A stretch of DNA of 64,000 nt, from positions 1,020,001 to 1,084,000 of the forward strand of contig NZ_CP118734.1 in NCBI RefSeq assembly GCF_032594935.1, written 5' to 3'. The position numbers were made by a program, and so were the translations under genes. Below, piece after piece: positions 1 through 64,000 of this stretch. Origin of the DNA: Streptococcus sp. 29892 (GTDB taxonomy: Bacteria > Bacillota > Bacilli > Lactobacillales > Streptococcaceae). The stretch's first letter is position 1, and each line of letters begins with the position of its first letter. The notes below the pieces were generated by a model, which worked only from the letters and a program-made list of their open reading frames with translations, searched no databases and was not told the DNA's origin.

Positions 1-48
1 AAAGGTCGCGATAAGAAACAAGTATCTGTTTACCCAATCGCAAAATAA
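1..48 (+). CDS. C-terminal end of an upstream gene (partial)
   Basis: Frame 1 is open from the window edge to TAA at 46-48 and would encode the last 15 residues of a protein ending in VYPIAK. No start lies inside the window and the fragment is too short to assign to a family. It may be a real gene end or chance; the next stretch (49-88) is non-coding and followed by toxin debris. Confidence 0.3.
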   Translation, partial: KGRDKKQVSVYPIAK

Positions 49-88
49 GTCTGAAAATGGCTTAACAGTAGCTCTTTGTCAACTGTAG

Positions 89-571
89 TGGGTAGACGAA
101 AAGCTAACACCTAGAGAGGACGAAATTCGTTCTCTCATTTTTTGTTGTTTAAAGCAATATAAAGGCGGTAAGAAATATCAATTGGATGGTCGTAATGTTG
201 TGCTAGATAATAGTCTAAAAGAAAAGGAGACAGCACAATGGCTGTCTGAGCTTTTAGGTCGCCATGTTGAAATAGTTCCAAGGGTCAATTATCCTAAAAA
301 TATCCCTACCCCTGATTATCTAGTTGATGGTGTAAAGTTTGATTTGAAAAAAATTTCAGGAAGTGGTAAAAATGTCTTTGATAACGCTTCAAAAAAAGCC
401 AAGGAACAAGCTGAAAACATTGTATTTGACATTACAAACACTCCATTATCCGAAGCTGAAATCTTTGGGCTGCTTGATAAGGTTTATAAATCAGGACGTC
501 GCGGATTGAATACAGCATTGATCAAAAAGTCGGATAAAGTTATTGATATTATTAAACCCAAAGAAAAATAA
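89..571 (+). pseudogene. 5'-truncated BECR/CdiA-CT-like nuclease toxin domain
   Basis: The frame is open from just after a stop at 86-88 to TAA at 569-571 (160 codons); a TTG at 182 is the only candidate start in the first third and has no Shine-Dalgarno sequence. The protein has the pattern Y.(L/V)DG.NVVLD...KEKE.A.WL...G..V, then TPDYLVDGVKFDLK, then a K/N-rich helix with VFDNASKKAKEQA, FDIT, and a final basic RRGL/IKK region. This is the layout I associate with the toxin domains at the C-terminus of CdiA-type and phage/ICE-encoded polymorphic toxins (Barnase-EndoU-ColicinE5-RelE nuclease fold, probably a tRNase). No delivery domain or signal precedes it, so it is an orphan remnant of a larger protein. 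The family call comes from motif memory, not a search. Confidence 0.6.
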
Positions 572-683
572 AGGTGTCCCACCTCCTACCGCAGCAAGCT
601 GTTTCAAGGGGAGATGGAAAACCTCTATTTCTTACTTAAATTATAACTCAAATAATCATTATTATCAATAAAAGAGGTAAAGA

Positions 684-836
684 ATGAACAGAGATAAGAA
701 GCCAGGTATGGAAACTGTCAAAATTGGCGGTATAGTTTATGAAGTCGGCAAGAAACCAGACCTACAAGGTAAATCTGGTGAATGAGGGCATATTGAGTAC
801 AAGACAGGTAAGATTGTGCTAAAAACCTTACATTAC
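684..836 (+). pseudogene. Broken small phage/ICE-type gene
   Basis: ATG at 684 has a good upstream GAGG (674-677) and encodes 33 residues containing VKIGGIVYEV before TGA at 783-785. The same frame then stays open with GHIEYKTGKIVLK to about 836. The VKIGG..Y.V...L...G.I.Y....I.L pattern resembles the first part of small proteins found in phages and conjugative elements that often carry an HExxH metallopeptidase motif later. Here the second half is missing and the frame is broken by a stop, so it is read as a decayed remnant. Assignment is tentative. Confidence 0.4.
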
Positions 837-838
837 AA

Positions 839-871
839 GGCTTTCCGAGTTTTCGGAAGGCCTGTTTTTTT
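839..871 (+). terminator. Rho-independent terminator
   Basis: Arms GGCTTTCCGA and TCGGAAGGCC (one T-G pair) around a 4-nt loop, followed by a T-run. It closes the accessory debris before the cpsY promoter. Confidence 0.75.
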
Positions 872-953
872 GTTTTGGTACCCAAGAACATTATAGTAGA
901 CGTATTGCCCAGTAAATTGACACTAGGAATCGTGAGACTAATGGAATTTACTC

Positions 954-982
954 ATCGTGTTGCATCTAATCTGTGTTATAAT
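954..982 (+). promoter_or_regulatory. cpsY promoter
   Basis: A consensus -10 TATAAT lies at 977-982 with an upstream TGT (extended -10). The -35 region about 17 nt upstream is poor. A Shine-Dalgarno AAAGGA follows at 1001-1006, 7 nt before the chosen ATG at 1014. Confidence 0.6.
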
Positions 983-1013
983 AGAAAGATAAGAATTGAG
1001 AAAGGACATGACA

Positions 1014-1919
1014 ATGAATATTCAACAATTACGGTACGTTGTTGCCATTGCCAACAGTGGTACATTTCGAGAGGCGGCAGAGAAAATGTATGTGTCCCAG
1101 CCTAGTCTGTCCATTTCCATTCGTGACTTGGAAAAAGAGATTGGTTTTCAAATTTTTAACCGAACAAGTTCGGGAACCTTTCTGACCAAAGAGGGCATGG
1201 ATTTTTACGAAAAAGCTCAAGCTTTGGTTAAGGGCTTTGACCAATTTGAAAATCGTTATTTGCAACCTGAAGAAGGGGAAAAGATTTTTTCCATTTCCAG
1301 TCAGCACTATGACTTTTTACCACCGTTGATAACAGAATTCTCAAAGGAACATCCTCAGTACAAAAATCTCCGAATTTTTGAATCAACAACGGTTCAAATT
1401 TTAGATGAAGTGGCCCAAGGATATAGCGAACTAGGGATTATTTATCTGAATGGTCGCAATACAAAAGGCATTATGCAGAAATTGGAAAAGCTCAAGTTAG
1501 AAGTGGAGGACCTGATAGCCTTTCAAACACATATCTATATTCGGAAAGACCATCCTTTGACAAGCAAGTCTGAGGTTGAGTTGAATGATTTAGTTGGTCT
1601 TCCGACAGTGCGATTCACTCAGGAAAAAGAAGCTTATCTTTATTACTCTGAAAATCTAATTGATACGTCAGACTCGTCTGTTACTTTTGATGTAACAGAT
1701 CGTGCCACTTTGAATGGTATTTTGGAGCGGACCGATGCCTATGCGACAGGCTCTGGCTTCCTAGATAGTGAAAGTGTGAACGGGATTACGGTCATTCCAA
1801 TTAAAGATCAAATTGATAATCGCATGGTCTATGTTAAACGAGCTGATGGAGAATTAAGCCAATGTGCTTTAGATTTTATTGAAATGATGCATCAATATTT
1901 TGATGCGAAGAAAGGTTAG
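1014..1919 (+). CDS. cpsY: LysR-family transcriptional regulator CpsY/MtaR
   Basis: This 301-residue protein has an N-terminal winged helix-turn-helix of the LysR type (MNIQQLRYVV..., A.KMYVSQPSLS..I..LE...G..IF.R, residues 1-65) and a C-terminal effector-binding region. In streptococci the LysR gene directly before lspA is cpsY/mtaR, linked to methionine transport control and surface/virulence traits; the same neighbourhood is seen here. ATG 1014 is preferred over 1008 because AAAGGA at 1001-1006 is 7 nt from 1014 and only 1 nt from 1008. The lspA start follows its stop by 1 nt. Confidence 0.85.
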   Translation: MNIQQLRYVVAIANSGTFREAAEKMYVSQPSLSISIRDLEKEIGFQIFNRTSSGTFLTKEGMDFYEKAQALVKGFDQFENRYLQPEEGEKIFSISSQHYDFLPPLITEFSKEHPQYKNLRIFESTTVQILDEVAQGYSELGIIYLNGRNTKGIMQKLEKLKLEVEDLIAFQTHIYIRKDHPLTSKSEVELNDLVGLPTVRFTQEKEAYLYYSENLIDTSDSSVTFDVTDRATLNGILERTDAYATGSGFLDSESVNGITVIPIKDQIDNRMVYVKRADGELSQCALDFIEMMHQYFDAKKG

Positions 1920-1920
1920 T

Positions 1921-2385
1921 ATGAGAAAGTTTGGATTTCCAATTCTGGCAGTTGTTTTGATAGGTCTTGACCAGCTTGTCAAGGCTTGGACAGTTGCCAA
2001 TATTGAATTAGATACGGTTGAGCCATTTCTTCCAGGATTTATGAGTTTAGCCTATTTGCGAAATTATGGAGCGGCTTGGTCTATCTTACAAAATCAGCAG
2101 TGGTTTTTCACGATTGTAACAATCGCAGCTGTGACCGGTTTGATTTGGTATTATGTGAAGCAAATCAAGGGTAACCTGTGGACCTTGTTTAGCTTGGCTT
2201 TGATGATTTCTGGGGCCTTGGGGAATTTTATTGATCGAATTCGTCTTGGTTATGTAGTGGATATGTTCCACTTGGATTTTATCAGTTTCCCAGTATTTAA
2301 TGTGGCGGATATGTGTTTGTCTGTCGGTGTAGGAATTTTGTTTATTTGTATCATGAAAGAAGAGAGTAATGGAAGTAAGAGTTGA
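1921..2385 (+). CDS. lspA: Lipoprotein signal peptidase (signal peptidase II)
   Basis: LspA removes the signal peptide of prolipoproteins at the lipobox cysteine in the cytoplasmic membrane. The 154-residue protein has four hydrophobic segments and the family catalytic aspartates: an N-terminal LDQLVK motif, then GNFIDR in the middle and FPVFNVADM near the C-terminus. Start ATG 1921 has GAAAGG at 1909-1914. The gene overlaps the following rluD-type gene by 17 nt, so the two are translationally coupled. Lipoprotein substrates in this window include the proteins at 25472-25846 and 41124-41906. Confidence 0.95.
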   Translation: MRKFGFPILAVVLIGLDQLVKAWTVANIELDTVEPFLPGFMSLAYLRNYGAAWSILQNQQWFFTIVTIAAVTGLIWYYVKQIKGNLWTLFSLALMISGALGNFIDRIRLGYVVDMFHLDFISFPVFNVADMCLSVGVGILFICIMKEESNGSKS

Positions 2386-3265
2386 GATTGGTGGTATTCG
2401 TTTGGACAAGGCCTTGGCGGATTTGACAGATTTGTCCCGTTCAGTTGCCAATGAACAGATTAAAAATGGTCAGGTTTTGGTTAATGGCCAGCCTAAAAAA
2501 GCCAAATACAGTGTGCAGGCTGGTGATATCCTAACCTATCAGGTGCCAGAAGTAGAAGAAATTGACTATGTAGCAGAAGACATTCCCTTAGAAATTGTCT
2601 ATCAGGATGCGGATGTGGCTGTGGTCAATAAACCTCAAGGGATGGTTGTTCACCCATCTGCGGGTCACACATCTGGTACACTGGTCAATGCGCTTTTGTA
2701 TCATGTTAAGGATTTGTCAGGTATCAATGGTGTTCTTAGACCTGGAATTGTCCATCGGATTGACAAGGATACATCTGGCTTACTCATGATTGCCAAAAAT
2801 GATGATGCCCATACAAAGCTGGCTGCTGAATTAAAAGACAAAAAGTCGCTTCGTAAATATTGGGCGATTGTTCATGGCAATCTGCCAAATGACCGTGGAA
2901 TGATTGAAGCACCGATTGGGCGTTCTGAGAAAGACCGCAAGAAACAGGCTGTGACAGCCAAAGGGAAAGAAGCTGTGACACGTTTTCAAGTTTTGGAGCG
3001 TTTTGGGGATTACACCTTGCTAGAATTGACCTTGGAAACTGGACGGACACATCAAATCCGTGTCCATATGGCTTATATCGGTCATCCAGTAGCAGGGGAT
3101 GAGGCCTACGGTCCTAGAAAGACACTAAAGGGACATGGTCAGTTTCTCCATGCCAGAACGCTTGGATTTACCCATCCGAGAACTGGGGAAGTAGTGGAGT
3201 TTACGGCAGAAGCGCCAGCTATTTTCCAGGAAACACTTGAAAAACTACGCAAGTCAAATGGCTGA
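2369..3265 (+). CDS. rluD: RluD-family 23S rRNA pseudouridine synthase
   Basis: The 298-residue protein has an N-terminal S4 RNA-binding domain (RLDKAL...SR....I..G.V.VNG, residues 10-55) and a pseudouridine synthase catalytic domain with the conserved HRIDKDTSG motif around residues 131-139 holding the catalytic aspartate, followed by GRTHQIRVH. The family converts uridines in helix 69 or related positions of 23S rRNA. Gene order lspA-rluD is standard in streptococci. The 17-nt overlap with lspA indicates one transcript. Which uridine is modified cannot be read from sequence. Confidence 0.9.
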   Translation: MEVRVEIGGIRLDKALADLTDLSRSVANEQIKNGQVLVNGQPKKAKYSVQAGDILTYQVPEVEEIDYVAEDIPLEIVYQDADVAVVNKPQGMVVHPSAGHTSGTLVNALLYHVKDLSGINGVLRPGIVHRIDKDTSGLLMIAKNDDAHTKLAAELKDKKSLRKYWAIVHGNLPNDRGMIEAPIGRSEKDRKKQAVTAKGKEAVTRFQVLERFGDYTLLELTLETGRTHQIRVHMAYIGHPVAGDEAYGPRKTLKGHGQFLHARTLGFTHPRTGEVVEFTAEAPAIFQETLEKLRKSNG

Positions 3266-3281
3266 TGAAAACCTGTTCATC

Positions 3282-3310
3282 TTGCCCATTTCCCCAAGAA
3301 ATGCTATACT
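3282..3310 (+). promoter_or_regulatory. Promoter of the zinc-ribbon gene
   Basis: TTGCCC (3282-3287) and TATACT (3305-3310) are separated by 17 nt, with AAGGAG at 3329-3334 before ATG 3346. Confidence 0.7.
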
Positions 3311-3345
3311 AGTAGACGATAAAAATGTAAGGAGTATGAAAAAAT

Positions 3346-3684
3346 ATGGAAACTTTACCAAATTGTCCAAAATGTCATTCTGAATATGTTTATGAAGACG
3401 GCGCCCTATTGGTTTGCCCTGAGTGTGCTTATGAGTGGAACCCAGCAGATGTAGCTGAGGAAGAAAGTGGACCTGTTGCAATTGATGCGAACGGTAATCG
3501 TTTGGCGGATGGCGACACGGTAACTCTGATTAAGGACTTGAAAGTCAAGGGTGCGCCTAAAGACTTGAAACAAGGTACACGCGTGAAGGGTATCCGTATC
3601 GTTGAGGGTGACCACAATATCGACTGTAAGATTGATGGTTTTGGTGCCATGAAGTTAAAATCAGAATTTGTGAAAAAAATCTAA
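3346..3684 (+). CDS. phnA: PhnA/YjdM-type zinc-ribbon protein
   Basis: The 112-residue protein has an N-terminal zinc ribbon with CPKC at residues 8-11 and CPEC near residue 26, then the conserved alkylphosphonate-utilisation-associated C-terminal domain with [14 protein letters not shown] and [16 protein letters not shown] motifs. Despite the phnA name the family has no proven role in phosphonate hydrolysis. It has its own promoter at 3282-3310. A short inverted repeat with a T-rich tail follows the gene (about 3690-3722). Confidence 0.85.
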
Positions 3685-3732
3685 GAGAAAGGACTGGTCC
3701 ATCCAGTCTTTTGTCATTTTTGAAAGGATAAT

Positions 3733-4368
3733 ATGAAGAATCAAACTATTTTATTCTATAGTCGGTGCTTGTTGGCAGTTTTGGCTATTACAGGAACTGT
3801 CTTGGAAATTGTAAAGTACGGTATCGGTATGCTTATGTACTATACGGTGCTTTCAAACCTCTTGGTATCTATCTTTGCGGTTTATATGGTGCTTGCCATG
3901 AAGAAGGGTGAGGATTTACAGGCTCCTTGTTTTCTTCGTATAAAGGCTGCGGTAACCATGTCTATTATGATTACCTGTGTGGTCTATCACTTGATGTTGG
4001 CACCTCTTGCAGATGATTTTTGGCGAGTGGAAAATATGCTATGCCACTATATTGTTCCGATTTATTTCTTGTTAGATACCCTACTTGTCGACCGTCAGCA
4101 ACAGTACAAGTGGTTTGACCCGATTTGGTGGACACTTTTACCAGTTCTCTACATGATTTTTGGGCTTGTTAATGGTCTTTTTATCAAAATTCCTATCCCT
4201 GATGCTAAGGACAGTCCCTTTGCTTATTTCTTCCTCAATGTTCCCAAATATGGATGGCCTTATGTACTGACCTATGCAGGCACGATTTTCGTGGCCTATC
4301 TGGTTTTTGGCTTTGTTTTGACTGGTGTAAAATCCGTCACTGTCCGTCGTAATCTGCTAAACAGGTAA
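3733..4368 (+). CDS. Pr6Pr-family integral membrane protein
   Basis: 211 residues with about six hydrophobic segments and the family features YYTVLSNL in the second helix, a histidine-containing VYHL.L.P motif in the third, HYIVP.. in the fourth, and a glycine/proline-rich YPFLN-like segment (FFLNVPKYGWPY) near the C-terminus. The Pr6Pr group is distantly related to FAR-17a/AIG1-like hydrolases of lipids, but bacterial members are uncharacterised. The gene is followed by the pyrR regulatory leader, so it is probably a separate unit. Confidence 0.75.
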   Translation: MKNQTILFYSRCLLAVLAITGTVLEIVKYGIGMLMYYTVLSNLLVSIFAVYMVLAMKKGEDLQAPCFLRIKAAVTMSIMITCVVYHLMLAPLADDFWRVENMLCHYIVPIYFLLDTLLVDRQQQYKWFDPIWWTLLPVLYMIFGLVNGLFIKIPIPDAKDSPFAYFFLNVPKYGWPYVLTYAGTIFVAYLVFGFVLTGVKSVTVRRNLLNR

Positions 4369-4415
4369 CATTCTCAGCAAAATCCGAAGATTTTCGAAAT
4401 TTTTACAGAAAGAAT

Positions 4416-5105
<690 letters not shown>

Positions 5106-5160
5106 TCGTTTATTTTTCAACTCAATATTCTACATCTATATCATAAAGGCAGGTATCGTC

Positions 5161-6084
5161 ATGACAATTACAAATGGTAAAGTTTCACTCAAACACTTGG
5201 TTACTATGGAAACTCTTTCAAATGAGGAAGTGCTCGGGCTTATTCAGAGAGGAATTGCTTTCAAAAATGGGGAGCGGGTAGAGTTGGATAGGAAGTATTA
5301 TGCTTCCAACCTATTTTTTGAGGATTCGACTAGGACCCATAAGTCTTTTGAAATGGCAGAGCTTCGTTTGGATATGGGCATGATTGACTTTGATGCGCGT
5401 ACCAGTTCGGTCAATAAGGGTGAAACCTTGTATGATACGATTTTGACTATGTCAGCTCTGGGAGTTGATATTTGTGTTATTCGCCACTCTGAAGTAGATT
5501 ACTACAAGCAGTTGATTGATAGCCCTACCATTCAGACTTCAATCGTCAATGGTGGTGATGGTTCTGGGCAACATCCAAGCCAGTCCTTGCTAGATTTGAT
5601 GACCATTTATGAGGAATTTGGAACCTTTGAAGGTTTGAAGATTGCCATTGCTGGTGATATTACGCATTCACGAGTGGCTAAGTCAAATATGCAAATCTTG
5701 AAGCGTTTGGGCGCTGAAATTTACTTTGCTGGGCCAGAAGAGTGGTATGCAGAGGAATTTGATGTTTATGGTCAACATTTGAATATTGATGATATTGTTG
5801 AGAAAGTAGATGTCTTGATGTTGCTTCGTGTGCAACACGAGCGCCATGATGGTGATGGTGGTTTTTCGAAAGAAACCTATAATCGCTTGCATGGCTTGAC
5901 TGAAGAACGCTACAAGCGCTTGAAAGACAGGGCTATTGTCATGCATCCTGCCCCTGTCAATCGTGATGTAGAAATTGATGACCATTTAGTAGAGGCACCA
6001 AAATCACGCATCGTCAGACAAATGCAGAATGGTGTATTTGTCCGAATGGCGATTTTGGAAGCTATTGTTAATGGTAAGGCTTAA
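5161..6084 (+). CDS. pyrB: Aspartate carbamoyltransferase catalytic chain
   Basis: PyrB condenses carbamoyl phosphate and aspartate to carbamoyl aspartate, the committed pyrimidine step. The 307-residue protein has the carbamoyl phosphate motif STRTHKSFE near residues 57-65 and the aspartate-binding [11 protein letters not shown] region near 259-269. A short gap of 55 nt separates it from pyrR, and carA/carB, which supply carbamoyl phosphate, follow. The context indicates one pyrimidine-responsive block. Confidence 0.97.
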
Positions 6085-6149
6085 AAGTAAGCTGTTAAGG
6101 TATCTTAGAACTGAGCAGTTAGAAATTTGTTAGACTTATCTTATTTAAT

Positions 6150-6167
6150 GTCGCCCAGAGAGGCGAC
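6150..6167 (+). promoter_or_regulatory. PyrR-like binding hairpin before carA
   Basis: Perfect 6-bp stem GTCGCC / GGCGAC around CAGAGA, containing the PyrR-recognition string CCAGAGAGGC. It is followed 5 nt later by the Shine-Dalgarno GAAAGGAG (6173-6180). No U-tract terminator follows, unlike before pyrR, so control through access to the ribosome-binding site is a plausible reading (inference). Confidence 0.6.
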
Positions 6168-6188
6168 GAATAGAAAGGAGAAGGGGTG

Positions 6189-6307
6189 TTCTGTTGCTCG
6201 GATTTGTAACTGAATTCGGGCTACGGACTGGGTCAAAAAGATAGTTTTTCCTCGAACGCAAACGTTCTTGGTCAAACTCCTATTTTGACTGTGTCCGTTT
6301 AACGCCC
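6189..6307 (+). repeat. Structured repeat copy A, between Shine-Dalgarno and carA start
   Basis: A member of a repeat family also found before carB and twice before prfA. It has a 5' hairpin (TTCTGTT / AACTGAA), then a long interrupted stem: GGGC 6218-6221 with GCCC 6304-6307, GGAC with GTCC, GTCAAAA with TTTTGAC, AGTTT with AAACT, and a terminal hairpin GAACG-CAAA-CGTTC. The only Shine-Dalgarno candidate for carA is upstream of it at 6173-6182; the 16 nt between its end and ATG are A/T only with no G-rich site. Confidence 0.75.
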
Positions 6308-6323
6308 TTAATATCTTATTATT

Positions 6324-7400
6324 ATGTCAAAAAGACGTTTAATTTTGGAAGATGGTACTATTTTTGAAGGTGAGGCCTTTGGTGCTGATATTGATGTGAC
6401 TGGTGAGTTGGTTTTCTCGACTGGAATGACTGGTTATCAGGAATCAATCACAGACCAGTCCTATAATGGTCAGATTTTAACCTTTACCTATCCTTTAGTT
6501 GGAAATTACGGGATCAATCGAGATGATTATGAATCCATTAATCCGACCTGTAAGGGGGTTGTGGTTAGTGAATGGGCTCGTCGGGCAAGTAACTGGCGTA
6601 ACCAGATGAACTTGGATGAATTTTTAAAGGCTAAGAAAATTCCAGCTATTTCTGGAATTGACACACGCGCCTTGACTAAAATTATTCGCAAACACGGTAC
6701 CATGAAGGCCACCTTAGCAAATGTTGGTGATTCCGTTGAGCATTTGACGGATCAGCTGAGAGCGACTGTTTTGCCAACTAATAACATTCAGCAAGTATCT
6801 ACCAAAACAGCCTATCCTGCGCCTGGAATTGGACGTAGTGTTGTGCTGGTTGATTTTGGCTTGAAGCATTCTATTCTTCGTGAATTAGCAAAACGCGATT
6901 GCAATGTGACGGTTGTTCCTTACGATACGACAGCAGAAGAAATATTGGCTCTTAATCCAGACGGTGTCATGCTGTCAAACGGTCCTGGTAACCCAGATGA
7001 TGTTCCAGAAGCTTTGGACATGATTCGGGGCATTCTTGGAAAAATTCCAATTTTTGGTATCTGTATGGGGCACCAACTCTTTGCCAAGGCCAATGGTGCT
7101 ACAACTTATAAGATGAAGTTCGGACATCGTGGTTTTAACCATGCTGTTCGTGAAATCGCGACTGGTCGAGTAGATTTTACCAGTCAGAACCACGGTTATG
7201 CTGTGGCTCGTGAAGATTTGCCAGAGTGTTTGATGATTACACATGAGGAAATCAATGACAAATCAGTGGAAGGGGTACGCCATAAGTACCATCCAGGTTT
7301 CTCTGTTCAATTCCATCCGGATGCAGCACCTGGTCCACATGATGCTAGCTATCTCTTTGATGAATTTATGGATTTGATGGATGGCTTCCAGGCAAGATAA
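6324..7400 (+). CDS. carA: Carbamoyl-phosphate synthase small (glutamine amidotransferase) subunit
   Basis: CarA hydrolyses glutamine and passes ammonia to CarB. The 358-residue protein has the N-terminal CPSase small-chain domain (residues 1-150) and a class I glutamine amidotransferase domain with SNGPGNP, the nucleophile in FGICMGHQ (around residues 240-250), and the catalytic histidine region FHPDA.PGPHD, where most family members have HPEA. Start ATG 6324 gives the conserved [10 protein letters not shown]-terminus. Its Shine-Dalgarno is 140 nt upstream, separated by the structured repeat at 6189-6307. This is a clear carA in an odd translational setting. Confidence 0.95.
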
Positions 7401-7448
7401 TAAATCTATTGTTTACAATTTAGAAAACACTTTATTGCCGAATGTCAG

Positions 7449-7653
7449 TTATTTAATGTCAACCTGTGAGTTGACGAATAGAAAGGCAAGGGACAGGTCA
7501 ATGGTTGCAAGCAACTCATTTCCCTACGCCTGCCTCTATGGAGGTCAGGCTATCCCTTGCACTAGCAGTAAGGTTTACCTAATATCGAGCTAAACCTTAC
7601 TGCGTCGGACTTATCTTATTTAATGTCAACCTGTGAGTTGACGAATAGAAAGG
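7449..7653 (+). promoter_or_regulatory. Duplicated PyrR-like leader before carB
   Basis: A 38-bp sequence occurs twice, perfectly, at 7449-7486 and 7616-7653. Each copy holds a hairpin GTCAAC-CTGTGA-GTTGAC (7458-7475, 7625-7642) followed by GAATAGAAAGG. The same block precedes carA with compensated stem changes (GTCGCC / GGCGAC). Only the second copy continues into GGAGAAG. Between copies lies 129 bp with its own folds: GGCAAGGGA (7485-7493) pairs with TCCCTTGC (7553-7560), and GCAGTAAGGTTTA (7565-7577) pairs perfectly with 7591-7603. Confidence 0.65.
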
Positions 7654-7657
7654 AGAA

Positions 7658-7789
7658 GATACAGGTTCGAATTTTCCTATTCGAACACGCCCTAAGGACT
7701 GTGCGAAAAAGATAAACGTCGTCTGGATGCTTGAAGCATCAGCGTCGCGTTTCCTATTTTCGCTTTGTCCTCTTAACGGGCTTTGTATC
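7658..7789 (+). repeat. Structured repeat copy B, between Shine-Dalgarno and carB start
   Basis: The element starts and ends with pairing arms GATAC (7658-7662) and GTATC (7785-7789). Inside are a 5' hairpin GTTCGAA / TTCGAAC, then GCCC with GGGC, GGAC with GTCC, GCGAAAA with TTTTCGC, AAACG with CGTTT and a terminal hairpin GATGC-TTGAA-GCATC. ATACA occurs at both edges (7659-7663 and 7790-7794), like a 5-bp target duplication. Shine-Dalgarno AAAGGAG sits at 7649-7655 immediately upstream; only ATACATT separates the element from ATG 7797. Confidence 0.8.
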
Positions 7790-7796
7790 ATACATT

Positions 7797-10700
7797 ATGC
7801 CAAAACGTACGGATATTAAGAAAATTATGGTGATTGGGTCTGGTCCGATTATTATCGGTCAGGCTGCGGAGTTTGATTATGCTGGAACTCAGGCTTGTTT
7901 GGCCTTGAAAGAAGAAGGTTATAGCGTTGTCCTGGTCAATTCAAACCCTGCGACCATCATGACAGATAAGGAAATTGCGGATAAGGTTTATATTGAGCCG
8001 ATTACGCTTGAATTTGTCACACGGATTTTACGGAAGGAGCGTCCAGATGCTCTCTTGCCAACCCTGGGTGGTCAGACAGGTCTTAATATGGCCATGGAAT
8101 TGTCCAAGGCTGGTATTTTAGATGAGCTTGGAGTTGAGCTGTTGGGAACTAAACTGTCTGCAATTGATCAGGCAGAGGACCGCGACCTCTTCAAACAACT
8201 CATGGAAGACCTCAATCAGCCTATTCCTGAGTCAACGATTGTGACGACAGTTGACGAGGCTTTGGCATTTGCCAAGGAAATCGGCTATCCTGTCATCGTT
8301 CGTCCAGCCTTCACGCTGGGTGGAACTGGTGGTGGTATGTGTGCCAATGAAGAAGAACTGCAAGAAATTGCAGAAAATGGTCTAAAATTGTCACCAGTGA
8401 CCCAGTGTTTGATTGAGCGTTCCATTGCTGGTTTCAAGGAAATCGAATACGAAGTGATGCGCGATGCGGCTGATAATGCCTTGGTCGTATGTAACATGGA
8501 AAACTTTGACCCTGTGGGAATTCATACAGGAGATTCTATCGTATTTGCCCCAACGCAGACGCTTTCGGATATTGAAAACCAGATGCTGCGTGATGCCAGC
8601 CTCAGCATTATTCGTGCCCTCAAAATCGAGGGTGGCTGTAATGTGCAGTTGGCACTAGATCCACATAGTTTCAAATATTATGTCATTGAAGTAAACCCAC
8701 GTGTGTCCCGTTCCTCTGCCTTGGCATCGAAAGCGACAGGTTATCCTATCGCCAAATTGGCAGCAAAAATTGCGGTTGGCTTGACCTTGGATGAAATGGT
8801 CAACCCTGTTACAGGAACAACCTATGCCATGTTTGAGCCTGCACTTGACTACGTTGTGGCAAAAATTCCACGTTTCCCATTTGACAAGTTTGAAAAAGGG
8901 GAGCGTCGCCTTGGAACCCAGATGAAGGCAACTGGCGAGGTCATGGCCATAGGTCGTAACATCGAAGAAAGTCTGCTCAAGGCCTGCCGTTCTTTGGAAA
9001 TTGGTGTTTATCACAATGAAATGCCAGAACTCAGCCAAGTGACAGATGACCAATTGGTTGAAAAGATTGTCAAGGCTCAAGATGACCGACTCTTCTATCT
9101 TTCAGAAGCCCTTCGCCGTGGCTATACAGTAGAAGAATTGGCTCAATTGACAAAAATTGATGTTTTCTTTCTTGACAAGCTATTGCACATCTTGGAAATC
9201 GAGCAGGAATTGGCAATCAATCACGATAATATCGACTTATTGAAAAAAGCCAAGAAATACGGTTTTGCAGACCGCAAGATTGCGGAACTCTGGGGACGGA
9301 CAGAATCCTACATCCGTCAACTGAGAGCAGACCACAAGATTGTACCCGTTTACAAGATGGTGGACACTTGTGCGGCTGAGTTTGAAAGTGCTACGCCATA
9401 TTTCTATTCAACTTATGAGTGGGAAAATGAATCCATCCGTTCGGAGAAAGAATCTGTTTTGGTGCTGGGTTCTGGTCCAATTCGTATCGGTCAGGGTGTA
9501 GAGTTTGACTATGCGACGGTACATTCTGTAAAAGCTATTCAGGCCGCTGGCTACGAAGCCATCATTATGAACTCAAACCCTGAAACGGTGTCTACTGACT
9601 TTTCAGTTTCGGACAAGCTTTATTTTGAGCCATTGACCTTGGAAGATGTCTTGAATGTCATCGATTTGGAACAGCCTAAAGGGGTTATCGTTCAGTTTGG
9701 TGGACAGACAGCCATCAATTTGGCAGAGCCATTGGCAAAAGCAGGCATTCCAATCTTGGGTACGCAAGTAGCGGATTTGGATAGAGCTGAAGACAGGGAT
9801 TTATTTGAAAAAGCCCTGAAAGACCTTGGTATTCCACAGCCACCAGGTCAAACCGCAACCAACGAAGAGGAAGCACTAGAAGCGGCCCGCAAAATTGGTT
9901 TCCCAGTACTTGTTCGTCCCTCTTATGTCTTGGGCGGTCGTGCTATGGAAATTGTCGAAAATGAAGCAGACCTACGTTCTTATATGAGAACGGCGGTCAA
10001 GGCTTCGCCAGAGCACCCAGTTTTGGTGGATTCTTACATCATCGGTCGTGAGTGTGAAGTGGATGCCATTTCAGATGGTAAGGATGTCTTGATTCCAGGT
10101 ATTATGGAGCATATCGAGCGCGCAGGGGTTCACTCAGGTGACTCTATGGCAGTTTATCCCCCACAAACCTTGTCTAAAGAGGTACAGGCGACCATTGCAG
10201 ACTACACTAAACGATTAGCAATCGGTCTTAACTGCATCGGTATGATGAATATCCAGTTTGTTATTAAGGATGAAACAGTCTATGTCATTGAGGTCAATCC
10301 ACGCGCCAGTCGTACGGTGCCATTCTTGTCCAAAGTCACAGACATTCCAATGGCTCAGGTTGCAACCAAATTGATTTTGGGACAAAGCCTTGCGGAACTG
10401 GGTTACCAAGACGGTCTTTATCCTGAGAGCAAGCAAGTGCACGTCAAAGCACCAGTATTCTCATTTACAAAATTGGCTAAAGTTGACAGTTTGTTAGGAC
10501 CAGAGATGAAGTCAACCGGTGAGATTATGGGATCAGACTTGACGTTGGAAAAAGCACTGTATAAGGCTTTTGAAGCAAGCTATCAACATCTGTCTGAGTT
10601 TGGTAATGTAGTCTTTACCATTGCGGATGAAGACAAGGAAGAAGCTCTTGGACTTGCCCAACGCTTCCATGAACTAGGCTATGGTCTGCTGGCCACGGCA

Positions 10701-10976
10701 GGTACAGCTACCTATCTGGCTGCTAAGGGACTATCCGTGACAACTGTTGGCAAATTGGGCGATGCAGCTTATCAAGATATTCCAAGTCTTGTTCGAGCAG
10801 GTAAGGTTCAGGCGATTATCAATACGGTTGGTAAAAAACGGGTAGCGGATGGCGATGGTCAGGTCATTCGAAGCTCTGCTATTGAAGGAGGAATCCCACT
10901 CTTTACAGCCCTTGATACAGCAGAAGCCATGATTAAGGTGTTGGAAAGCCGTAGCTTTATGACACAGGCTATATAG
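7797..10976 (+). CDS. carB: Carbamoyl-phosphate synthase large subunit
   Basis: CarB makes carbamoyl phosphate from bicarbonate, ammonia and two ATP. The 1059-residue protein shows the duplicated ATP-grasp architecture: N-terminal half with [13 protein letters not shown] at the start and GGTGGG around residue 175, C-terminal half with [14 protein letters not shown] around residue 558, and an MGS-like allosteric domain in the last 140 residues, where UMP and ornithine normally act. ATG 7797 gives the conserved [11 protein letters not shown]-terminus; an in-frame ATG at 7731 would translate part of the repeat and is rejected. Length is as expected. Monocistronic with its own leader. Confidence 0.95.
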
Positions 10977-10999
10977 AAGATAATGCAAATTTGCAGCAT

Positions 11000-11027
11000 A
11001 GACGACTTCGCAAGAGGTCGTCTTTTT
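11000..11027 (+). terminator. carB terminator
   Basis: Arms AGACGACTTC and GAGGTCGTCT around a 4-nt loop, then a T-run. A TATAAT immediately downstream (11030-11035) can serve the next gene. Confidence 0.85.
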
Positions 11028-11085
11028 GATATAATAGAGTTGTAATTATAACTAGTAGGATCGGCAAGGTAAATAAGGGAATAAA

Positions 11086-11535
11086 ATGAAAATGGAAAAA
11101 ATGACAGTAGAAGAGTTTTTACAACTGAAGAAGGATGCTCAGGTATCCTTGATTCTATTTATTGTTTTTGGACTTGTCTTGTTTTCAAGCATGTTTTATA
11201 TCACAGTGATTGGGGCGAGAACACAAATGTACAATTCACTTGTGACGATGGTGTTTCTATCTGTATTGATGAGTGCAGTCAGACCCTATGTTTTTTCCAA
11301 AAATATCTTAGAGAAAAAACAACCTGAGCTGAAACAGTATTCGACAAAGGGCTACTCAGTTTCTAGTGCCTTTCTAAAAAGGGTTTTTCTAGTTTATTCG
11401 GTTGCGATTATTGTGGTTGTTTTCGGTTTTGCCTCTGCCTACGCAACTCGGGTTGAGACCATCCTTCCCGATGATACTTTACCAAGTCTGGAACAGAAGT
11501 CTATTATTGAATTAGAGCTTGAGGAAGATCAATGA
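11086..11535 (+). CDS. Small membrane protein at the edge of the toxin region
   Basis: 149 residues with at least three hydrophobic segments (about 20-42, 50-67, 100-120) and an acidic C-terminal tail rich in E/D. I do not recognise the family. It overlaps the following Imm59-like gene by 4 nt (ATGA), so the pair is translationally coupled. Its position at the start of the toxin/immunity cluster suggests either a membrane-acting immunity protein or a passenger gene; neither can be decided from sequence. Confidence 0.7.
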   Translation: MKMEKMTVEEFLQLKKDAQVSLILFIVFGLVLFSSMFYITVIGARTQMYNSLVTMVFLSVLMSAVRPYVFSKNILEKKQPELKQYSTKGYSVSSAFLKRVFLVYSVAIIVVVFGFASAYATRVETILPDDTLPSLEQKSIIELELEEDQ

Positions 11536-11795
11536 CAAAGCAAGAATTACTGAATTTTGTGGAAGCTCACCAATCTGAAATAGGGGCATTTACAATTATG
11601 CCAGGAAGAAAATTTGGTGGGCAATTTACTCTGGGCTACTATTTTGATGAGGAATCACAAAAATATAAAGTATATGAGGTGAGTGAGCGTCAAGAATTCT
11701 GGGTATGGGATGAATTTGATATGGAATCTGAGGCAATAGATAGACTATATCGAAAAATAGTTTTTAGTTTTAATTTAAATGAAAAGCATATTTAG
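11532..11795 (+). CDS. Putative immunity protein (Imm59-like)
   Basis: 87 residues: an N-terminal helix TKQELLNFVEAH, a beta-rich centre (GQFTLGYYFDEES..YKVYEVSERQEF) and a helix DMESEAIDRLYRKIVF. This small alpha-beta-alpha outline with a tyrosine-rich strand is like small immunity proteins of polymorphic toxin loci, closest in my judgement to the Imm59 group. It overlaps the membrane gene by 4 nt. Its cognate toxin is not intact next to it, so it may be an orphan immunity gene. Confidence 0.5.
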   Translation: MTKQELLNFVEAHQSEIGAFTIMPGRKFGGQFTLGYYFDEESQKYKVYEVSERQEFWVWDEFDMESEAIDRLYRKIVFSFNLNEKHI

Positions 11796-11798
11796 ATT

Positions 11799-12789
11799 TA
11801 TCCATCGACTCTCTTGGAATTGTAGAGGGCTCTGTTAAGGGACTCCAAAGCCAACTTTCTCACATTGAAGTCTCAAGCCCAAGCCAAAATCAGCTCAACG
11901 CTCGTCAGGGTCAGGACTTTGTGGACTTGCAAACGGTTGAGTTTGGTAAAATCGCCAGCAAGGTCGAGAATAACATCACAATCAAGATGACGGTTGATGG
12001 CGTTGAGCAGAAAATCCGAGTGGATGCGATTGGTTTTGACGAGGCAGGCAACATCCGCATCCAGGAATACACAACTGCCCAGAATGGTTTGAAAATCAGC
12101 CGTCAGAACCTCTTGGAGGATCTGTCCAAGTACGGCGGCACCATTGTCGGCGCAGGCAAGGGTGACTTTGTCGGCGGTGTTGAGATACCTAAGGGCACAC
12201 GGATTGATGTCGTGTCGCAGAAGACGGGGAATGTGACGATAGGATCTCCGGATACCGTTTATTCTGTAAAAGACTTTAAAGCTGAAATGGAGCAATTGCC
12301 TCATATCAATCTTTCAAAACAGGTTGAAGATGGCTTGGTTAGTACGAAGAACGGGAGCCGTCCGTCACCTCACCATGTTTATTCAGTAGAAGAAATTGCA
12401 ACTCATCTTGCTATGTTCGATGATGGAGCAGTGAAAGTTATGAGCTTTGAAACATATGATTATGGGTTGCAAAATTATGGTGCGACGATAGGCCATCCTG
12501 ACGGTCATTATGTAATGCCTAAATTTGTTTATGAAAAAGCTGTAAGGGCATCTAATGGTAATCCAAGAGTTCTAGAGGAACTATTGGGATTAGAACAGGG
12601 GTACTAGGAGATAATCCAGTTGTTATTGATATTCAGCGCTTAAAAAACCTCCGGATGCCTTCTGGTAACGAGCCTGGAGCTTGGCAAGGTTTGTGGGAAC
12701 CTGGAGGCTACACACAGGGAGGGATTCCTGAGGCAGTGATTGATCAACTTAGTGAGTCGGATTATACAATAGACGAAGTATTCCAATAG
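11799..12789 (+). pseudogene. Toxin cassette A: pretoxin module plus variable toxin domain, frameshifted
   Basis: The region has no start codon with a ribosome-binding site. From 11819 to 12240 it matches the pretoxin part of cassette B (14427-14848) over 422 bp without a gap; it then diverges into a different C-terminal domain (TVYSVKDF...SRPSPHHVYSVEEIA...GHPDGHYVMP). That frame stops at 12605-12607, but the neighbouring frame continues with GDNPVVIDI, NLRMPSGNEPGA, PGGYTQGGIPEAVID up to TAG at 12787-12789, the expected end of the domain. The break lies in a run of four G (12598-12601); one more G would restore the frame. It is a displaced, broken toxin tip of unknown activity. Confidence 0.7.
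11819..12240 (+). repeat. Left cassette homology, copy A
   Basis: 422 bp matching 14427-14848 at a constant offset of 2608 bp with only scattered substitutions. It encodes the shared pretoxin segment starting IVEGSVKGLQSQLSH and ending GNVTI. Confidence 0.9.
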
Positions 12790-12804
12790 AAAGGTCAGAT
12801 ATAT

Positions 12805-13665
12805 ATGAAAGTGTTACGAGGGACTGACTTTATAATATATGAATTAAATGGGCAATATAGCATTAATTGGTATCGTGGGCGAGAACGTTTCTCTTATCCA
12901 ATAGATGAAGATTTAGTAAAAAAAGCTCTGTTAACATCTAAAGACGGGAAAGAGGTCATGTTTTATGTAGAGCATGGGCGCTGGCCAGAAGAGGATGAGT
13001 TAGAGCATTATAATGAATCTAACGTAATTACACATAGAGGGAATGATTTTATTGTCTATGAAGAAAATGGCAAATATGAGATGCACTTTATGACTGGCGG
13101 ATTTCAAGACCGAGAGGTCATCTATCCTATTTCTAAAGAACTTATGGAAAGAGCTTTTGAGTCGCCTCAAGATGCCTATGAAGTAAAAATTTACTTAATG
13201 ACAGGCCATTGGCCAGATAAGAGTCAAGAAGAATTGGATAGAAATTTCTTAAGACAGTTTCCAGAGCAAATTCTTAAGACCCCGACTATTTCAAAGACTC
13301 TCTTTTCAGAGTATGAGTTTACGAAATTATTGAAACAAGCAATTGAAACAGTATTACAGACTAGTAAAATTGACAGCTTAGGAATAGTTGAAGAACATTT
13401 GGAACTCTTGCTTCTAGACCCAATCAAGTGGCAGGAAGAAACAGAAATTATTCATTTACAGTTATTGCAAGAAAAGCTGAACAACTACATTCACTTTATC
13501 GAAAGCAAGCAGTATGTGGACAGCTACGGGAATGACTTTACAGAAAAAGTTATCAATCTTACTTTCCAGTATGCCCCATCAGATAATGGTCTTGCTTTCC
13601 TTGTGCAAGTTCAAAAAGTATTACAGCCAACAGATATTCGCTTGAAGGTTGTTGTGCCAAAGTAG
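12805..13665 (+). CDS. Putative immunity protein, duplicated N-terminal unit plus conserved C-terminal module
   Basis: 286 residues. The N-terminal 135 residues are two similar units, each with G(T/N)DFI(I/V)YE.NG.Y, YPI..(D/E)L, a V.(F/I)Y(V/L) segment and G(R/H)WP. The last about 100 residues (IDSLGIVE.HLE.LLLD...LQEKLNNYIHF...) are almost identical to the end of the protein at 15668-16537 and resemble the DUF6572-type module common in immunity loci. It directly follows toxin cassette A, so it is the likely cognate immunity protein. Family names are from memory of motifs. Confidence 0.65.
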   Translation: MKVLRGTDFIIYELNGQYSINWYRGRERFSYPIDEDLVKKALLTSKDGKEVMFYVEHGRWPEEDELEHYNESNVITHRGNDFIVYEENGKYEMHFMTGGFQDREVIYPISKELMERAFESPQDAYEVKIYLMTGHWPDKSQEELDRNFLRQFPEQILKTPTISKTLFSEYEFTKLLKQAIETVLQTSKIDSLGIVEEHLELLLLDPIKWQEETEIIHLQLLQEKLNNYIHFIESKQYVDSYGNDFTEKVINLTFQYAPSDNGLAFLVQVQKVLQPTDIRLKVVVPK

Positions 13666-13669
13666 AGTT
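13468..13669 (+). repeat. Right cassette homology, copy A
   Basis: 202 bp shared with 16340-16541 at a constant offset of 2872 bp, covering the conserved C-terminus of both immunity proteins from EKLNNYIHF to the stop codon plus 4 nt. Confidence 0.9.
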
Positions 13670-13674
13670 TTAAG

Positions 13675-13705
13675 TCCAGACAGGGCCAACTTGTCTGGAT
13701 TTTTT
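13675..13705 (+). terminator. Terminator after immunity gene A
   Basis: Arms TCCAGACA and TGTCTGGA followed by a T-run. The 13706-13853 stretch beyond it contains a TATAAT (13709-13714) and a small hairpin (GGCTAGG / AGCCTAGG region) but no gene. Confidence 0.75.
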
Positions 13706-13853
13706 GGTATAATGGGAGGGTAGAAATATTCTTCATTGATATATAAGAAGCTAGGCTAGGATTGGTTTAAAGCGGAGCCTAGGAGTGGGAATGAGATTGG
13801 AGTTGTTATCTCTCACGTCCATTTTGAAACAAGTTGAGTAGCTCTGCTATTAA

Positions 13854-15668
13854 CCACTCCGCCAGACCGACCAACTAACGGATAAACAAATCAAAGAGTT
13901 GGAGTCAAAGAGTGATGCGGAGTTGGTTCAGGAGTTCTATCCGACTCTGGAGTCAGACTATAGTCAAATCAAAAATAGTACTTGGCAGGAGGAGAACAAG
14001 GAAGCCTTAGGCTTGGTTGACAATGGTCTCAAATTTCTAGCAATAGCGGCATTTTCAGCCGGAACTCTTATGACAGGAGGTGCTGCCCTCCCACTTGCGC
14101 TAGCAGGTGGCGCTTACCTCTTTGCGGATGGGGCCCACTCTGCGATTACAGGCAACACCCTGATTACTGGTACTCAGTTGAGCACGGAAGATCGTATCTG
14201 GGCTGGAGCTGAGGCTGTAGTAACCTTGGCTACTTTCGGTAGCTTTGCGGCAGGTCAGAGTGCCTTGCGAGCAGGAAAAGAGATTCCGACAACCGTTCAG
14301 ACCATTGGTAAGTTGGCTGGCTATGCGGATGAGGGTGTGGAAGCCTTACAATGGGGTAGCGGAGTTTTGCAGGGTGATGCAGCGAATGCGACCTTGAATT
14401 ACATCGGAGGTAAAGCATTTGAAGGCATTGTAGAGGGCTCTGTTAAGGGACTCCAAAGCCAACTTTCTCACATTGAAGTCTCAAGCCCAAGCCAAATTCA
14501 GCTCAACGCTCGTCAGGGTCAGGACTTTGTGGACTTACAAACGGTCGAGTTTGGTAAAATCGCCAGCAAGGTCGAGAATAACATCACGATCAAGATGACG
14601 GTTGATGGCGTTGAGCAGAAAATCCGAGTGGATGCGATTGGTTTTGACGAGGCAGGCAACATCCGCATTCAGGAATACACGACTGCTCAGAGTGGTTTGA
14701 AGTCTAGTCGCCAGAACCTCTTGGAAGACTTGTCCAAGTACGGCGGCACCATTGTCGGCGCAGGCAAGGGTGACTTTGTCGGCGGTGTTGAGATACCCAA
14801 GGGCACACGGATTGATGTCGTGTCGCAGAAGACGGGGAATGTGACGATTGAACATGTTACACCAGAAATTAAGCAGTCCGCATTTGACAAGTTTGATGAG
14901 TTAACATCTCAACCTAACAATAGTTGGATCACCTCAGAGACCTCGTCTGAATTCAAAAATTCATTTGATGCCTATGCAGAACGTGCTGTTCAAGAAGGGG
15001 CTGTGTCTTCTAAAGAGGAGTTCTACCAAATGTATGAAAGCCGCCAGTACGCATACACATCTGAATATCAGCAGAAAATTTTAGAACCATATCGTCAAAG
15101 TGGTGCTTCTTCGGTTGTAAATGGATATGTTATTCAAGAATATACCTTTTCAAAAAACCCTAATTACCCTCCTATGATAGGACGTGTTGATAATGGAGTA
15201 GGTGTTGGAAATTTTGTAACTAGTGGCGCAGAAGATGGAGCCTTGTTATATAATTTGGATGGGAGCCTCAAATCTGGTGAAGAAATTGCAACGGTTAAAG
15301 GGGTGTCTAGCAGTACCTATAGTTCAGGTATCTATCAATATGAATATACACCCGAATGGGTTCAAAATGTTATAGATAATGACTTGGTATCATTTGTCAA
15401 TGGTGATACGCCAGGTTCGAATCCACTTAATATTCCAGGGGCTAAAACTTGGTCAGGGGCTGATATGACAAATTCTGAGAGTGAGCTACTTATGCCTACT
15501 ATTGATATGCGAGGGCATTCATATGAAGACTTCCAAGCTTCAATTGCAGAAAAGGGATATTATGAAATAAAAAATCCTAATGTTTTTATTCCTAATGTTA
15601 CTACAAGTCAGACTTATCCAACAGAGGGGATTGTCCGGATAAACCAATGGGTAGGAGGTAATAATTAA
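13854..15668 (+). pseudogene. Toxin cassette B: 5'-truncated polymorphic toxin with hydrophobic pretoxin and variable C-terminus
   Basis: The frame is open from 13854 after a stop at 13851-13853; TTG 13899 is the first possible start and lacks a convincing Shine-Dalgarno. Residues start in a helical linker (LTDKQIKELESKSDAELVQ), then a glycine/alanine-rich hydrophobic stretch (LAIAAFSAGTLMTGGAALPLALAGGAYLFADG), a pretoxin-like region shared with cassette A, and from about residue 315 of the TTG form a unique C-terminal domain ending VRINQWVGGN. The layout matches the middle and end of LXG-type toxins exported by the type VII system, minus the LXG N-terminus. It may be a silent donor cassette. 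The immunity gene starts in its stop codon. Confidence 0.65.
14427..14848 (+). repeat. Left cassette homology, copy B
   Basis: Partner of 11819-12240. Sequence diverges abruptly after the codon for the final I of GNVTI, marking the start of the variable toxin domain. Confidence 0.9.
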
Positions 15669-16537
15669 TGAAAGACTATCAGCCAGTTAAAACAGGTTGG
15701 GAACTTGAGAAATATAAGCAAGCCATAAGAGAAGGTAAAGAGGATGAAGTGTTTCTTGGTGATGGCGAATTTATGATTCGTCATCGAGAATCTTTCTTTG
15801 AAGGTATTACAGATATGGAGGTTTTGATAAGATACTGTTTGTTTCCTTTGTATGAAGAGGGAGATAGAGATATCGTTCGCCGCACAGAAAATATTCTAAA
15901 AGATTTTGTAGCAAGTGGTGAGATAAATAAATTGTATCAGGTCTCTCAATATTTTAAAATTCAGAAATGGTTATTAAGTAGCTACAATAACCTTCCTTTT
16001 ATTATTGAACTTGAACAATTTGTTCCGATTTTTTTTGAAAAAGTTGTCAAGATGCCTTTGGAAACAGAATCGGTTCGATATGGAGCGGTTTGTGCTTGGA
16101 TGAGTGAAACACCAGAATTTCTTGAGTATGACAAAACAACAATTGATAGGATTATGAATAAGCTTAAGGAATTAGCCAACAAACCCCAAGTAGTCCCATC
16201 TCTTGAAGAAATTTTTCCGATTGAACTTGATCCAACCAAAATTGATTCTATAGGAGTTATAGAAAATCATTTGGAAATGTTATTGCTAGATAGCAACAAA
16301 TGGCGAAAACCACTAGAAAAACAACACCTCCTCAAACTCCAAGAAAAGCTGAACAACTACATTCACTTTATCGAAAGCAAGCAGTATGTGGACAGCTACG
16401 GGGATGACTTTACAGAAAAAGTTATCAACCTGACTTTTCAGTATGCCCCATCAGACAATGGTCTTGCTTTCCTTGTGCAAGTTCAAAAAGTATTACAGCC
16501 GACAGATATTTGCTTGAAGGTTGTTGTGCCAAAGTAG
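15668..16537 (+). CDS. Putative immunity protein for cassette B
   Basis: 289 residues. The first about 190 residues are unrelated to immunity A: acidic and aromatic, helix-rich, with WELEKYKQAIREGKEDEVFLGDGEFMIRHRE. The last about 100 residues form the same conserved C-terminal module as in 12805-13665, with 202 bp of near-identical DNA at 16340-16541. Its ATG shares the A of the toxin's TAA, giving tight coupling, which is typical of toxin-immunity pairs. Function as immunity is inferred from position and architecture. Confidence 0.65.
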   Translation: MKDYQPVKTGWELEKYKQAIREGKEDEVFLGDGEFMIRHRESFFEGITDMEVLIRYCLFPLYEEGDRDIVRRTENILKDFVASGEINKLYQVSQYFKIQKWLLSSYNNLPFIIELEQFVPIFFEKVVKMPLETESVRYGAVCAWMSETPEFLEYDKTTIDRIMNKLKELANKPQVVPSLEEIFPIELDPTKIDSIGVIENHLEMLLLDSNKWRKPLEKQHLLKLQEKLNNYIHFIESKQYVDSYGDDFTEKVINLTFQYAPSDNGLAFLVQVQKVLQPTDICLKVVVPK

Positions 16538-16541
16538 AGTT
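16340..16541 (+). repeat. Right cassette homology, copy B
   Basis: Partner of 13468-13669. A visible amino-acid difference is R to C in LQPTDI(R/C)LKV. Confidence 0.9.
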
Positions 16542-16592
16542 ATTTCTACAAAATGAAGACTACATTTTCAGTATTTCTGGTACAATAGACTT

Positions 16593-17381
16593 ATGAAAAT
16601 AATCGTCACAACCAGTCTTCGTATGAACCAAAACCTGATTTTACAGGCTAGGGAAATAGCAGCGCAGCTCAATCTAGACTATCAAGACCGTCGTAAGAGG
16701 TCAGTCCAGTCCATTCTAGCAAAAACAGAAGCTAACGCGGTGCTTGTGGTCTATCAAGGCCAATTAGTTTTGGAAGAAAAAAATGGACAACGCTTCTTTT
16801 TCCACCCTGACACAGCTATTTTGCGTATCAAGTCTGGAAGGGATCCGCTCTTGGAATTGATAGGACCTTATAAACATACCGTCCTGGACTGTACCATGGG
16901 GCTGGCTTCTGATAGTATTGTCCTAGCTAGTGCGGGTCATCAGGTGACTGCCTTGGAGAGTTCTCAGCTTATTCATTTTATGGTGAGTCAAGGTCTGAAA
17001 GAGTTTGATAGTGGCAATGACGCAGTTAATCAAGCCATGCGCTCTATTCAGACGATTTGGACGGACAGTTTGACTTACTTACAGTCACAAGCAGACCAGT
17101 CAGTCGATGTGATTTATGTTGACCCCATGTTCTCGCAGGAGATAAAGGAATCGGATAATCTTGACGGACTAAAACCCTTTGCCAATTATTCGGCCCTGTC
17201 TGAAGATTTTTTGAAAGAATGCAGGCGTGTGGCCAGAAGAAAAATCATTATCAAGGCTCATTTTAGAGATGAAGTTTTTGAAGAATTCGGCTTTGAACGT
17301 CATGTCAGACCTAATCAAAAATTTCATTATGGAGAAATCATTTTGGAGGGAAACGATGAAAATTTTAGTAACAGGTTTTGA
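16593..17381 (+). CDS. RsmJ-like class I SAM-dependent methyltransferase
   Basis: 262 residues with an N-terminal extension, the SAM-binding [12 protein letters not shown] (around residues 99-110), TALESS as motif II, and the catalytic-type DPMF loop (around residue 178, DVIYVDPMF), which resembles the DPMYP motif of RsmJ 16S rRNA guanine-N2 methyltransferases. Substrate is not determinable here. It overlaps the pcp gene by 26 nt and thus heads a four-gene run (methyltransferase, pcp, DUF4298, NTF2-like). A TACAAT box lies about 16580. Confidence 0.8.
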
Positions 17382-18003
17382 TCCCTTTGGTGGTGAGGCC
17401 ATCAATCCAGCTTTAGAAACCATCAAGTCCTTACCTCGTACCATAGCAGGCGCAGAGATTATGATTGTCGAAGTTCCGACTGTTTTTGATAAGGCTGCTC
17501 GTGTTTTGGAAGAGAAGATGACAGAATATCAACCCGATGCAGTGCTTTGCATTGGACAAGCTGGGGGACGTGTTGATTTGACACCTGAGCGTGTGGCCAT
17601 CAACCAGGATGATGCTCGCATTCCTGACAATGAGGGGCAACAACCCATTGACAAGACCATTCGTTCAGATGGACCAGCAGCATATTTTTCAACCCTACCT
17701 ATCAAGGCCATGGTCGAAGCCATTCGTTCTGCTGGCATTCCAGCATCGGTTTCTAACACTGCAGGCACCTTTGTCTGCAACCATCTCATGTATCAGGCCC
17801 TATATCTGGCTGAAAAATCCTTTCCTAATACTAAGGCAGGCTTCCTCCATATTCCCTATCTTCCTGAGCAGGTATTGGACAAGCCAGGTGTTCCGTCCAT
17901 GTCCCTTGAGGTGATTGTCAAAGGGATAGAAGCGGCCATTTCAGCCATTGTAGCCTATGCGGACAAGGAAGATATCAAAACTGTTGGAGGGGCGACGCAT
18001 TGA
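17356..18003 (+). CDS. pcp: Pyrrolidone-carboxylate peptidase
   Basis: Pcp removes N-terminal pyroglutamate from peptides in the cytoplasm. The 215-residue protein has the family start [17 protein letters not shown], the glutamate region LCIGQAGGR...ERVAIN (around residue 80), the catalytic cysteine in [14 protein letters not shown] (around residue 143) and the histidine in [11 protein letters not shown] (around residue 166). ATG 17356 is chosen over upstream in-frame starts because it matches the family N-terminus and has GGAGGG at 17345-17350. It shares 1 nt with the next gene. Confidence 0.95.
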
Positions 18004-18311
18004 TGGATGGAAAATGGCAGAGCAGACAGCGTGTTGAGCAGATGGAAAGCATATTTCATTCCCAACTCCAGCTCGTTTCAGCATTGCAATCCCTTCTAGA
18101 ACAGGTCGAAACAAGCCAGCCAGCATATCTGGAATTACTGGACTATTACCAAAGTCCGACCTTCCTAGAAGATATGGACTTGGCTGATAGAGGGGAATTT
18201 AAACATCTTACCTGCGGTGTCTTGAGTGAAGATGGTGTCTATAATCTGCTTATAGATAGAAAAGAATTAGCAGCCAAGCTAAGAGAATGTGCAGACTTAC
18301 TGGATGTGTAA
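18003..18311 (+). CDS. DUF4298-type small protein
   Basis: 102 residues, predicted largely helical, with R.EQME..F..QLQLV..L..LLEQ....P.Y.ELLDYYQS..FLEDM and a C-terminal helix LRECADLLDV. This is the pattern of the DUF4298 family of streptococci, of unknown function. Its ATG starts inside the pcp stop codon, so it is translated from the same message. Confidence 0.75.
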   Translation: MDGKWQSRQRVEQMESIFHSQLQLVSALQSLLEQVETSQPAYLELLDYYQSPTFLEDMDLADRGEFKHLTCGVLSEDGVYNLLIDRKELAAKLRECADLLDV

Positions 18312-18323
18312 GATTGGAGAGAA

Positions 18324-18695
18324 ATGGCAAATAGGATTGAGAACGTATTGGAATTATATAAGCAAGCTGTCTTGGAAAAGGATTTGGATCTCATGTTGTC
18401 CTTGTATTGTGACGATGTTTTGATTTACGATGTGGCTGGGCAGTGGTCTTTGTCTGGTAAGAAGGACTTGGCAGATATGGTGACTTCTTGGTTTCAAGAA
18501 ATTGCGACGGATAGGGTAGAAGTGAGCTATTCAAATCTGGAAATTCAGTCTTCCCAGACCTGTGCCTTTGCCTATTTTGATGCCAGCTTTTCAAAAATTG
18601 GAAAGGAACAGTCTGTCACAGACCGTTTCACACTAGGCTTTATTTATGACCAAGGTTGGAAAATCAAGCACCAACACTCTAGTCACCCTGTATAA
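18324..18695 (+). CDS. NTF2-like (SnoaL/DUF4440-type) protein
   Basis: 123 residues with the cone-shaped NTF2-like fold signature: helix VLELYKQAVLEKDLDLMLSLYCDDVLIYD, then strands around WSLSGKKDLADMV, SNLEIQSS...AYFDASFS and GWKIKHQHSS. Members include small hydrolases, isomerases and unknown binders, so no function is assigned. It is the last gene of the methyltransferase-pcp run and is followed by a terminator. Confidence 0.7.
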   Translation: MANRIENVLELYKQAVLEKDLDLMLSLYCDDVLIYDVAGQWSLSGKKDLADMVTSWFQEIATDRVEVSYSNLEIQSSQTCAFAYFDASFSKIGKEQSVTDRFTLGFIYDQGWKIKHQHSSHPV

Positions 18696-18734
18696 ACCAA
18701 ACAGTATTTATTTGCATAAAAAATATTACGCAAA

Positions 18735-18774
18735 CAAAAACTACCTTCATCTCTATGAGAGTAGTTTTTGTATT
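18735..18774 (+). terminator. Terminator
   Basis: Perfect arms CAAAAACTAC (18735-18744) and GTAGTTTTTG (18761-18770), followed by TATTTT. Confidence 0.8.
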
Positions 18775-18880
18775 TTCACGCCATTTTCTGATATACTGGA
18801 TAGGTATTAAAATTTAGAAAGGTTCTGTTTTGGGTCATTCCCAAACGGTAGCCAGTCTTCTGGCTAGAGGTATTAGTTTC

Positions 18881-20215
18881 ATGTCTCAAACCCACATTAA
18901 TGTTATCGGAGCTGGCTTAGCTGGCTCAGAAGCTGCTTATCAGATTGCCAAGCGTGGCATTCCTGTCAAACTTTACGAGATGCGTGGTGTCAAACCGACT
19001 CCTCAGCACAAGACCGACAAGTTTGCCGAGTTGGTTTGTTCTAATTCTTTCCGTGGTGATAGTTTGACCAACGCTGTCGGTTTGCTCAAGGAAGAAATGC
19101 GTCGCTTGGATTCCATCATCATGCGTGCTGGTGAGGCTCATCGTGTGCCTGCTGGTGGCGCCATGGCCATGGACCGTGAGAACTTCTCTCAAGCAGTCAC
19201 AGATGAAATTCACAATCACCCACTGATTGAAGTCATTCGTGGTGAGATTACTGAGATTCCCGAAGATGCTATTACAGTCATTGCGACGGGGCCTTTGACG
19301 TCTGACGCCTTGGCAGAAAAAATTCACGCACTCAATGGTGGCGACGGTTTTTACTTCTACGATGCGGCAGCACCGATTGTCGACAGCTCGACCATTAACA
19401 TGGACTTGGTTTATCTTAAGTCCCGTTATGACAAGGGAGAGGCTGCCTATCTCAATGCTCCCATGAATAAGGAACAGTTTACCGCTTTCTATGAGGCCTT
19501 GATTTCAGCCGAGGAAGCACCGCTCAATTCCTTTGAAAAAGAAAAATACTTTGAAGGCTGTATGCCGATTGAAGTCATGGCTAAACGTGGTATCAAAACC
19601 ATGTTATATGGTCCGATGAAGCCAGTTGGTCTGGAATATCCAGATGATTACAAGGGGCCACGTGATGGCGAATACAAGACACCTTACGCAGTTGTCCAGC
19701 TCCGTCAGGATAACGCAGCAGGTAGCCTTTACAATATTGTTGGCTTCCAGACTCACCTTAAGTGGGGTGAGCAGAAGCGGGTCTTCCAGATGATTCCAGG
19801 GCTTGAAAATGCGGAGTTTGTCCGCTACGGCGTTATGCACCGCAATTCCTACATGGATTCGCCAAACTTATTGGAACAGACCTTTGCGACCAAGAAAAAT
19901 CCAAATCTGTTCTTTGCAGGTCAAATGACAGGAGTAGAAGGCTATGTTGAGTCTGCCGCCTCTGGCTTAGTGGCCGGTATCAACGCTGTTCGCCGTTTCC
20001 GAGGCGAGGAGCCGGTCATCTTCCCACAGACCACAGCCATCGGAGCTCTGCCATTCTACATCACCCACACCGAAAGCAAGCACTTCCAGCCTATGAATGT
20101 CAACTTTGGCATCATCAAGGAGCTAGACGGTCCGCGGATCCGTGATAAGAAGGAGCGTTATGAGGCAATAGCAGAACGTTCCCTCAAGGACTTGGAAGAG
20201 TTTTTGGCTTACTAA
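18881..20215 (+). CDS. trmFO: TrmFO, FAD/folate-dependent tRNA (uracil-54-C5)-methyltransferase
   Basis: TrmFO makes m5U54 in the tRNA T-loop using methylene-tetrahydrofolate. The 444-residue protein has the FAD-binding [14 protein letters not shown] at its N-terminus, the family YEMRG and [10 protein letters not shown] motifs with the reactive cysteine, and a C-terminal [17 protein letters not shown] motif. ATG 18881 gives the conserved [10 protein letters not shown] start but has only AGAGG about 12 nt upstream; the strong AGAAAGG (18816-18822) is 58 nt upstream, 7 nt before an in-frame TTG (18830). See findings. Confidence 0.95.
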
Positions 20216-20232
20216 GATAATCAGCTATCTCC

Positions 20233-20253
20233 AGACACCTCCGGGTGTCTTTT
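20233..20253 (+). terminator. trmFO terminator
   Basis: Short GC-rich hairpin AGACACC-TCC-GGGTGTCT followed by TTTGT. Confidence 0.75.
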
Positions 20254-20291
20254 GTGTTATACTGGGGTTAGAAAACCGAAGGAGAAACACG

Positions 20292-21302
20292 ATGAATCAC
20301 GATACTTGGAAGGGGATTATCTTGCAGAAGCAGGGCTTATTAGCCCCCCAGTCTGTCCAGCAGATTTGCCAAAATCTCAATGGCTTACAGGCTCAGTTCC
20401 AGCCCTATGTTCATGTCGGATTTCGCAACCGTATGACAGCAGAGGATTTTCATGAGGGGAGCTGGCAGGAGGAGCTGACACGTCAGTGGTCCATTCGGCG
20501 AACGGTTCATGCCTATCTCAAGTCGGAAATTCCTCTCTATATCCACGAGGGGCGGATGGCTAGTACCGACTATCTTCAAACCGTCGGTCGCGATGATTTT
20601 TCACCTCAAACCAAGCAGAAGTATCATCGGCTAATCCTAGAAGCCTTGGAACAAGCCCCTATGACCCGCGAAGAGCTGAAAATCCTCTGTCGTGCGGAAA
20701 AGATGACGCAGGAAGAGGAGAAGCAGGTTTTCAACGCTTGGGGCGGCCTTTTTCGCTACATGGTCGAGCGTGGGGAAGTTTATCAGGAGTACGGTGCCAA
20801 ACGTTTTCACCTTCTGACAGACTTTCAGCCACTTTCACGGGAAAAAGCAGAGCTGGAAATCGCACGGCGGTATTTTTCAGGTTTTGGTCCTGTCAGCTTA
20901 GCGGATGCTCGTTATTACTTCAAGGAAAATAAATCTACGGTCCTAAATTGGATGAAACAATTGGATTTGAAAACTATAGAAGTAGCAGGGGAAGAACGCT
21001 TCTATCTAGGAAAATTAGAAGAAGCAGAAGTACCAGACTGCCTCTTCATTGCAGGTTTTGACCAACTTTTGCTAGGTTACGAAAAGAAAGCCAATCCCTT
21101 CTTTGATCCCAAGCATATTCGGCAGATTTATACGCTGACAGGCATTGTCAAACCAGTTGTTTTCTACAAGGGACGACTGGTTGCGACCTGGCGACGTGAT
21201 AAGGACAGGATTGAATTAGCTATATTTGAAAATCTGACCAATCGTGAACTGAAAGAACTGGAACGTTACCGTCGAGTCTACGAGGAACGCTTGAAAACTT
21301 AG
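20292..21302 (+). CDS. Winged-helix DNA-binding domain protein (HTH_42 / AlkX-like)
   Basis: 336 residues with the family pattern of crosslink-repair type winged-helix proteins: N-terminal LLAPQSV.Q.C..L.GLQAQ....V..GFRNR, a central R.TVHAY...DI-like SIRRTVHAYLKSEIPLY, and a C-terminal RYFSGFGPVSLADARYY, FIAGFDQLLLGYE and W.RD. This family includes DNA glycosylase-like proteins in actinobacteria and proteobacteria, but streptococcal members are uncharacterised. Start ATG 20292 has GAAGGAG at 20278-20284. Its terminator region overlaps the operator-rich stretch before the esterase operon. Confidence 0.75.
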   Translation: MNHDTWKGIILQKQGLLAPQSVQQICQNLNGLQAQFQPYVHVGFRNRMTAEDFHEGSWQEELTRQWSIRRTVHAYLKSEIPLYIHEGRMASTDYLQTVGRDDFSPQTKQKYHRLILEALEQAPMTREELKILCRAEKMTQEEEKQVFNAWGGLFRYMVERGEVYQEYGAKRFHLLTDFQPLSREKAELEIARRYFSGFGPVSLADARYYFKENKSTVLNWMKQLDLKTIEVAGEERFYLGKLEEAEVPDCLFIAGFDQLLLGYEKKANPFFDPKHIRQIYTLTGIVKPVVFYKGRLVATWRRDKDRIELAIFENLTNRELKELERYRRVYEERLKT

Positions 21303-21311
21303 CAAAAATTG

Positions 21312-21381
21312 TTCGGATAATCCGAAAAATGACGTAATATAACTAAATTTTCTGAATATTTCAGAAAATCTATGGTATAAT
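21312..21381 (+). promoter_or_regulatory. Promoter with two palindromes before the esterase/ATP-grasp operon
   Basis: A 15-bp palindrome TTCGGATAATCCGAA (21312-21326) and a second one with perfect 10-nt arms ATTTTCTGAA (21347-21356) and TTCAGAAAAT (21360-21369) lie upstream of -10 TATAAT (21376-21381). The second covers the -35 region, so a repressor bound there would block transcription. No regulator gene adjoins it. Confidence 0.6.
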
Positions 21382-21411
21382 ACTAAAAACACTGTTTAGA
21401 AAGAGATGTCT

Positions 21412-22236
21412 ATGAACAAGTCCTACTTTTATCTAGATATGAAAACGCACGAATTGGAAGTGCCCTTTACTGCTAGAAAACGCCGTGTCCGTGTTTTATT
21501 GCCAAAAGGATATGAGGAAGATACGGATAAAACCTACCCTGTTGTCTATTTCCATGACGGGCAAAATGTCCTGTACAGTAAAGAAGCTTTTTCAGGTCAT
21601 TCTTGGAAAGTCATTCCGACCATCAAGCGAAATCCTGATATTGCTAAGATGATTATTGTAGCCATTGACAATGATGGTGCTGAGCGTATGCATGAATACG
21701 CTGCCTGGAAGTTTAGCGAGATGGGTATTCCAGGTGTTCAGTTTGGTGGCAAGGGTACCTTATATGCCGAATTTGTTATGGATGTGGTCAAACCTTTTAT
21801 TGACAATACCTATCGCACCAAGTCTGACAAGAGCCACACAGCCATGATTGGCTCATCACTTGGTGGCAACATCACTCAGTTTATGGGATTAGCCTATAAG
21901 GACCAAATTGGCTGTTTGGGAGTATTTTCATCAGCTAACTGGCTCCATCAAGAAGCCTTTGACCGTTACATTGAGCGAAAAGCACTGGATAAGGACCAAC
22001 GAGTTTATATCTACGTTGGAACAGAAGAAGCGGATGATACAGATAAAACCCTGATGGCAGGTAATATCAAGCAATCTTATATCAATTCCTCGCTAACTTA
22101 CTACCGTCAATTGATAGCGGGAGGCGTTGATTTGGACAATATCGCCTTGGAAGTTGTTTCTGGTGCCGTCCATAATGAGGAAGCCTGGGCAGCTTATTTG
22201 CCAGATTGCTTGCGCTTTTTAAGCGAAAAGTGGTAA
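21412..22236 (+). CDS. Alpha/beta-hydrolase, putative esterase (Fes/EsteraseD-like)
   Basis: 274 residues. The pattern RVRVLLPKGYEED...YPVVYFHDGQNVLY near the N-terminus and the nucleophile elbow MIGSSLGGN (around residues 145-153) identify an esterase of the Fes/enterochelin-esterase-like group; a late histidine in SGAVHNEEAW is a plausible catalytic base. Start 21412 is preferred to 21406, because the AAAGAG upstream is too close to the latter. It is the first gene of a three-gene operon with another esterase and an ATP-grasp enzyme. Confidence 0.8.
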   Translation: MNKSYFYLDMKTHELEVPFTARKRRVRVLLPKGYEEDTDKTYPVVYFHDGQNVLYSKEAFSGHSWKVIPTIKRNPDIAKMIIVAIDNDGAERMHEYAAWKFSEMGIPGVQFGGKGTLYAEFVMDVVKPFIDNTYRTKSDKSHTAMIGSSLGGNITQFMGLAYKDQIGCLGVFSSANWLHQEAFDRYIERKALDKDQRVYIYVGTEEADDTDKTLMAGNIKQSYINSSLTYYRQLIAGGVDLDNIALEVVSGAVHNEEAWAAYLPDCLRFLSEKW

Positions 22237-22263
22237 TGTAAAGAATTAGTTAGGAGAATGAAT

Positions 22264-23010
22264 ATGCATGTAGAATTTTTAAGTCACTGGTCTGGCCATC
22301 TTGGTCGTGAAATGAATGTCAACCGTTATGGACACGCAGGTATTCCTGTGGTTGTTTTTGCCTCATCAGGCGGTTCGTACAATGAATACGCAGATTTTGG
22401 GATGATTGAAGCCTGCCGTGGCTCGATTGAGGCTGGTAATGTCCAATTTTTCACCCTAACCAGTCACGATAAGGAAAGTTGGTTGGCGGACTGGAAGTCT
22501 ATTCATGATAAAGCTGAAGCTCACCGTGCCTATGAACGTTATGTGATTGAAGAAGCGATTCCATTTATTAAACATAAAACTGGCTGGTTTGATGGTATGA
22601 TGACAACTGGTTGCTCAATGGGGGCCTACCACGCGCTGAATTTCTTCCTCCAGCATCCAGATGTATTTACAAAAGTTATCGCCCTTTCAGGTGTCTATGA
22701 TGCTCGTTTCTTTAACAACAACCACGACTACGGGCATGATGATGTGGTCTATCAAAACTCACCGTCTGATTACATCTGGAACCAAAATGATGGTTGGTTC
22801 ATCGACAAATATCGCCAAGCAGATATCATCGTCTGCACAGGTTTGGGTGATTGGGAGCAAGATGGTTTAGACTCTTTCTACAATCTGAAACGTGCATTCG
22901 AAGAGAAAAATATCCCAGCTTGGTTTGACACTTGGGGCACCGATGTGGCTCACGACTGGTTATGGTGGAGAAAACAAATGCCATTCTTCCTTCACTCCAT
23001 CGGACTATAA
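22264..23010 (+). CDS. Alpha/beta-hydrolase, second putative esterase
   Basis: 248 residues with GIPVVVFASSGGSYNEY, a nucleophile elbow TTGCSMGAYHAL (around residues 117-128) in which the usual G-x-S-x-G is intact as GCSMG, and a C-terminal DVAHDW that can supply the histidine. It is paralogous in fold to the preceding gene but not close in sequence. ATG 22264 is preferred to 22258, which sits 2 nt after GGAGA. It is 27 nt after the first esterase and 20 nt before the ATP-grasp gene. Confidence 0.8.
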   Translation: MHVEFLSHWSGHLGREMNVNRYGHAGIPVVVFASSGGSYNEYADFGMIEACRGSIEAGNVQFFTLTSHDKESWLADWKSIHDKAEAHRAYERYVIEEAIPFIKHKTGWFDGMMTTGCSMGAYHALNFFLQHPDVFTKVIALSGVYDARFFNNNHDYGHDDVVYQNSPSDYIWNQNDGWFIDKYRQADIIVCTGLGDWEQDGLDSFYNLKRAFEEKNIPAWFDTWGTDVAHDWLWWRKQMPFFLHSIGL

Positions 23011-23030
23011 AAAATTAGAAAGGACTGCCT

Positions 23031-24197
23031 ATGAATTATCTCGTTATTTCCCCTTTTTATCCAGAAAATTTCCAACCCTTCACCATTGAATTGGCTAAAA
23101 AAGAAGGTGTTACCGTTCTAGGTATTGGACAAGAACCCTATGAACAATTACCAGAAGAACTCCGCAATGCTTTGACAGAATATTTCCGTGTGGAAGATTT
23201 GGAAAATATCGATGAAGTCAAGCGTGCAGCGGCTTTCTTGATTTATAAACATGGTCCAATTGACCGTGTAGAATCCCACAATGAGCATTGGTTGGAAAAT
23301 GATGCAGCCCTCCGAGAACAATTTAACATCTTCGGAGCCAAACCCAAACACCTGAAAAAGACTAAATTTAAGTCGGAAATGAAAAAATATTTCAAAAAAG
23401 CAGGAGTTCCTGTCGTTCCAGGTGTGGTGGTTAAAACGGAACGCGACTTTGGTAGAGCTTTGAAGAATGTTGGTTTCCCAATGATTGCTAAGCCAGACAA
23501 TGGTGTCGGTGCATCTGGGACTTTCAAAATCGAAAATAAGGAAGATTTTGATCGATTTGTTGACACTTGGGATAGAAGCACCGTCTATTTCTTAGAAAAA
23601 TTTGTTAATTCAAGCATCATCACAACATATGACGGATTGGTCGATCATGAAGGCAATGTTGTTTTTGAAACAGGTTTGACCTACGTTCATACACCGTTTG
23701 AATTGATACAAACCAAGAAGGACAACGCCTACTTTATTGAGAAAGAACTAGATCCTAAGTTAGTTGAATATGGCAGGGCAATTATCAAGGCCTTTGGTAT
23801 GAGGGAGCGTTTCTTCCATATTGAATTTTTCAAGGAAGGTGATGACTATATCGCTATCGAGTACAATAATCGTATGGCAGGTGGTTTCACAGTTGAAGCC
23901 TACAACTATGCCCATTCCATTGATCTCTTCCGTGACTATGCTAATATCGCAACAGGTGGAGGAGTTGAGGAGCGGACATACACCCCTCAATATTGCTTGG
24001 TGGCAACTCGTCGTGATACAACAGACTATGTTCACTCAGCAGATGACATTCATCAGGAATTTGCTGATAAGATTAAGACAGTTAAACGCATGCCAGACGC
24101 CTTTGCGGAATTGCAAGGAAATGATGCCTACCTCCTTGTGACAGAGAGCAAGGAAGTGTTGGATGACATGATTGCCTATATTGGTTTAACAAAATAG
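23031..24197 (+). CDS. ATP-grasp domain carboxylate-amine ligase-like protein
   Basis: 388 residues. An N-terminal pre-ATP-grasp domain (MNYLVISPFYPENF, ...VESHNEHWLE) is followed by the ATP-grasp core: K.KFKSEMKKYFKKAGVPVVPG, FPMIAKPDNGVGASGTFKI (glycine-rich loop, around residues 145-165), and the metal-binding FFHIEFFKEGDDYIAIEYNNRMAGG (around residues 260-285). This group ligates a carboxylate to an amine or thiol through an acyl-phosphate; the substrate is unknown. Co-transcription with two esterases suggests a small pathway making or trimming an amide/ester compound (inference). Confidence 0.8.
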   Translation: MNYLVISPFYPENFQPFTIELAKKEGVTVLGIGQEPYEQLPEELRNALTEYFRVEDLENIDEVKRAAAFLIYKHGPIDRVESHNEHWLENDAALREQFNIFGAKPKHLKKTKFKSEMKKYFKKAGVPVVPGVVVKTERDFGRALKNVGFPMIAKPDNGVGASGTFKIENKEDFDRFVDTWDRSTVYFLEKFVNSSIITTYDGLVDHEGNVVFETGLTYVHTPFELIQTKKDNAYFIEKELDPKLVEYGRAIIKAFGMRERFFHIEFFKEGDDYIAIEYNNRMAGGFTVEAYNYAHSIDLFRDYANIATGGGVEERTYTPQYCLVATRRDTTDYVHSADDIHQEFADKIKTVKRMPDAFAELQGNDAYLLVTESKEVLDDMIAYIGLTK

Positions 24198-24239
24198 AAT
24201 GAATTGAAAGATGCCTAAAATGGTGTCTTTTTTTCTTTC

Positions 24240-24304
24240 CTTACAAAGCTGTAAGTTTTCAGTTCAGAACTGTAAGGTAGCGAGGTAGTAATATTTTCTA
24301 TAAT
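24240..24304 (+). promoter_or_regulatory. BceR-type operator/promoter, copy 1
   Basis: CTTACA-N4-TGTAAG palindrome and two direct CTGTAAG boxes (24249-24255 and 24270-24276) spaced 21 nt start to start, i.e. two DNA turns, as expected for an OmpR-family response regulator dimer. A consensus -10 TATAAT follows at 24299-24304 with no -35, which suggests activator dependence. Nearly the same block recurs at 25222-25286. Confidence 0.6.
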
Positions 24305-24336
24305 AGACTCATAAGAAAACGAAAGAAGGAAATCAT

Positions 24337-24474
24337 ATGTCATTCAAATTTTTACAAGCCAAGCAAGTGTTTGATAAATCACAAGCAAGCAAACAGCCAG
24401 AAGAGCAAGAAAAAGAAGCCCAATTTTTATTTGAGCTGAAACATGAATTGTTGCACCGCAACTGGATGTACTAG
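24337..24474 (+). CDS. Small paralogous protein 1 of the bacitracin-type locus
   Basis: 45 residues, MSFKFLQAKQVF... , charged and helix-prone (KQPEEQEKEAQFLFELKHELLHR) with a C-terminal NWMY. GAAGGA at 24325-24330 precedes the ATG. The first 9 residues, the ribosome-binding site and the promoter are the same as for the 46-residue ORF at 25319-25459, so the two arose by duplication. No family recognised; both look like real expressed peptides because of the conserved start region and the stop positioned just before the next ribosome-binding site. Confidence 0.65.
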   Translation: MSFKFLQAKQVFDKSQASKQPEEQEKEAQFLFELKHELLHRNWMY

Positions 24475-24486
24475 AAGGAGGTTATC

Positions 24487-25220
24487 TTGAAATCTTACAA
24501 TGCTTATCAACTGAAACTCGCTATGGCTGGCTTAATGGTTTTGGATCATCTGAAAATCATACCAGATTTTATCCCAGACCAACTTAGCATGGTCTTTCAC
24601 ATGGTCACTCGATGTGTTGCAGTCTTCTTTGCTTACATGTTAGTGGAGGGGTTTCTTCATACGAGAAATGTCAAAGCCTATCTTCTACGACTGTATGGTG
24701 CAGCAGGACTGATGGCCACTGGAAATGTTATGATAAACAGTCTTTACCAATCAAAAGATATTTACATCACTAATAATATCTTTCTAACATTGGCCGTTGG
24801 ACTAACCATGCTTATTTGTTTGAAGGAGTTTAAAAATAATAGTAGAACTCGACAAGTGATTCAAGTTGTCCTAGCTGGTTTGTGCTTGATAGTCGGGGCA
24901 GCATTCACAGAAGGAGGGCAGTTGTCTTACCATTTATTCTCATTACTTACTTAGGTCGTAAGATGCCATTCAAAAGAAATATTGCCTATGTATTGTTAGC
25001 TTTGCTTTTGCTTTTATCATCCTATCATCCTTATGAGACTATTGAAATGACCATTCAGATGATGCTCTTCAATGCAGACTGGTTATTTATTTTAGTCCTG
25101 CCAATTCTGAGTCTTTATAATGGACAAGCAGGGCCTCGCACAGCATTTTCACGCTATTTCTTTTACATTTTTTATCCGCTTCATTTGTGGCTACTAGCAA
25201 CTTTCGCCTATTTTCTCTAA
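24487..25220 (+). pseudogene. TraX-family membrane protein, frameshifted
   Basis: Two overlapping frames (TTG 24487 to 24954, then about 24918 to 25220) together make one TraX-like polytopic protein: AYQLKLAMAGLMVLDHLKIIP at the start, C..AVFFAYMLVEGF.HTRN, then after the break LPFILITYLGRK and the C-terminal FFYIFYPLHLWLLATFAYF. The frames switch around GAAGGAGGGCAG (about 24909-24920), consistent with loss of one base. Related proteins are acyltransferase-like membrane enzymes; TraX itself acetylates pilin. The start has AAGGAGG at 24475-24481. Could also be a sequencing error. Confidence 0.75.
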
Positions 25221-25221
25221 A

Positions 25222-25286
25222 CTTACAATCTTGTAAGTTTACATGTCAGAACTGTAAGGGAGCGAGGTAGTAATATTTTCTATAAT
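25222..25286 (+). promoter_or_regulatory. BceR-type operator/promoter, copy 2
   Basis: Same architecture as 24240-24304: CTTACA-N4-TGTAAG, second box CAGAACTGTAAG, and -10 TATAAT at 25281-25286. The region from AGCGAGG through the ATG of the small ORF is nearly identical in both copies. This copy drives the second small ORF, the lipoprotein and probably the BceAB genes. Confidence 0.65.
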
Positions 25287-25318
25287 AAACTCATAAGTAA
25301 ACGAAAGAAGGAAATCAT

Positions 25319-25459
25319 ATGTCATTCAAATTTTTACAAGCAAAGAGAATAGAAGAAAAGGTATTCTCTGAAAAAGAGAAGATTGAACTCATGGAACAAG
25401 CTGCATTCTTGGAAGAGCTTGCCCATGATTTGCAAAGTATGCGATTTATGGCATACTAG
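25319..25459 (+). CDS. Small paralogous protein 2 of the bacitracin-type locus
   Basis: 46 residues beginning MSFKFLQAK like its paralogue at 24337-24474, then KRIEEKVFSEKEKIELMEQAAFLEELAHDL and ending FMAY. The middle differs from paralogue 1 while the start and the aromatic C-terminal tail are kept. It is followed 12 nt later by the lipoprotein gene and so leads the resistance operon. Function unknown; a leader-like or accessory role is possible. Confidence 0.65.
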   Translation: MSFKFLQAKRIEEKVFSEKEKIELMEQAAFLEELAHDLQSMRFMAY

Positions 25460-25471
25460 AGGGAGGAAACT

Positions 25472-25846
25472 ATGAAAAAGAAAGTATTTGGCTTGCTGGC
25501 TTTGGGCAGTATAATGCTAACTGCTTGTTCTTCCTCTTCAGCAGGTCTTAGCTTTGATGAGGGCTATCAAACTTTCCATTACAAGGGAAAAGATTATGCC
25601 GTTAGCAAACAGGAAGTTACCGAAGATAGTATTCAAGAGGTAGAAGTCAAGTTTATGGATTGGCCTGTTGTTAAAGAGGAAGGGGCAGTGAAAACGACGG
25701 TATCCTTGAATAATCTCTATGTAACCACTAGCAAGGATTGGGCCATTGGTGTCCAAGATGGTTATTATAAAGTGGACTTAGAAGACAATATTGCTGAGTC
25801 AGATCGTATCAATTATCAAGAAGTGCTTGATCAAGCAGATGAATAA
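25472..25846 (+). CDS. Lipoprotein of the bacitracin-type resistance operon
   Basis: 124 residues with a type II signal peptide: MKKK, hydrophobic FGLLALGSIML, lipobox LTAC at residues 16-19, then a serine-rich linker. The mature part is small and beta-rich (YQTFHYKGKDYAV, VKTTVSLNNLYVTTSKDWAIGV) with no recognised domain. Its place directly before BceAB-type genes matches the accessory lipoprotein-like gene of the S. suis SstFEG bacitracin system, to my recollection. A shielding or ligand-binding role at the membrane surface is inferred. Confidence 0.8.
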   Translation: MKKKVFGLLALGSIMLTACSSSSAGLSFDEGYQTFHYKGKDYAVSKQEVTEDSIQEVEVKFMDWPVVKEEGAVKTTVSLNNLYVTTSKDWAIGVQDGYYKVDLEDNIAESDRINYQEVLDQADE

Positions 25847-25868
25847 AAAAAGAAAAGTAGGAGTAACT

Positions 25869-26621
25869 ATGTTATTAGAAATCAATCATTTAGAAAAAGT
25901 TTACCGCACGCGCTTTTCAAAAGAGGAAACTCGTGCCTTGCAAGATGTGGACTTCAAAGTCGATAAGGGGGAATTTATCGCGATTATGGGTGAAAGTGGT
26001 TCAGGTAAGACGACTTTGCTCAACATTTTGGCGACCTTGGACAAGCCAACGCGTGGCTCTGTTATCTTAAATAATCAAGACATCACCAAAATCAAGGAAA
26101 GCAAGCTGGCAGATTTCCGTTTGCGTAACCTAGGTTTTGTTTTCCAAGATTTTAATCTCTTGGATACCCTGTCCATCCAAGACAATATCTTTTTACCTCT
26201 GGTATTGGCACGTACTAGCTATGAGGAAATGGAAAAACGGTTGAAAGTTTTGGCGCCAAAACTGCGGATTCAAGATTTGCTGAAAAAACGTCCCTTTGAA
26301 CTTTCTGGTGGACAAAAGCAGCGCGTGGCCATTGCTCGTAGTTTGATTACCCAGCCACAGATTGTTCTAGCGGACGAACCGACAGCTGCCCTAGATTACC
26401 GCAATTCAGAAGACTTGCTGAATTTGTTTGAAGAAATTAACCGTGACGGTCAAACCATTCTCATGGTGACCCACTCGGCCAACGCAGCCAGCCACGCCAA
26501 ACGTGTCTTGTTTATCAAAGATGGTCGCATTTTCCATCAACTGTACAAGGCAGACAAGAGCAATCAAGACTTTGCCAAGGAGATTTCGCTCAATATGTCT
26601 GCACTTTTAGGGGGTGAGTAG
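25869..26621 (+). CDS. bceA: BceA-type ABC transporter ATP-binding protein
   Basis: 250 residues with Walker [10 protein letters not shown] (around residues 39-47), Q-loop in VFQDFNLL, signature [14 protein letters not shown] (around 143-156), Walker [13 protein letters not shown] and H-loop TH. The MacB/LolD-like class with a FtsX-type partner fits bacitracin and lantibiotic detoxification (target-AMP dissociation of undecaprenyl pyrophosphate-bound bacitracin). ATG 25869 has AGGAG at 25858-25863. Upstream in-frame codons would overlap the lipoprotein gene and are rejected. The permease follows without a gap. Confidence 0.9.
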
Positions 26622-28592
26622 ATGTTTTACCTCAAACTTGCTGGGCAAAATATCCGAAAATCCATGGGTGTGTTTGCTCCCTTCGTTTTAGCCAGTCTTG
26701 TGCTATTTACTCTGATTTGTTCCATGTTCTTACTCATGCTCAGTCCAGTTATAAAGACCATGGGCTCTGGTGCCGTTTCTATCGGTCTTGGTGTTGTTGT
26801 TCTGACCATTTTCTCGGTCATTATGGAGATTTATAGTTTTAATTTCCTTATGAAACAACGGGCGAGGGAATTTGGTCTCTATAACATGCTGGGGATGAAC
26901 AAGAAAAAGGTAGCCTTGATAGCTAGCCTCGAATTGATGATGATATTCTTTCTGGTTGTAGTTCTTGGTTCTGTCTTAGCTGGTGTGTTCGCAAATGTTC
27001 TCTACTTGATTTTTGTCAATCTAACACATTATAGCGATTTGCATTTTGGAATAGACCCTCTGGCCTTTGTCATGACCGCCTTTCTCTTTGCTGGTATCTT
27101 CTTTCTCTTGGAATTGCTAGCCATTCGGACCATTGGTAAGACCAGTCCGCTGATTTTGTTCCGAGCTAGTGAAAAAGGGGAGAAGGAGCCACGTGGGAAT
27201 CTTCTCTTGGCTGCTCTTGGTGTCCTTAGCCTAGGCGTTGGCTACTACCTGTCACTTTCTTCTCAATCTGCAGGAGTTGCTGTCATCTATCGTTTCTTTA
27301 TCGCTGTTCTCTTTGTCATTGCGGGGACATATCTGTTCTACATCAGCTTTATGACTTGGTATTTGAAGGCTCGGCGGAAAAACAAACGCTATTTTTACAC
27401 GCCAGAGCATTTCATTACCACATCGCAGATGATTTTTCGGATGAAGCAACATGCAACAGGTTTGGCCAATATTACACTGCTTGCGGTCATGGCCTTTGTT
27501 ACCATTGCGACAACTACTTCTCTCTATACAGGCATGACCAATATGACCAGTGGACTTTATCCAAAGGAAACATCCATTACCTATCACGTTGCGAATAGAA
27601 GTCAGGGTGAAATGGCCTTCCAGCAATCGGTGCTCAGCCATTTTCCAGAAAAAGCAAATGACAGCTTATCTTATCTGACCTATCAAGCTGGTCTAGTCTA
27701 TGATGGTGGTAGTGAGATTGTCATTAGTCCGGAAACCATTGCCAATCCAGACTTTAGCAAAATGGCTTATACTTACTTCATCACTCAAGATGACTTCAGG
27801 AAGTTGGGCAATGACTTGCCAGAGCTGGCTGTCAATCAAGTAGCCTTTATCCGTCCAAGTGAAATGCCATCGCTAGAGAAAGTCACTTTGGGAGATAGTA
27901 CTTTCGAGAATGTAGTAAATCTTGATACAGCTATTTTCCCTGATATTACTAATACGCTCAATGCTGCCGTCATGGTGGTTAGCGATGATAGTGTTCTACA
28001 AACTATTCGTAGCTATTATGAATCAAATAATCCTCAAGGCTATCAGGTTAGTCTGGACTACCGTATCTTTACCGACCTGACCAATGAAGAAGTGCTCTCT
28101 CTTGGAGAGCAGGCAGGCGATATGTATCATATTCTGGATGAAAATGGAGAATACCTAGGAAATGCCATGCAGAAAACAGACTTCAATAATATGATCATGG
28201 GTTTCACAGGTGGTTTCCTCTTTACAGGCTTTTTGTTGGGCATTAGTTTCTTGCTGGGTGCTGCCCTGATTATCTACTACAAGCAGTATTCGGAGGGGCA
28301 TGAGGACAAGAAATCCTACAAGATTTTACAGGAAGTGGGGATGAGCCAGCAGGCTGTCAAGAAAACTATCAACTCTCAAACGCTTTTGGTCTTCTTTATG
28401 CCACTGGCTATGGCAACCCTGCACTTTGTCGTCGCCCTAGTCATGCTCAAACAAATGTTGATGATGTTCGGTGTGGTTTCTTCCAGCATGATTTACACGG
28501 TTAGTGGAATTACATTGTTGGCAGTCGCCTTGATCTACTTTGTCATCTACAAGTGGACCAGTCGGACTTATTACCGTATTATTGAACGATAG
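26622..28592 (+). CDS. bceB: BceB-type ABC transporter permease
   Basis: 656 residues, FtsX-family permease. N-terminal MFYLKLAGQNIRKS, ten predicted membrane segments, and a large extracellular region between segments 7 and 8 (about residues 310-525), the hallmark of BceB proteins that sense and remove peptide antibiotics and signal to the BceS kinase. FtsX domains lie around residues 55-175 and at the C-terminus. It starts directly after bceA's stop. Specificity for bacitracin versus other peptides cannot be read from sequence. Confidence 0.9.
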   Translation: MFYLKLAGQNIRKSMGVFAPFVLASLVLFTLICSMFLLMLSPVIKTMGSGAVSIGLGVVVLTIFSVIMEIYSFNFLMKQRAREFGLYNMLGMNKKKVALIASLELMMIFFLVVVLGSVLAGVFANVLYLIFVNLTHYSDLHFGIDPLAFVMTAFLFAGIFFLLELLAIRTIGKTSPLILFRASEKGEKEPRGNLLLAALGVLSLGVGYYLSLSSQSAGVAVIYRFFIAVLFVIAGTYLFYISFMTWYLKARRKNKRYFYTPEHFITTSQMIFRMKQHATGLANITLLAVMAFVTIATTTSLYTGMTNMTSGLYPKETSITYHVANRSQGEMAFQQSVLSHFPEKANDSLSYLTYQAGLVYDGGSEIVISPETIANPDFSKMAYTYFITQDDFRKLGNDLPELAVNQVAFIRPSEMPSLEKVTLGDSTFENVVNLDTAIFPDITNTLNAAVMVVSDDSVLQTIRSYYESNNPQGYQVSLDYRIFTDLTNEEVLSLGEQAGDMYHILDENGEYLGNAMQKTDFNNMIMGFTGGFLFTGFLLGISFLLGAALIIYYKQYSEGHEDKKSYKILQEVGMSQQAVKKTINSQTLLVFFMPLAMATLHFVVALVMLKQMLMMFGVVSSSMIYTVSGITLLAVALIYFVIYKWTSRTYYRIIER

Positions 28593-28647
28593 CAGAAGTC
28601 TCGCTTATGCGGGATTTCTTGATTTTTTTAGGAAATGGTGTTACAAT
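28593..28647 (+). promoter_or_regulatory. bceB terminator overlapping the toxin-antitoxin promoter
   Basis: An imperfect hairpin (AGAAGTCTCGC / GCGGGATTTCTT, 28594-28622) followed by a T-run ends the transporter transcript. -35 TTGATT (28619-28624) lies in its tail and is 17 nt from -10 TACAAT (28642-28647), giving a separate promoter for the antitoxin gene. Confidence 0.6.
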
Positions 28648-28682
28648 AGTAATACCAAAGGAATACCAGAAGAGGTGAGAAA

Positions 28683-28922
28683 ATGGCAGCTATTACATTA
28701 AAAGTTTCTGAGCAAGACAAGCTCTTTATGCAGGCTATGGCAAAATTTGAAGGTGTGAGTTTGTCAGAACTCATTCGGACTAAAACACTTGAAGCCCTTG
28801 AAGACGAGTACGATGCGCGTGTGGCTGATATTGCTTGGGCAGAATACCAAGCTGACTTGGCGAATGGAATTGAGCCGATAACACTAGAACAAATGGCTGA
28901 GGAGTTGGGCATTGAGTTATAA
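28683..28922 (+). CDS. RelB/DUF6290-type antitoxin
   Basis: 79 residues. An N-terminal ribbon-helix-helix-like segment (ITLKVSEQDKLFMQAMAKFEGVSLSELIRTKTLEALEDEYD) for DNA binding and dimerisation, and an acidic C-terminal tail (EPITLEQMAEELGIEL) that would wrap the toxin. It overlaps the toxin gene by 11 nt. The pair has its own promoter and is lodged between the BceAB and BceRS genes, which are usually contiguous. Confidence 0.85.
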   Translation: MAAITLKVSEQDKLFMQAMAKFEGVSLSELIRTKTLEALEDEYDARVADIAWAEYQADLANGIEPITLEQMAEELGIEL

Positions 28923-29178
28923 GGTTATTTTGTCTGCTAAGGCCCAAAAGCAAATTCGAAAGATGGATAAAACCGCTGCAAGTTTGATTTTGCGCTATCT
29001 TTATAAGCATATTGACGGGTGTGACAACCCCAGACAATACGGAAAAGCTTTGACTGCCAATCGTTCTGGCCAATGGCGCTATCGTATCGGCAACTACAGG
29101 GTTATCGTCAGTATTGAAGATGACAAATTGATTGTAACGGCCCTTGAAGTCGGGCATCGGAAAGAAATATATAAATAG
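28912..29178 (+). CDS. RelE/ParE-type toxin
   Basis: 88 residues with the RelE fold signature: YKVILSAKAQKQIRKMDKTAAS, DNPRQYGKALTANRSGQWRYRIGNYRVIVSIEDDKLIVTALEVGHRKEIYK. The R-x-R-x-G-x-Y-R-V core and the C-terminal GHRKEIY are typical of RelE members that cleave mRNA in the ribosomal A site. Paired with the upstream RHH antitoxin by 11-nt overlap. Cleavage activity is inferred from the conserved basic residues. Confidence 0.85.
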   Translation: MSYKVILSAKAQKQIRKMDKTAASLILRYLYKHIDGCDNPRQYGKALTANRSGQWRYRIGNYRVIVSIEDDKLIVTALEVGHRKEIYK

Positions 29179-29210
29179 AAAGCCAAGACCTGTGTCCTGG
29201 CTTTTGCAGA

Positions 29211-29885
29211 ATGAAGAAGATGAAAAAAGAGAAGATTTATATTGTTGAAGACGATGAGATGATTGTCCAGCTCTTGAAGCAGCATCTGGGAAAATCATAT
29301 CAGGTGGAAAGTGTGCAGAATTTCCGAGCTGTCAGTCAGGAGGTTGCAGAACTCAAACCAGACTTAGTGCTGATGGATATTAGCCTGCCTTATTACAACG
29401 GCTTTTACTGGACGACAGAAATCCGTAAAACCATGACCATGCCCATTATCTTTATCTCCTCTAGCGATGATGAGATGAATGCAGTCATGGCTATGAACAT
29501 GGGTGGTGATGATTTTGTGTCCAAGCCATTTTCACTAGGGATTTTGGATGCCAAAATCGGTGCCTTTCTGCGTCGGGTTAATCAATTCAGCAAATCAACC
29601 GATTTGTCTATCGACCAATTCCAGCTTAGTTTGGATGGGCGATTTTCAAATGAATCGGAACAGGTTCAATTGTCTCCAACAGAAACCAAGATTTTGTCTG
29701 CCTTACTAGAAAGACAGGGGCAGATTGTCAGCAAGGATGAACTCTTGGAAAAACTCTGGGAAAATGAAGAATTTATCGACCAGAACACGCTCAATGTAAA
29801 CATGACCAGACTGCGTAAGAAGGTGAGCGAAGTCGGGTTTGAACGAATTCATACGGTTCGTGGCGTGGGGTACTTGGTCAAATGA
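29211..29885 (+). CDS. bceR: BceR-type response regulator
   Basis: 224 residues: receiver domain with acidic pocket EDDEM, phospho-acceptor aspartate in LVLMDISLPYYNG (around residue 55), lysine in VSKPFS, and an OmpR/PhoB winged-helix domain (residues 125-224) ending in R.RKKV...G...I.TVRGVGYLV. It overlaps the kinase gene by 4 nt. The duplicated boxes at 24240 and 25222 are the likely targets. ATG 29211 or 29220 are both possible. Confidence 0.9.
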   Translation: MKKMKKEKIYIVEDDEMIVQLLKQHLGKSYQVESVQNFRAVSQEVAELKPDLVLMDISLPYYNGFYWTTEIRKTMTMPIIFISSSDDEMNAVMAMNMGGDDFVSKPFSLGILDAKIGAFLRRVNQFSKSTDLSIDQFQLSLDGRFSNESEQVQLSPTETKILSALLERQGQIVSKDELLEKLWENEEFIDQNTLNVNMTRLRKKVSEVGFERIHTVRGVGYLVK

Positions 29886-30823
29886 TAGCAAAATTTATCC
29901 GTGAATACAGGAGTTTTTACTTCTCCTACATTGTTCTGGCTACTAGTTTTATCTTGCTTTTCTTTCTCTATCAACTGCCCACCGAATTCCTGCAAAACGC
30001 TCTGCTATTGTCCCTAACCCTTTTAATCCTACTGACTGTAGGGTTTTTCTGGAAGTTTCGCAACCGCATGAGAGCCTTGGAAGACTATGTCCATGAAGAA
30101 GCTCTGCCCCTGCTTAATAAGCCTGTGGACTTGGCCTATCTCAACTTGATTGAGGCAGAGAAGGAGGCGACACGAGAGCAGCTTTTGGTCTATAAGTCAC
30201 GAGAAGAAGACCTGCAAGCTATGGTAAAAATGTGGTCCCACCAGATGAAAGTGCCGCTGGCTGCCCTGTCTTTGATGAGCCAGACTGACAATCTCAATCA
30301 GAAAGAAGTCGATCACCAGCTCTTGCGCTTGGATAATTATATGGCAAATCTCCTCAACTACCTCAAACTGACCAACCATGCCAGCGATTTTCGCTTTGAG
30401 CAGGTGGAAGTGAGAGAAGTAGTGGTCGATTTGGTCAAAAAATACCGTAATCAGTTCTTGCAAAAAGACATTTCAGTGACCATCAATGGAAATTGGCTAC
30501 TGAAAACCGACAGAAAGTGGCTTAGTTTTGCCCTATCACAGATTATCGACAACGCCCTCAAGTACAATAAGACTGGTGGAAAGGTGGCCATTGAATTGAA
30601 TGAGGGGATTTCCATTTCCGATACGGGAATTGGCATTTTGGCAGAAGACATTCCTCGCCTGTTTGATGAAGGATTTACAGGTTTTAATGGGCGTGAACAC
30701 CAAAAAGCGACAGGTTTTGGGCTTTATTTGACAAAGCGTGTTTTAAGTCAATTAGATTTAAGCATTAAAGTGGAAAGCCGAGTAGACGTCGGCACCACTG
30801 TAACCATCACCAAAGTACAGTAG
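29882..30823 (+). CDS. bceS: BceS-type intramembrane-sensing histidine kinase
   Basis: 313 residues with two N-terminal membrane helices (about 13-31 and 37-56) separated by only a few residues, i.e. no real extracellular sensor, which is the intramembrane-sensing class that relies on a BceAB transporter. The phospho-acceptor histidine is in MWSHQMKVPLAAL (around residue 120). The ATPase domain shows IIDNALKYN (N-box), ISDTGIGI (G1) and GFGLYLTKRV (G2). It ends with a terminator at 30812-30838. Confidence 0.9.
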   Translation: MIAKFIREYRSFYFSYIVLATSFILLFFLYQLPTEFLQNALLLSLTLLILLTVGFFWKFRNRMRALEDYVHEEALPLLNKPVDLAYLNLIEAEKEATREQLLVYKSREEDLQAMVKMWSHQMKVPLAALSLMSQTDNLNQKEVDHQLLRLDNYMANLLNYLKLTNHASDFRFEQVEVREVVVDLVKKYRNQFLQKDISVTINGNWLLKTDRKWLSFALSQIIDNALKYNKTGGKVAIELNEGISISDTGIGILAEDIPRLFDEGFTGFNGREHQKATGFGLYLTKRVLSQLDLSIKVESRVDVGTTVTITKVQ

Positions 30824-30840
30824 AAGCTGTACTTTTTCCT
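30812..30840 (+). terminator. bceS terminator
   Basis: Arms AAAGTACAG and CTGTACTTT around TAGAAG-type loop, then a T-rich tail. The arm overlaps the last codons of bceS. Confidence 0.8.
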
Positions 30841-30841
30841 T

Positions 30842-30870
30842 TTGAAAGCGCTTTGATTTTGTGATATACT
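30842..30870 (+). promoter_or_regulatory. Phosphohexomutase promoter with cre-like CcpA site
   Basis: -35 TTGAAA (30842-30847), 17-nt spacer, -10 TATACT (30865-30870). TGAAAGCGCTTTGA (30843-30856) matches the catabolite-responsive element consensus TGWAANCGNTNWCA at all but one fixed position and overlaps the -35, so CcpA repression by a roadblock at the promoter is expected. Confidence 0.75.
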
Positions 30871-30899
30871 GAAGCTACTAGATAAATCAGGAGGTTACT

Positions 30900-32408
30900 A
30901 TGTCACATCATCATGTTTTGCAAAACGGATCGGATATTCGTGGAATTGCCATCGCTACAGACGAATATGCTGTCAATCTCACTCCACAGGCCACCAAGGA
31001 AGTGGTTCGCGGACTTATTCATTGGCTAACTCAGAAGCCAGAACTGGCGCAGGCCTATCAGGAAGGACAACTCAAGATTGGTATTGGTCGAGATAGTCGT
31101 CTCAGCGGTCCAGACTTGGTTGCCGCCTTCACAGAAGAAGCGGTGCGTTTGGGCGTTCAGTTGTTCGACTTCGGCATGGCCACTACGCCAGCCCTCTTCA
31201 TGAGCACCCAGTACCCGCAGTTCAAGTGCCACGCTGGTGTCATGATTACCGCCAGCCACCTGCCTTATTACTTCAACGGCATTAAGATTTTTTCGGAAAA
31301 TGGCGGAGCAGAACATGAAGATATTGACTTCATCCTCTCGCATAGTGAAGACTTGCCAGCTTCTTCCCTTGGAAGTGTGACCCAAGCAGACTTGATTACG
31401 CCTTATGCCCAAGACTTGGTTGGTAAAATTCGTACCGCCTGTGGTGGACAAGAAAAACCACTGATAGGTCTTAATATAATCGTTGATGCTGGAAATGGTG
31501 CAGGAGGCTTCTTTGCTGAGAAAGTTTTGGCAGAGCTAGGAGCAGACACTACAGGCTCACAATTCCTAGACCCCGACGGCACTTTCCCAAATCACGTTCC
31601 AAACCCAGATAACAAGGAAGCGATGGAAAGCATTCGTCAGGCTGTCTTGAAGCAAGGTGCAGATCTTGGTATTATCTTTGATACCGACGTTGACCGTGCC
31701 GCCCTGGTTACCAAGTCAGGTCAAATTCTCAATCGTAACAACCTGATTGCCGTTCTCAGCCAGATTACCCTGGCAGAACATCCAGGAACCAGTATTGTGA
31801 CCAACTCTCCAACCTCTGAACACCTGAAAGTCTTTATCGAAAGCTTGGGTGGCAAACAAATTCGCTATATTTCAGGCTACCGTAATGTCATTAACCGTGC
31901 TATTTCAGCAAACCAAGAGGGAGTTGATTGCCAGTTGGCTATCGAAACCTCTGGACATGCTGCCTTTAAGGAAAATTACTTCCTCGATGACGGGACCTAT
32001 GTGGCGGCTAAGATTCTCATGCTCTTACCAAAACTGCAAGCGGAAGGCAAGTCCTTGGACGACTTGATTGCCCAGCTTAAACAACCGCTGGAAACCCAAG
32101 AAGTACGGTTCAAACTAGAAGCGGCAGATTATCGAGCACTTGGTGAACAGGTGATTGCTGACCTCCGCCAAACCAGCCTCGAAGGCTTTGCTTTTAACCC
32201 AGAAAACGAAGAAGGAGTGCGGTTTGACCTGACTGCTCCTTATGGTGATGGCTGGCTCTTGCTCCGTATGAGCCTACATGAACCCCTCTTGGTCTTGCAG
32301 GTGGAAAACGACCAGACAGGCCATATTCCAGCTGTTTTACGAACCCTCTCAGCCTTTTTGGACCAGTACCCAGCTGTCAATCAGGAAAAGTTGAAAGAAT
32401 TGCTATAA
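30900..32408 (+). CDS. Phosphomannomutase/phosphoglucomutase-type phosphohexomutase
   Basis: 502 residues with the four-domain alpha-D-phosphohexomutase layout: NGSDIRG near the start, the phosphoserine loop ITASHLPYYFNGIK (around residues 117-130), the metal-binding DTDVDR (around residues 261-266), the sugar-binding ETSGH (around 348) and the C-terminal phosphate-binding domain. This longer subfamily has an unusual LP insertion in the active loop compared with TASHNP. It interconverts hexose 1- and 6-phosphates for glycan precursors; the exact sugar is not determined. AGGAGG at 30890-30895 supports ATG 30900. Confidence 0.85.
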   Translation: MSHHHVLQNGSDIRGIAIATDEYAVNLTPQATKEVVRGLIHWLTQKPELAQAYQEGQLKIGIGRDSRLSGPDLVAAFTEEAVRLGVQLFDFGMATTPALFMSTQYPQFKCHAGVMITASHLPYYFNGIKIFSENGGAEHEDIDFILSHSEDLPASSLGSVTQADLITPYAQDLVGKIRTACGGQEKPLIGLNIIVDAGNGAGGFFAEKVLAELGADTTGSQFLDPDGTFPNHVPNPDNKEAMESIRQAVLKQGADLGIIFDTDVDRAALVTKSGQILNRNNLIAVLSQITLAEHPGTSIVTNSPTSEHLKVFIESLGGKQIRYISGYRNVINRAISANQEGVDCQLAIETSGHAAFKENYFLDDGTYVAAKILMLLPKLQAEGKSLDDLIAQLKQPLETQEVRFKLEAADYRALGEQVIADLRQTSLEGFAFNPENEEGVRFDLTAPYGDGWLLLRMSLHEPLLVLQVENDQTGHIPAVLRTLSAFLDQYPAVNQEKLKELL

Positions 32409-32411
32409 TTG

Positions 32412-32441
32412 AAAACACGAGTAAGTTTGAGCTTACTCGTG
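32412..32441. terminator. Bidirectional terminator between the mutase and xerS
   Basis: AACACGAGTAAG pairs perfectly with CTTACTCGTGTT across a 5-nt loop, with T/A runs on both sides, so it can serve both converging genes. Confidence 0.85.
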
Positions 32442-32470
32442 TTGTTTTGCATAATTAATATTACGTAAAT

Positions 32471-33541
32471 TTATAATTTATCCAGAGCATTTTTTTGCTC
32501 ATCGTTAACGATATGGGTGTAGAGATCGGTGACCTGGGTATTGGCATGACCCAGCTGGTGACTGACCAGAACTTGCGACTTGGTGGCGTCGTAGAGACGA
32601 GTTGCCAATGTGTGACGGAGTTTGTGGGGTGTGACACGTATCTTGAAGTCCGCAGAATACTTAGCAACCATTTTCTCAATGGAAGAAGCGTCGATGCGGT
32701 TAGGCAGACCACGGTACTCAGACAGGAAGAAGGCCGTATCCGTTTTCTCAGCCTTGTAGCGTTGCTGACGGATGCTCATGTAGGCTTCTAAGTAAGGCTT
32801 AGCAAATCCTGCCACATTGACCGAGTCCCGCTTGCCACCTTTACGGGTCACCTCGATGATCATCATCTTGAGGTTGACATCACGGAGGTCCAGATTGACC
32901 GCCTCAGACAGACGAACGCCAGATGCCAAGAGAAGCGCCAAAATCGCCAAGTCGCGTTCCTTGTTTTTTTGGAAGGAGGAGAGGGCACGTTTGGAGAGAT
33001 TGACCTGGTATTCCTTGTCCACATAGTCCAAAAACTCCATGGTTTCATCGCCCAAAAAGAGCTTCTGCTTGATGTTCTCCGCCCGAGCCGCCAAGGTTTC
33101 CTTCTTCTTCTTGGTGGATACCTTCTTCATGACATTGCGGTAGAAGTAGGGCTCACCCTGATCATTTTCCACTTCTTCGGTTAAATACTTGAAGAGACTA
33201 GAAAGTGCCGATAGGGTACGGTTAATGGTGGTCTGCGACACACCATTCTGTGTGGTATTGGCATTCAGCAAGGGACGCTCCCGCAGATAAAGAATAAAGG
33301 CCTCCATATCTTTTTTTGTCAAATGTTCCAGAACATCAAGAGAAATGTCAGCAATCCGTTCCACAGATACCAAATCCGAATCCTGCAACCATTCAAAAAA
33401 ACGACGGTATTCTTTCAAGTATTCATATAAGGTTGTGAAACTGTAAGGCACAGCCAACTTTGATTGGTAATATTCCAAGACATACCAAGGCATGATTTCT
33501 TTTAGCTGTTCAATTTTTTCTAATAATAATTCGCGTCTCAT
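32471..33541 (-). CDS. xerS: XerS tyrosine recombinase (chromosome dimer resolution)
   Basis: XerS is the single recombinase that, in streptococci and lactococci, resolves chromosome dimers at difSL. The 356-residue protein has an N-terminal SAM-like core-binding domain (residues 1-140) and the catalytic domain with R (SGVRLSE), K, HKLRH (H-x-x-R), the second histidine in HQLGHA and the nucleophile Y in TDLYTHI. The start at 33541 is preferred over 33544 because AGGAG is too close to the first of two adjacent ATGs. The target site lies 50 nt upstream of the gene. Confidence 0.95.
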
Positions 33542-33591
33542 CATTTTCTCCTGATTTTCGTTATATGAGTAGTATAGCATAATCTTATATA

Positions 33592-33624
33592 AGTTTCAAG
33601 AAAATTATAGTTTTTCGGAAAGAT
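33592..33624. other. difSL-type XerS recombination site
   Basis: AGTTTCAAGAAAATTATAG followed by TTTTTCGGAAAGAT, matching in the minus orientation the difSL string ATCTTTCCGAAAAACTATA I know from streptococci. It is directly upstream of xerS, the normal location, and coincides with the switch in gene direction. Confidence 0.9.
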
Positions 33625-33689
33625 GTACGTAAGTATAGTTCACCAAACCCACATATGCTATAATACAAACAAATACGAAAGGATGTTTT

Positions 33690-34124
33690 ATGCTAGATTT
33701 TGTTCCTGTTAACCCTGATAATTGGCGAATTCCGTTATCAGTTTCGCCTGACCAAGCTGAGTTTGTCGCCGATAAGGTAACAACCTTGGCACGTGCCTTT
33801 GCTTATCGGATGTTTGATAGCCAGGCTTATTTGATTTACCAGCAAGATTGTCCTGTTGGTCTAGTTTTATACCATGATTTTCCTGAACGACAAGCCTATC
33901 TCATCTCTGAATTCTTCATTGATGCCAACTACCAGCGACAAGGTTTGGGTCGTCAGGCTATGACACAGTTACTGGAAAAATTCCGCTCAGAAAGAAAATT
34001 TCCAGCTGTTCAGCTCTGCATTTTATCCCAAAACACCCCAGCCAAAGCCTTGTACCAATTGCTTGGCTTTGTTGAAACGGGCGAATATGATGAAGATGAA
34101 ATTATATTGCGATTAGAATTCTAA
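33690..34124 (+). CDS. GNAT-family N-acetyltransferase
   Basis: 144 residues with the GNAT acetyl-CoA loop in RQGLGRQAM (around residues 92-100), preceded by the strand AYLISEFFID and followed by LCILSQNTPAKALYQLLGFVETGEYDEDE. Such proteins acetylate small amines, ribosomal proteins or antibiotics; the substrate is not evident. It is a single-gene unit with a TATAAT-type -10 about 33657-33662 and GAAAGGA at 33676-33682. Confidence 0.8.
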   Translation: MLDFVPVNPDNWRIPLSVSPDQAEFVADKVTTLARAFAYRMFDSQAYLIYQQDCPVGLVLYHDFPERQAYLISEFFIDANYQRQGLGRQAMTQLLEKFRSERKFPAVQLCILSQNTPAKALYQLLGFVETGEYDEDEIILRLEF

Positions 34125-34140
34125 AAACAATTTACACAAT

Positions 34141-34160
34141 ATAAATTATGTAAACAACAT
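34141..34160 (-). repeat. 20-bp inverted repeat, left copy
   Basis: On the minus strand reads ATGTTGTTTACATAATTTAT, identical to the plus strand at 37007-37026. The pair brackets satD-ffh-ylxM. It also lies inside a longer imperfect palindrome at 34129-34158 just after satD. Confidence 0.7.
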
Positions 34161-34825
34161 TAACTTCTTTGACTGAGCTGCAGAATTAAATCCATAGCTG
34201 TTTTTCGATTTCGGAAATAAAGTTTTATTCCACTGGACTTCAAGCGTTTGGTAAAGGCACTTTGGCTCAGTTTCATCTTCTCGGCAATTGGCTTTTGCTT
34301 AAATTCTTCCTGATAGATTTTATTGCTGATTAAGACTTCAAACAAGTCTGTTTGTGAACTATTCCAAGTAGCTTTGATAAAATCACTTGAAGTAAGTAAA
34401 GGATTGATAACACGGTCGATTTGCTTGTATTCAGAAGAAAAAGCAACTAGGCTACTACCATAATCATCCTTATCTTGAATGACCTTTATCGCTTTTTGCG
34501 CTTCCCAATAAGCAGGTCCGTCCACTCCAATGCTTTGTTTGGGGTCGATGGCTGTTAAAATTTTCCCCAAGCCAATACCAAATTTAATTTCTAGCTGATC
34601 ACGAAAAGCCAGTTGAATTTGGTCAATCATCAAAAAAATATGAGGGTTAGGCTTACATAAGGCTTGAAACTCATCTCCCTTTGTAAGGGTAAATGGCGAT
34701 GCCAAGTTCTGGGAAAAAGAATAATTGATACTATTCAGCTGTTGCTTTAGAACTTCTATAGTGTTTGAACGCTGGGAAACTTGTTTTGAATGGATAATAT
34801 TTCCTATTATTGCGATATAATTCAT
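34160..34825 (-). CDS. satD: SatD-family protein
   Basis: 221 residues starting MNYIAIIGNIIHSKQ, with GDEFQAL in the middle and a C-terminal helix-turn-helix-like segment (LSQSAFTKRLKSSGIKLYF), the pattern of SatD proteins linked to the streptococcal secretion and acid tolerance (sat) locus with ffh and ylxM. Molecular activity is unknown. Start 34825 follows AAAGGAC at about 34832-34838; the longer frame start is rejected. It has its own promoter, separate from ffh. Confidence 0.8.
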   Translation of the reverse strand: MNYIAIIGNIIHSKQVSQRSNTIEVLKQQLNSINYSFSQNLASPFTLTKGDEFQALCKPNPHIFLMIDQIQLAFRDQLEIKFGIGLGKILTAIDPKQSIGVDGPAYWEAQKAIKVIQDKDDYGSSLVAFSSEYKQIDRVINPLLTSSDFIKATWNSSQTDLFEVLISNKIYQEEFKQKPIAEKMKLSQSAFTKRLKSSGIKLYFRNRKTAMDLILQLSQRS

Positions 34826-34855
34826 GACTTGTCCTTTGATTATCGTTATTTTTCT

Positions 34856-34884
34856 ATTGTAACGGACATCACGGAAAATGTCTA
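34856..34884 (-). promoter_or_regulatory. satD promoter
   Basis: On the minus strand -35 TAGACA (34884-34879), 17-nt spacer and -10 TACAAT (34861-34856). Confidence 0.65.
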
Positions 34885-35018
34885 GCATGAGGGACTTTTT
34901 TAAAACTTTCCTTTATAACGGAAATTATGAATGCGAAATAGCGCTCTTTCTGCCATCCTACTCCTATTTTCTATTGCTACAACATAACCACTTTGAACAA
35001 AAAAGTAAAAAGAAGAGA

Positions 35019-36593
35019 TTATTTTCTCTTCTTTTTGGCTTTCTTGATTTTATTGGCTTGGCGTTTCATGGCTTGTTTCATAGCAAACTCACCAATTTTA
35101 CCTTTCAGACCGCCTCCAAACATTTGGGACATGTCTGGCATGCCAGCTCCCCCCATCAGTTGGCTCATATCAGGCATTCCTGCACCGCCCATCATGTCTT
35201 CAAGAGCAGACATATCCATACCATTCATATTTGGCATATTTTTAGGAAGATTATTTGGGTTAATACCCATTTGCTTCATCATCTTGCCCATATCACCAGA
35301 CATGACGCCTTGCATCATTGTTTTGGCTTGGTTGAAATCTTTGATAAATTTATTAACTTCTACAAAGCTATTTCCTGAACCGTTAGCAATACGACGACGA
35401 CGGCTAGGTGTTAACAAGTCAGGATTTTCCCGTTCGGCAGGTGTCATAGAAGATACAATAGCTCGTTTTCGTGCAATTTCTCGCTCGTCAACTTTCAAGT
35501 TGGCAAGGGCTGGGTTACCAGCCATACCTGGAATCATCTTCAGCAGGTCTTCCATAGGTCCCATATTTTGAACTTGGTCCAGCTGATCGATGAAATCGTT
35601 GAAATCAAAGGTATTCTCACGCATTTTTTCAGCGAGTTCTAATGATTTCTTCTCATCATATTCCTTGCTCGCCTTCTCAATCAAGGTCAGCATGTCACCC
35701 ATACCTAAGATACGAGAAGACATACGGTCTGGGTGGAAGGTTTCAATATCTGTGATTTTTTCACCAGTACCGGTGAATTTGATTGGCTGACCAGTGATGT
35801 GGCGGACAGACAAAGCAGCACCACCACGTGTATCGCCGTCAATCTTGGTCAAAATCACACCAGTAATAGCCAGTTGATCATTGAACTCACGCGCAACGTT
35901 GGCAGCTTCCTGACCAATCATGGCATCGACAACCAAGAGAATTTCATTTGGTTGGGCAAAGTCTTTGATTTCTCTTAATTCAGCCATAAGGGCTTGGTCA
36001 ATTTGTAAACGACCGGCCGTATCAATCAAGACATAGTCATTGTGGTTGGCTTTGGCTTGTTCTAAACCTTGGCGTACAATCTCCAGGGCAGGGACTTGAT
36101 TACCCAACTCGAATACAGGTACATCAATTTGTTGACCAAGGGTTTTCAACTGGTCAATGGCAGCTGGACGATAAATATCGGCCGCAATCAAGAGAGGACG
36201 AGCATTCTCTTCCTGCTTGAGTTTGTTGGCCAGCTTACCTGTGAAAGTCGTTTTACCAGCCCCCTGCAAACCAGCCATCATAATGATAGTTGGAATTTTT
36301 GGTGACTTGATAATGTCAGACGTTTCAGACCCCAATACAGCCGTCAATTCTTCATCAACGATTTTGATAATTTGTTGAGCGGGGTTCAGGGTTTCAATGA
36401 CTTCATGACCGATAGCACGTTCACGTACTTTTTTGATGAAATCTTTTACAACTGGCAAGGCAACGTCGGCTTCTAGTAAGGCCAGACGGATTTCCTTGGT
36501 GGCTTCTTGGATATCACTCTCAGAAATTTTCCCCTTACGACGTAGGTTTTTAAAAACACTCTGCAAACGTTCTGTTAAGCTTTCAAAAGCCAT
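35019..36593 (-). CDS. ffh: Signal recognition particle protein Ffh
   Basis: Ffh is the SRP GTPase that targets nascent membrane proteins. The 524-residue protein has the N domain (residues 1-95), GTPase motifs G1 GLQGAGKTT (around 107-115), G2/G3 DTAGRL, G4 TKIDGD, and a methionine-rich M domain with the SRP RNA-binding RRRRIANGSG. The C-terminal tail contains two copies of MGGAGMPDMSQ before a lysine-rich end, longer than usual for the family. A T-tailed hairpin at about 35010-35037 overlaps the end. ylxM lies 12 nt upstream. Confidence 0.97.
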   Translation of the reverse strand: MAFESLTERLQSVFKNLRRKGKISESDIQEATKEIRLALLEADVALPVVKDFIKKVRERAIGHEVIETLNPAQQIIKIVDEELTAVLGSETSDIIKSPKIPTIIMMAGLQGAGKTTFTGKLANKLKQEENARPLLIAADIYRPAAIDQLKTLGQQIDVPVFELGNQVPALEIVRQGLEQAKANHNDYVLIDTAGRLQIDQALMAELREIKDFAQPNEILLVVDAMIGQEAANVAREFNDQLAITGVILTKIDGDTRGGAALSVRHITGQPIKFTGTGEKITDIETFHPDRMSSRILGMGDMLTLIEKASKEYDEKKSLELAEKMRENTFDFNDFIDQLDQVQNMGPMEDLLKMIPGMAGNPALANLKVDEREIARKRAIVSSMTPAERENPDLLTPSRRRRIANGSGNSFVEVNKFIKDFNQAKTMMQGVMSGDMGKMMKQMGINPNNLPKNMPNMNGMDMSALEDMMGGAGMPDMSQLMGGAGMPDMSQMFGGGLKGKIGEFAMKQAMKRQANKIKKAKKKRK

Positions 36594-36605
36594 ATACTTC
36601 TCCTC

Positions 36606-36938
36606 TTACTCTCTATTATCAATACTGGTTAAAATGGCGATTTTCTCCTTCAAATAAGCATCTTCTGGATACTTAGTGAGTATTTCATCGAAAATCTGAC
36701 TACGCACTACATAGTCAGAATACATATGTAGTTTCATCTCATAATCTTCCAGTAATTTTTCTGTTCGTTTAATGTTATCATAGACCGCCTGACGGCTAAC
36801 TTGAAATTCCTCAGCAATCTCAGCCAAGCTATAATCATCTGCATAATATAGCTCAATGTAGTTCATTTGCTTATCTGTCAGCAAGGCTGCATAGAATTCA
36901 AACAAGGCGTTCATTCGGTTGGTTTTTTCAATTTCCAT
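36606..36938 (-). CDS. ylxM: YlxM-type helix-turn-helix protein
   Basis: 110 residues with [48 protein letters not shown] (sigma-70 region 4-like HTH, residues 10-58), the typical YlxM partner of ffh that stimulates or stabilises SRP. Gene order ylxM-ffh is conserved in Firmicutes. A TATAAT on the minus strand at about 36950 may be its -10. Confidence 0.9.
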
Positions 36939-37006
36939 AAGCTTTATTATATCAAAAATTCCGTCTTAAATAAATAGAAACATCTGCTTCCGTACCTAGA
37001 AAACAG

Positions 37007-37026
37007 ATGTTGTTTACATAATTTAT
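37007..37026 (+). repeat. 20-bp inverted repeat, right copy
   Basis: ATGTTGTTTACATAATTTAT, perfect partner of the minus strand at 34141-34160. Next to a hairpin AACATCTG / CAGATGTT (36980-37012) that can terminate gntR transcripts. Confidence 0.65.
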
Positions 37027-37055
37027 GTTATGTTGCAAAAATAGGAAAACATATA

Positions 37056-37754
37056 CTAATTATTCTCCAGATAAAACTCGAATCGTTCACCAACATACTG
37101 GCTATTGACATACTCAAAGGCTTGACCGTCTTCCAGATAAGAAACCTGTCTTAAAGCTAGAATAGCTTGATTTTTCGAAATCTCTAAATATTTGGCAACC
37201 TTTTCATTAGCCAGTCGGGCAAAAATGGTTTGTTTACTTGTTCCGATCCGATAGCCATTATCAATAAGGGTTTTGAAGAAATGGTTAGTCACATCTTCCT
37301 TGGGAACGTTCTTAATCAAGCGTTCGGGAATGCTGGCTACCTCATAGACCACAGGGACATTATCAGCATAGCGAACCCGCTCCATCCGAATAACGTATTC
37401 TCCCTTGCCTAAAGCAAGTTGCTCAACTTCTTTCTCATTTGGTTTGGTACGAGTATAAGACAACAACTGACTGCTCGGCATTTTCCCTTGGAGTTGTACC
37501 AATTCAGTAAAAGAGGTTGTTCCACGCATCTTTTCTTGGACCCGTGTGCTGGCTACATAGGTTCCAGACCCCACCTTACGTTGAAGAACTCCTTCTTCGA
37601 CCAGTAGGGTAATGCCCTGGCGCAAGGTCATCCGTGAAACGCCAAACTCGTCAGCCAAATCGCGCTCACTGGGTAAGCGTTGTCCAACTGCCCAAACTCC
37701 CTTGTCAATCTGTTCTTTTAATTTATCATGAATGGTAATATATGCTGCTTTCAT
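37056..37754 (-). CDS. GntR-family regulator with UTRA domain (HutC subfamily)
   Basis: 232 residues: N-terminal winged helix (IHDKLKEQIDKGVWAVGQRLPSERDLADEFGVSRMTLRQGI) and a UTRA effector domain (F.E.V..QGK.P.S.LL..., E.YVIRMERVRYADNVPVVYE, YLEDGQAFEYVNSQYVGERFEFY). HutC members sense sugar phosphates or amino-acid derivatives. Start 37754 follows AAAGG. It is divergent from guaA; two direct 13-bp repeats ATAGTTTGSAAAA at 37922-37934 and 37951-37963 in the shared region could be its operators. The regulon is unknown. Confidence 0.85.
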   Translation of the reverse strand: MKAAYITIHDKLKEQIDKGVWAVGQRLPSERDLADEFGVSRMTLRQGITLLVEEGVLQRKVGSGTYVASTRVQEKMRGTTSFTELVQLQGKMPSSQLLSYTRTKPNEKEVEQLALGKGEYVIRMERVRYADNVPVVYEVASIPERLIKNVPKEDVTNHFFKTLIDNGYRIGTSKQTIFARLANEKVAKYLEISKNQAILALRQVSYLEDGQAFEYVNSQYVGERFEFYLENN

Positions 37755-37889
37755 CTGATTAGCCTTTCTTACTCCTAGTTTATCAAAATATCCGAAATTT
37801 GACCAATCTAGACCGATTTTTATCTGCAAAAACTTGCTAGACAAACAATCATCTGAATTTCCCTATAACAAAATCAGTAAAAAACAGAA

Positions 37890-37984
37890 AAAAACGAACG
37901 CTGTTTTTTCTAAAATCCACCATAGTTTGCAAAACAGATATTTAACAAATATAGTTTGGAAAATGTTCGTTTTTATGATAAAAT
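37890..37984 (+). promoter_or_regulatory. guaA promoter with PurBox-like pair
   Basis: -35 TTTGGA (37955-37960), 18-nt spacer, -10 TAAAAT (37979-37984). Two PurBox-like sequences in opposite orientation, AAAAACGAACGCT (37890-37902) and AAAAACGAACATT on the minus strand (37974-37962), each carry the CGAAC core of the PurR box AWWWCCGAACWWT. The second lies between -35 and -10. Confidence 0.55.
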
Positions 37985-38027
37985 AAGTAACAGTATTTGA
38001 ATTATTTTCAAAACGAAAGGGAAAAAC

Positions 38028-39578
38028 ATGACAAAACAAGATGTCCAAAAAATTATTGTATTGGATTATGGTAGCCAGTACAATCAGCTCATCTCACGCC
38101 GCATTCGTGAGTTTGGTGTCTTTTCTGAATTGAAAAATCACAAGATTACTGCTGAAGAAGTCCGTGCCATCAATCCGATTGGTATTGTTCTCTCTGGTGG
38201 TCCAAACTCTGTTTACGCTGAAAATGCCTTTGATATTGATCCAAAAATCTTTGAATTAGGAATTCCTGTCTTGGGAATTTGCTACGGTATGCAGTTGATC
38301 ACGCATAAATTGGGTGGTAAGGTACTACCTGCTGGCGAGGCTGGAAACCGTGAATATGGTCAATCAAACTTGCAATTGAAAGTTGAATCAGCCTTGTTTG
38401 ATAACACACCTGAAGAGCAATTGGTTCTGATGAGCCACGGTGATGCCGTAACGGAAATCCCTGAAGGTTTCAACTTGGTTGGTCTATCTGCTGACTGTCC
38501 TTTTGCTGCTATTGAAAACACTGAACGCCGTATCTACGGTATCCAGTTCCACCCAGAAGTTCGTCATTCGGTTTATGGTAATGATATTTTGAAAAACTTT
38601 GCGTTTGGTATCTGTGGAGCCAAAGGCGACTGGACCATGGAAAACTTCATTGAAACTGAGATCGAAAAAATCCGTCAAACAGTTGGTGACAAGAAAGTTC
38701 TTCTTGGTCTTTCAGGCGGTGTTGACTCATCTGTTGTCGGCGTCCTTCTTCAACGCGCTATCGGTGATCAATTGACCTGTATCTTCGTTGACCACGGTCT
38801 TCTTCGCAAAAACGAAGGCGATCAGGTAATGGAGATGTTAGGCGGCAAGTTCGGTCTGAATATTATTCGCGTTGATGCTGCTAAGCGTTTCTTAGACCTA
38901 CTTGCTGGCGTATCTGACCCTGAAAAGAAACGTAAAATCATCGGTAATGAATTTGTTTACGTCTTTGACGACGAAGCAAGCAAGCTGACGGATGTTGAGT
39001 TCTTGGCGCAAGGTACTCTTTATACTGATATCATCGAGTCTGGTACCGATACGGCTGAGACAATCAAATCTCACCACAACGTTGGTGGTCTTCCTGAAGA
39101 TATGCAGTTTAAGTTGATTGAACCACTTAATACTCTCTTCAAAGATGAGGTACGTGCTCTTGGTACTGCTCTCGGTATGCCTGACGAAGTCGTGTGGCGT
39201 CAGCCGTTCCCAGGACCAGGTCTTGCCATTCGTGTCATGGGTGAAATTACCGAAGAAAAACTCCAGACTGTTCGTGAATCTGACGCTATCTTGCGTGAGG
39301 AAATTGCAAAAGCAGGTCTTGACCGCGATGTGTGGCAATATTTCACTGTCAATACTGGCGTTCGCTCTGTAGGTGTCATGGGTGATGGTCGTACCTACGA
39401 CTACACTATCGCCATCCGTGCTATCACTTCTGTTGACGGAATGACTGCTGACTTTGCCAAACTCCCATGGGAAGTCCTTCAGAAAATCTCTGTCCGCATC
39501 GTAAACGAAGTAGACCACGTCAACCGCATCGTCTATGATATCACAAGCAAACCACCAGCAACAGTTGAGTGGGAGTAA
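38028..39578 (+). CDS. guaA: GMP synthase (glutamine-hydrolysing)
   Basis: GuaA converts XMP to GMP. The 516-residue protein has a class I glutamine amidotransferase domain with GICYGMQ nucleophile (around residue 86) and FHPE, an ATP pyrophosphatase domain with SGGVDSSV P-loop (around residues 228-235), and the C-terminal dimerisation domain ending [19 protein letters not shown]. Start ATG 38028 has GAAAGGG at 38013-38020. It is on + although most neighbours beyond dif are on -. An array of 52-bp repeats and a terminator follow. Confidence 0.98.
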
Positions 39579-39750
39579 AACAGTCTGGGGATAGACTGTT
39601 TTACCCGTCGCCTAAAAATAAAAGAGCGTCGAAGCCTGGGGATAGGCTGTTTTACCCGGCGCCTATAAATAAGGAAGTGTCGCAAGCCTGGGGATAGGCT
39701 CTATCAGCCAGTCCATCAAGACTAATTTACCCGACGCTATAGTTGAAAGA
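39579..39750 (+). repeat. Three tandem 52-bp hairpin repeats after guaA
   Basis: Units start at 39579, 39632 and 39684. Each has a hairpin AG(Y)CTGGGGATAG(R)CT followed by TTTACCCG, CGCCTA, AATAA and a G-rich GTCG end; stem bases differ between units but remain paired (AGTCT/AGACT versus AGCCT/AGGCT). The third unit carries a 23-nt insertion and is degenerate. A related single unit lies after thyA (about 55689-55735). Not a CRISPR: unit ends are contiguous, with no unique spacers. Confidence 0.7.
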
Positions 39751-39758
39751 ATAACTAC

Positions 39759-39793
39759 AACCCGTAGAAAAGCAGATTTCTACGGGTTTCTTG
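39759..39793 (+). terminator. guaA terminator
   Basis: Arms AACCCGTAGAAA and TTTCTACGGGTT, followed by TCTTGT. Confidence 0.8.
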
Positions 39794-39889
39794 TAACAAA
39801 AACCTTCCGATTTCCACTTGCTTCAAACAATATTATTTGAAACTATATATACATAGAAAAAGGCATTTATTATACATTCGTACGGCATT

Positions 39890-40110
39890 TGCTGTCCAAT
39901 GGTAATAGCTAGACCAGACTTTGTCGCCTATGACCATCTTTACCAAAATAATCTTAGTCGGCGACTAATGAAGTTTGTTTTCGGCATTCCCTTGATTTGT
40001 TATACAGTCAAAAATCCTCAAAAGATGAAAATAATAAAACCCTCTTTGACTTCCAAATCTTCGAAGGTTTTGAGCCAAGGCAACTTAATAAAAAACAGGA
40101 ATAATATACA
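39890..40110 (+). pseudogene. Remnant of a glycerophosphodiester phosphodiesterase C-terminus
   Basis: In one frame ARPDFVAYDHLYQNNLSRRLMKFVFGIPLICYTVKNPQKMK and, after a frame change near 40035, FDFQIFEGFEPRQL. Together they follow the C-terminal pattern of GDPD enzymes (PDF.AYD...L......G.P...YTV..P..M......D..IFEGF.P). Start, catalytic N-terminus and an intact frame are missing, so this is a decayed gene end. 40111-40215 holds nothing recognisable except the promoter of the next gene. Confidence 0.6.
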
Positions 40111-40201
40111 AGTCATCCCCTATTGTTCTTCAAACAGGGGATATCTTCTATATAACTGTTTAACAAATTAAACTTTTGTCTGGATTTGAAATATATTTTT
40201 T

Positions 40202-40216
40202 GCTATACTAATCATA
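40202..40216 (+). promoter_or_regulatory. Extended -10 promoter, apparently leaderless
   Basis: TGC-TATACT with -10 at 40204-40209. The ATG of the next gene is at 40216, exactly where transcription should start, and no Shine-Dalgarno precedes it. No good -35. Confidence 0.55.
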
Positions 40217-41073
40217 TGAAAACTATGACACTTGGAAAATTACTGGCATTACCCCATTTTCATCATTTTTATAACCTGCCTATTAGTGAAAATTGGGAAG
40301 GTCCTGAAAATTATATAGTTGTTTTTGAACAGAATGGTCAAGCTGTATTTGTTGATTTGAATAGTGAAGTTGGTCACACTCACGAGGCACGTTTTGCTAG
40401 TCATTTTCATAAAGACAATCTTTTGGTTGGTTTGGGGGCTGTTCCTGTCAGCACCTGGCCTACTTGCCAAATCCTTACCATAGAGAAAAATAGCAATCAG
40501 AGGGGGATTGCCCTTGCTAACTTAGTTGAACATTACGGACACCTATCTGTTTTTAAGGAAATAGCAGAGCAGTATCGACTACGTGAACGTTCAACGATTT
40601 ATGACCCCTATCGCTATTCCTATACCATTGATGAGAAGAAAATTGACAAGACCAGTCAATTAAATCTGGTACCCCGTAAAGAATACGAAAAAATTAGAGA
40701 TTTTCATCCATTTTTACAGACAAATAGAGGAAATGTCTATGCTGTACCTTGTTACTACAAGGACAATAAAAGAAATCGAGAAACAAAAATCTATATCATG
40801 GGCTGGTATTTTTACGAGAAACAGTTAAAAATATCCTGGAAACCATCTCATTCCAGAAAAAGTCGATGGCGTTCCTCAATAGTTTCGGTAGATAAGCTGT
40901 CTGAACGCTACTTTTTCCAGGGGGAACTTTATAAGAAAGGCTCCTTCCCCATTTTCTTGGATAATCTCATCATACAAAACAAAAGCTACCAAAAACGGTT
41001 AGACACAGAATTCGCCGCCTTCCTCCGTATCATCGAAAAACAAAAGCAAGCAGCCAAATTGCGCATAAAATAA
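40216..41073 (+). CDS. Uncharacterised protein, probably from a leaderless mRNA
   Basis: 285 residues; I do not recognise the family. Visible features are an N-terminal MKTMTLGKLLALPHFHHFYNLPIS, a conserved-looking ENYIVVFEQNGQAVFVDLNS, and a basic C-terminal half (KKGSFPIFLDNLI...KRLDTEFAAFLRIIEKQKQAAK). No signal peptide or membrane helix. ATG 40216 is chosen over the track start 40186, which lies upstream of the -10 box. A terminator-like inverted repeat follows (GCTGAGCC / GGCCCAGC, about 41075-41095). Confidence 0.65.
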   Translation: MKTMTLGKLLALPHFHHFYNLPISENWEGPENYIVVFEQNGQAVFVDLNSEVGHTHEARFASHFHKDNLLVGLGAVPVSTWPTCQILTIEKNSNQRGIALANLVEHYGHLSVFKEIAEQYRLRERSTIYDPYRYSYTIDEKKIDKTSQLNLVPRKEYEKIRDFHPFLQTNRGNVYAVPCYYKDNKRNRETKIYIMGWYFYEKQLKISWKPSHSRKSRWRSSIVSVDKLSERYFFQGELYKKGSFPIFLDNLIIQNKSYQKRLDTEFAAFLRIIEKQKQAAKLRIK

Positions 41074-41123
41074 AGCTGAGCCTAATGGGCCCAGCCTTAT
41101 GATTCCAAGATGTGTACCTATCC

Positions 41124-41906
41124 CTAGGGTTGATAGACAATCTGATAATTAGCATTGACAATCACACCATTTTGATAGACAGAATAGTGAGTGTTGTCAT
41201 TGCCTTCTAAGACATTATATGGAATGGTTTCCGTCCGTGTATAATTCCCTTCTATTACTCGCCAATTATTCTCGCCAAGAATAGAATTAGCATATTCGAT
41301 GGTCTTTGGACCGCTTTCTAGTTGAATACCAGTTTCTGTATTCTTGAGAGGATCTATACCCTCGCTAGACGTATTGCTGACACGGTAAAAGGCATCTACA
41401 TCCAGTTCTGCTGCTCCAACCTTTGTCAAAATGCGATCTCGTGTTGTATCCGTCGGATCACTTCCAGCTGAGTAAAGTGATTGGCTAAGTAAGGTATCTT
41501 TAGGCAACATCATCAAACTCACTTCACCGATATTATTATCAATGTAGCCCGTTTCAAAAATACCATCCGTAATTTTTCCTCGTCCCAACAAATTTTGGCT
41601 TTCATCAACCAATCCTTTTATATTAAAGACGAGAGTTTCTCCACTGCTATTTTGCCAGGTTCCAATAATGCTATCATAGTTTCCTTGCATTAAAGAATCA
41701 ATATCCATAGATAATATTGCATCCATCTCTACTGAAGTAGAGGTTGTGTTATCACTACTAAAAGAACTTGAAGTGCTATTTTCACTACTAGTAGTAGTCG
41801 AACTTGTCGCTGAACTAGAACTTACTTGATTTTTATTTGGACTACAGGCAAAAAGAGTAGTCAGTGTCAGAATGCTTACTAAAATTAATGGGTAGTTCTT
41901 TTTCAT
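41124..41906 (-). CDS. Lipoprotein with Ser/Thr-rich linker (DUF6287-type)
   Basis: 260 residues: type II signal peptide MKKNYPLILVSILTLTTLFACS with lipobox LFAC, then a Ser/Thr-rich low-complexity linker (about residues 24-58), then a domain with MDIDSLMQGNYDSIIGTWQNSSGETLVFN that resembles DUF6287 in streptococcal lipoproteins. The C-terminal part contains YSVYQNGVIVNANYQIVYQP. Surface-exposed, function unknown. The SDR gene lies immediately upstream in the same direction with a 9-nt gap. Confidence 0.8.
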   Translation of the reverse strand: MKKNYPLILVSILTLTTLFACSPNKNQVSSSSATSSTTTSSENSTSSSFSSDNTTSTSVEMDAILSMDIDSLMQGNYDSIIGTWQNSSGETLVFNIKGLVDESQNLLGRGKITDGIFETGYIDNNIGEVSLMMLPKDTLLSQSLYSAGSDPTDTTRDRILTKVGAAELDVDAFYRVSNTSSEGIDPLKNTETGIQLESGPKTIEYANSILGENNWRVIEGNYTRTETIPYNVLEGNDNTHYSVYQNGVIVNANYQIVYQP

Positions 41907-41915
41907 ATTGTTCTC

Positions 41916-42671
41916 CTATTCTCTATGAATGGTGAAGCCAGTGGCCTGCTTAGTAGCCATAATGGTCATATCTGAAATCTGAACGTGCTGAGGCTGATTG
42001 GCTACAAATAAGGTACAATTGGCAATATCTTCAGCTTGTAGGGCATCAATCCCTTGATAGACTCCTGCTGCCCTTCCCTTGTCACCATGGAAACGAACCT
42101 GACTAAAGTCAGTTTCAACAATACCAGGTTGCAGGGTTGTAACCTTGATATTTTTATCGATTGTATCAATCCTAATACCATCAGACAGGACCTTAACCGC
42201 TGATTTTGTAGCAGCATAGACCGCTGCGCCAGCATAGGCATAAATCCCAGCAGTAGAGCCAATATTGATGATATGCCCTTCGTTGTGTGCAACCATCTGG
42301 GGCAATATCTGACGTGTAACAGTTAACAAGCCCTTTATATTGGTATCGATCATGGTCATCATATCGGTTAAGTCATAGTCTTGAAACTTATCCAAGCCTA
42401 AAGCCAGACCTGCATTGTTCACCAAGATATGAACTTGTCCCACTTCTTGCAGTATCTGTTGGCAAGAATCAATAACTTGCTCACTATTTGTCACATCAAA
42501 TGAATAGATGTAAACCTGAACATCATAATTATTCTCAAGATCACATTTTATTTCATTTAATTTATCTTTTCTGCGTCCAGTAATGATGACATTGTCACCA
42601 TTCTTAGCGAAAGCGTAGGCGATGGCTTTCCCAATGCCACTGGTTGCGCCAGTAACCATACAATTTCTCAT
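41916..42671 (-). CDS. Short-chain dehydrogenase/reductase
   Basis: 251 residues with the NAD(P)-binding TGATSGIGKAIA (residues 7-18), NNAG (around 88), the catalytic serine in NIGSTAG and Y-x-x-x-K in YAATKSAVK (around 153-157). Classical cytosolic SDR; the family YdfG/serine 3-dehydrogenase-like seems closest because of the GDNVIITGRR motif. Start 42671 is preferred, as GAGGA abuts the ATG at 42680. Substrate unknown. Confidence 0.88.
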   Translation of the reverse strand: MRNCMVTGATSGIGKAIAYAFAKNGDNVIITGRRKDKLNEIKCDLENNYDVQVYIYSFDVTNSEQVIDSCQQILQEVGQVHILVNNAGLALGLDKFQDYDLTDMMTMIDTNIKGLLTVTRQILPQMVAHNEGHIINIGSTAGIYAYAGAAVYAATKSAVKVLSDGIRIDTIDKNIKVTTLQPGIVETDFSQVRFHGDKGRAAGVYQGIDALQAEDIANCTLFVANQPQHVQISDMTIMATKQATGFTIHRE

Positions 42672-42756
42672 ATCGATCATTCCTCATTCTGTCTATATAA
42701 TCATTATATCATTTTTTAGCAGGAAAATAAAAACAACCAAGAAATTTTCTCGATTG

Positions 42757-43356
42757 TTAAAAGATGTTCATCAAACGCATCAGGTGCATATTAAAGCGAA
42801 CCTGTCTGGCGTAGTAAATATTTCCACCATTTACATAGAGTTTGCCACCGTGGAGGAGGGCAATTGGATGATAATAGGTATAGGTTTCTCCACTTGTATT
42901 TCCAAGACTAGGAGCTACTACTGTTTTTGAATATTCTTCGGCTAGAGCTAGGGTATGCTCGCCGCCGTTTTCAGCCACAAAATCAATATAAGCAGGTCCG
43001 AAATTGTAGGCTTGGACAGCAGTCCAGACCTCAACTCCTTTTTCCTCTGCTAAGCGTAAATTTTCTGATAAATAGACTATTCCTTGGCGGATACTTTCCT
43101 TACTATCTGTAATGGTATTTGTATAGCCTGTTGCAGATTCACTGGACTGCATAACATCTGCTTCTCTCCCCTTGGTTTCTGTGTAAATCATTGCCAAGAC
43201 AAGTTCTTCATTGGCCCTGGTATCGTTCTCTGCTAGAACTTCTTGAACCATAGCCTGATAGGTCATAACTTGCTTGACATCCTGATAGGTCTGGAAGGTT
43301 TTTACTAGTAGAAAAACAAGGGCGATAAGGCTAATCGCTCTTATTAGTTTTTTCAT
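42757..43356 (-). CDS. Lysozyme-like (Pmp23/CwlT-type) cell-wall lytic protein
   Basis: 199 residues with an N-terminal membrane anchor (residues 5-22) and a lysozyme-like lytic transglycosylase domain: [29 protein letters not shown] (catalytic glutamate in YTE), [27 protein letters not shown], and [13 protein letters not shown]. This matches the bacterial lysozyme_like family including pneumococcal Pmp23. It acts on peptidoglycan outside the membrane. It abuts the YejK-like gene (stop/start separated by 0-1 nt). Confidence 0.85.
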
Positions 43357-44331
43357 TTATTTGCTCTTTATGTCTTCGATATTTTTGATTAGAATGGAAT
43401 AAGTTCCATTATCATTTTGGATAAACTCTACAGATTCAGCGTCTTGATAGACGGCATTAGGAACAATCAACTCAATGCCATTTGAAAGAGATAATTTTTG
43501 ATTTTCAAACTTTTTCAGTTGACGACTGTTGTCAATCTCATCGAAGGAAATCTTATCTGGAATGACTTCTTTTAATTGATCAACAAAATTCAAACGAGCA
43601 GTCAAATTGTTATCAAAAAGCTGGTCTGCCAATTTTTCAGGAGAAAGTTCATTATCTTCTTCTAAATGGTTAAAAATAGCAGACTTGACCTTGGACTGAA
43701 ATTGGAAATCTCCTTGGTGAAAATTGTCCGCAATCTTTTGTGCGGTCTGTTCAACTGCTTTGATGGATTTCTTGGCAGAAATGGCTGGCGTGACCTGCAA
43801 GAGATTATCTGAAAAGTAATGAAGAAAGGCTCCATTATGCTTAATTCTCTTTTCAATCAAATAATACTTGCGTGTCTGTAGATTGATGATTAAGGCTTCA
43901 TCTGGTGTAGAACCTGCTCCTGGTAGATTGTTTTGAGTGATTTTTAGCGGGCTATCACTTTCTGAACCAACGTGGGCCAGGTTTTCACGCAGGGTAATTC
44001 TTAGAAAGGCGAAATGCTCCACACCATTTCGTTCGAATTCGATGAAGATTAAATCATTGGTCTTGAGATTTTCTGAAATGGAAAATTCTTCTTTCCAAAG
44101 GCCAGCAATCTTGACAGAATTGGTCAGTAAATCCTCTTTTAAGTAATCAAGAAAAGGACTATCTGGCTCAAACTGTCCAGTTTTGGCTTCATCAGAAAAC
44201 ACACGCTCGATTTTCTTGCGCAGGTATTCTTCAATTTTAGGACTGACAGTCAAAAGCTGGTCGGCAAGGACCAGCTCTGTGTCATCAGGACTAAATTGAT
44301 GTATAATAGCTTTTTTTACAAATATATCCAT
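43357..44331 (-). CDS. Nucleoid-associated protein (NdpA/YejK-type)
   Basis: 324 residues with the 37-kDa nucleoid-associated protein pattern: IHQFSPDDTELVLADQLL, PDSPFLDYLKEDL near residue 60, and IELIVPNAVYQDAESVEFIQNDNGTYSILIKNI at the C-terminus. The family binds DNA in Gram-negative bacteria; streptococcal members are uncharacterised. Its first base overlaps the last base of glyA, so translation is coupled to glyA. Confidence 0.8.
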   Translation of the reverse strand: MDIFVKKAIIHQFSPDDTELVLADQLLTVSPKIEEYLRKKIERVFSDEAKTGQFEPDSPFLDYLKEDLLTNSVKIAGLWKEEFSISENLKTNDLIFIEFERNGVEHFAFLRITLRENLAHVGSESDSPLKITQNNLPGAGSTPDEALIINLQTRKYYLIEKRIKHNGAFLHYFSDNLLQVTPAISAKKSIKAVEQTAQKIADNFHQGDFQFQSKVKSAIFNHLEEDNELSPEKLADQLFDNNLTARLNFVDQLKEVIPDKISFDEIDNSRQLKKFENQKLSLSNGIELIVPNAVYQDAESVEFIQNDNGTYSILIKNIEDIKSK

Positions 44332-45590
44332 TATAAACCTTCGTAAAGTGGGAATTGTTCTGTCAAAGCACGGACTTCTTGACGGACTTCTTCAAGAACT
44401 GCTTCGTTTTCAGCATTTTCAAGTGCTTTGATAGTCAATTGAGCAACCTTACGCGCTTCTTCCACTCCAAAACCACGGGCTGTGATAGCTGCAGCACCGA
44501 TACGGATACCGCTGGTCTTAAATGGCGAGAGTTTTTCGTAAGGGATTGAGTTTTTATTTAGGGTGATATTTACTTCATCTAGGAGATGTTGAGCAACCTT
44601 TCCGTTTTCAACGACTTTGGTCACATCAACTAAGAAGAGATGGTTGTCTGTGCCGCCTGTAATAACTTTGAAATTAGGGTTGGCAAGGAAGACTTCTGCC
44701 ATTGCCTTGCTGTTATCAATAATCTTTTGAGCGTAATCTTTAAAGGCTGGGTCTAAGACTTCTTTGAAGGAAACAGCTTTTGCGGCGATAACATGCTCAA
44801 GTGGACCACCTTGGATACCAGGGAAGATGGCAGAATTGATTTTCTTGATAAGAGCTTCATCATTGGTCAAAATCAAACCACCACGAGGTCCACGGAGGGT
44901 TTTGTGGGTTGTAGTCGTTGTGATATGAGCATGAGGAACTGGGTTTGGATGGAGGCCAGCTGCTACAAGACCAGCGATATGGGCCATATCCACCATCAAT
45001 TTAGCACCAACTGCATCTGCGATTTCACGGAATTTTGCGAAATCAATGGTACGAGCATAGGCTGAAGCACCTGCTACAATCAGTTTAGGCTGCACTTCTT
45101 TTGCCTGCTCTAAAATAGCATCATAGTCAAGCAAACCAGTTTCTTCGTCAACGTTGTAAGCCACAAAGTTATAGGTTTGTCCTGAGAAGCTTACTGCAGC
45201 ACCGTGGGTTAAGTGACCACCGGCTGACAGGTCCATACCCATGACAGTGTCACCTGGCTCAATCAAGGCCATGTAAGCCGCGCAGTTGGCTTGGCTACCT
45301 GAGTGTGGTTGAACATTAGCATACTGAGCACCAAATATTTCTTTAGCACGTTCAATAGCAAGACTTTCGATGACGTCAACGCACTCTGTACCACCATAGT
45401 AACGACGACCTGGATAGCCTTCGGCATACTTGTTGGTTAAAATAGAACCTTGGGCAGCCATAACGGCTTTAGTCACTACGTTTTCAGAGGCAATCAATTC
45501 AATATTGTTTTGCTGGCGTGCTTCTTCTGCTTTGATAGCCTCCCAAACTTCTTTGTCGAATTCTTTGAAATCTACTTTGTCAAAAATCAT
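44331..45590 (-). CDS. glyA: Serine hydroxymethyltransferase
   Basis: GlyA interconverts serine and glycine with tetrahydrofolate, feeding the one-carbon pool used by thyA in this window. The 419-residue protein has NIELIASEN, the PLP-binding lysine in [11 protein letters not shown] (THK, around residue 229), and HIAGL. Length is standard. A run of three envelope/nucleoid genes follows directly. The 45591-45710 stretch upstream contains only a probable promoter. Confidence 0.97.
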
Positions 45591-45710
45591 TTACGGTACT
45601 CCTTTATAAGTGCTTGAAAAAACAATAATGCAGTTTGTTAGATTTATATCCCAAATGCTCGTAAAAACACTATGCTTACTTGCAGTTTCAGTATAATGCG
45701 ACTAAATCAA

Positions 45711-46310
45711 CTATTCAAATTCTATCTCAGGTACTTCTTTCATGATAGTTTCACGACTAATCGCTCCCTGGCGTAAAATTCGTGCTTTTGGTCCAGAAAG
45801 GTCCAAGATAGTAGAATCAATGCCCGTTAAGGCATTGTCATCAGCCACTCCTTCCAATTTTTCAGAGAATTGTGATAGAAGTTTGGTAAACTCTTTTCCA
45901 CTTTCTTGACCAGAAACATTGGCTGACGGTCCGATTAGAGGTCCTGTTTCGGTAATCAAACGTAGCGTTTTTTCGTGATTTGGCAGACGAAATCCAACTG
46001 TATCCAGACCTGAATTAACCCAAAAAGGAACGTTCTTGTTCGCTTTTAGGATAATCGTTAGCGGTCCTGGCATAAAACTATTATACAATTTTTCCAGAAA
46101 AAAGGGTGGATTTTGACTGAAAAAATAGATATCGTTCAGATTTGAAACATTTAAGTTCATGGCCTTGTCCCTAGGACGTTGTTTCAACTGATAAACACGA
46201 TTGACCGCATCTTCATTCAAGGCCTGGGCAAAGAGACCATAGACAGTTTCAGTCGGCAAAACAACAGCCCCACCACTTTCGAGGATTGTTCGGAGTTTAT
46301 CCATTGTCAT
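45711..46310 (-). CDS. tsaC: Sua5/YciO/YrdC-family threonylcarbamoyl-AMP synthase (TsaC)
   Basis: 199 residues with the YrdC fold: GGAVVLPTETVYGL (residues 13-26), KQRPRDKAMNL with the KxRxxxxP-like basic motif, the GPLT motif, VGFRLPNH and GPSANVSGQ. It makes threonylcarbamoyl-AMP for tRNA t6A37. The first 14 nt overlap prmC, in the conserved streptococcal order tdk-prfA-prmC-tsaC. The start at 46310 or 46304 cannot be resolved. Confidence 0.9.
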   Translation of the reverse strand: MTMDKLRTILESGGAVVLPTETVYGLFAQALNEDAVNRVYQLKQRPRDKAMNLNVSNLNDIYFFSQNPPFFLEKLYNSFMPGPLTIILKANKNVPFWVNSGLDTVGFRLPNHEKTLRLITETGPLIGPSANVSGQESGKEFTKLLSQFSEKLEGVADDNALTGIDSTILDLSGPKARILRQGAISRETIMKEVPEIEFE

Positions 46311-47130
46311 CCACTACAACCTTTCTATCCTGACCGAATTGGTCTTTTATAACGCGAACACGCTTTTCGGGAAAATGCAGGACCAGTAAGTCTGTTAAGG
46401 CCTGCCCTTGCTTGTAGCCAATTTCAAAGTAGAGTTTTCCATTTTCCTTCAAAAATGCCCCTGCCTGTTCCGCAATTTGTCGATAGATGGCCAGCCCATC
46501 TTCTTCTGCGAACAGGGCTAAATGTGGTTCCGATGTTAAAACATTGGCTCCAACTTCGTCCTTGTCGTCTGGTGAGATATAAGGTGGATTGGAAACAATG
46601 ATATCAAATTGACCTGTCACAGCTTGCAAGACATCCGACTGTATGAATTGAACAGAAACCTGATTGCTTCTTGCATTTTCCTGAGCCACTGCCAAGGCAT
46701 CTTCTGAAATATCTACTGCTACCACTTCCCAATCAGGTCTAGCTTTTGCAAGGGAAATTGCAATAGCACCGCTTCCTGTACCGATATCTAAGATACGCAA
46801 ACCTGCTCTGCTATTTTCCTGCAAAATCAAATCGACCAATTCTTCCGTTTCTGGTCTTGGAATTAAAACCCGCTCGTCCACCGCAAACTTCAAGTCGTGA
46901 AAATCAGCCTTGCCGATAATGTACTGGGCAGGTCGGTGCTGGGAGAGTTGCTGAAAAATATGGTTTAGTAGCTCTTGGTCATCTGGACTAACGTCCTGGC
47001 GGAGCAAGAGGAGAAATTCCGTAAAATTCAGTCCTTTTAAGCCTCGAAAGGTGAAGGACAGGGACTCTGCCTCTTCACCTATTGCTACTAATTCTTCTTC
47101 GTATGCTGCAAATAATTGAGCGTAATTCAT
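46297..47130 (-). CDS. prmC: Peptide chain release factor N5-glutamine methyltransferase PrmC
   Basis: PrmC methylates the glutamine of the GGQ motif in release factors. 277 residues: N-terminal helical substrate-binding domain (to about residue 75), then SAM-binding LDIGTGSGAIAIS (around 113-125) and the catalytic IIVSNPPYIS (around 183-192). It sits directly downstream of its substrate gene prfA with a 1-nt overlap, the common bacterial order. Confidence 0.97.
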   Translation of the reverse strand: MNYAQLFAAYEEELVAIGEEAESLSFTFRGLKGLNFTEFLLLLRQDVSPDDQELLNHIFQQLSQHRPAQYIIGKADFHDLKFAVDERVLIPRPETEELVDLILQENSRAGLRILDIGTGSGAIAISLAKARPDWEVVAVDISEDALAVAQENARSNQVSVQFIQSDVLQAVTGQFDIIVSNPPYISPDDKDEVGANVLTSEPHLALFAEEDGLAIYRQIAEQAGAFLKENGKLYFEIGYKQGQALTDLLVLHFPEKRVRVIKDQFGQDRKVVVDDNG

Positions 47131-48209
47131 TATTTATTAAGCTCTTCCAGTTTTTGTGTTTGGTCGTAGAGTACAAGGGCATCGACAACTTCGTCCATCT
47201 TACCTGACAAGATGGTATCGAGCTTCTGCAAGGTCAAGCCGATACGGTGGTCTGTCACACGGTTTTGTGGGAAGTTGTAAGTACGGATACGCTCTGAACG
47301 GTCACCAGTACCGATAGTTGATTTACGCTCTGCATCCTGCTCATCTTGGGCAATCTGTGCAAAGTGATCAGCTACACGGGCACGGATAATCTTCATAGCT
47401 TTTTCACGGTTTTTCTGCTGGGTCCGTTCTTCCTGCATTTCCACCTTGATGTTGGTTGGCAAGTGAACGATACGCACGGCAGTCGCAACCTTGTTGACGT
47501 TCTGTCCACCAGCACCAGATGCGTGGTAGATATCAACACGGAGGTCTTTTGGATCAATGTCGTATTCTACTTCTTCTACTTCTGGCATGATGAGGACAGT
47601 TGCTGTTGAGGTGTGGACACGACCTTGGCTTTCTGTTACAGGGACACGTTGGACACGGTGAGCTCCTGACTCATACTTGAGTTTTGAATAAACGGATTGG
47701 CCAGATACCATGGCAACCACTTCCTTGATACCACCAACACCGTTATATGAAGCCTCCATGACTTCAAAACGCCAGCCTTGACCTTCTGCATATTTTTGGT
47801 ACATGGTCAAAAGGTCACCAGCAAAGAGGGCAGCCTCGTCACCACCTGCAGCACCACGGATTTCCAAGATGATGTTTTTGTCATCGTTAGGGTCTTTGGG
47901 CAAGAGAAGGATTTTCAACTTTTCTTCATATGCTTCTTTGTCAGCTTTTGCTTGTTTTAGTTCTTCCTTAGCCATTTCCTCCAAGTCAGAATCGCCAGAA
48001 GATTCTTTGATCATTTCTTCTGCATCGACAATGTTTTGAAGTACATTCTTATATTCACGGTAGGCTGTTACTGTATCACGAGTTGCCGCTTCTTCTTTGG
48101 ACAACTCCATAAAACGCTTGGTATCGCTGACCACATCAGGGTCAGACAACAATTCACCAAGTTCCTCATAGCGGTCCTCCACCGCCTGTAATTGATCGTA
48201 GATGTTCAT
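47130..48209 (-). CDS. prfA: Peptide chain release factor 1
   Basis: RF1 terminates translation at UAA/UAG. 359 residues with the decoding motif region [14 protein letters not shown], the catalytic [10 protein letters not shown] (GGQ around residue 231-233) and the C-terminal helical domain. ATG at 48209-48207 has no Shine-Dalgarno within 100 nt; the nearest AGAAAGGA (minus strand, 48333-48326) is separated from it by the structured repeat at 48218-48322. Confidence 0.97.
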
Positions 48210-48217
48210 AAAATTAA

Positions 48218-48350
48218 GATATTAAGGGCGTTAAACGAACAAAGCAAAAATAGGAGTTTTGACGAAGGACGAAAGCGTCCTAGGAAAAACTATCATTTTT
48301 GCACAGTTCGTAGCCCGAATTCAGTTCCTTTCTAAAAATTTGGAAAGAAC
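48218..48350 (-). repeat. Structured repeat copy C before prfA
   Basis: In prfA sense: 5' hairpin GTTCTTTC / GAAAGGAAC (48350-48324), then GGGC with GCCC, GAAC with GTTC, GCAAAAA with TTTTTGC, AGTTTT with AAAACT and terminal hairpin GGACG-CTTT-CGTCC. It ends 8 nt before ATG. Same conserved CCTA near the 3' inner stem as the carA and carB copies. Confidence 0.8.
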
Positions 48351-48391
48351 ACACTTCTAGTTAGCTTGTAGGGCGTGTGCAGTTCTATTAA

Positions 48392-48495
48392 GATACAAAG
48401 CCCGTTAAACAAGCACAGTCAAAATAGGAATTTCGACAAAGTGTTACAAACACTTGGAGAAATTATCTTTTTGACACAGCTTGTAGGGCGTGTTC
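48392..48495 (-). repeat. Structured repeat copy D between tdk and prfA
   Basis: In prfA sense: GAACACGCCC...GGGCTTTGTATC, with AAGC/GCTT, GTCAAAA/TTTTGAC, AATTTC/GAAATT and terminal hairpin AAGTGTT-TGT-AACACTT. It is upstream of copy C; a truncated 5' piece (48362-48385) and a degenerate piece (about 48500-48556) flank it, giving a small cluster. Confidence 0.75.
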
Positions 48496-48578
48496 AATTC
48501 ATTTCTGTAATATATAGGTCATGAAATAGGCACAGTTTCTAGCATGTGTTCATTCTTTCGATAGATGGTTTACTTGCG

Positions 48579-49154
48579 CTACATCTCAATTTCCGGCGAA
48601 AAATAATGCTTGCGGCAAACTGGGATGTAGGTTTCATTTCCACCGATTTGAATTTGAGCGCCTTCATAGGTTGGTTTACCATCTTGCGTTCGCAAAACCA
48701 TAGTGGCTTTCTTGGAACAATATTGGCAGATTGTTTTAATCTCATCCAACTTATCGGCCAACAGCAACAAGTGTTTGGAGCCTTCAAAGAGCTCATTTCG
48801 GAAATCATTTTTTAGACCAAAGGCCATAACTGGAACATCCAATTCATCTACCACTCGTGCCAAGTCATAGACATGGTGGCGACGAAGGAATTGGGCTTCA
48901 TCAATCAAAACACAATAAGGACGAGGTTCCATTTTCTGAATGTAACCAAAGATGTCCATCTCATCATCAATTGCTACTGCTTCACGTCGCATACCAATAC
49001 GACTTGAAACAACACCAAAGGCATCGCGGGTATCCAAGGCAGAAGTCATAATGACGACAGGCTTACCCTGCTCTTCATAGTTATGGGCAACTTTAAGAAT
49101 TTCAATGGTTTTACCAGAATTCATCGTCCCATATTTATAGTATAATTGAGCCAC
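48579..49154 (-). CDS. tdk: Thymidine kinase
   Basis: 191 residues, class II thymidine kinase: P-loop GTMNSGKT (residues 9-16), LIDEAQFL with the catalytic glutamate (around 88-95), the [18 protein letters not shown] lasso region and a structural zinc site (CQYC around 141-144 and CRKH near the C-terminus). It salvages thymidine and adjoins prfA as in other streptococci. Confidence 0.97.
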
Positions 49155-49221
49155 TTTTCACTTTCCAATCTTAAAATTTCACTCTTTCCATTTTATCATA
49201 ATTTGACCATTTAGGAAATAG

Positions 49222-49252
49222 AAAAACAAGCCCGATTTGAGCTTGTTTGATA
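49222..49252 (-). terminator. Terminator of the small membrane protein gene
   Basis: On the minus strand AAACAAGCTC pairs with GGGCTTGTTT, then TTCT. Confidence 0.7.
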
Positions 49253-49477
49253 TTAGGACCAAGGTAATGATAAGAAATTTCCGACACACTCAAAAATAAT
49301 TTTAGCAACTTTTGGTTTCCACTTGTATAGCATGACACATCCATAGATTAAGCTGAAGAAGGAGAATGTGATCAATAATGGGCCTTGCCATACACTTTTG
49401 GCAAAAACAGTTGCCACTAGATACAAAAACAGACCGGCAAGCAGGAATGAAAACACCATACGATAAACATAGTTCAT
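49253..49477 (-). CDS. Small two-helix membrane protein
   Basis: 74 residues, MNYVYRMVFSFLLAGLFLYLVATVF...PLLITFSFFSLIYGCVMLYKWKPKVAK, with two membrane segments and a basic connector/tail. The start at 49477 has a near-perfect AGGAGG (minus strand, about 49492-49487); the longer open frame is rejected. Family not recognised; a small DUF of streptococci is likely. Confidence 0.7.
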   Translation of the reverse strand: MNYVYRMVFSFLLAGLFLYLVATVFAKSVWQGPLLITFSFFSLIYGCVMLYKWKPKVAKIIFECVGNFLSLPWS

Positions 49478-49599
49478 AAGCCAACACCTCCTATGTACGT
49501 GTAGAATAGCACAAATTGTAAGCGATGTCAATTGTTTACTTATAGAAAGCAGGTGAAATTTATGCTATACTGAAACTAGCAAAATAAAGGAGAAACCAT

Positions 49600-49782
49600 A
49601 TGCCATTTGTACGTATTGATTTGTTTGAAGGACGCACAGAGGAACAAAAAATCGCTCTTGCCCGTGAAGTAACTGAGGTGGTATCACGCAATACCAATGC
49701 ACCAAAAGAAGCCATTCATGTCTTTATCAACGATATGAAAGAAGGAACTTACTTCCCACACGGCGAAATGAAACGAAAATAA
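49600..49782 (+). CDS. 4-oxalocrotonate tautomerase family protein
   Basis: 60 residues starting MPFVRIDLFEGR: the catalytic N-terminal proline (Pro1 after Met removal) and the 4-OT beta-alpha-beta pattern (EEQKIALAREVTEVVSRNTNAPKEAIHVFINDM) are present. The family DmpI/XylH subunit length (60-62) fits exactly. Substrate in streptococci is not known. AAAGGAG at 49586-49592 supports the start. Confidence 0.92.
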   Translation: MPFVRIDLFEGRTEEQKIALAREVTEVVSRNTNAPKEAIHVFINDMKEGTYFPHGEMKRK

Positions 49783-49804
49783 GCAGAAACCCACTCTTGC
49801 ACAG

Positions 49805-50028
49805 TGATATACTCTCCCTATAGTGGACATTGAAATAATAAAAGATTAAACAATGGCCTTGTCCCTCGTTCAAAGAGGGGCAAGGCCATTGTTGTGTTCT
49901 TGAAAATGTTCATTATTGTAAAAATAGATGTAGCCATCAATATCTGAAACCAACTCCTCAAAGGTCCCTTTATAGTTTCTAGTGAAAATTTTTGTTTTTT
50001 CACTGTCCACTATAAGGGGAGTATATCA
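49805..50028. mobile_element. 224-bp MITE-like deletion derivative of an IS3-type insertion sequence
   Basis: Terminal inverted repeats of 30 bp (49805-49834 and 49999-50028) begin TGATATACTC and match at 27 of 30 positions. Between them, on the minus strand, is an out-of-context fragment FEELVSDIDGYIYFYNNEHFQEHNNGLAPL that reads like the end of an IS3-family transposase, followed by a large perfect hairpin (about 49854-49898). No complete transposase remains, so it could move only with help in trans. 50029-50198 beyond it shows nothing recognisable. Confidence 0.75.
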
Positions 50029-50198
50029 GGATAGTCGAGAGGTTTTTTGCATAAAAATAATGTTCATTTTCGAAAACTTTTTATATAGAATAGACAAATA
50101 ACAGAAGACTAAAAAGAGTGGAAAGATTTTGCAAATCAAAAAAGGAAGCTCGTCCAAAATCAGTCGGTTGGAAGTGAGCGCTCCCTTCTCAAAACAGT

Positions 50199-50483
50199 TT
50201 ATCTTTTCTTTAGCCGTCCAAATGCCAATTCATAGCTCAAATTTGATTTAGCTTCTTGATAAAGAAAGAGAAAACACGCTTCCTCACTATCAAAAGAACG
50301 AGTATGAGGATAACTGCTACGTTCTATGGTCTCATCAACTTTCCATACGCCTTCGTCTTGGTAAACACCCTTCATAAAATATCCGCAATCTCCACCTAAT
50401 GGAGTTTGATGAATACTAAATCCTGGGCCCTCATATCGACGAAAACACTTCTCATAAATCCACCAAAACTCGTCTGCTTTCAT
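50199..50483 (-). CDS. Uncharacterised small cytoplasmic protein
   Basis: 94 residues, rich in aromatic residues: FWWIYEKCFRRYEGPGFSIHQTPLGGDCGYFMKGVYQDEGVWKV. No signal or membrane segment, no family recognised. GGAGG (minus strand) at about 50497-50493 supports the start. Proximity to lepA is normal spacing, not an operon. Confidence 0.6.
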   Translation of the reverse strand: MKADEFWWIYEKCFRRYEGPGFSIHQTPLGGDCGYFMKGVYQDEGVWKVDETIERSSYPHTRSFDSEEACFLFLYQEAKSNLSYELAFGRLKKR

Positions 50484-50536
50484 TAGTTTCTACCTCCTAA
50501 GTGCAAGCTCATGATAAAAAGGTACACTGGACCTTT

Positions 50537-52369
50537 TTATTTCTTCTCATCTTCATCCATGCTGAGTACGCTGAGGAAGGCTTCCTGAGGGACTTCTACC
50601 GATCCGATAGCTTTCATACGTTTTTTACCGGCTTTTTGTTTTTCCAGGAGTTTGCGTTTACGAGAAACGTCACCACCATAACACTTGGCCAAAACGTTCT
50701 TACGAAGGGCCTTGATGTCGCTACGAGCCACGATTTTTTGACCGATAGCTGCCTGGATTGGCACTTCAAACTGCTGACGAGGGATAATTTTCTTGAGCTT
50801 ATCAACGATAAGCTTCCCACGTTCGTAGGCAAATTCCTTGTGGACGATAAAGCTGAGAGCATCGACCTTGTCACCATTAAGGAGAATGTCCATTTTCACC
50901 AACTTGGATGAACGGTATTCAGAAATCTCATAGTCAAAGCTGGCGTAGCCACGAGTTGAGGACTTGAGTTTGTCAAAGAAATCAAAGACAATCTCAGCCA
51001 AGGGAATTTGATAAATAACATTGACACGGTTATCATCAATGTAATCCATGGTTACAAAGTCACCACGTTTGCGTTGAGCCAATTCCATAACTGCACCGAC
51101 ATACTCCTGTGGTACCATGATTTGTGCTTTAACGTAAGGTTCTTCAATGTTGGCAATCTTGGTTGGGTCTGGGAACTCTGACGGATTGGCTACATCAATC
51201 ATTTCTCCGTCTGTCATATTTACATGGTAAACTACCGACGGAGCTGTCATGATCAGGTCAATGTTAAACTCACGCTCAATTCGTTCTTGGATAACATCCA
51301 TGTGCAAGAGCCCCAAGAATCCACATCGGAAACCAAATCCAAGTGCCTGCGATGTTTCTGGTTCAAACTGCAAGCTGGCATCGTTGAGCTGAAGCTTTTC
51401 CAAGGCTTCCCGAAGGTCATTGTATTTGTTGGAATCAATCGGATAGATACCTGCAAAGACCATTGGGTTCATCTGCTTGTAGCCCGCTAGTGGCTCGCTG
51501 GCAGGATTTTCAGCCAAGGTCACCGTATCACCGACACGGGTATCTGCAACTGTCTTGATAGAGGCTGCAATGTAACCAACATCACCAGTCGCCAAATAAT
51601 CACGACCAATTGCTTTTGGTGTGAAAATCCCCACTTCCGTCACATCGAAAGTCTTGCCATTGCTCATCATCTGGATGGTATCGCCTGGTTTTACCACACC
51701 ATTAACGATACGAACTTGCAAGATAACGCCACGGTAAGGATCATAAACCGAGTCAAAAATCAAGGCTTGCAACGGTGCTGCAACATCACCAGTCGGTGCA
51801 GGGACTTTCTCTACGATTTGCTCCAAGATTTCCTCGATACCAATACCTGCCTTAGCCGATGTTGGTACAGCTTCTGAGGCGTCCAAACCAATCACATCTT
51901 CAATTTCCTGACGGACACGTTCTGGGTCTGCTGCTGGTAGGTCAATCTTGTTAATGATTGGTAGGATTTCCAAATCATTATCCAAGGCCAGATAAACGTT
52001 AGCCAAGGTCTGTGCTTCAATACCTTGAGCCGCATCCACCACCAAGATTGCTCCTTCACAAGCTGCAAGAGAACGAGATACTTCATAGGTAAAGTCCACG
52101 TGTCCTGGCGTGTCAATCAAGTGGAAAATGTAGGTTTCCCCATCTTTAGCCTTGTAATTGAGCTGAACAGCGTTCAATTTGATGGTAATCCCTCGCTCAC
52201 GCTCCAAGTCCATGCTGTCGAGCAACTGAGCCTGCATTTCCCGGCTAGATACCGTTTCTGTCTTCTCAAGAATGCGGTCAGCCAGAGTTGATTTCCCATG
52301 GTCAATATGGGCAATAATGGAGAAATTACGGATTTTCTCCTGTCGTTTTTTCAATTCTTCTAAATTCAT
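50537..52369 (-). CDS. lepA: Elongation factor 4 (LepA)
   Basis: 610 residues, translational GTPase: G1 [11 protein letters not shown]3 DTPGHVDF, G4 NKID, plus EF-G-like domains and the LepA-specific C-terminal domain (region with [23 protein letters not shown]). It promotes back-translocation or ribosome biogenesis, depending on study. Length is standard. Confidence 0.97.
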
Positions 52370-52435
52370 GTTTCTTCCTCTACAAGAGTATTACTCTTTA
52401 TTATATCAAAAATCCTAAGAACTTGCCATAAGAAA

Positions 52436-52456
52436 AACACCTAGAAACTAGGTGTC
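52436..52456 (-). terminator. ndk terminator
   Basis: On the minus strand ACACCTAG-TTT-CTAGGTGT followed by a T-run. Confidence 0.85.
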
Positions 52457-52463
52457 CGCTCTG

Positions 52464-52877
52464 CTATTTCCCCAACCATAAGGCGATTTCACGGTGAGCA
52501 GCTTCTATGCTGTCAGATCCGTGAACAACATTTGCCACAATACCATCAATTGGTGCAGTGGCGAAATCTCCTCGAATGGTTCCAGGCAAGGCATTGACTG
52601 GATTGGTAGCCCCCATCATATCTCGCCAAGATTTGACGACTTCAGGTCCTTCTAAAATCCCAGCAATGACTGGTCCGCTGGTCATGTAGTCAACCAAGAG
52701 CGGAAAGAAAGGTTTGTCTGTTAAATGCTCATAATGTTTAGCGACCAAGTCCTCCGTCGCTGTCATCATATTTAGGTCGCGAATGACAAATCCACGACGT
52801 TCCACTCTGCTGAGAATTTGCCCAACCAGTCCACGTTTAATAGCGTCAGGTTTGATAATGAAAAATGTTTGTTCCAT
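52464..52877 (-). CDS. ndk: Nucleoside diphosphate kinase
   Basis: 137 residues with [12 protein letters not shown] at the N-terminus and the active-site histidine near [12 protein letters not shown] (around residue 118). It phosphorylates NDPs to NTPs. Upstream of lepA in the direction of transcription; followed by a terminator, so it ends its unit. Gap to engB is 9 nt, so they are probably co-transcribed. Confidence 0.95.
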
Positions 52878-52886
52878 AAAAACCTC

Positions 52887-53474
52887 CTAAATCTCACTTA
52901 GGATAGCATCCCAAGCCTGGTCATAACCATGGCGGGTTTCGGATGAAAAGACGACAAACTGATCATTTTTATCGAAATCCAATTTCTTTTTGATAATGGA
53001 TTCATGCTTGTTCCATTTACCACGTGGAATTTTATCTGCCTTGGTCGCAACGATGATGACTGGAATTTCATAGTATTTTAAAAACTCATACATTTGGACA
53101 TCGTCAGCCGATGGCTCATGGCGCATATCAACCAAGCTAACTACCACACGTAAATTATCGCGACTAGTCAAGTATTCCTCAATCATCTTGCCCCATTTTG
53201 CTCGCTCAGCCTTGGAAACCTTGGCATAGCCATAGCCTGGCACATCGACGAAACGAATTTTGTCATCGATATTGTAAAAGTTTAACTGTTGGGTCTTACC
53301 TGGTTTTCCTGAAGTGCGGGCCAGATTTTTTCTTCCGAGCAAGGTATTGATGAAAGAAGATTTTCCTACATTTGAACGACCAGCCAGGGCGATTTCTGGA
53401 ATATCGTCATCTGGGTATTGGGCCTTTGAAACTGCACTCAGCAGAATTTCAGCATTGTGTGTATTGATTTCCAT
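52887..53474 (-). CDS. engB: Ribosome biogenesis GTPase EngB/YsxC
   Basis: 195 residues with [12 protein letters not shown] (G1, around 32-43), a [14 protein letters not shown] switch I, DVPGYG (G3), TKADKI (G4). EngB is essential for 50S assembly. It is 61 nt downstream of clpX and forms the conserved clpX-engB (ysxC) order. Confidence 0.97.
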
Positions 53475-53535
53475 TCTTTACCTCTCATAAATAAGGGGGA
53501 GAAAGCTAGTCGCTTATCACCCCTAATGATACTTT

Positions 53536-54762
53536 TTAGGCAGTTTCTAGCAATGGTTTTTCCTTACCATCAACTGCTGCTTTTGTCACTCGCACACGTT
53601 TGACTTCATCTTGACCTGGAACTTCAAACATGACATCCAACATGGTTTCTTCAATAATGGAACGAAGTCCACGCGCTCCTGTTTTCCGCTCAATCGCTTT
53701 CTCAGCAATGGCCAACAAGGCATCCTCGTCAAAATCCAACTCTACATCATCATAAGATAAGAGGGTTTGGTATTGTTTAACCAATGCATTCTTAGGCTCC
53801 GTCAAGATACGAACCAAATCCTCAGTTGTTAACTGGTCTAAAGCTGCAAATACAGGCAAGCGACCAATCAATTCTGGAATGATACCAAATTTTTGAATAT
53901 CATCAGCAATGATGTGTTGCATGTAAGAATCTTTTTCATCAATGGCACGATTGTTTTGACCGAAACCGATGATTTTTTCACCTAGACGTTGCTTGACAAT
54001 TTCCTCAATCCCGTCAAAAGCACCACCTACGATGAATAAAATGTTTTTGGTATCCACATGGATCATTTCTTGGTTAGGATGCTTGCGTCCGCCTTGCGGT
54101 GGAACACTGGCAACCGTTCCCTCGATAATTTTCAAAAGAGCCTGTTGGACACCTTCACCAGATACATCGCGGGTAATGGACACATTTTCACCTTTCTTGG
54201 CAATCTTATCAATTTCGTCCACATAGATAATTCCTCTCTCAGCACGATCAATGTTAAAATCCGCTGCCTGCAAGAGTTTAAGAAGGATATTTTCCACGTC
54301 TTCACCAACATAACCCGCCTCAGTAAGAGCGGTCGCATCAGCAATAGCAAACGGGACATTCAAACTTTTAGCCAAGGTCTGAGCTAGGAAGGTTTTTCCT
54401 GAACCAGTCGGACCAATCATCAGGATGTTTGATTTTTGCAGATCAACATCATTCTCATCACGGCTATCCTGGAAATTGATACGCTTGTAGTGATTGTAAA
54501 CAGCTACTGCCAAGGCACGTTTAGCACGGTCTTGTCCGATAACATAATTGTTTAAAATATTGAGTAATTCCTGTGGTTTAGGAGTGTCAGCCAGGTCAGT
54601 TAATACTTCTTCTGCCAATTCCTCACGAATGATTTCCTGAGCTAATTCCACACATTCATTACAGATGAACACATTGTTTCCAGCGATAATTTTTTTAACT
54701 TCTTCTTGATTTTTCCCGCAAAATGAGCAATAAATTAACTCATGGTTATGCTTAACAGCCAT
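53536..54762 (-). CDS. clpX: ATP-dependent Clp protease ATP-binding subunit ClpX
   Basis: 408 residues: N-terminal zinc-binding domain with CSFCGK and CNECV (C4, residues 12-39), Walker A GPTGSGKT (around 118-125), Walker B YVDEIDK, sensor RIPVFAAL-like GRLPVF and the ClpP-docking IGFGQNN (IGF loop, around 268). ClpX unfolds substrates and hands them to ClpP. Confidence 0.98.
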
Positions 54763-54783
54763 TTATCTCCTCTTTCATATCTC

Positions 54784-54957
54784 TTATCTAAACAAAAATC
54801 CATATACAGCATGGATGCTATTGACTAAATTGGTAAAAGCGTTCAATAGAAACAAAATCGCTAAACCAAATCTTTTCTTTTTAAAGGCTTGAATTGCACA
54901 AAGAACACAGATTCCACATAGAAATGCTGTAAACAAACCGAATAAACTTCTCTCCAT
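54784..54957 (-). CDS. Small membrane protein between folA and clpX
   Basis: 57 residues, MERSLFGLFTAFLCGICVLCAIQAFKKKRFGLAILFLLNAFTNLVNSIHAVYGFLFR: two membrane segments with a basic loop. It begins 2 nt after the folA stop codon and ends 21 nt before clpX, in an operon folA-small gene-clpX-engB. Small membrane proteins at this position are common in streptococci. Function unknown. Confidence 0.75.
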   Translation of the reverse strand: MERSLFGLFTAFLCGICVLCAIQAFKKKRFGLAILFLLNAFTNLVNSIHAVYGFLFR

Positions 54958-54959
54958 GC

Positions 54960-55472
54960 CTATTTCTCTCTTCTTTTATAGTTTTTAATGATGAAATCAA
55001 CTGGATTGGCTTCATCTTTTGGACGAAATTGTTCACTTTGTAACTGGAAATCTCCCATTGGAAAAACTTCTGGAAAGAAAATATCACCGTCAAATTGCCC
55101 GTGAATATGTGTTACAATCAATTCTTCGATGTAGGGCGCAAAAGCAGTGAAAATTTGACCACCACCAATAACAAACAAGGTTCTTTCTTGCTGATTATAC
55201 CAGTCTAGGACATCTTCTACACTGTGTAGGACTGTAACCCTATCACTCTCCACTTGATAGCTTTTATCGGTAGTCAGTACCAAGGAATGACGATTTGGAA
55301 GAGCACGTTTTCCCATGCCATCAAAAGTCACACGCCCCATCACCATTGCATGACCAGTAGTCGTTTCTTTAAAATGAGCTAGGTCAGCAGGCAAAGACCA
55401 GGGCAATTTATCCCCTTTTCCAATCAAACCATTTTCATCTTGAGCCCAAATTGCCACAATCTTTTTTGTCAT
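54960..55472 (-). CDS. folA: Dihydrofolate reductase
   Basis: 170 residues with IWAQDENGLIGKGDKLPWSLPADLAHFKETT: the catalytic acidic residue (D in LPADLAHF) and the LPW motif are present, followed by VMGRVTF and the NADPH-binding GGGQIFTAF. FolA regenerates tetrahydrofolate used up by ThyA, encoded just upstream. A TAGAAT box about 55507 on the minus strand may be its -10. Confidence 0.97.
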   Translation of the reverse strand: MTKKIVAIWAQDENGLIGKGDKLPWSLPADLAHFKETTTGHAMVMGRVTFDGMGKRALPNRHSLVLTTDKSYQVESDRVTVLHSVEDVLDWYNQQERTLFVIGGGQIFTAFAPYIEELIVTHIHGQFDGDIFFPEVFPMGDFQLQSEQFRPKDEANPVDFIIKNYKRREK

Positions 55473-55622
55473 TTTCTCTCACTTTCCGTCCTATCATTCT
55501 ATCAAAAATTCATAAAAAATGCACTTACCAAGTAGGCCAAGCGCAAATTTTATAACTAGAACCAATTCCTCAATTTTATATATTCTTGATAGACGAAACT
55601 CTACTTACTACTGTTTATTAAC

Positions 55623-55769
55623 TTAAATCGCTAAATCGAACTTCAATTGCTCCAACACCTTACCAAAGTGTTGGAGGTTGGAAAGTGAAACAGTTCGGGG
55701 AACTGTTTCAGCCCGAGCTTATAATTAAAGAAGCGAGGTAATGGAACGAAGTTCTTACTGCTAATCCAG
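55623..55769 (-). repeat. thyA 3'-end duplication with hairpin insert
   Basis: 55623-55649 repeats the last nine codons of thyA (QLKFDLAI and stop) with 5 of 27 bases changed, all synonymous, while the true end is at 55770-55796. The 120 bp between them hold two hairpins, CTCCAACAC / GTGTTGGAG (55650-55676) and GAAACAGTTC / AACTGTTTC-type (55688-55710), the latter followed by CAGCCCGAG, TATAATTAA, GAAG, related to the repeats after guaA. Confidence 0.75.
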
Positions 55770-56609
55770 TTAAATCGCCAAGTCAAACTTAAGTTGCGGT
55801 TTAACTGGATTGTAATCCACCAACTCAAAATCTTCTGCCTTAATATCAAAGAAATTGGTACCATCTGGAACATTGAGGACCAAACGTGGCTCAACTTCCG
55901 ATGGGCTACGACGAAGCAATTCCTCAGCCTGTTCAAACTGATTATCATAGATATGAAGGTTGTTGATGAAATAGAAAAACTTCCCAACCTTCCAGCCAAA
56001 ATGCTTGGCAATCATCATTTGAAGAGCGACATACTGCATGGCGTTGATATGGTGAGCCACTAACATATCATTGGAGCGCTGAGTGAGGGTTGCATCAAGA
56101 TAAATCTCTCCGTCCACTCGGCGAACATCAAACATGGTCTGGAAGGCGCATGGCAAAAGACCTGCGGATTGGTCGAAGGCCTCGTAATCCCACAAAGAAA
56201 TCACATTGCGACGGTTCCAGGGATTTTCTTCCAGTTGCTTGAGGATTGTTGAAATGATGTCATGTTTTTTCACAATTGCACCATAGCGTTCACCGATGGT
56301 CCCTGTTCCATCTACTTCCCAGTCATTCCAATATTGAACGCCGTATTTTTCCTGCAAGACAGACAGGTCATTGGTCTGGTCTTGGTAAATCCAGAGAATT
56401 TCCTTAATGGCTGATTTAATCGGAATTGGTCTTAGTGTGGTAATAGGAAACTCGCCCTTAGACAAATCATACTCAGCAAAGGAACCAGTAATATACTTAG
56501 AATTAGCAACGTTTCCATCCTTGTAACGTGGACGAGCATTTTCTGAAAAAACGCCCTCTTCCACAATCTTACGAATATTTTCTTTAAAAATAATATCTGC
56601 TTTAGTCAT
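55770..56609 (-). CDS. thyA: Thymidylate synthase
   Basis: ThyA makes dTMP from dUMP with methylene-tetrahydrofolate, producing dihydrofolate for FolA. 279 residues: catalytic cysteine in LLPCAFQ (around residue 156), QRSNDMLVA and [13 protein letters not shown] for dUMP and folate binding, C-terminal LKFDLAI. The 279-residue length is that of the Lactobacillus/Streptococcus-type enzyme. The start at 56609 (MTKADIIFK) is chosen; the longer frame extends into non-coding DNA. Confidence 0.97.
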
Positions 56610-56661
56610 GGTCTTAGTATAGCAAATTCTAGCAAAAAACTCCAGTTTTGCACCGGAGTTC

Positions 56662-56964
56662 TCATTCGAAAAAAATTGAAAAGAAATCAAGTTGGAATAA
56701 ACCAGATAGGGATGTTACTAGGCTGAACAGTATAAGATGGAAAGCAACCAAGGTGACGCTCAACAATATCTGACGAACATTTTTCGTATAAATAGCCGTT
56801 GGTAGAGTAGCTAGTCCTAAAAATGCAATGATATAAAATATCAGCTTAAAATTCACATTTAAAATACCAAACCACTGGCCTATTGGTAAAAATAGCATAG
56901 CAATGAGAAAAGCAGCAATGCTATAGAGGACAATATTTAGCCGTCTTAATAGGGTCATATTCAT
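56662..56964 (-). CDS. Small membrane protein
   Basis: 100 residues with three membrane segments (about 10-28, 38-58, 68-92). GGAG is 6 nt before the ATG at 56964. It lies 12 nt after a similar small membrane gene (56977-57255), so the two form a pair; neither belongs to a family I recognise. Confidence 0.7.
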
Positions 56965-56976
56965 AAATAACTCCTT

Positions 56977-57255
56977 CTAGGGACCGAAGAGAACATAGCC
57001 CAAGCCAAAGAACAAGGGGAAAGAAATGATCAATAGAATACTGATGATACCCGTCCAAAGTTTTTTGTAATAGATTGACAAGATGAGAATGAGCGCCCCA
57101 AATATTGGCAAAATCAGCATAGTCGCTACAGAGCCCCAACTAGACGGGAAAAACCAGTCACGAATCCAGTAATCAAGGAAAAAGGCAGACAGTAAAATCA
57201 AAAGCCCGACTATAGTTAGATAGTCAATTAGTTTAGGCATACTTACTTGTTTCAT
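56977..57255 (-). CDS. Small membrane protein
   Basis: 92 residues with three membrane segments (about 12-28, 40-58, 66-88), starting MKQVSMPKLIDYL. The start at 57255 follows AAAGGAG at about 57268-57262; the longer frame is rejected. Same pair as 56662-56964. Function unknown. Confidence 0.7.
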   Translation of the reverse strand: MKQVSMPKLIDYLTIVGLLILLSAFFLDYWIRDWFFPSSWGSVATMLILPIFGALILILSIYYKKLWTGIISILLIISFPLFFGLGYVLFGP

Positions 57256-57382
57256 ACACCAACACTCCTTTCTCTTTTCAATATTATTGTACTCTTTTAT
57301 CAACCGATTTTCAATATATGTATATAAAGAAAGTGTGACAGCGGAATTGAAAAAAGCAGGGGGATGCCCTGCTTTTTTCAAT

Positions 57383-58771
57383 TTAGTTATAACCTAAAGC
57401 AAGCTTATACTGCTTTTGTACTTCCGCATAGCTGAATTTGTTGGCATAGTCAAGAATTTTATTAGACAATTGCTGCCGGTCTTCAAAAGGTAAACTTGCT
57501 AGATTTTTCAAGGCTTTAACAAGATCATCAATACTATCAAAACCACATTGTTGGTAGATTCCCAACTCTTCCAAGACTTGATTATGTCCAAAATCAACCC
57601 TGGAAAGTATTGGTATCAAGCCAAATCCAAGGCATTCTACCATAGCGTTAGCAAACATTTCACTGAGGGAGCAAGATAGATAAGCACAATAATCTGACCG
57701 TGGAATTTGTCCACTAGGGACAAAGCCTTTGAAAATCACGTTGTCAGGGATCATGTGCTGATTTTTAAAATCTTGAATTACTTCATCCCGTCCTCCATAA
57801 ATATGAAGTTCTAAGTCAGGAACTTCTCTCATAGCCTGGACTGCCATAGCCACTCGTTTGTGATCATATATATTACCAACCAGAAGCAGTTTATTGCTTT
57901 TCAATCCTCTAGGCGGCTGCTGAGCTACTTGAATGGCAATAGGAGGAAGGAACTCTGCTTGAATGCCATCTTTAGCCAGTGGCTCGATAATGTAGGGACT
58001 AGCAACAAAAATTTCTTTTCCAAGTTTAATATTGTAGCCTTCGACATTTTTTTGTGAAAAGTAATGGTTGTAATGAAGGATAAAGCGATAGGTAATGCCT
58101 TGATCTTGACAAAATGTTTCTAACGTCTGGCTAATAAACTGGTCGTTTAAGACAATATCTTGATCAGGAACAATTCTGTCTGACAAAAAGTTCACAAATA
58201 GATCGATCATGGTCCATTTCTGACCTTGGAAAAAATAGTAACACTCTTTATCTTCAATTCTTCCTTGTAGGACAATATTGCCATTTTTATCGTAATAACA
58301 GAAGCTGTCATCCGAAAAATTGGTAAAAAACGGCTTTTCAAAAACTGAGGTTACTGCTTTTAATTCTAAATTTTTACTCCGTTCGATGATGGATAAAATA
58401 TTTCCTTCAGCAGTTAAGTTCAGGTCAAAGTAACCCTCGTCAGTTGTGTACATAGCTGTCGTTGGAGAGAAAATTTGCTTATCCTTCCAAAGGATTTGCT
58501 TTTTAGTTAAATCGGCTTCAAAGTCATCTAGTTGATAGGAACGCAGGCAAGTGTCAATATCCGAATAAAGGTGAGGTAAGATAATGACATGATCCAGTTT
58601 ATAGCCTTGTGCTTGAAGCTGTTCCTTCCAAAATGGCGTTGAATAAGGAGTTCCGAGCAAAAGGTAGTTGGCAATACCCAAGTCATTTAATACGTTTTGT
58701 CGAAAAACTTGTGTGGTTTCATAGCCAAACGTTTTGTCCGACATCCAACTTCTCAAGGTATATAGTGTCAC
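57383..58771 (-). CDS. GtfA-like glycosyltransferase (GT4-type) paired with the surface protein
   Basis: 462 residues. The N-terminus (GYETTQVFRQNVLNDLGIANYLLL) is like that of GtfA-type protein O-GlcNAc transferases of the accessory-Sec clusters, and the C-terminal half has a GT4-like donor site: LLLVGNIYDHKRVAMAVQAMREVP, LHIYGG, FKGFVPSGQIPRSDYCAYLSCSLSEMFANAMVECLGFGLIPI (E-x7-E-type region). It starts 23 nt after the surface-protein stop codon, so it probably glycosylates that Ser/Thr-rich protein in the cytoplasm. No SecA2/SecY2 genes occur in the window. Confidence 0.75.
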   Translation of the reverse strand: MTLYTLRSWMSDKTFGYETTQVFRQNVLNDLGIANYLLLGTPYSTPFWKEQLQAQGYKLDHVIILPHLYSDIDTCLRSYQLDDFEADLTKKQILWKDKQIFSPTTAMYTTDEGYFDLNLTAEGNILSIIERSKNLELKAVTSVFEKPFFTNFSDDSFCYYDKNGNIVLQGRIEDKECYYFFQGQKWTMIDLFVNFLSDRIVPDQDIVLNDQFISQTLETFCQDQGITYRFILHYNHYFSQKNVEGYNIKLGKEIFVASPYIIEPLAKDGIQAEFLPPIAIQVAQQPPRGLKSNKLLLVGNIYDHKRVAMAVQAMREVPDLELHIYGGRDEVIQDFKNQHMIPDNVIFKGFVPSGQIPRSDYCAYLSCSLSEMFANAMVECLGFGLIPILSRVDFGHNQVLEELGIYQQCGFDSIDDLVKALKNLASLPFEDRQQLSNKILDYANKFSYAEVQKQYKLALGYN

Positions 58772-58794
58772 ATGTGTTCTCCCTTTTGGATATT

Positions 58795-61700
58795 CTAAGC
58801 TTTCACGGTTGTATGTGAAAAGTAGATATTTATCGAATTTGACCGCGGAGCTACAGAGAGACTAACTCGTTTGTAATAGTAAGTTACTACAGTTACGCCT
58901 TCCGCAACTGTACCAGTTTCAGCTGTATCAACCCTGGTGAATTCATACGGCACAGGGTTTTCTTCAAGATCAACTGGTTTGGTATAAACATAGTGCTGGA
59001 CATAATAGACTTGACCATTAGCAATCTCTAGCTCAGGAGTAACAACACCTTCTTGCGTCACTATGTTAGGGATAAGAAGGGCTTGTTGCGCAGTTGAGCT
59101 TAAATCCATTGTGACAGCTTCGGATTCAACTAGTTGAGCAGTTGATCTATCAAAGCCTCTCTCACTTGCATAGCGGTCGCTCAAGAATTTACCATCCAAC
59201 TGAGGATCGGTCAGAGGAATATACACATCCAAGGTTTCTGCCGCAACTTCTGCTTTTCCGTTTTCAATCGGACTTGTTTGACCTGTCAGGGTATTAAGAG
59301 CTTCTAACGGCGCAACCCTCATAGTAGCAATCCGTGAGTTGTTTAAATCCCTATCTGCAGTCGTATCGTATTGAAGATCTGTTGGTTCTGTGGTCACCTT
59401 GGTATCTATTATGTTGCCTTTGTAGTCCTTTGTTGTGGTGGTTGTTTCGATTGCTACAACCCCTTCAGCAACAGTTGAACCTGTCAAAATTTCTTGACCA
59501 GTACTTTCATCTACATAGCGTGTAATGACTTTACCAGTAATATCTCGCTTGCTCTCTTCTACGGTATTGGCAGGTTTGACGGATTCCACTGGTAGTACTT
59601 CTGGTTCAATTTTTTGGTTAATTGGTTTAACTTCTACAACTTTTGGCCTGTAATAATAGGTGATGGTCTGTACTTTTTGATTACTGCTTCCGATTTCTTG
59701 CCCTTCTACACGACTGAATTCATATTCAGCTTCAGGTACGATAGCTCTAGATGGTCTTGTATAGGAATAACTATAATCTGTATAATCCCTCGTACCATAT
59801 ATGGTAGTATCATTACCTCTTCCAATTTCTTCAATATTTTGAGAAGATTCATCAAATCCTTCCTTGCGAACATGATCCAATGTTTCAGCAATATTGTCAG
59901 GATCCCCTGGGTTACTTGGAGAATAGATACGAACTCGGCTAGTCAAACTATCTAATAGACCTTGGGCTGCATTATTTACAACAAGCCCAGTCTGCTTGGT
60001 CTCAGGGTTAATCCAATTTGTTGCAACAGTCCGCTTCTTAGCAATCGCTACCTCTTTGACAATCTTATCTGCTTCAGTACTGTAGTCAAAGCTAGCAGGA
60101 GTACTCGAAATTTGGGTGTCTACAGTATTGCCCAAGGCATCCTTAGTTACCGTCGTCTTCTCAAGGGCAATAACCCCTTCTTTTACAATGGTTTCAGGAA
60201 GAATTTCTTGACCTGTCACTTCATCGATATAGCGAGTAATAACTTTACCCTTGATTTCTTGTGTTGACTCTTCAGTCGTATTCGGTACTTTGCGATAGAT
60301 GTAAGTTACATGGTTCTCACCCGGTAAGACCTTACCAGATACCGCTCCATTGACAGAAATATATTCGTACAATGCACCTTCAAACTCGATACGATCTGGT
60401 CTTAGATTGGTTGCATCGTAGCTTGCATTGGTTTCACGCTTGGTTTCTTCAATATTTGAGATTCCATCAGTAATCGTTTCGGTCCGTTCAGTGAAGCTTA
60501 CAATCGTGTTTACTAGAATTTTTGATGGTGCCAGAACCTTACCGTCCTCATCAGAAAAGTGTACATTTACTGTACCAGTTTCAAGAAGGGGTTCGAGTTC
60601 TTTACGGGTTACGACAGGTTGAGTTACTTTGCGATAAACATAGGTAACTTTACTTTCACCAGCTACAACTTTTCCAGTTTCACTACCTTGAACAGTCACA
60701 AACTCATAGGTTGCGCCATTGTATTCCAAGCTAGTCGCCTTAACAGAGGTTGCATTATAAGTAGCGTCGCTAACTACTTTGTTTTCTTTAATTTCTTCAA
60801 CACCGTCAGTGGTTACCTTGGTACGGAAGGTTGTTGAAATGATGGCATTTACCAATTCTTTCGAATCTGCAAGTTTATTGCCAGCCTCATCGACATAATG
60901 AACTGTGACCTTACCAGTTTCTTGGATTGGATCAAGCTCTTCACGAGTTACGACAGGTTGAGTCACTTTGCGGTAAACATAAGTAACTTCCGTCTCACCT
61001 GCCACAACTTTGCCTGTTTCACTACCTTGAACAGCCACAAACTCATAGGTTGCGCCATTGTATTCCAAGCTAGTTGCCTTAACTGAGGCCGCGTTGTAAG
61101 TAGCATTGCTAGCTACTGTATTTTCTTTAATTTCTTCCACACCGTCAGTGGTTACCTTGGTACGGAAAGTTGTCGAAATGATGGCATTTACCAATTCTTT
61201 AGAATCTGCTAGTTTATTGCCAGCCTCATCGACATAATGAACAGTAACCTTACCGGTTTCTTGGATTGGATCAAGCTCTTCACGAGTGACAACTGGTTGA
61301 GCAACCTTACGGTAAACATAAGTAACTTCTGTCTCGCCAGCTACTACTTTGCCAGTTTCATTTCCTTTAACAGCTACAAACTCATATGTGTCACCGTTGG
61401 ATTCAATGGTATTTACTTTCAGGGCAGCAGCATTATAGTCAAGATCATTTGGTACAGTATTTTCTTTAATTTCCTCTACACCGTTTACAGTCACTTTAGT
61501 ACGATAAGTAGTAGAAACAACAGCATTTACCAATTCTTTAGAAGCAGCTATTGTATTGCCCTCTTCGTCAACATAGTGAACTGTAACCTTGCCCTTATTC
61601 TCCTGTGTCTCAGTTGTCAAATCAGCTGAAGGTAGAGTGTTAGGGCTTGTAGGTGTTTCTGCAGGTACAGATGCGATTTCTGGATAATAGCCAACATATT

Positions 61701-62532
61701 CCCAACAAGTATCTGTTGCAGGTGTATGAGTAAAGCGAGCATTTAATTGCAGTTTGACATTTTCAACCAAATCAAGGAAGGTTGATGAATTGGCGAGAAC
61801 CGGTGTAGAAACTCCGATACTTCCTGCAACCAATAGAGCAATAGCTACATGTTTGCCTGTTTTACGGTTCTTAAACAATAAGTAACCACCAAATGTCAAC
61901 ATACCCAACCCTGCAATAGCAATAGTTTTTGAGCTAGCAGAGCCTGTTTTTGGCAAAATAGACTGTACAGATTTCGCAGGAATACCAGTTATCCTCGATA
62001 CTGTCTGAGCAACAGTTGAAGGTGTTTCCGCTTTTGGTGTGACTGTTACTACAGGAGCTACTGGAACTTGTGGTTCAACTTGAGGTGTACCAGGAACAAC
62101 TGGGATTTGTGGAACTTGTGGCGTGCCAGGAACTACTGGGATTTGTGGAACTAATGATGGTGGGGTTGGTAGGATTGGTTGTATCGGCTCAGGATCCACT
62201 GGAACAACTTGGCAACTACCAGAAGGTTTATATACGGCAACAAAACCAGTAATCCACTCAAAATTCCCTGTCTCTGGATTGATCCAAGAAAGCTGTTCAT
62301 CAATATTACCTGATTTAATTCGTGCCTTTTGCTCCACTGTTAAATCATTGAAATTTACTCTACTAATCGTGGCATCTACCGTGCGATTCGTTTGCACTAC
62401 TGCAGAATTAGTAGTCTCATTCGCAGAAACCAATGATGAACCTGCAAGGACGCCAACTGTACCTAGTAGTGCCACTCCAAGTCCTTTGACAGCCTTATGT
62501 TTTCGAAATCCATACTTATGTTTTTTTTCCAT
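58795..62532 (-). CDS. MucBP-repeat surface protein with an internal LPKTG signal
   Basis: 1245 residues. Residues 1-38 are a signal peptide with YGFRKHK and VSAN. A proline-rich stretch (about 111-170) leads to LPKTG at 193-197, a hydrophobic segment (203-220) and KNRKTGK: a full sorting signal, but in the first sixth of the protein. A second hydrophobic stretch ending STPVLANSS (229-250) follows like a second signal peptide, then a series of MucBP-like repeats with (K/T)V.VHY.DE.G and TYVYRKV, four of them in near-identical 112-residue units, then diverged ones. The C-terminus (SINIYFSHTTVKA) has no anchor. It is probably an adhesin fused from two genes or two exported parts. Confidence 0.8.
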   Translation of the reverse strand: MEKKHKYGFRKHKAVKGLGVALLGTVGVLAGSSLVSANETTNSAVVQTNRTVDATISRVNFNDLTVEQKARIKSGNIDEQLSWINPETGNFEWITGFVAVYKPSGSCQVVPVDPEPIQPILPTPPSLVPQIPVVPGTPQVPQIPVVPGTPQVEPQVPVAPVVTVTPKAETPSTVAQTVSRITGIPAKSVQSILPKTGSASSKTIAIAGLGMLTFGGYLLFKNRKTGKHVAIALLVAGSIGVSTPVLANSSTFLDLVENVKLQLNARFTHTPATDTCWEYVGYYPEIASVPAETPTSPNTLPSADLTTETQENKGKVTVHYVDEEGNTIAASKELVNAVVSTTYRTKVTVNGVEEIKENTVPNDLDYNAAALKVNTIESNGDTYEFVAVKGNETGKVVAGETEVTYVYRKVAQPVVTREELDPIQETGKVTVHYVDEAGNKLADSKELVNAIISTTFRTKVTTDGVEEIKENTVASNATYNAASVKATSLEYNGATYEFVAVQGSETGKVVAGETEVTYVYRKVTQPVVTREELDPIQETGKVTVHYVDEAGNKLADSKELVNAIISTTFRTKVTTDGVEEIKENKVVSDATYNATSVKATSLEYNGATYEFVTVQGSETGKVVAGESKVTYVYRKVTQPVVTRKELEPLLETGTVNVHFSDEDGKVLAPSKILVNTIVSFTERTETITDGISNIEETKRETNASYDATNLRPDRIEFEGALYEYISVNGAVSGKVLPGENHVTYIYRKVPNTTEESTQEIKGKVITRYIDEVTGQEILPETIVKEGVIALEKTTVTKDALGNTVDTQISSTPASFDYSTEADKIVKEVAIAKKRTVATNWINPETKQTGLVVNNAAQGLLDSLTSRVRIYSPSNPGDPDNIAETLDHVRKEGFDESSQNIEEIGRGNDTTIYGTRDYTDYSYSYTRPSRAIVPEAEYEFSRVEGQEIGSSNQKVQTITYYYRPKVVEVKPINQKIEPEVLPVESVKPANTVEESKRDITGKVITRYVDESTGQEILTGSTVAEGVVAIETTTTTKDYKGNIIDTKVTTEPTDLQYDTTADRDLNNSRIATMRVAPLEALNTLTGQTSPIENGKAEVAAETLDVYIPLTDPQLDGKFLSDRYASERGFDRSTAQLVESEAVTMDLSSTAQQALLIPNIVTQEGVVTPELEIANGQVYYVQHYVYTKPVDLEENPVPYEFTRVDTAETGTVAEGVTVVTYYYKRVSLSVAPRSNSINIYFSHTTVKA
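60570..61610 (-). repeat. Tandem MucBP coding repeats
   Basis: Three to four units of about 336 bp (112 residues) inside the surface gene, each coding G(K/T)VTVHYVDE(A/E)GN...ELVNA...TYEFVAV(Q/K)G.ETGKVVAGETEVTYVYRKV...PVVTREELDPIQET. The second and third are nearly identical at DNA level, which invites copy-number change by slippage or recombination. Confidence 0.85.
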
Positions 62533-62593
62533 AAATTTTTCTCCTAATATGATATCATGTCAGTTACTATAAATAGACAGTACTTACATAGTC

Positions 62594-62622
62594 ATTTTAT
62601 TACATATTTCAGATTTTTTCAA
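62594..62622 (-). promoter_or_regulatory. Promoter of the surface protein gene
   Basis: Minus strand: -35 TTGAAA (62622-62617), 17-nt spacer, -10 TAAAAT (62599-62594). AGGAGA follows before ATG 62532. Confidence 0.7.
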
Positions 62623-62725
62623 GTGATATTAAAAGATTTTTTTTGAATGTTCAGTTCTTACTGCTTATCGCATAACCTAACCAAAACCATCTACGTAGTT
62701 GATTTACAATGATAAAGAAAACGCT

Positions 62726-62752
62726 AAAAAAGCAGAGTTCCCCCTGCTTTAG
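62726..62752 (-). terminator. glcK terminator
   Basis: On the minus strand AAGCAGGGGGAA pairs with TTCTGCTT-type arm and is followed by a T-run. It separates glcK from the surface gene. Confidence 0.7.
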
Positions 62753-62755
62753 ATA

Positions 62756-63715
62756 TTATTTCAAGACGAGTGATGCTGCACCCAATACACCTGCATCATT
62801 GCCTCGTGTTGCCAAGACAATCTGCGTGCTTTCCTTGATTTGTGGGAAACTATTTTCAGCAAAGACCTTGCGAACACCGTCTAACAAGAAGTCACCTGCT
62901 GCAGATACACCACCACCCAGGACAATGTAGGCTGGATTGAGCACAGCCGCAATATTGGCACAAGCCACACCTAAATACTCAGAGAAATGGCGGTAGACAA
63001 TCAAAGCCAAATCATCGCCTTCTTTTGCCAAATCAAAGACATCCTTAGCCGTTACATCTTGCCCATCATCAATCATTTGTTTCAGTTTTGCATCGCCTGC
63101 GTATTGGTCTGCATAACGGCGGCTGAGGTTGACAATACCTGTCGCAGAAGCTACGGTTTCCAAACAACCCTTTTTACCACAGGTACAAGCAAACGGAGCT
63201 TCAAAGTCAACTGTGATGTGTCCTAACTCACCTCCTGCTCCCTTTACACCACGAATGAGGTTTCCAGCAGCGATAACACCGCCACCAACACCAGTTCCAA
63301 GGGTCATAAAGACAACGTTTGGATTGTTGTTACCAGCACCAACCCACTGCTCACCGAGGGCTGCTACGTTGGCATCATTATCGATAAAGAATGGCAAACC
63401 AAGGGCAGCCTCAAATTGTTCTTTGACCAACTGCAAGGTTTTCCAGTTAAGGTTATAGGCACCGATAACAGTACCAGCTTCGCTATCAACCACACCAGGC
63501 GAACCCATACCAACACCCAAGAAATCGTCCTTGGTTAAACCATGAGTTTCAAATCGCTGTTGAATACTGTCAATAATATCAGGAACAATGTGACTTCCCT
63601 CATCCAAAATATTGGTCTTGATAGACCATTTTTCTTGAATCTCACCTTCCGTTGTCAAAATCGCCAACTTAACTGATGTACCACCTAGGTCAATACCAAT
63701 AATTTTTTTTGCCAT
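62756..63715 (-). CDS. glcK: ROK-family glucokinase
   Basis: 319 residues: N-terminal phosphate-1 motif IGIDLGGTSVKLAIL, DND in FIDNDANVAALGE (catalytic aspartate), GTGVGGG, and the ROK zinc motif CTCGKKGCLE (around residues 178-187) preceded by GELGHITV. It phosphorylates glucose with ATP in the cytoplasm. Single gene with a terminator behind it; upstream lies another gene end. Confidence 0.93.
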   Translation of the reverse strand: MAKKIIGIDLGGTSVKLAILTTEGEIQEKWSIKTNILDEGSHIVPDIIDSIQQRFETHGLTKDDFLGVGMGSPGVVDSEAGTVIGAYNLNWKTLQLVKEQFEAALGLPFFIDNDANVAALGEQWVGAGNNNPNVVFMTLGTGVGGGVIAAGNLIRGVKGAGGELGHITVDFEAPFACTCGKKGCLETVASATGIVNLSRRYADQYAGDAKLKQMIDDGQDVTAKDVFDLAKEGDDLALIVYRHFSEYLGVACANIAAVLNPAYIVLGGGVSAAGDFLLDGVRKVFAENSFPQIKESTQIVLATRGNDAGVLGAASLVLK

Positions 63716-63796
63716 AATGTTCTCCTTGCGTCTATATTTTCTTTATTATACCACAACGCAAAGGTTTGCGTAAAGCCTTTTCATGAACTTGTACGA

Positions 63797-63834
63797 ACAA
63801 AAAAATTTTGCCCTATCTGAACAGATAGAGCAAA
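63797..63834 (-). terminator. Terminator overlapping the end of the partial gene
   Basis: Minus strand: ATTTTGCTCTATCTG pairs with CAGATAGGGCAAAAT across a 2-nt loop, followed by a T-run. Confidence 0.8.
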
Positions 63835-64000
63835 ATCAAAAATTGAATATGTAAAATAAAACGACCAATGGAAAAGAGCATAACTGTCGTAAAATTGCTA
63901 CCTTCCTTGGTTCCATTATAGAGAAAAAGAGTGGAGATGAAGGTAAAGCCCGTAGCAAAGCCCACCATTTGTACATCGTGATAGGCCTGACTGTAAAAAT
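63813..64000 (-). CDS. C-terminus of an integral membrane protein (partial)
   Basis: The minus frame is open from the window edge to TAG at 63815-63813: YSQAYHDVQMVGFATGFTFISTLFLYNGTKEG then TTVMLFSIGRFILHIQFLILLYLFR. It shows two membrane helices with a short loop, i.e. the end of a polytopic protein. Too short to assign. Confidence 0.65.
   Translation of the reverse strand, partial: FYSQAYHDVQMVGFATGFTFISTLFLYNGTKEGSNFTTVMLFSIGRFILHIQFLILLYLFR

Follow-up and report, generated by a model that had tools for sequence, protein, structure and literature searches.

Hairpin repeats between the Shine-Dalgarno sequence and the start codon of streptococcal housekeeping genes

REP/BIME elements are extragenic imperfect palindromes that occur in multiple copies and in tandem, and the Byp elements of Magnusiomyces mitochondria are mobile inserts that remain unspliced and are crossed by the ribosome through translational bypassing. 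Among streptococci, BOX (boxA-boxB-boxC) is known from S. pneumoniae, S. mitis, and S. suis (RepSU1). For S. suis, the Croucher 2011 survey describes two modules, boxE (115 nt) and boxF (133 nt), presents them as the two ends of a composite, and reports 11 boxC per S. suis genome, coinciding with RepSU1. Outside S. pneumoniae, S. mitis, and S. suis, the same survey met with almost none of its repeats in streptococci, with no thorough de novo search run in other species (PMC3049150). In two genes of phage T4, a secondary structure between the Shine-Dalgarno sequence (SD) and AUG brings the spacing back to a functional length, from 22 to 5 nt (gene 38) and from 27 to 11 nt (gene 25) (PMC3014915).

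Here we describe a streptococcal repeat that takes up this position in the 64-kb window (the whole stretch of 64,000 nucleotides analysed) and at many other loci of the genus. The family is much larger than the four copies first reported, and our reading of it has moved from an RNA regulator to what is probably a mobile DNA-hairpin repeat in ribosome-binding sites (RBSs), predicted to be bridged by folding.

Copies in the window and their common fold

All four full copies reported by the initial annotation are present where it had placed them, both in the sequence and as cores recognized by the covariance model R1, which was built from an alignment of 12 copies (A3). A pattern search and a blast search found further copies in the genome that contains the window. 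The copies at carA and carB and the prfA-C copy lie between the SD and the start codon, and the sole SD of these genes is located on the far side of the element, as had been noted. The placement does not extend to the fourth copy, prfA-D, which ends 180 nt upstream of prfA. At carA, 145 nt separate the end of the SD 6-mer from the start codon. No Rfam family matched the 64-kb window at its gathering score.

Table 1 Features of the carA, carB, and prfA loci in the window
Feature	Position	Strand	Basis
PyrR-type stem-loop GTCGCCCAGAGAGGCGAC, upstream of carA SD	6150..6167	+	sequence
carA SD GAAAGGAG, far side of element	6173..6180	+	sequence
carA three-way-junction parts: 5' basal arm 6182-6190 (pairs with 6301-6309) and left hairpin 6196-6221	6182..6221	+	constrained fold
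Element core, carA copy	6210..6317	+	R1, 111.1 bits
carA, carbamoyl-phosphate synthase small subunit; ATG 6 nt past element	6324..7400	+	NCBIfam NF009475, TIGR01368
First PyrR-type stem-loop of the carA-carB gap	7458..7475	+	likeness to 6150-6167 only
Second PyrR-type stem-loop, abutting carB SD upstream	7625..7642	+	likeness to 6150-6167 only
carB SD GAAAGGAG	7648..7655	+	sequence
carB basal arm 7658-7664 (pairs with 7783-7789) and left hairpin 7665-7686	7658..7686	+	fold
Element core, carB copy	7681..7791	+	R1, 103.2 bits
carB, large subunit; ATG 5 nt past element	7797..10976	+	NCBIfam NF003671, TIGR01369
prfA, release factor 1	47130..48209	-	NCBIfam TIGR00019
Element core, prfA-C copy, short form, in SD-ATG interval	48216..48324	-	R1, 123.5 bits
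prfA SD GAAAGGAA, abutting element	48325..48332	-	sequence
Element core, prfA-D copy, upstream, away from any start codon	48390..48497	-	R1, 118.1 bits

The core of about 108 nt reveals five nested stems and the fixed internal loops AGAT/CCTA and TCCT/CGTC. Its 5' half begins with (T)TGAAC(A/T/C)CG and continues through stem 1, TA, stem 2, TGT, stem 3 (with an AAAA end), AGAT, stem 4, and TCCT to the terminal hairpin. The 3' half then runs through CGTC, stem 4', CCTA, the TTTT of stem 3', TGT or TTT, stem 2', TTTAAC, stem 1', and TT to xGTATCTT. The outermost pairing joins GAACx with xGTATC and leaves one bulged A. The loops are near-invariant, while the stem letters vary freely. Of the two unpaired motifs noted earlier, CCTA on the 3' side is conserved, but the conserved loop opposite it is AGAT rather than GATA. 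Similarly, the stems listed at that time are present but do not form the complete set, as the carA and carB copies also possess a basal stem and a left hairpin.

In the four window copies, RNAalifold identified 32 pairs, 17 of which carry a pair-preserving change on both sides, bearing out the earlier statement that pairing is kept while the sequence changes. The shuffle test of folding energy took in the carA, carB, and prfA-C stretches, which gave MFE z-scores of -6.2, -4.0, and -4.8, respectively, with 0 of 200 shuffles equally stable. In A3, 90.7% of the cells were paired compared with 71.9% in shuffled alignments, and the covariation score was 0.520 compared with 0.191 for shuffled alignments and at most 0.176 for slid structures. 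The alignment of 132 matches (A6, 119 distinct rows), which was fitted to R1 and is thus biased towards the structure, had 96.0% paired cells (71.1% shuffled), a covariation score of 0.609 (0.160 shuffled, at most 0.120 for slid structures), and two-sided change in 29 of the 32 pairs. As regards a possible MITE-like repeat, the outer stem pairs GAACx with xGTATC, and by eye short spacers recur in tandem arrays; a clean empty site with a target duplication was not obtained.

A PyrR-like structure is also found in these leaders. The carA leader (6138-6252) looks like PyrR control, with a stem-loop just 5' of the SD, and Rfam PyrR (RF00515), the one relevant family with a sub-threshold match beside the carA copy, scored 32 bits on this segment (E 0.053), below its gathering score of 54. 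Among 18 element-free carA sites, 15 have a PyrR-type stem-loop and, a few nt before the ATG, an ordinary SD (e.g. ACGAGG or GAGAGGTG) by eye. As most element-free relatives thus carry a similar stem-loop directly before an ordinary SD, the sequences suggest translational PyrR control of carA. In the carA-carB gap (7440-7660), two near-identical PyrR-type leader units (..TTTAATGTCAACCTGTGAGTTGACGAATAGAAAGG..) flank about 130 nt, in which further inverted repeats, GCAAGGGA..TCCCTTGC and AGTAAGGTTTA..TAAACCTTACT, are present. In more distant genomes (L398-L406), ACGAATAGAAAGGAGAAG or close variants are also located upstream of the carB element.

Spread of the family and its position at start codons

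The covariance model proposed in the initial annotation was meant for S. suis genomes. Once built and run, it showed the family to be genus-wide rather than an S. suis speciality: with up to 15 candidates scored per genome, 243 of the 247 from Streptococcus had a match at E<=0.001. The covariation was far above that of shuffled alignments. The genome that contains the window has 17 R1 matches at E<1e-5 and two weaker ones. An order-wide scan of 295 genomes gave 67 with a match, 45 from Streptococcus and 22 from seven other genera of Lactobacillales. The matches from the other genera are weaker (E about 1e-9 to 1e-3), and in 11 of these genomes many of them are same-direction neighbours about 120 nt apart. 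The SD-element-AUG arrangement was found in 0 of the 27 loci inspected from these 11 genomes (27 of 30 outside loci; L107, L110, and L117, at contig ends, were set aside). In two non-Streptococcus genomes, G255 and G314, near-identical copies stand in tandem with a period of about 120 bases (L095, L105, L113, L094, L104, and L112), and the G255 copies listed are all on one strand.

Within Streptococcus, some genomes contain near-identical copies as well as tandem mixtures of different members. In G023, copies with identical scores (1053542, 1254216, 1378256, and 1965410) each have a partner about 370 bp away, and G213 has five copies that all score 54.5 bits; these repeated copies possibly ride inside a larger mobile unit. 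A blast search detected one element copy in each of two S. gallolyticus phage records. In phage MN270258 (L016 4006-4112), the element precedes a long agglutinin-receptor gene, whose start is about 50 nt away. Among 80 loci that a loose pattern drew from viral contigs, R1 confirmed at least four copies in at least three loci, and a search of plasmids with the dnaJ copy of the element gave no match.

To count the copies at RBSs, we placed 93 of the 94 matches at E<=1e-5 (all but G060:1920850) from five genomes, namely the genome of the window and four others, with G023 and G213 set aside. Some of the ORFs assigned downstream of the copies are chance frames. A copy entered the strict count if an SD-like 5- or 6-mer stood no more than 45 nt ahead of it, the gap was free of an SD, and the start codon followed at -3 to 6 nt. 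By this count, 30 of the 93 copies have the exact SD-element-AUG arrangement with a GAAAGGA-type SD (10/17 in the genome of the window and 5/22, 5/15, 5/20, and 5/19 in the others). The probability of 30/93 for the whole set is at most 4e-9 at rates of 0.4%, 3.6%, or 10% per copy, where the rates are assumptions and orthologous sites are non-independent. Random placement, the outcome named beforehand as speaking against the proposal, is therefore not what was found. A covarying structured family placed between SD and start codon is supported, and the other 63 of the 93 copies lie away from RBSs. Because the family is genus-wide and most of these copies are off RBSs, the element behaves as a dispersed repeat over-represented at RBSs rather than as a pure cis-regulator.

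The host genes identified above the NCBIfam cut-off are prfA, proS, alaS, fpg/mutM, deoD, prmA, carA, carB, and dnaJ. The partial proteins of parC and dihydrolipoyl dehydrogenase (L030, just under) scored below it, and two more hosts are a gene with weak methyltransferase matches and a 112-aa gene without an NCBIfam match.

We compared dnaJ in the best 80 of at least 573 confirmed loci, 52 from Streptococcus and 28 from other genera. A family member stands against the ATG in 46 of the 52 Streptococcus loci (45 full, one truncated) and in 0 of the 28 loci from other genera. In four of the 45 loci with a full member (L120, L123, L163, and L165), no SD is present within 45 nt upstream, and the SD lies farther off. 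The 47 dnaJ copies form 7 or 8 sequence clusters, five of which have at least four copies at the loosest cut, indicating that different members occupy one site. Among the same best 80 of at least 573 loci, the closest named proteins to DnaJ of the window's genome are those of S. suis (97%). In several dnaJ leaders (L118-L169, 190 nt before dnaJ), remnants consisting of an older SD and the first 15-30 nt of another member can be seen by eye upstream of the intact SD and member in use.

Across 30 carA-carB loci, carB has the element in 28, and the remaining two are without an identified carB start. The element is present at carA in 12 loci, all within the 13 best CarA matches. The two genes share element types, as two clusters at 85% contain copies from both. 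Taken with dnaJ (46/52, best 80 of at least 573), the occupancy of carB in near and distant members (28/30) is what might be expected of a class of mobile element adapted to RBSs. Such an element would insert between SD and AUG and be 'spliced' by folding alone, with translation of the host gene carried over it; it would then become obligatory RBS architecture and be inherited and swapped by recombination genus-wide. We put this forward tentatively, as a possibility that may well not hold.

Geometry, folding, and strand symmetry

RBS-type copies number 98 among 228 distinct copies with context. Of 110 copies whose end adjoins an apparent start codon, 98 are preceded by a GAAAGGA-type SD at a distance of no more than 45 nt; among the remaining 12, several face chance frames and one is the carA copy with its upstream cut off. 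By comparison, an SD-like 6-mer was detected upstream of 12 of the 118 copies without an adjacent start codon. As the SD criterion defines the 98, the link between SD and element is an association only. In these 98 copies, the distance from the end of the SD core to the element is 2 nt in 27 and 13-37 nt in 71, the start codon lies -2 to 6 nt past its end, and the linear SD-start distance is 78-153 nt, with a median of 131. They accordingly have the layout of a split RBS, with the SD too distant from AUG and a structure in between, having been chosen for their upstream SD.

An SD core (one of six 4-nt cores) in the last 20 nt was found in 1 of the 98 RBS copies. This is also what would be seen if the upstream SD were unused and the 3' end of the element were the site of transcript starts or processing, with leaderless or standby binding, and structured leaders commonly serve as processing sites. 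However, start-adjacent copies carry the GAAAGGA-type SD far more often than SD-like 6-mers occur elsewhere, albeit as an association only, and the basal stems begin beside the SD, which makes an unused SD very improbable in our judgment. A leader peptide or coupling ORF starting from the upstream SD was rejected as well: a start codon follows the SD by 3-12 nt in 34 of the 98, but 1 ends near the main start.

When the SD and AUG were kept free of pairing, a three-way junction formed in 15 of the 20 non-redundant copies with a long gap, compared with 17 of 200 shuffled spacers. It consists of a basal stem beside the SD, a left hairpin that shares the GAAC strand, and the main hairpin. The letters of the basal stem vary by gene yet pair (AAGGGC:GCCCTT, GATACA:TGTATC, and ATACAA:TTGTAT). 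A perfect left helix of at least 6 bp is present in 11 of the 20 long-gap RBS copies versus 4% of the shuffles. The folded SD-AUG path, with a median of 12 nt, is no shorter than in shuffled RNAs (median 12); the path measure alone thus lends bridging no support, and we rejected it as proof of bridging.

Whether the stems are kept as RNA or as DNA can be read from their mismatches: upkeep as RNA should tolerate G-U but not A-C, whereas upkeep as DNA should leave both equally rare. In A6 (132 matches), 47 G-U and 51 A-C/C-A were counted among 3,695 cells. Because this alignment leans to the model structure, the test was redone without the model by a common procedure (MAFFT, RNAalifold). The element then gave 54 G-U versus 53 A-C among 2,134 cells (75 rows), whereas the order-wide 6S RNA control gave 164 versus 30 among 1,333 cells (29 rows). 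This strand symmetry implies that the stems are kept mainly as Watson-Crick DNA hairpins. The initial annotation had attributed the covariation to selection on folded RNA or cruciform DNA; the counts agree with the DNA level and, family-wide, not with the RNA level.

The RBS copies differ somewhat from the others. They contain 31 G-U versus 15 A-C events (p 0.026, each change counted once per cluster), compared with 38 versus 43 in non-RBS copies (Fisher p 0.028 between the two), a modest excess in per-cluster counts without phylogenetic correction. Among the 32 related copies that make up the two largest carA/carB groups, 24 G-U cells and 0 A-C were counted, and the dnaJ-proximal rows gave 16 versus 7. 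No G-U excess was observed in 28 non-redundant RBS representatives (10 versus 11). These counts hint that RBS-resident copies may be under RNA-level constraint. The simplest story is one in which the element spreads and is maintained as a DNA hairpin, on which its mobility would depend, and RNA-level selection perhaps acts afterwards on the resident copies.

The leaning of RBS copies towards G-U, including that of the two carA/carB groups, would also be consistent with a dedicated cis-regulatory RNA. In such a system, a protein, metabolite, or temperature sensor would switch the leader from its left-hairpin/three-way form to a simple hairpin and back, and thereby gate SD-AUG contact in a regulon (dnaJ, deoD, parC, prmA, carB, and aminoacyl-tRNA synthetase genes). 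The element indeed sits at orthologous genes across the genus, its unpaired loops are fixed, and its GAAC strand is able to pair upstream or downstream, with the left helix exceeding the shuffled rate. Nevertheless, stems that are strand-symmetric family-wide, in contrast to 6S RNA, the 63/93 copies off RBSs, a dnaJ site held by differing sequence types, and host genes among which no common pathway is apparent make a regulator of this kind unlikely.

The reading to which we incline, if only somewhat, is a mobile DNA-hairpin repeat that makes up the spacer of a split RBS, whether it is tolerated there or put to use. A small non-autonomous repeat family, conserved as a bulged DNA hairpin of five Watson-Crick stems with fixed internal loops, would have dispersed along the streptococcal chromosome, frequently as tandem arrays of one orientation; it is also found outside the genus. 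A large share of its copies would have lodged exactly in the SD-start codon spacer of housekeeping genes. Once transcribed, an RBS copy is predicted to refold as one compact domain, a simple hairpin where the SD abuts the element and a three-way junction with its basal stem starting by the SD where the gap is longer. The SD and AUG would thereby be brought to the base of a single helix, which would permit initiation across the gap of 78-153 nt, as in T4 gene 25. We propose that an RBS copy is retained because its transcript refolds to bring the SD and AUG together. The genes with RBS copies are probably translated by such SD-AUG bridging.

If this is true, the rule that the SD lies 5-10 nt before AUG, on which gene finding and RBS design draw, does not hold for dnaJ in the majority of Streptococcus loci compared (best 80 of at least 573) and at other housekeeping genes. 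Moreover, a mobile repeat would have turned into the spacer of essential RBSs, providing many natural experiments on the SD-AUG separation that is tolerated when RNA structure joins both. In addition, comparing G-U with A-C counts offers an easy way to tell, for any repeat family, whether selection has acted on a DNA hairpin or on an RNA hairpin.

Relation to known repeats and split ribosome-binding sites

A motif that we take to be boxC was used as the query for BOX copies and proved real and common, with 61 of 118 genomes having it within 3 mismatches. The BOX model R2, built from 13 boxA-boxC copies, had 10 strong matches in the genome of the window (E<1e-6), none of which is an element copy, in agreement with the 11 boxC per S. 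suis genome given by the survey (PMC3049150). On 13 element-bearing sources, R2 produced one strong match (L018 409-514), and this was to a BOX copy distinct from the element (266556); on the element copies themselves it reached E 0.04-0.2 only. Likewise, the best match of R1 on 13 BOX loci had E 0.051. As the two models miss each other's families, we rejected identity with boxA/boxC BOX/RepSU1. The earlier remark that the element is not BOX holds for this type, on the strength of the cross-model searches and the differing ends. By eye, BOX and the element are both small interspersed bulged-hairpin repeats of streptococci with CGTC and CCTA loop letters. However, the CGTC and CCTA sides are swapped, and BOX termini are ATACTC/GAGTAT, whereas the element ends in TTGAAC and GTATCTT.

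The S. suis boxE/boxF family might overlap with the element, which is the main threat to its novelty. In the plainest form of this alternative, the element would be a BOX-type repeat of that family, a functionless genomic parasite whose RBS positions are tolerated insertions. The reported lengths of boxE and boxF and the bulged hairpin with CGTC/CCTA loop letters are in its favor, but the boxA/boxC model touches the element copies only weakly and R1 reaches E 0.051 at best on BOX. Furthermore, going by the published description, boxE and boxF are the ends of a composite, whereas the element is complete in about 108 nt; the survey nearly confines its repeats to three species, whereas the element is found in 243/247 genomes (PMC3049150). 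We consider this alternative quite unlikely. Small structured streptococcal repeats evidently extend well past pneumococcus, S. mitis, and S. suis, where that survey places the families it found (PMC3049150). In the literature searched, we found no paper describing the element at an RBS.

Like REP/BIME elements, the streptococcal element is an extragenic imperfect palindrome that is multicopy and tandem, but its sequence is unlike theirs. Y1_Tnp (HUH) was detected in 6 of 15 genomes searched and was absent from five element-bearing genomes (G206, G138, G169, G255, and G247), leading us to reject RAYT mobilisation. In contrast to Byp, which lies inside reading frames and is hopped over, the element stands before the start codon. 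In mechanism, T4 genes 25 and 38, whose split RBS has a structure between SD and AUG, come nearest (PMC3014915). The T4 examples are two phage genes with spacings of 22 and 27 nt, whereas the element is a dispersed repeat of about 110 nt at conserved bacterial genes, where the distance that folding would bridge is 78-153 nt.
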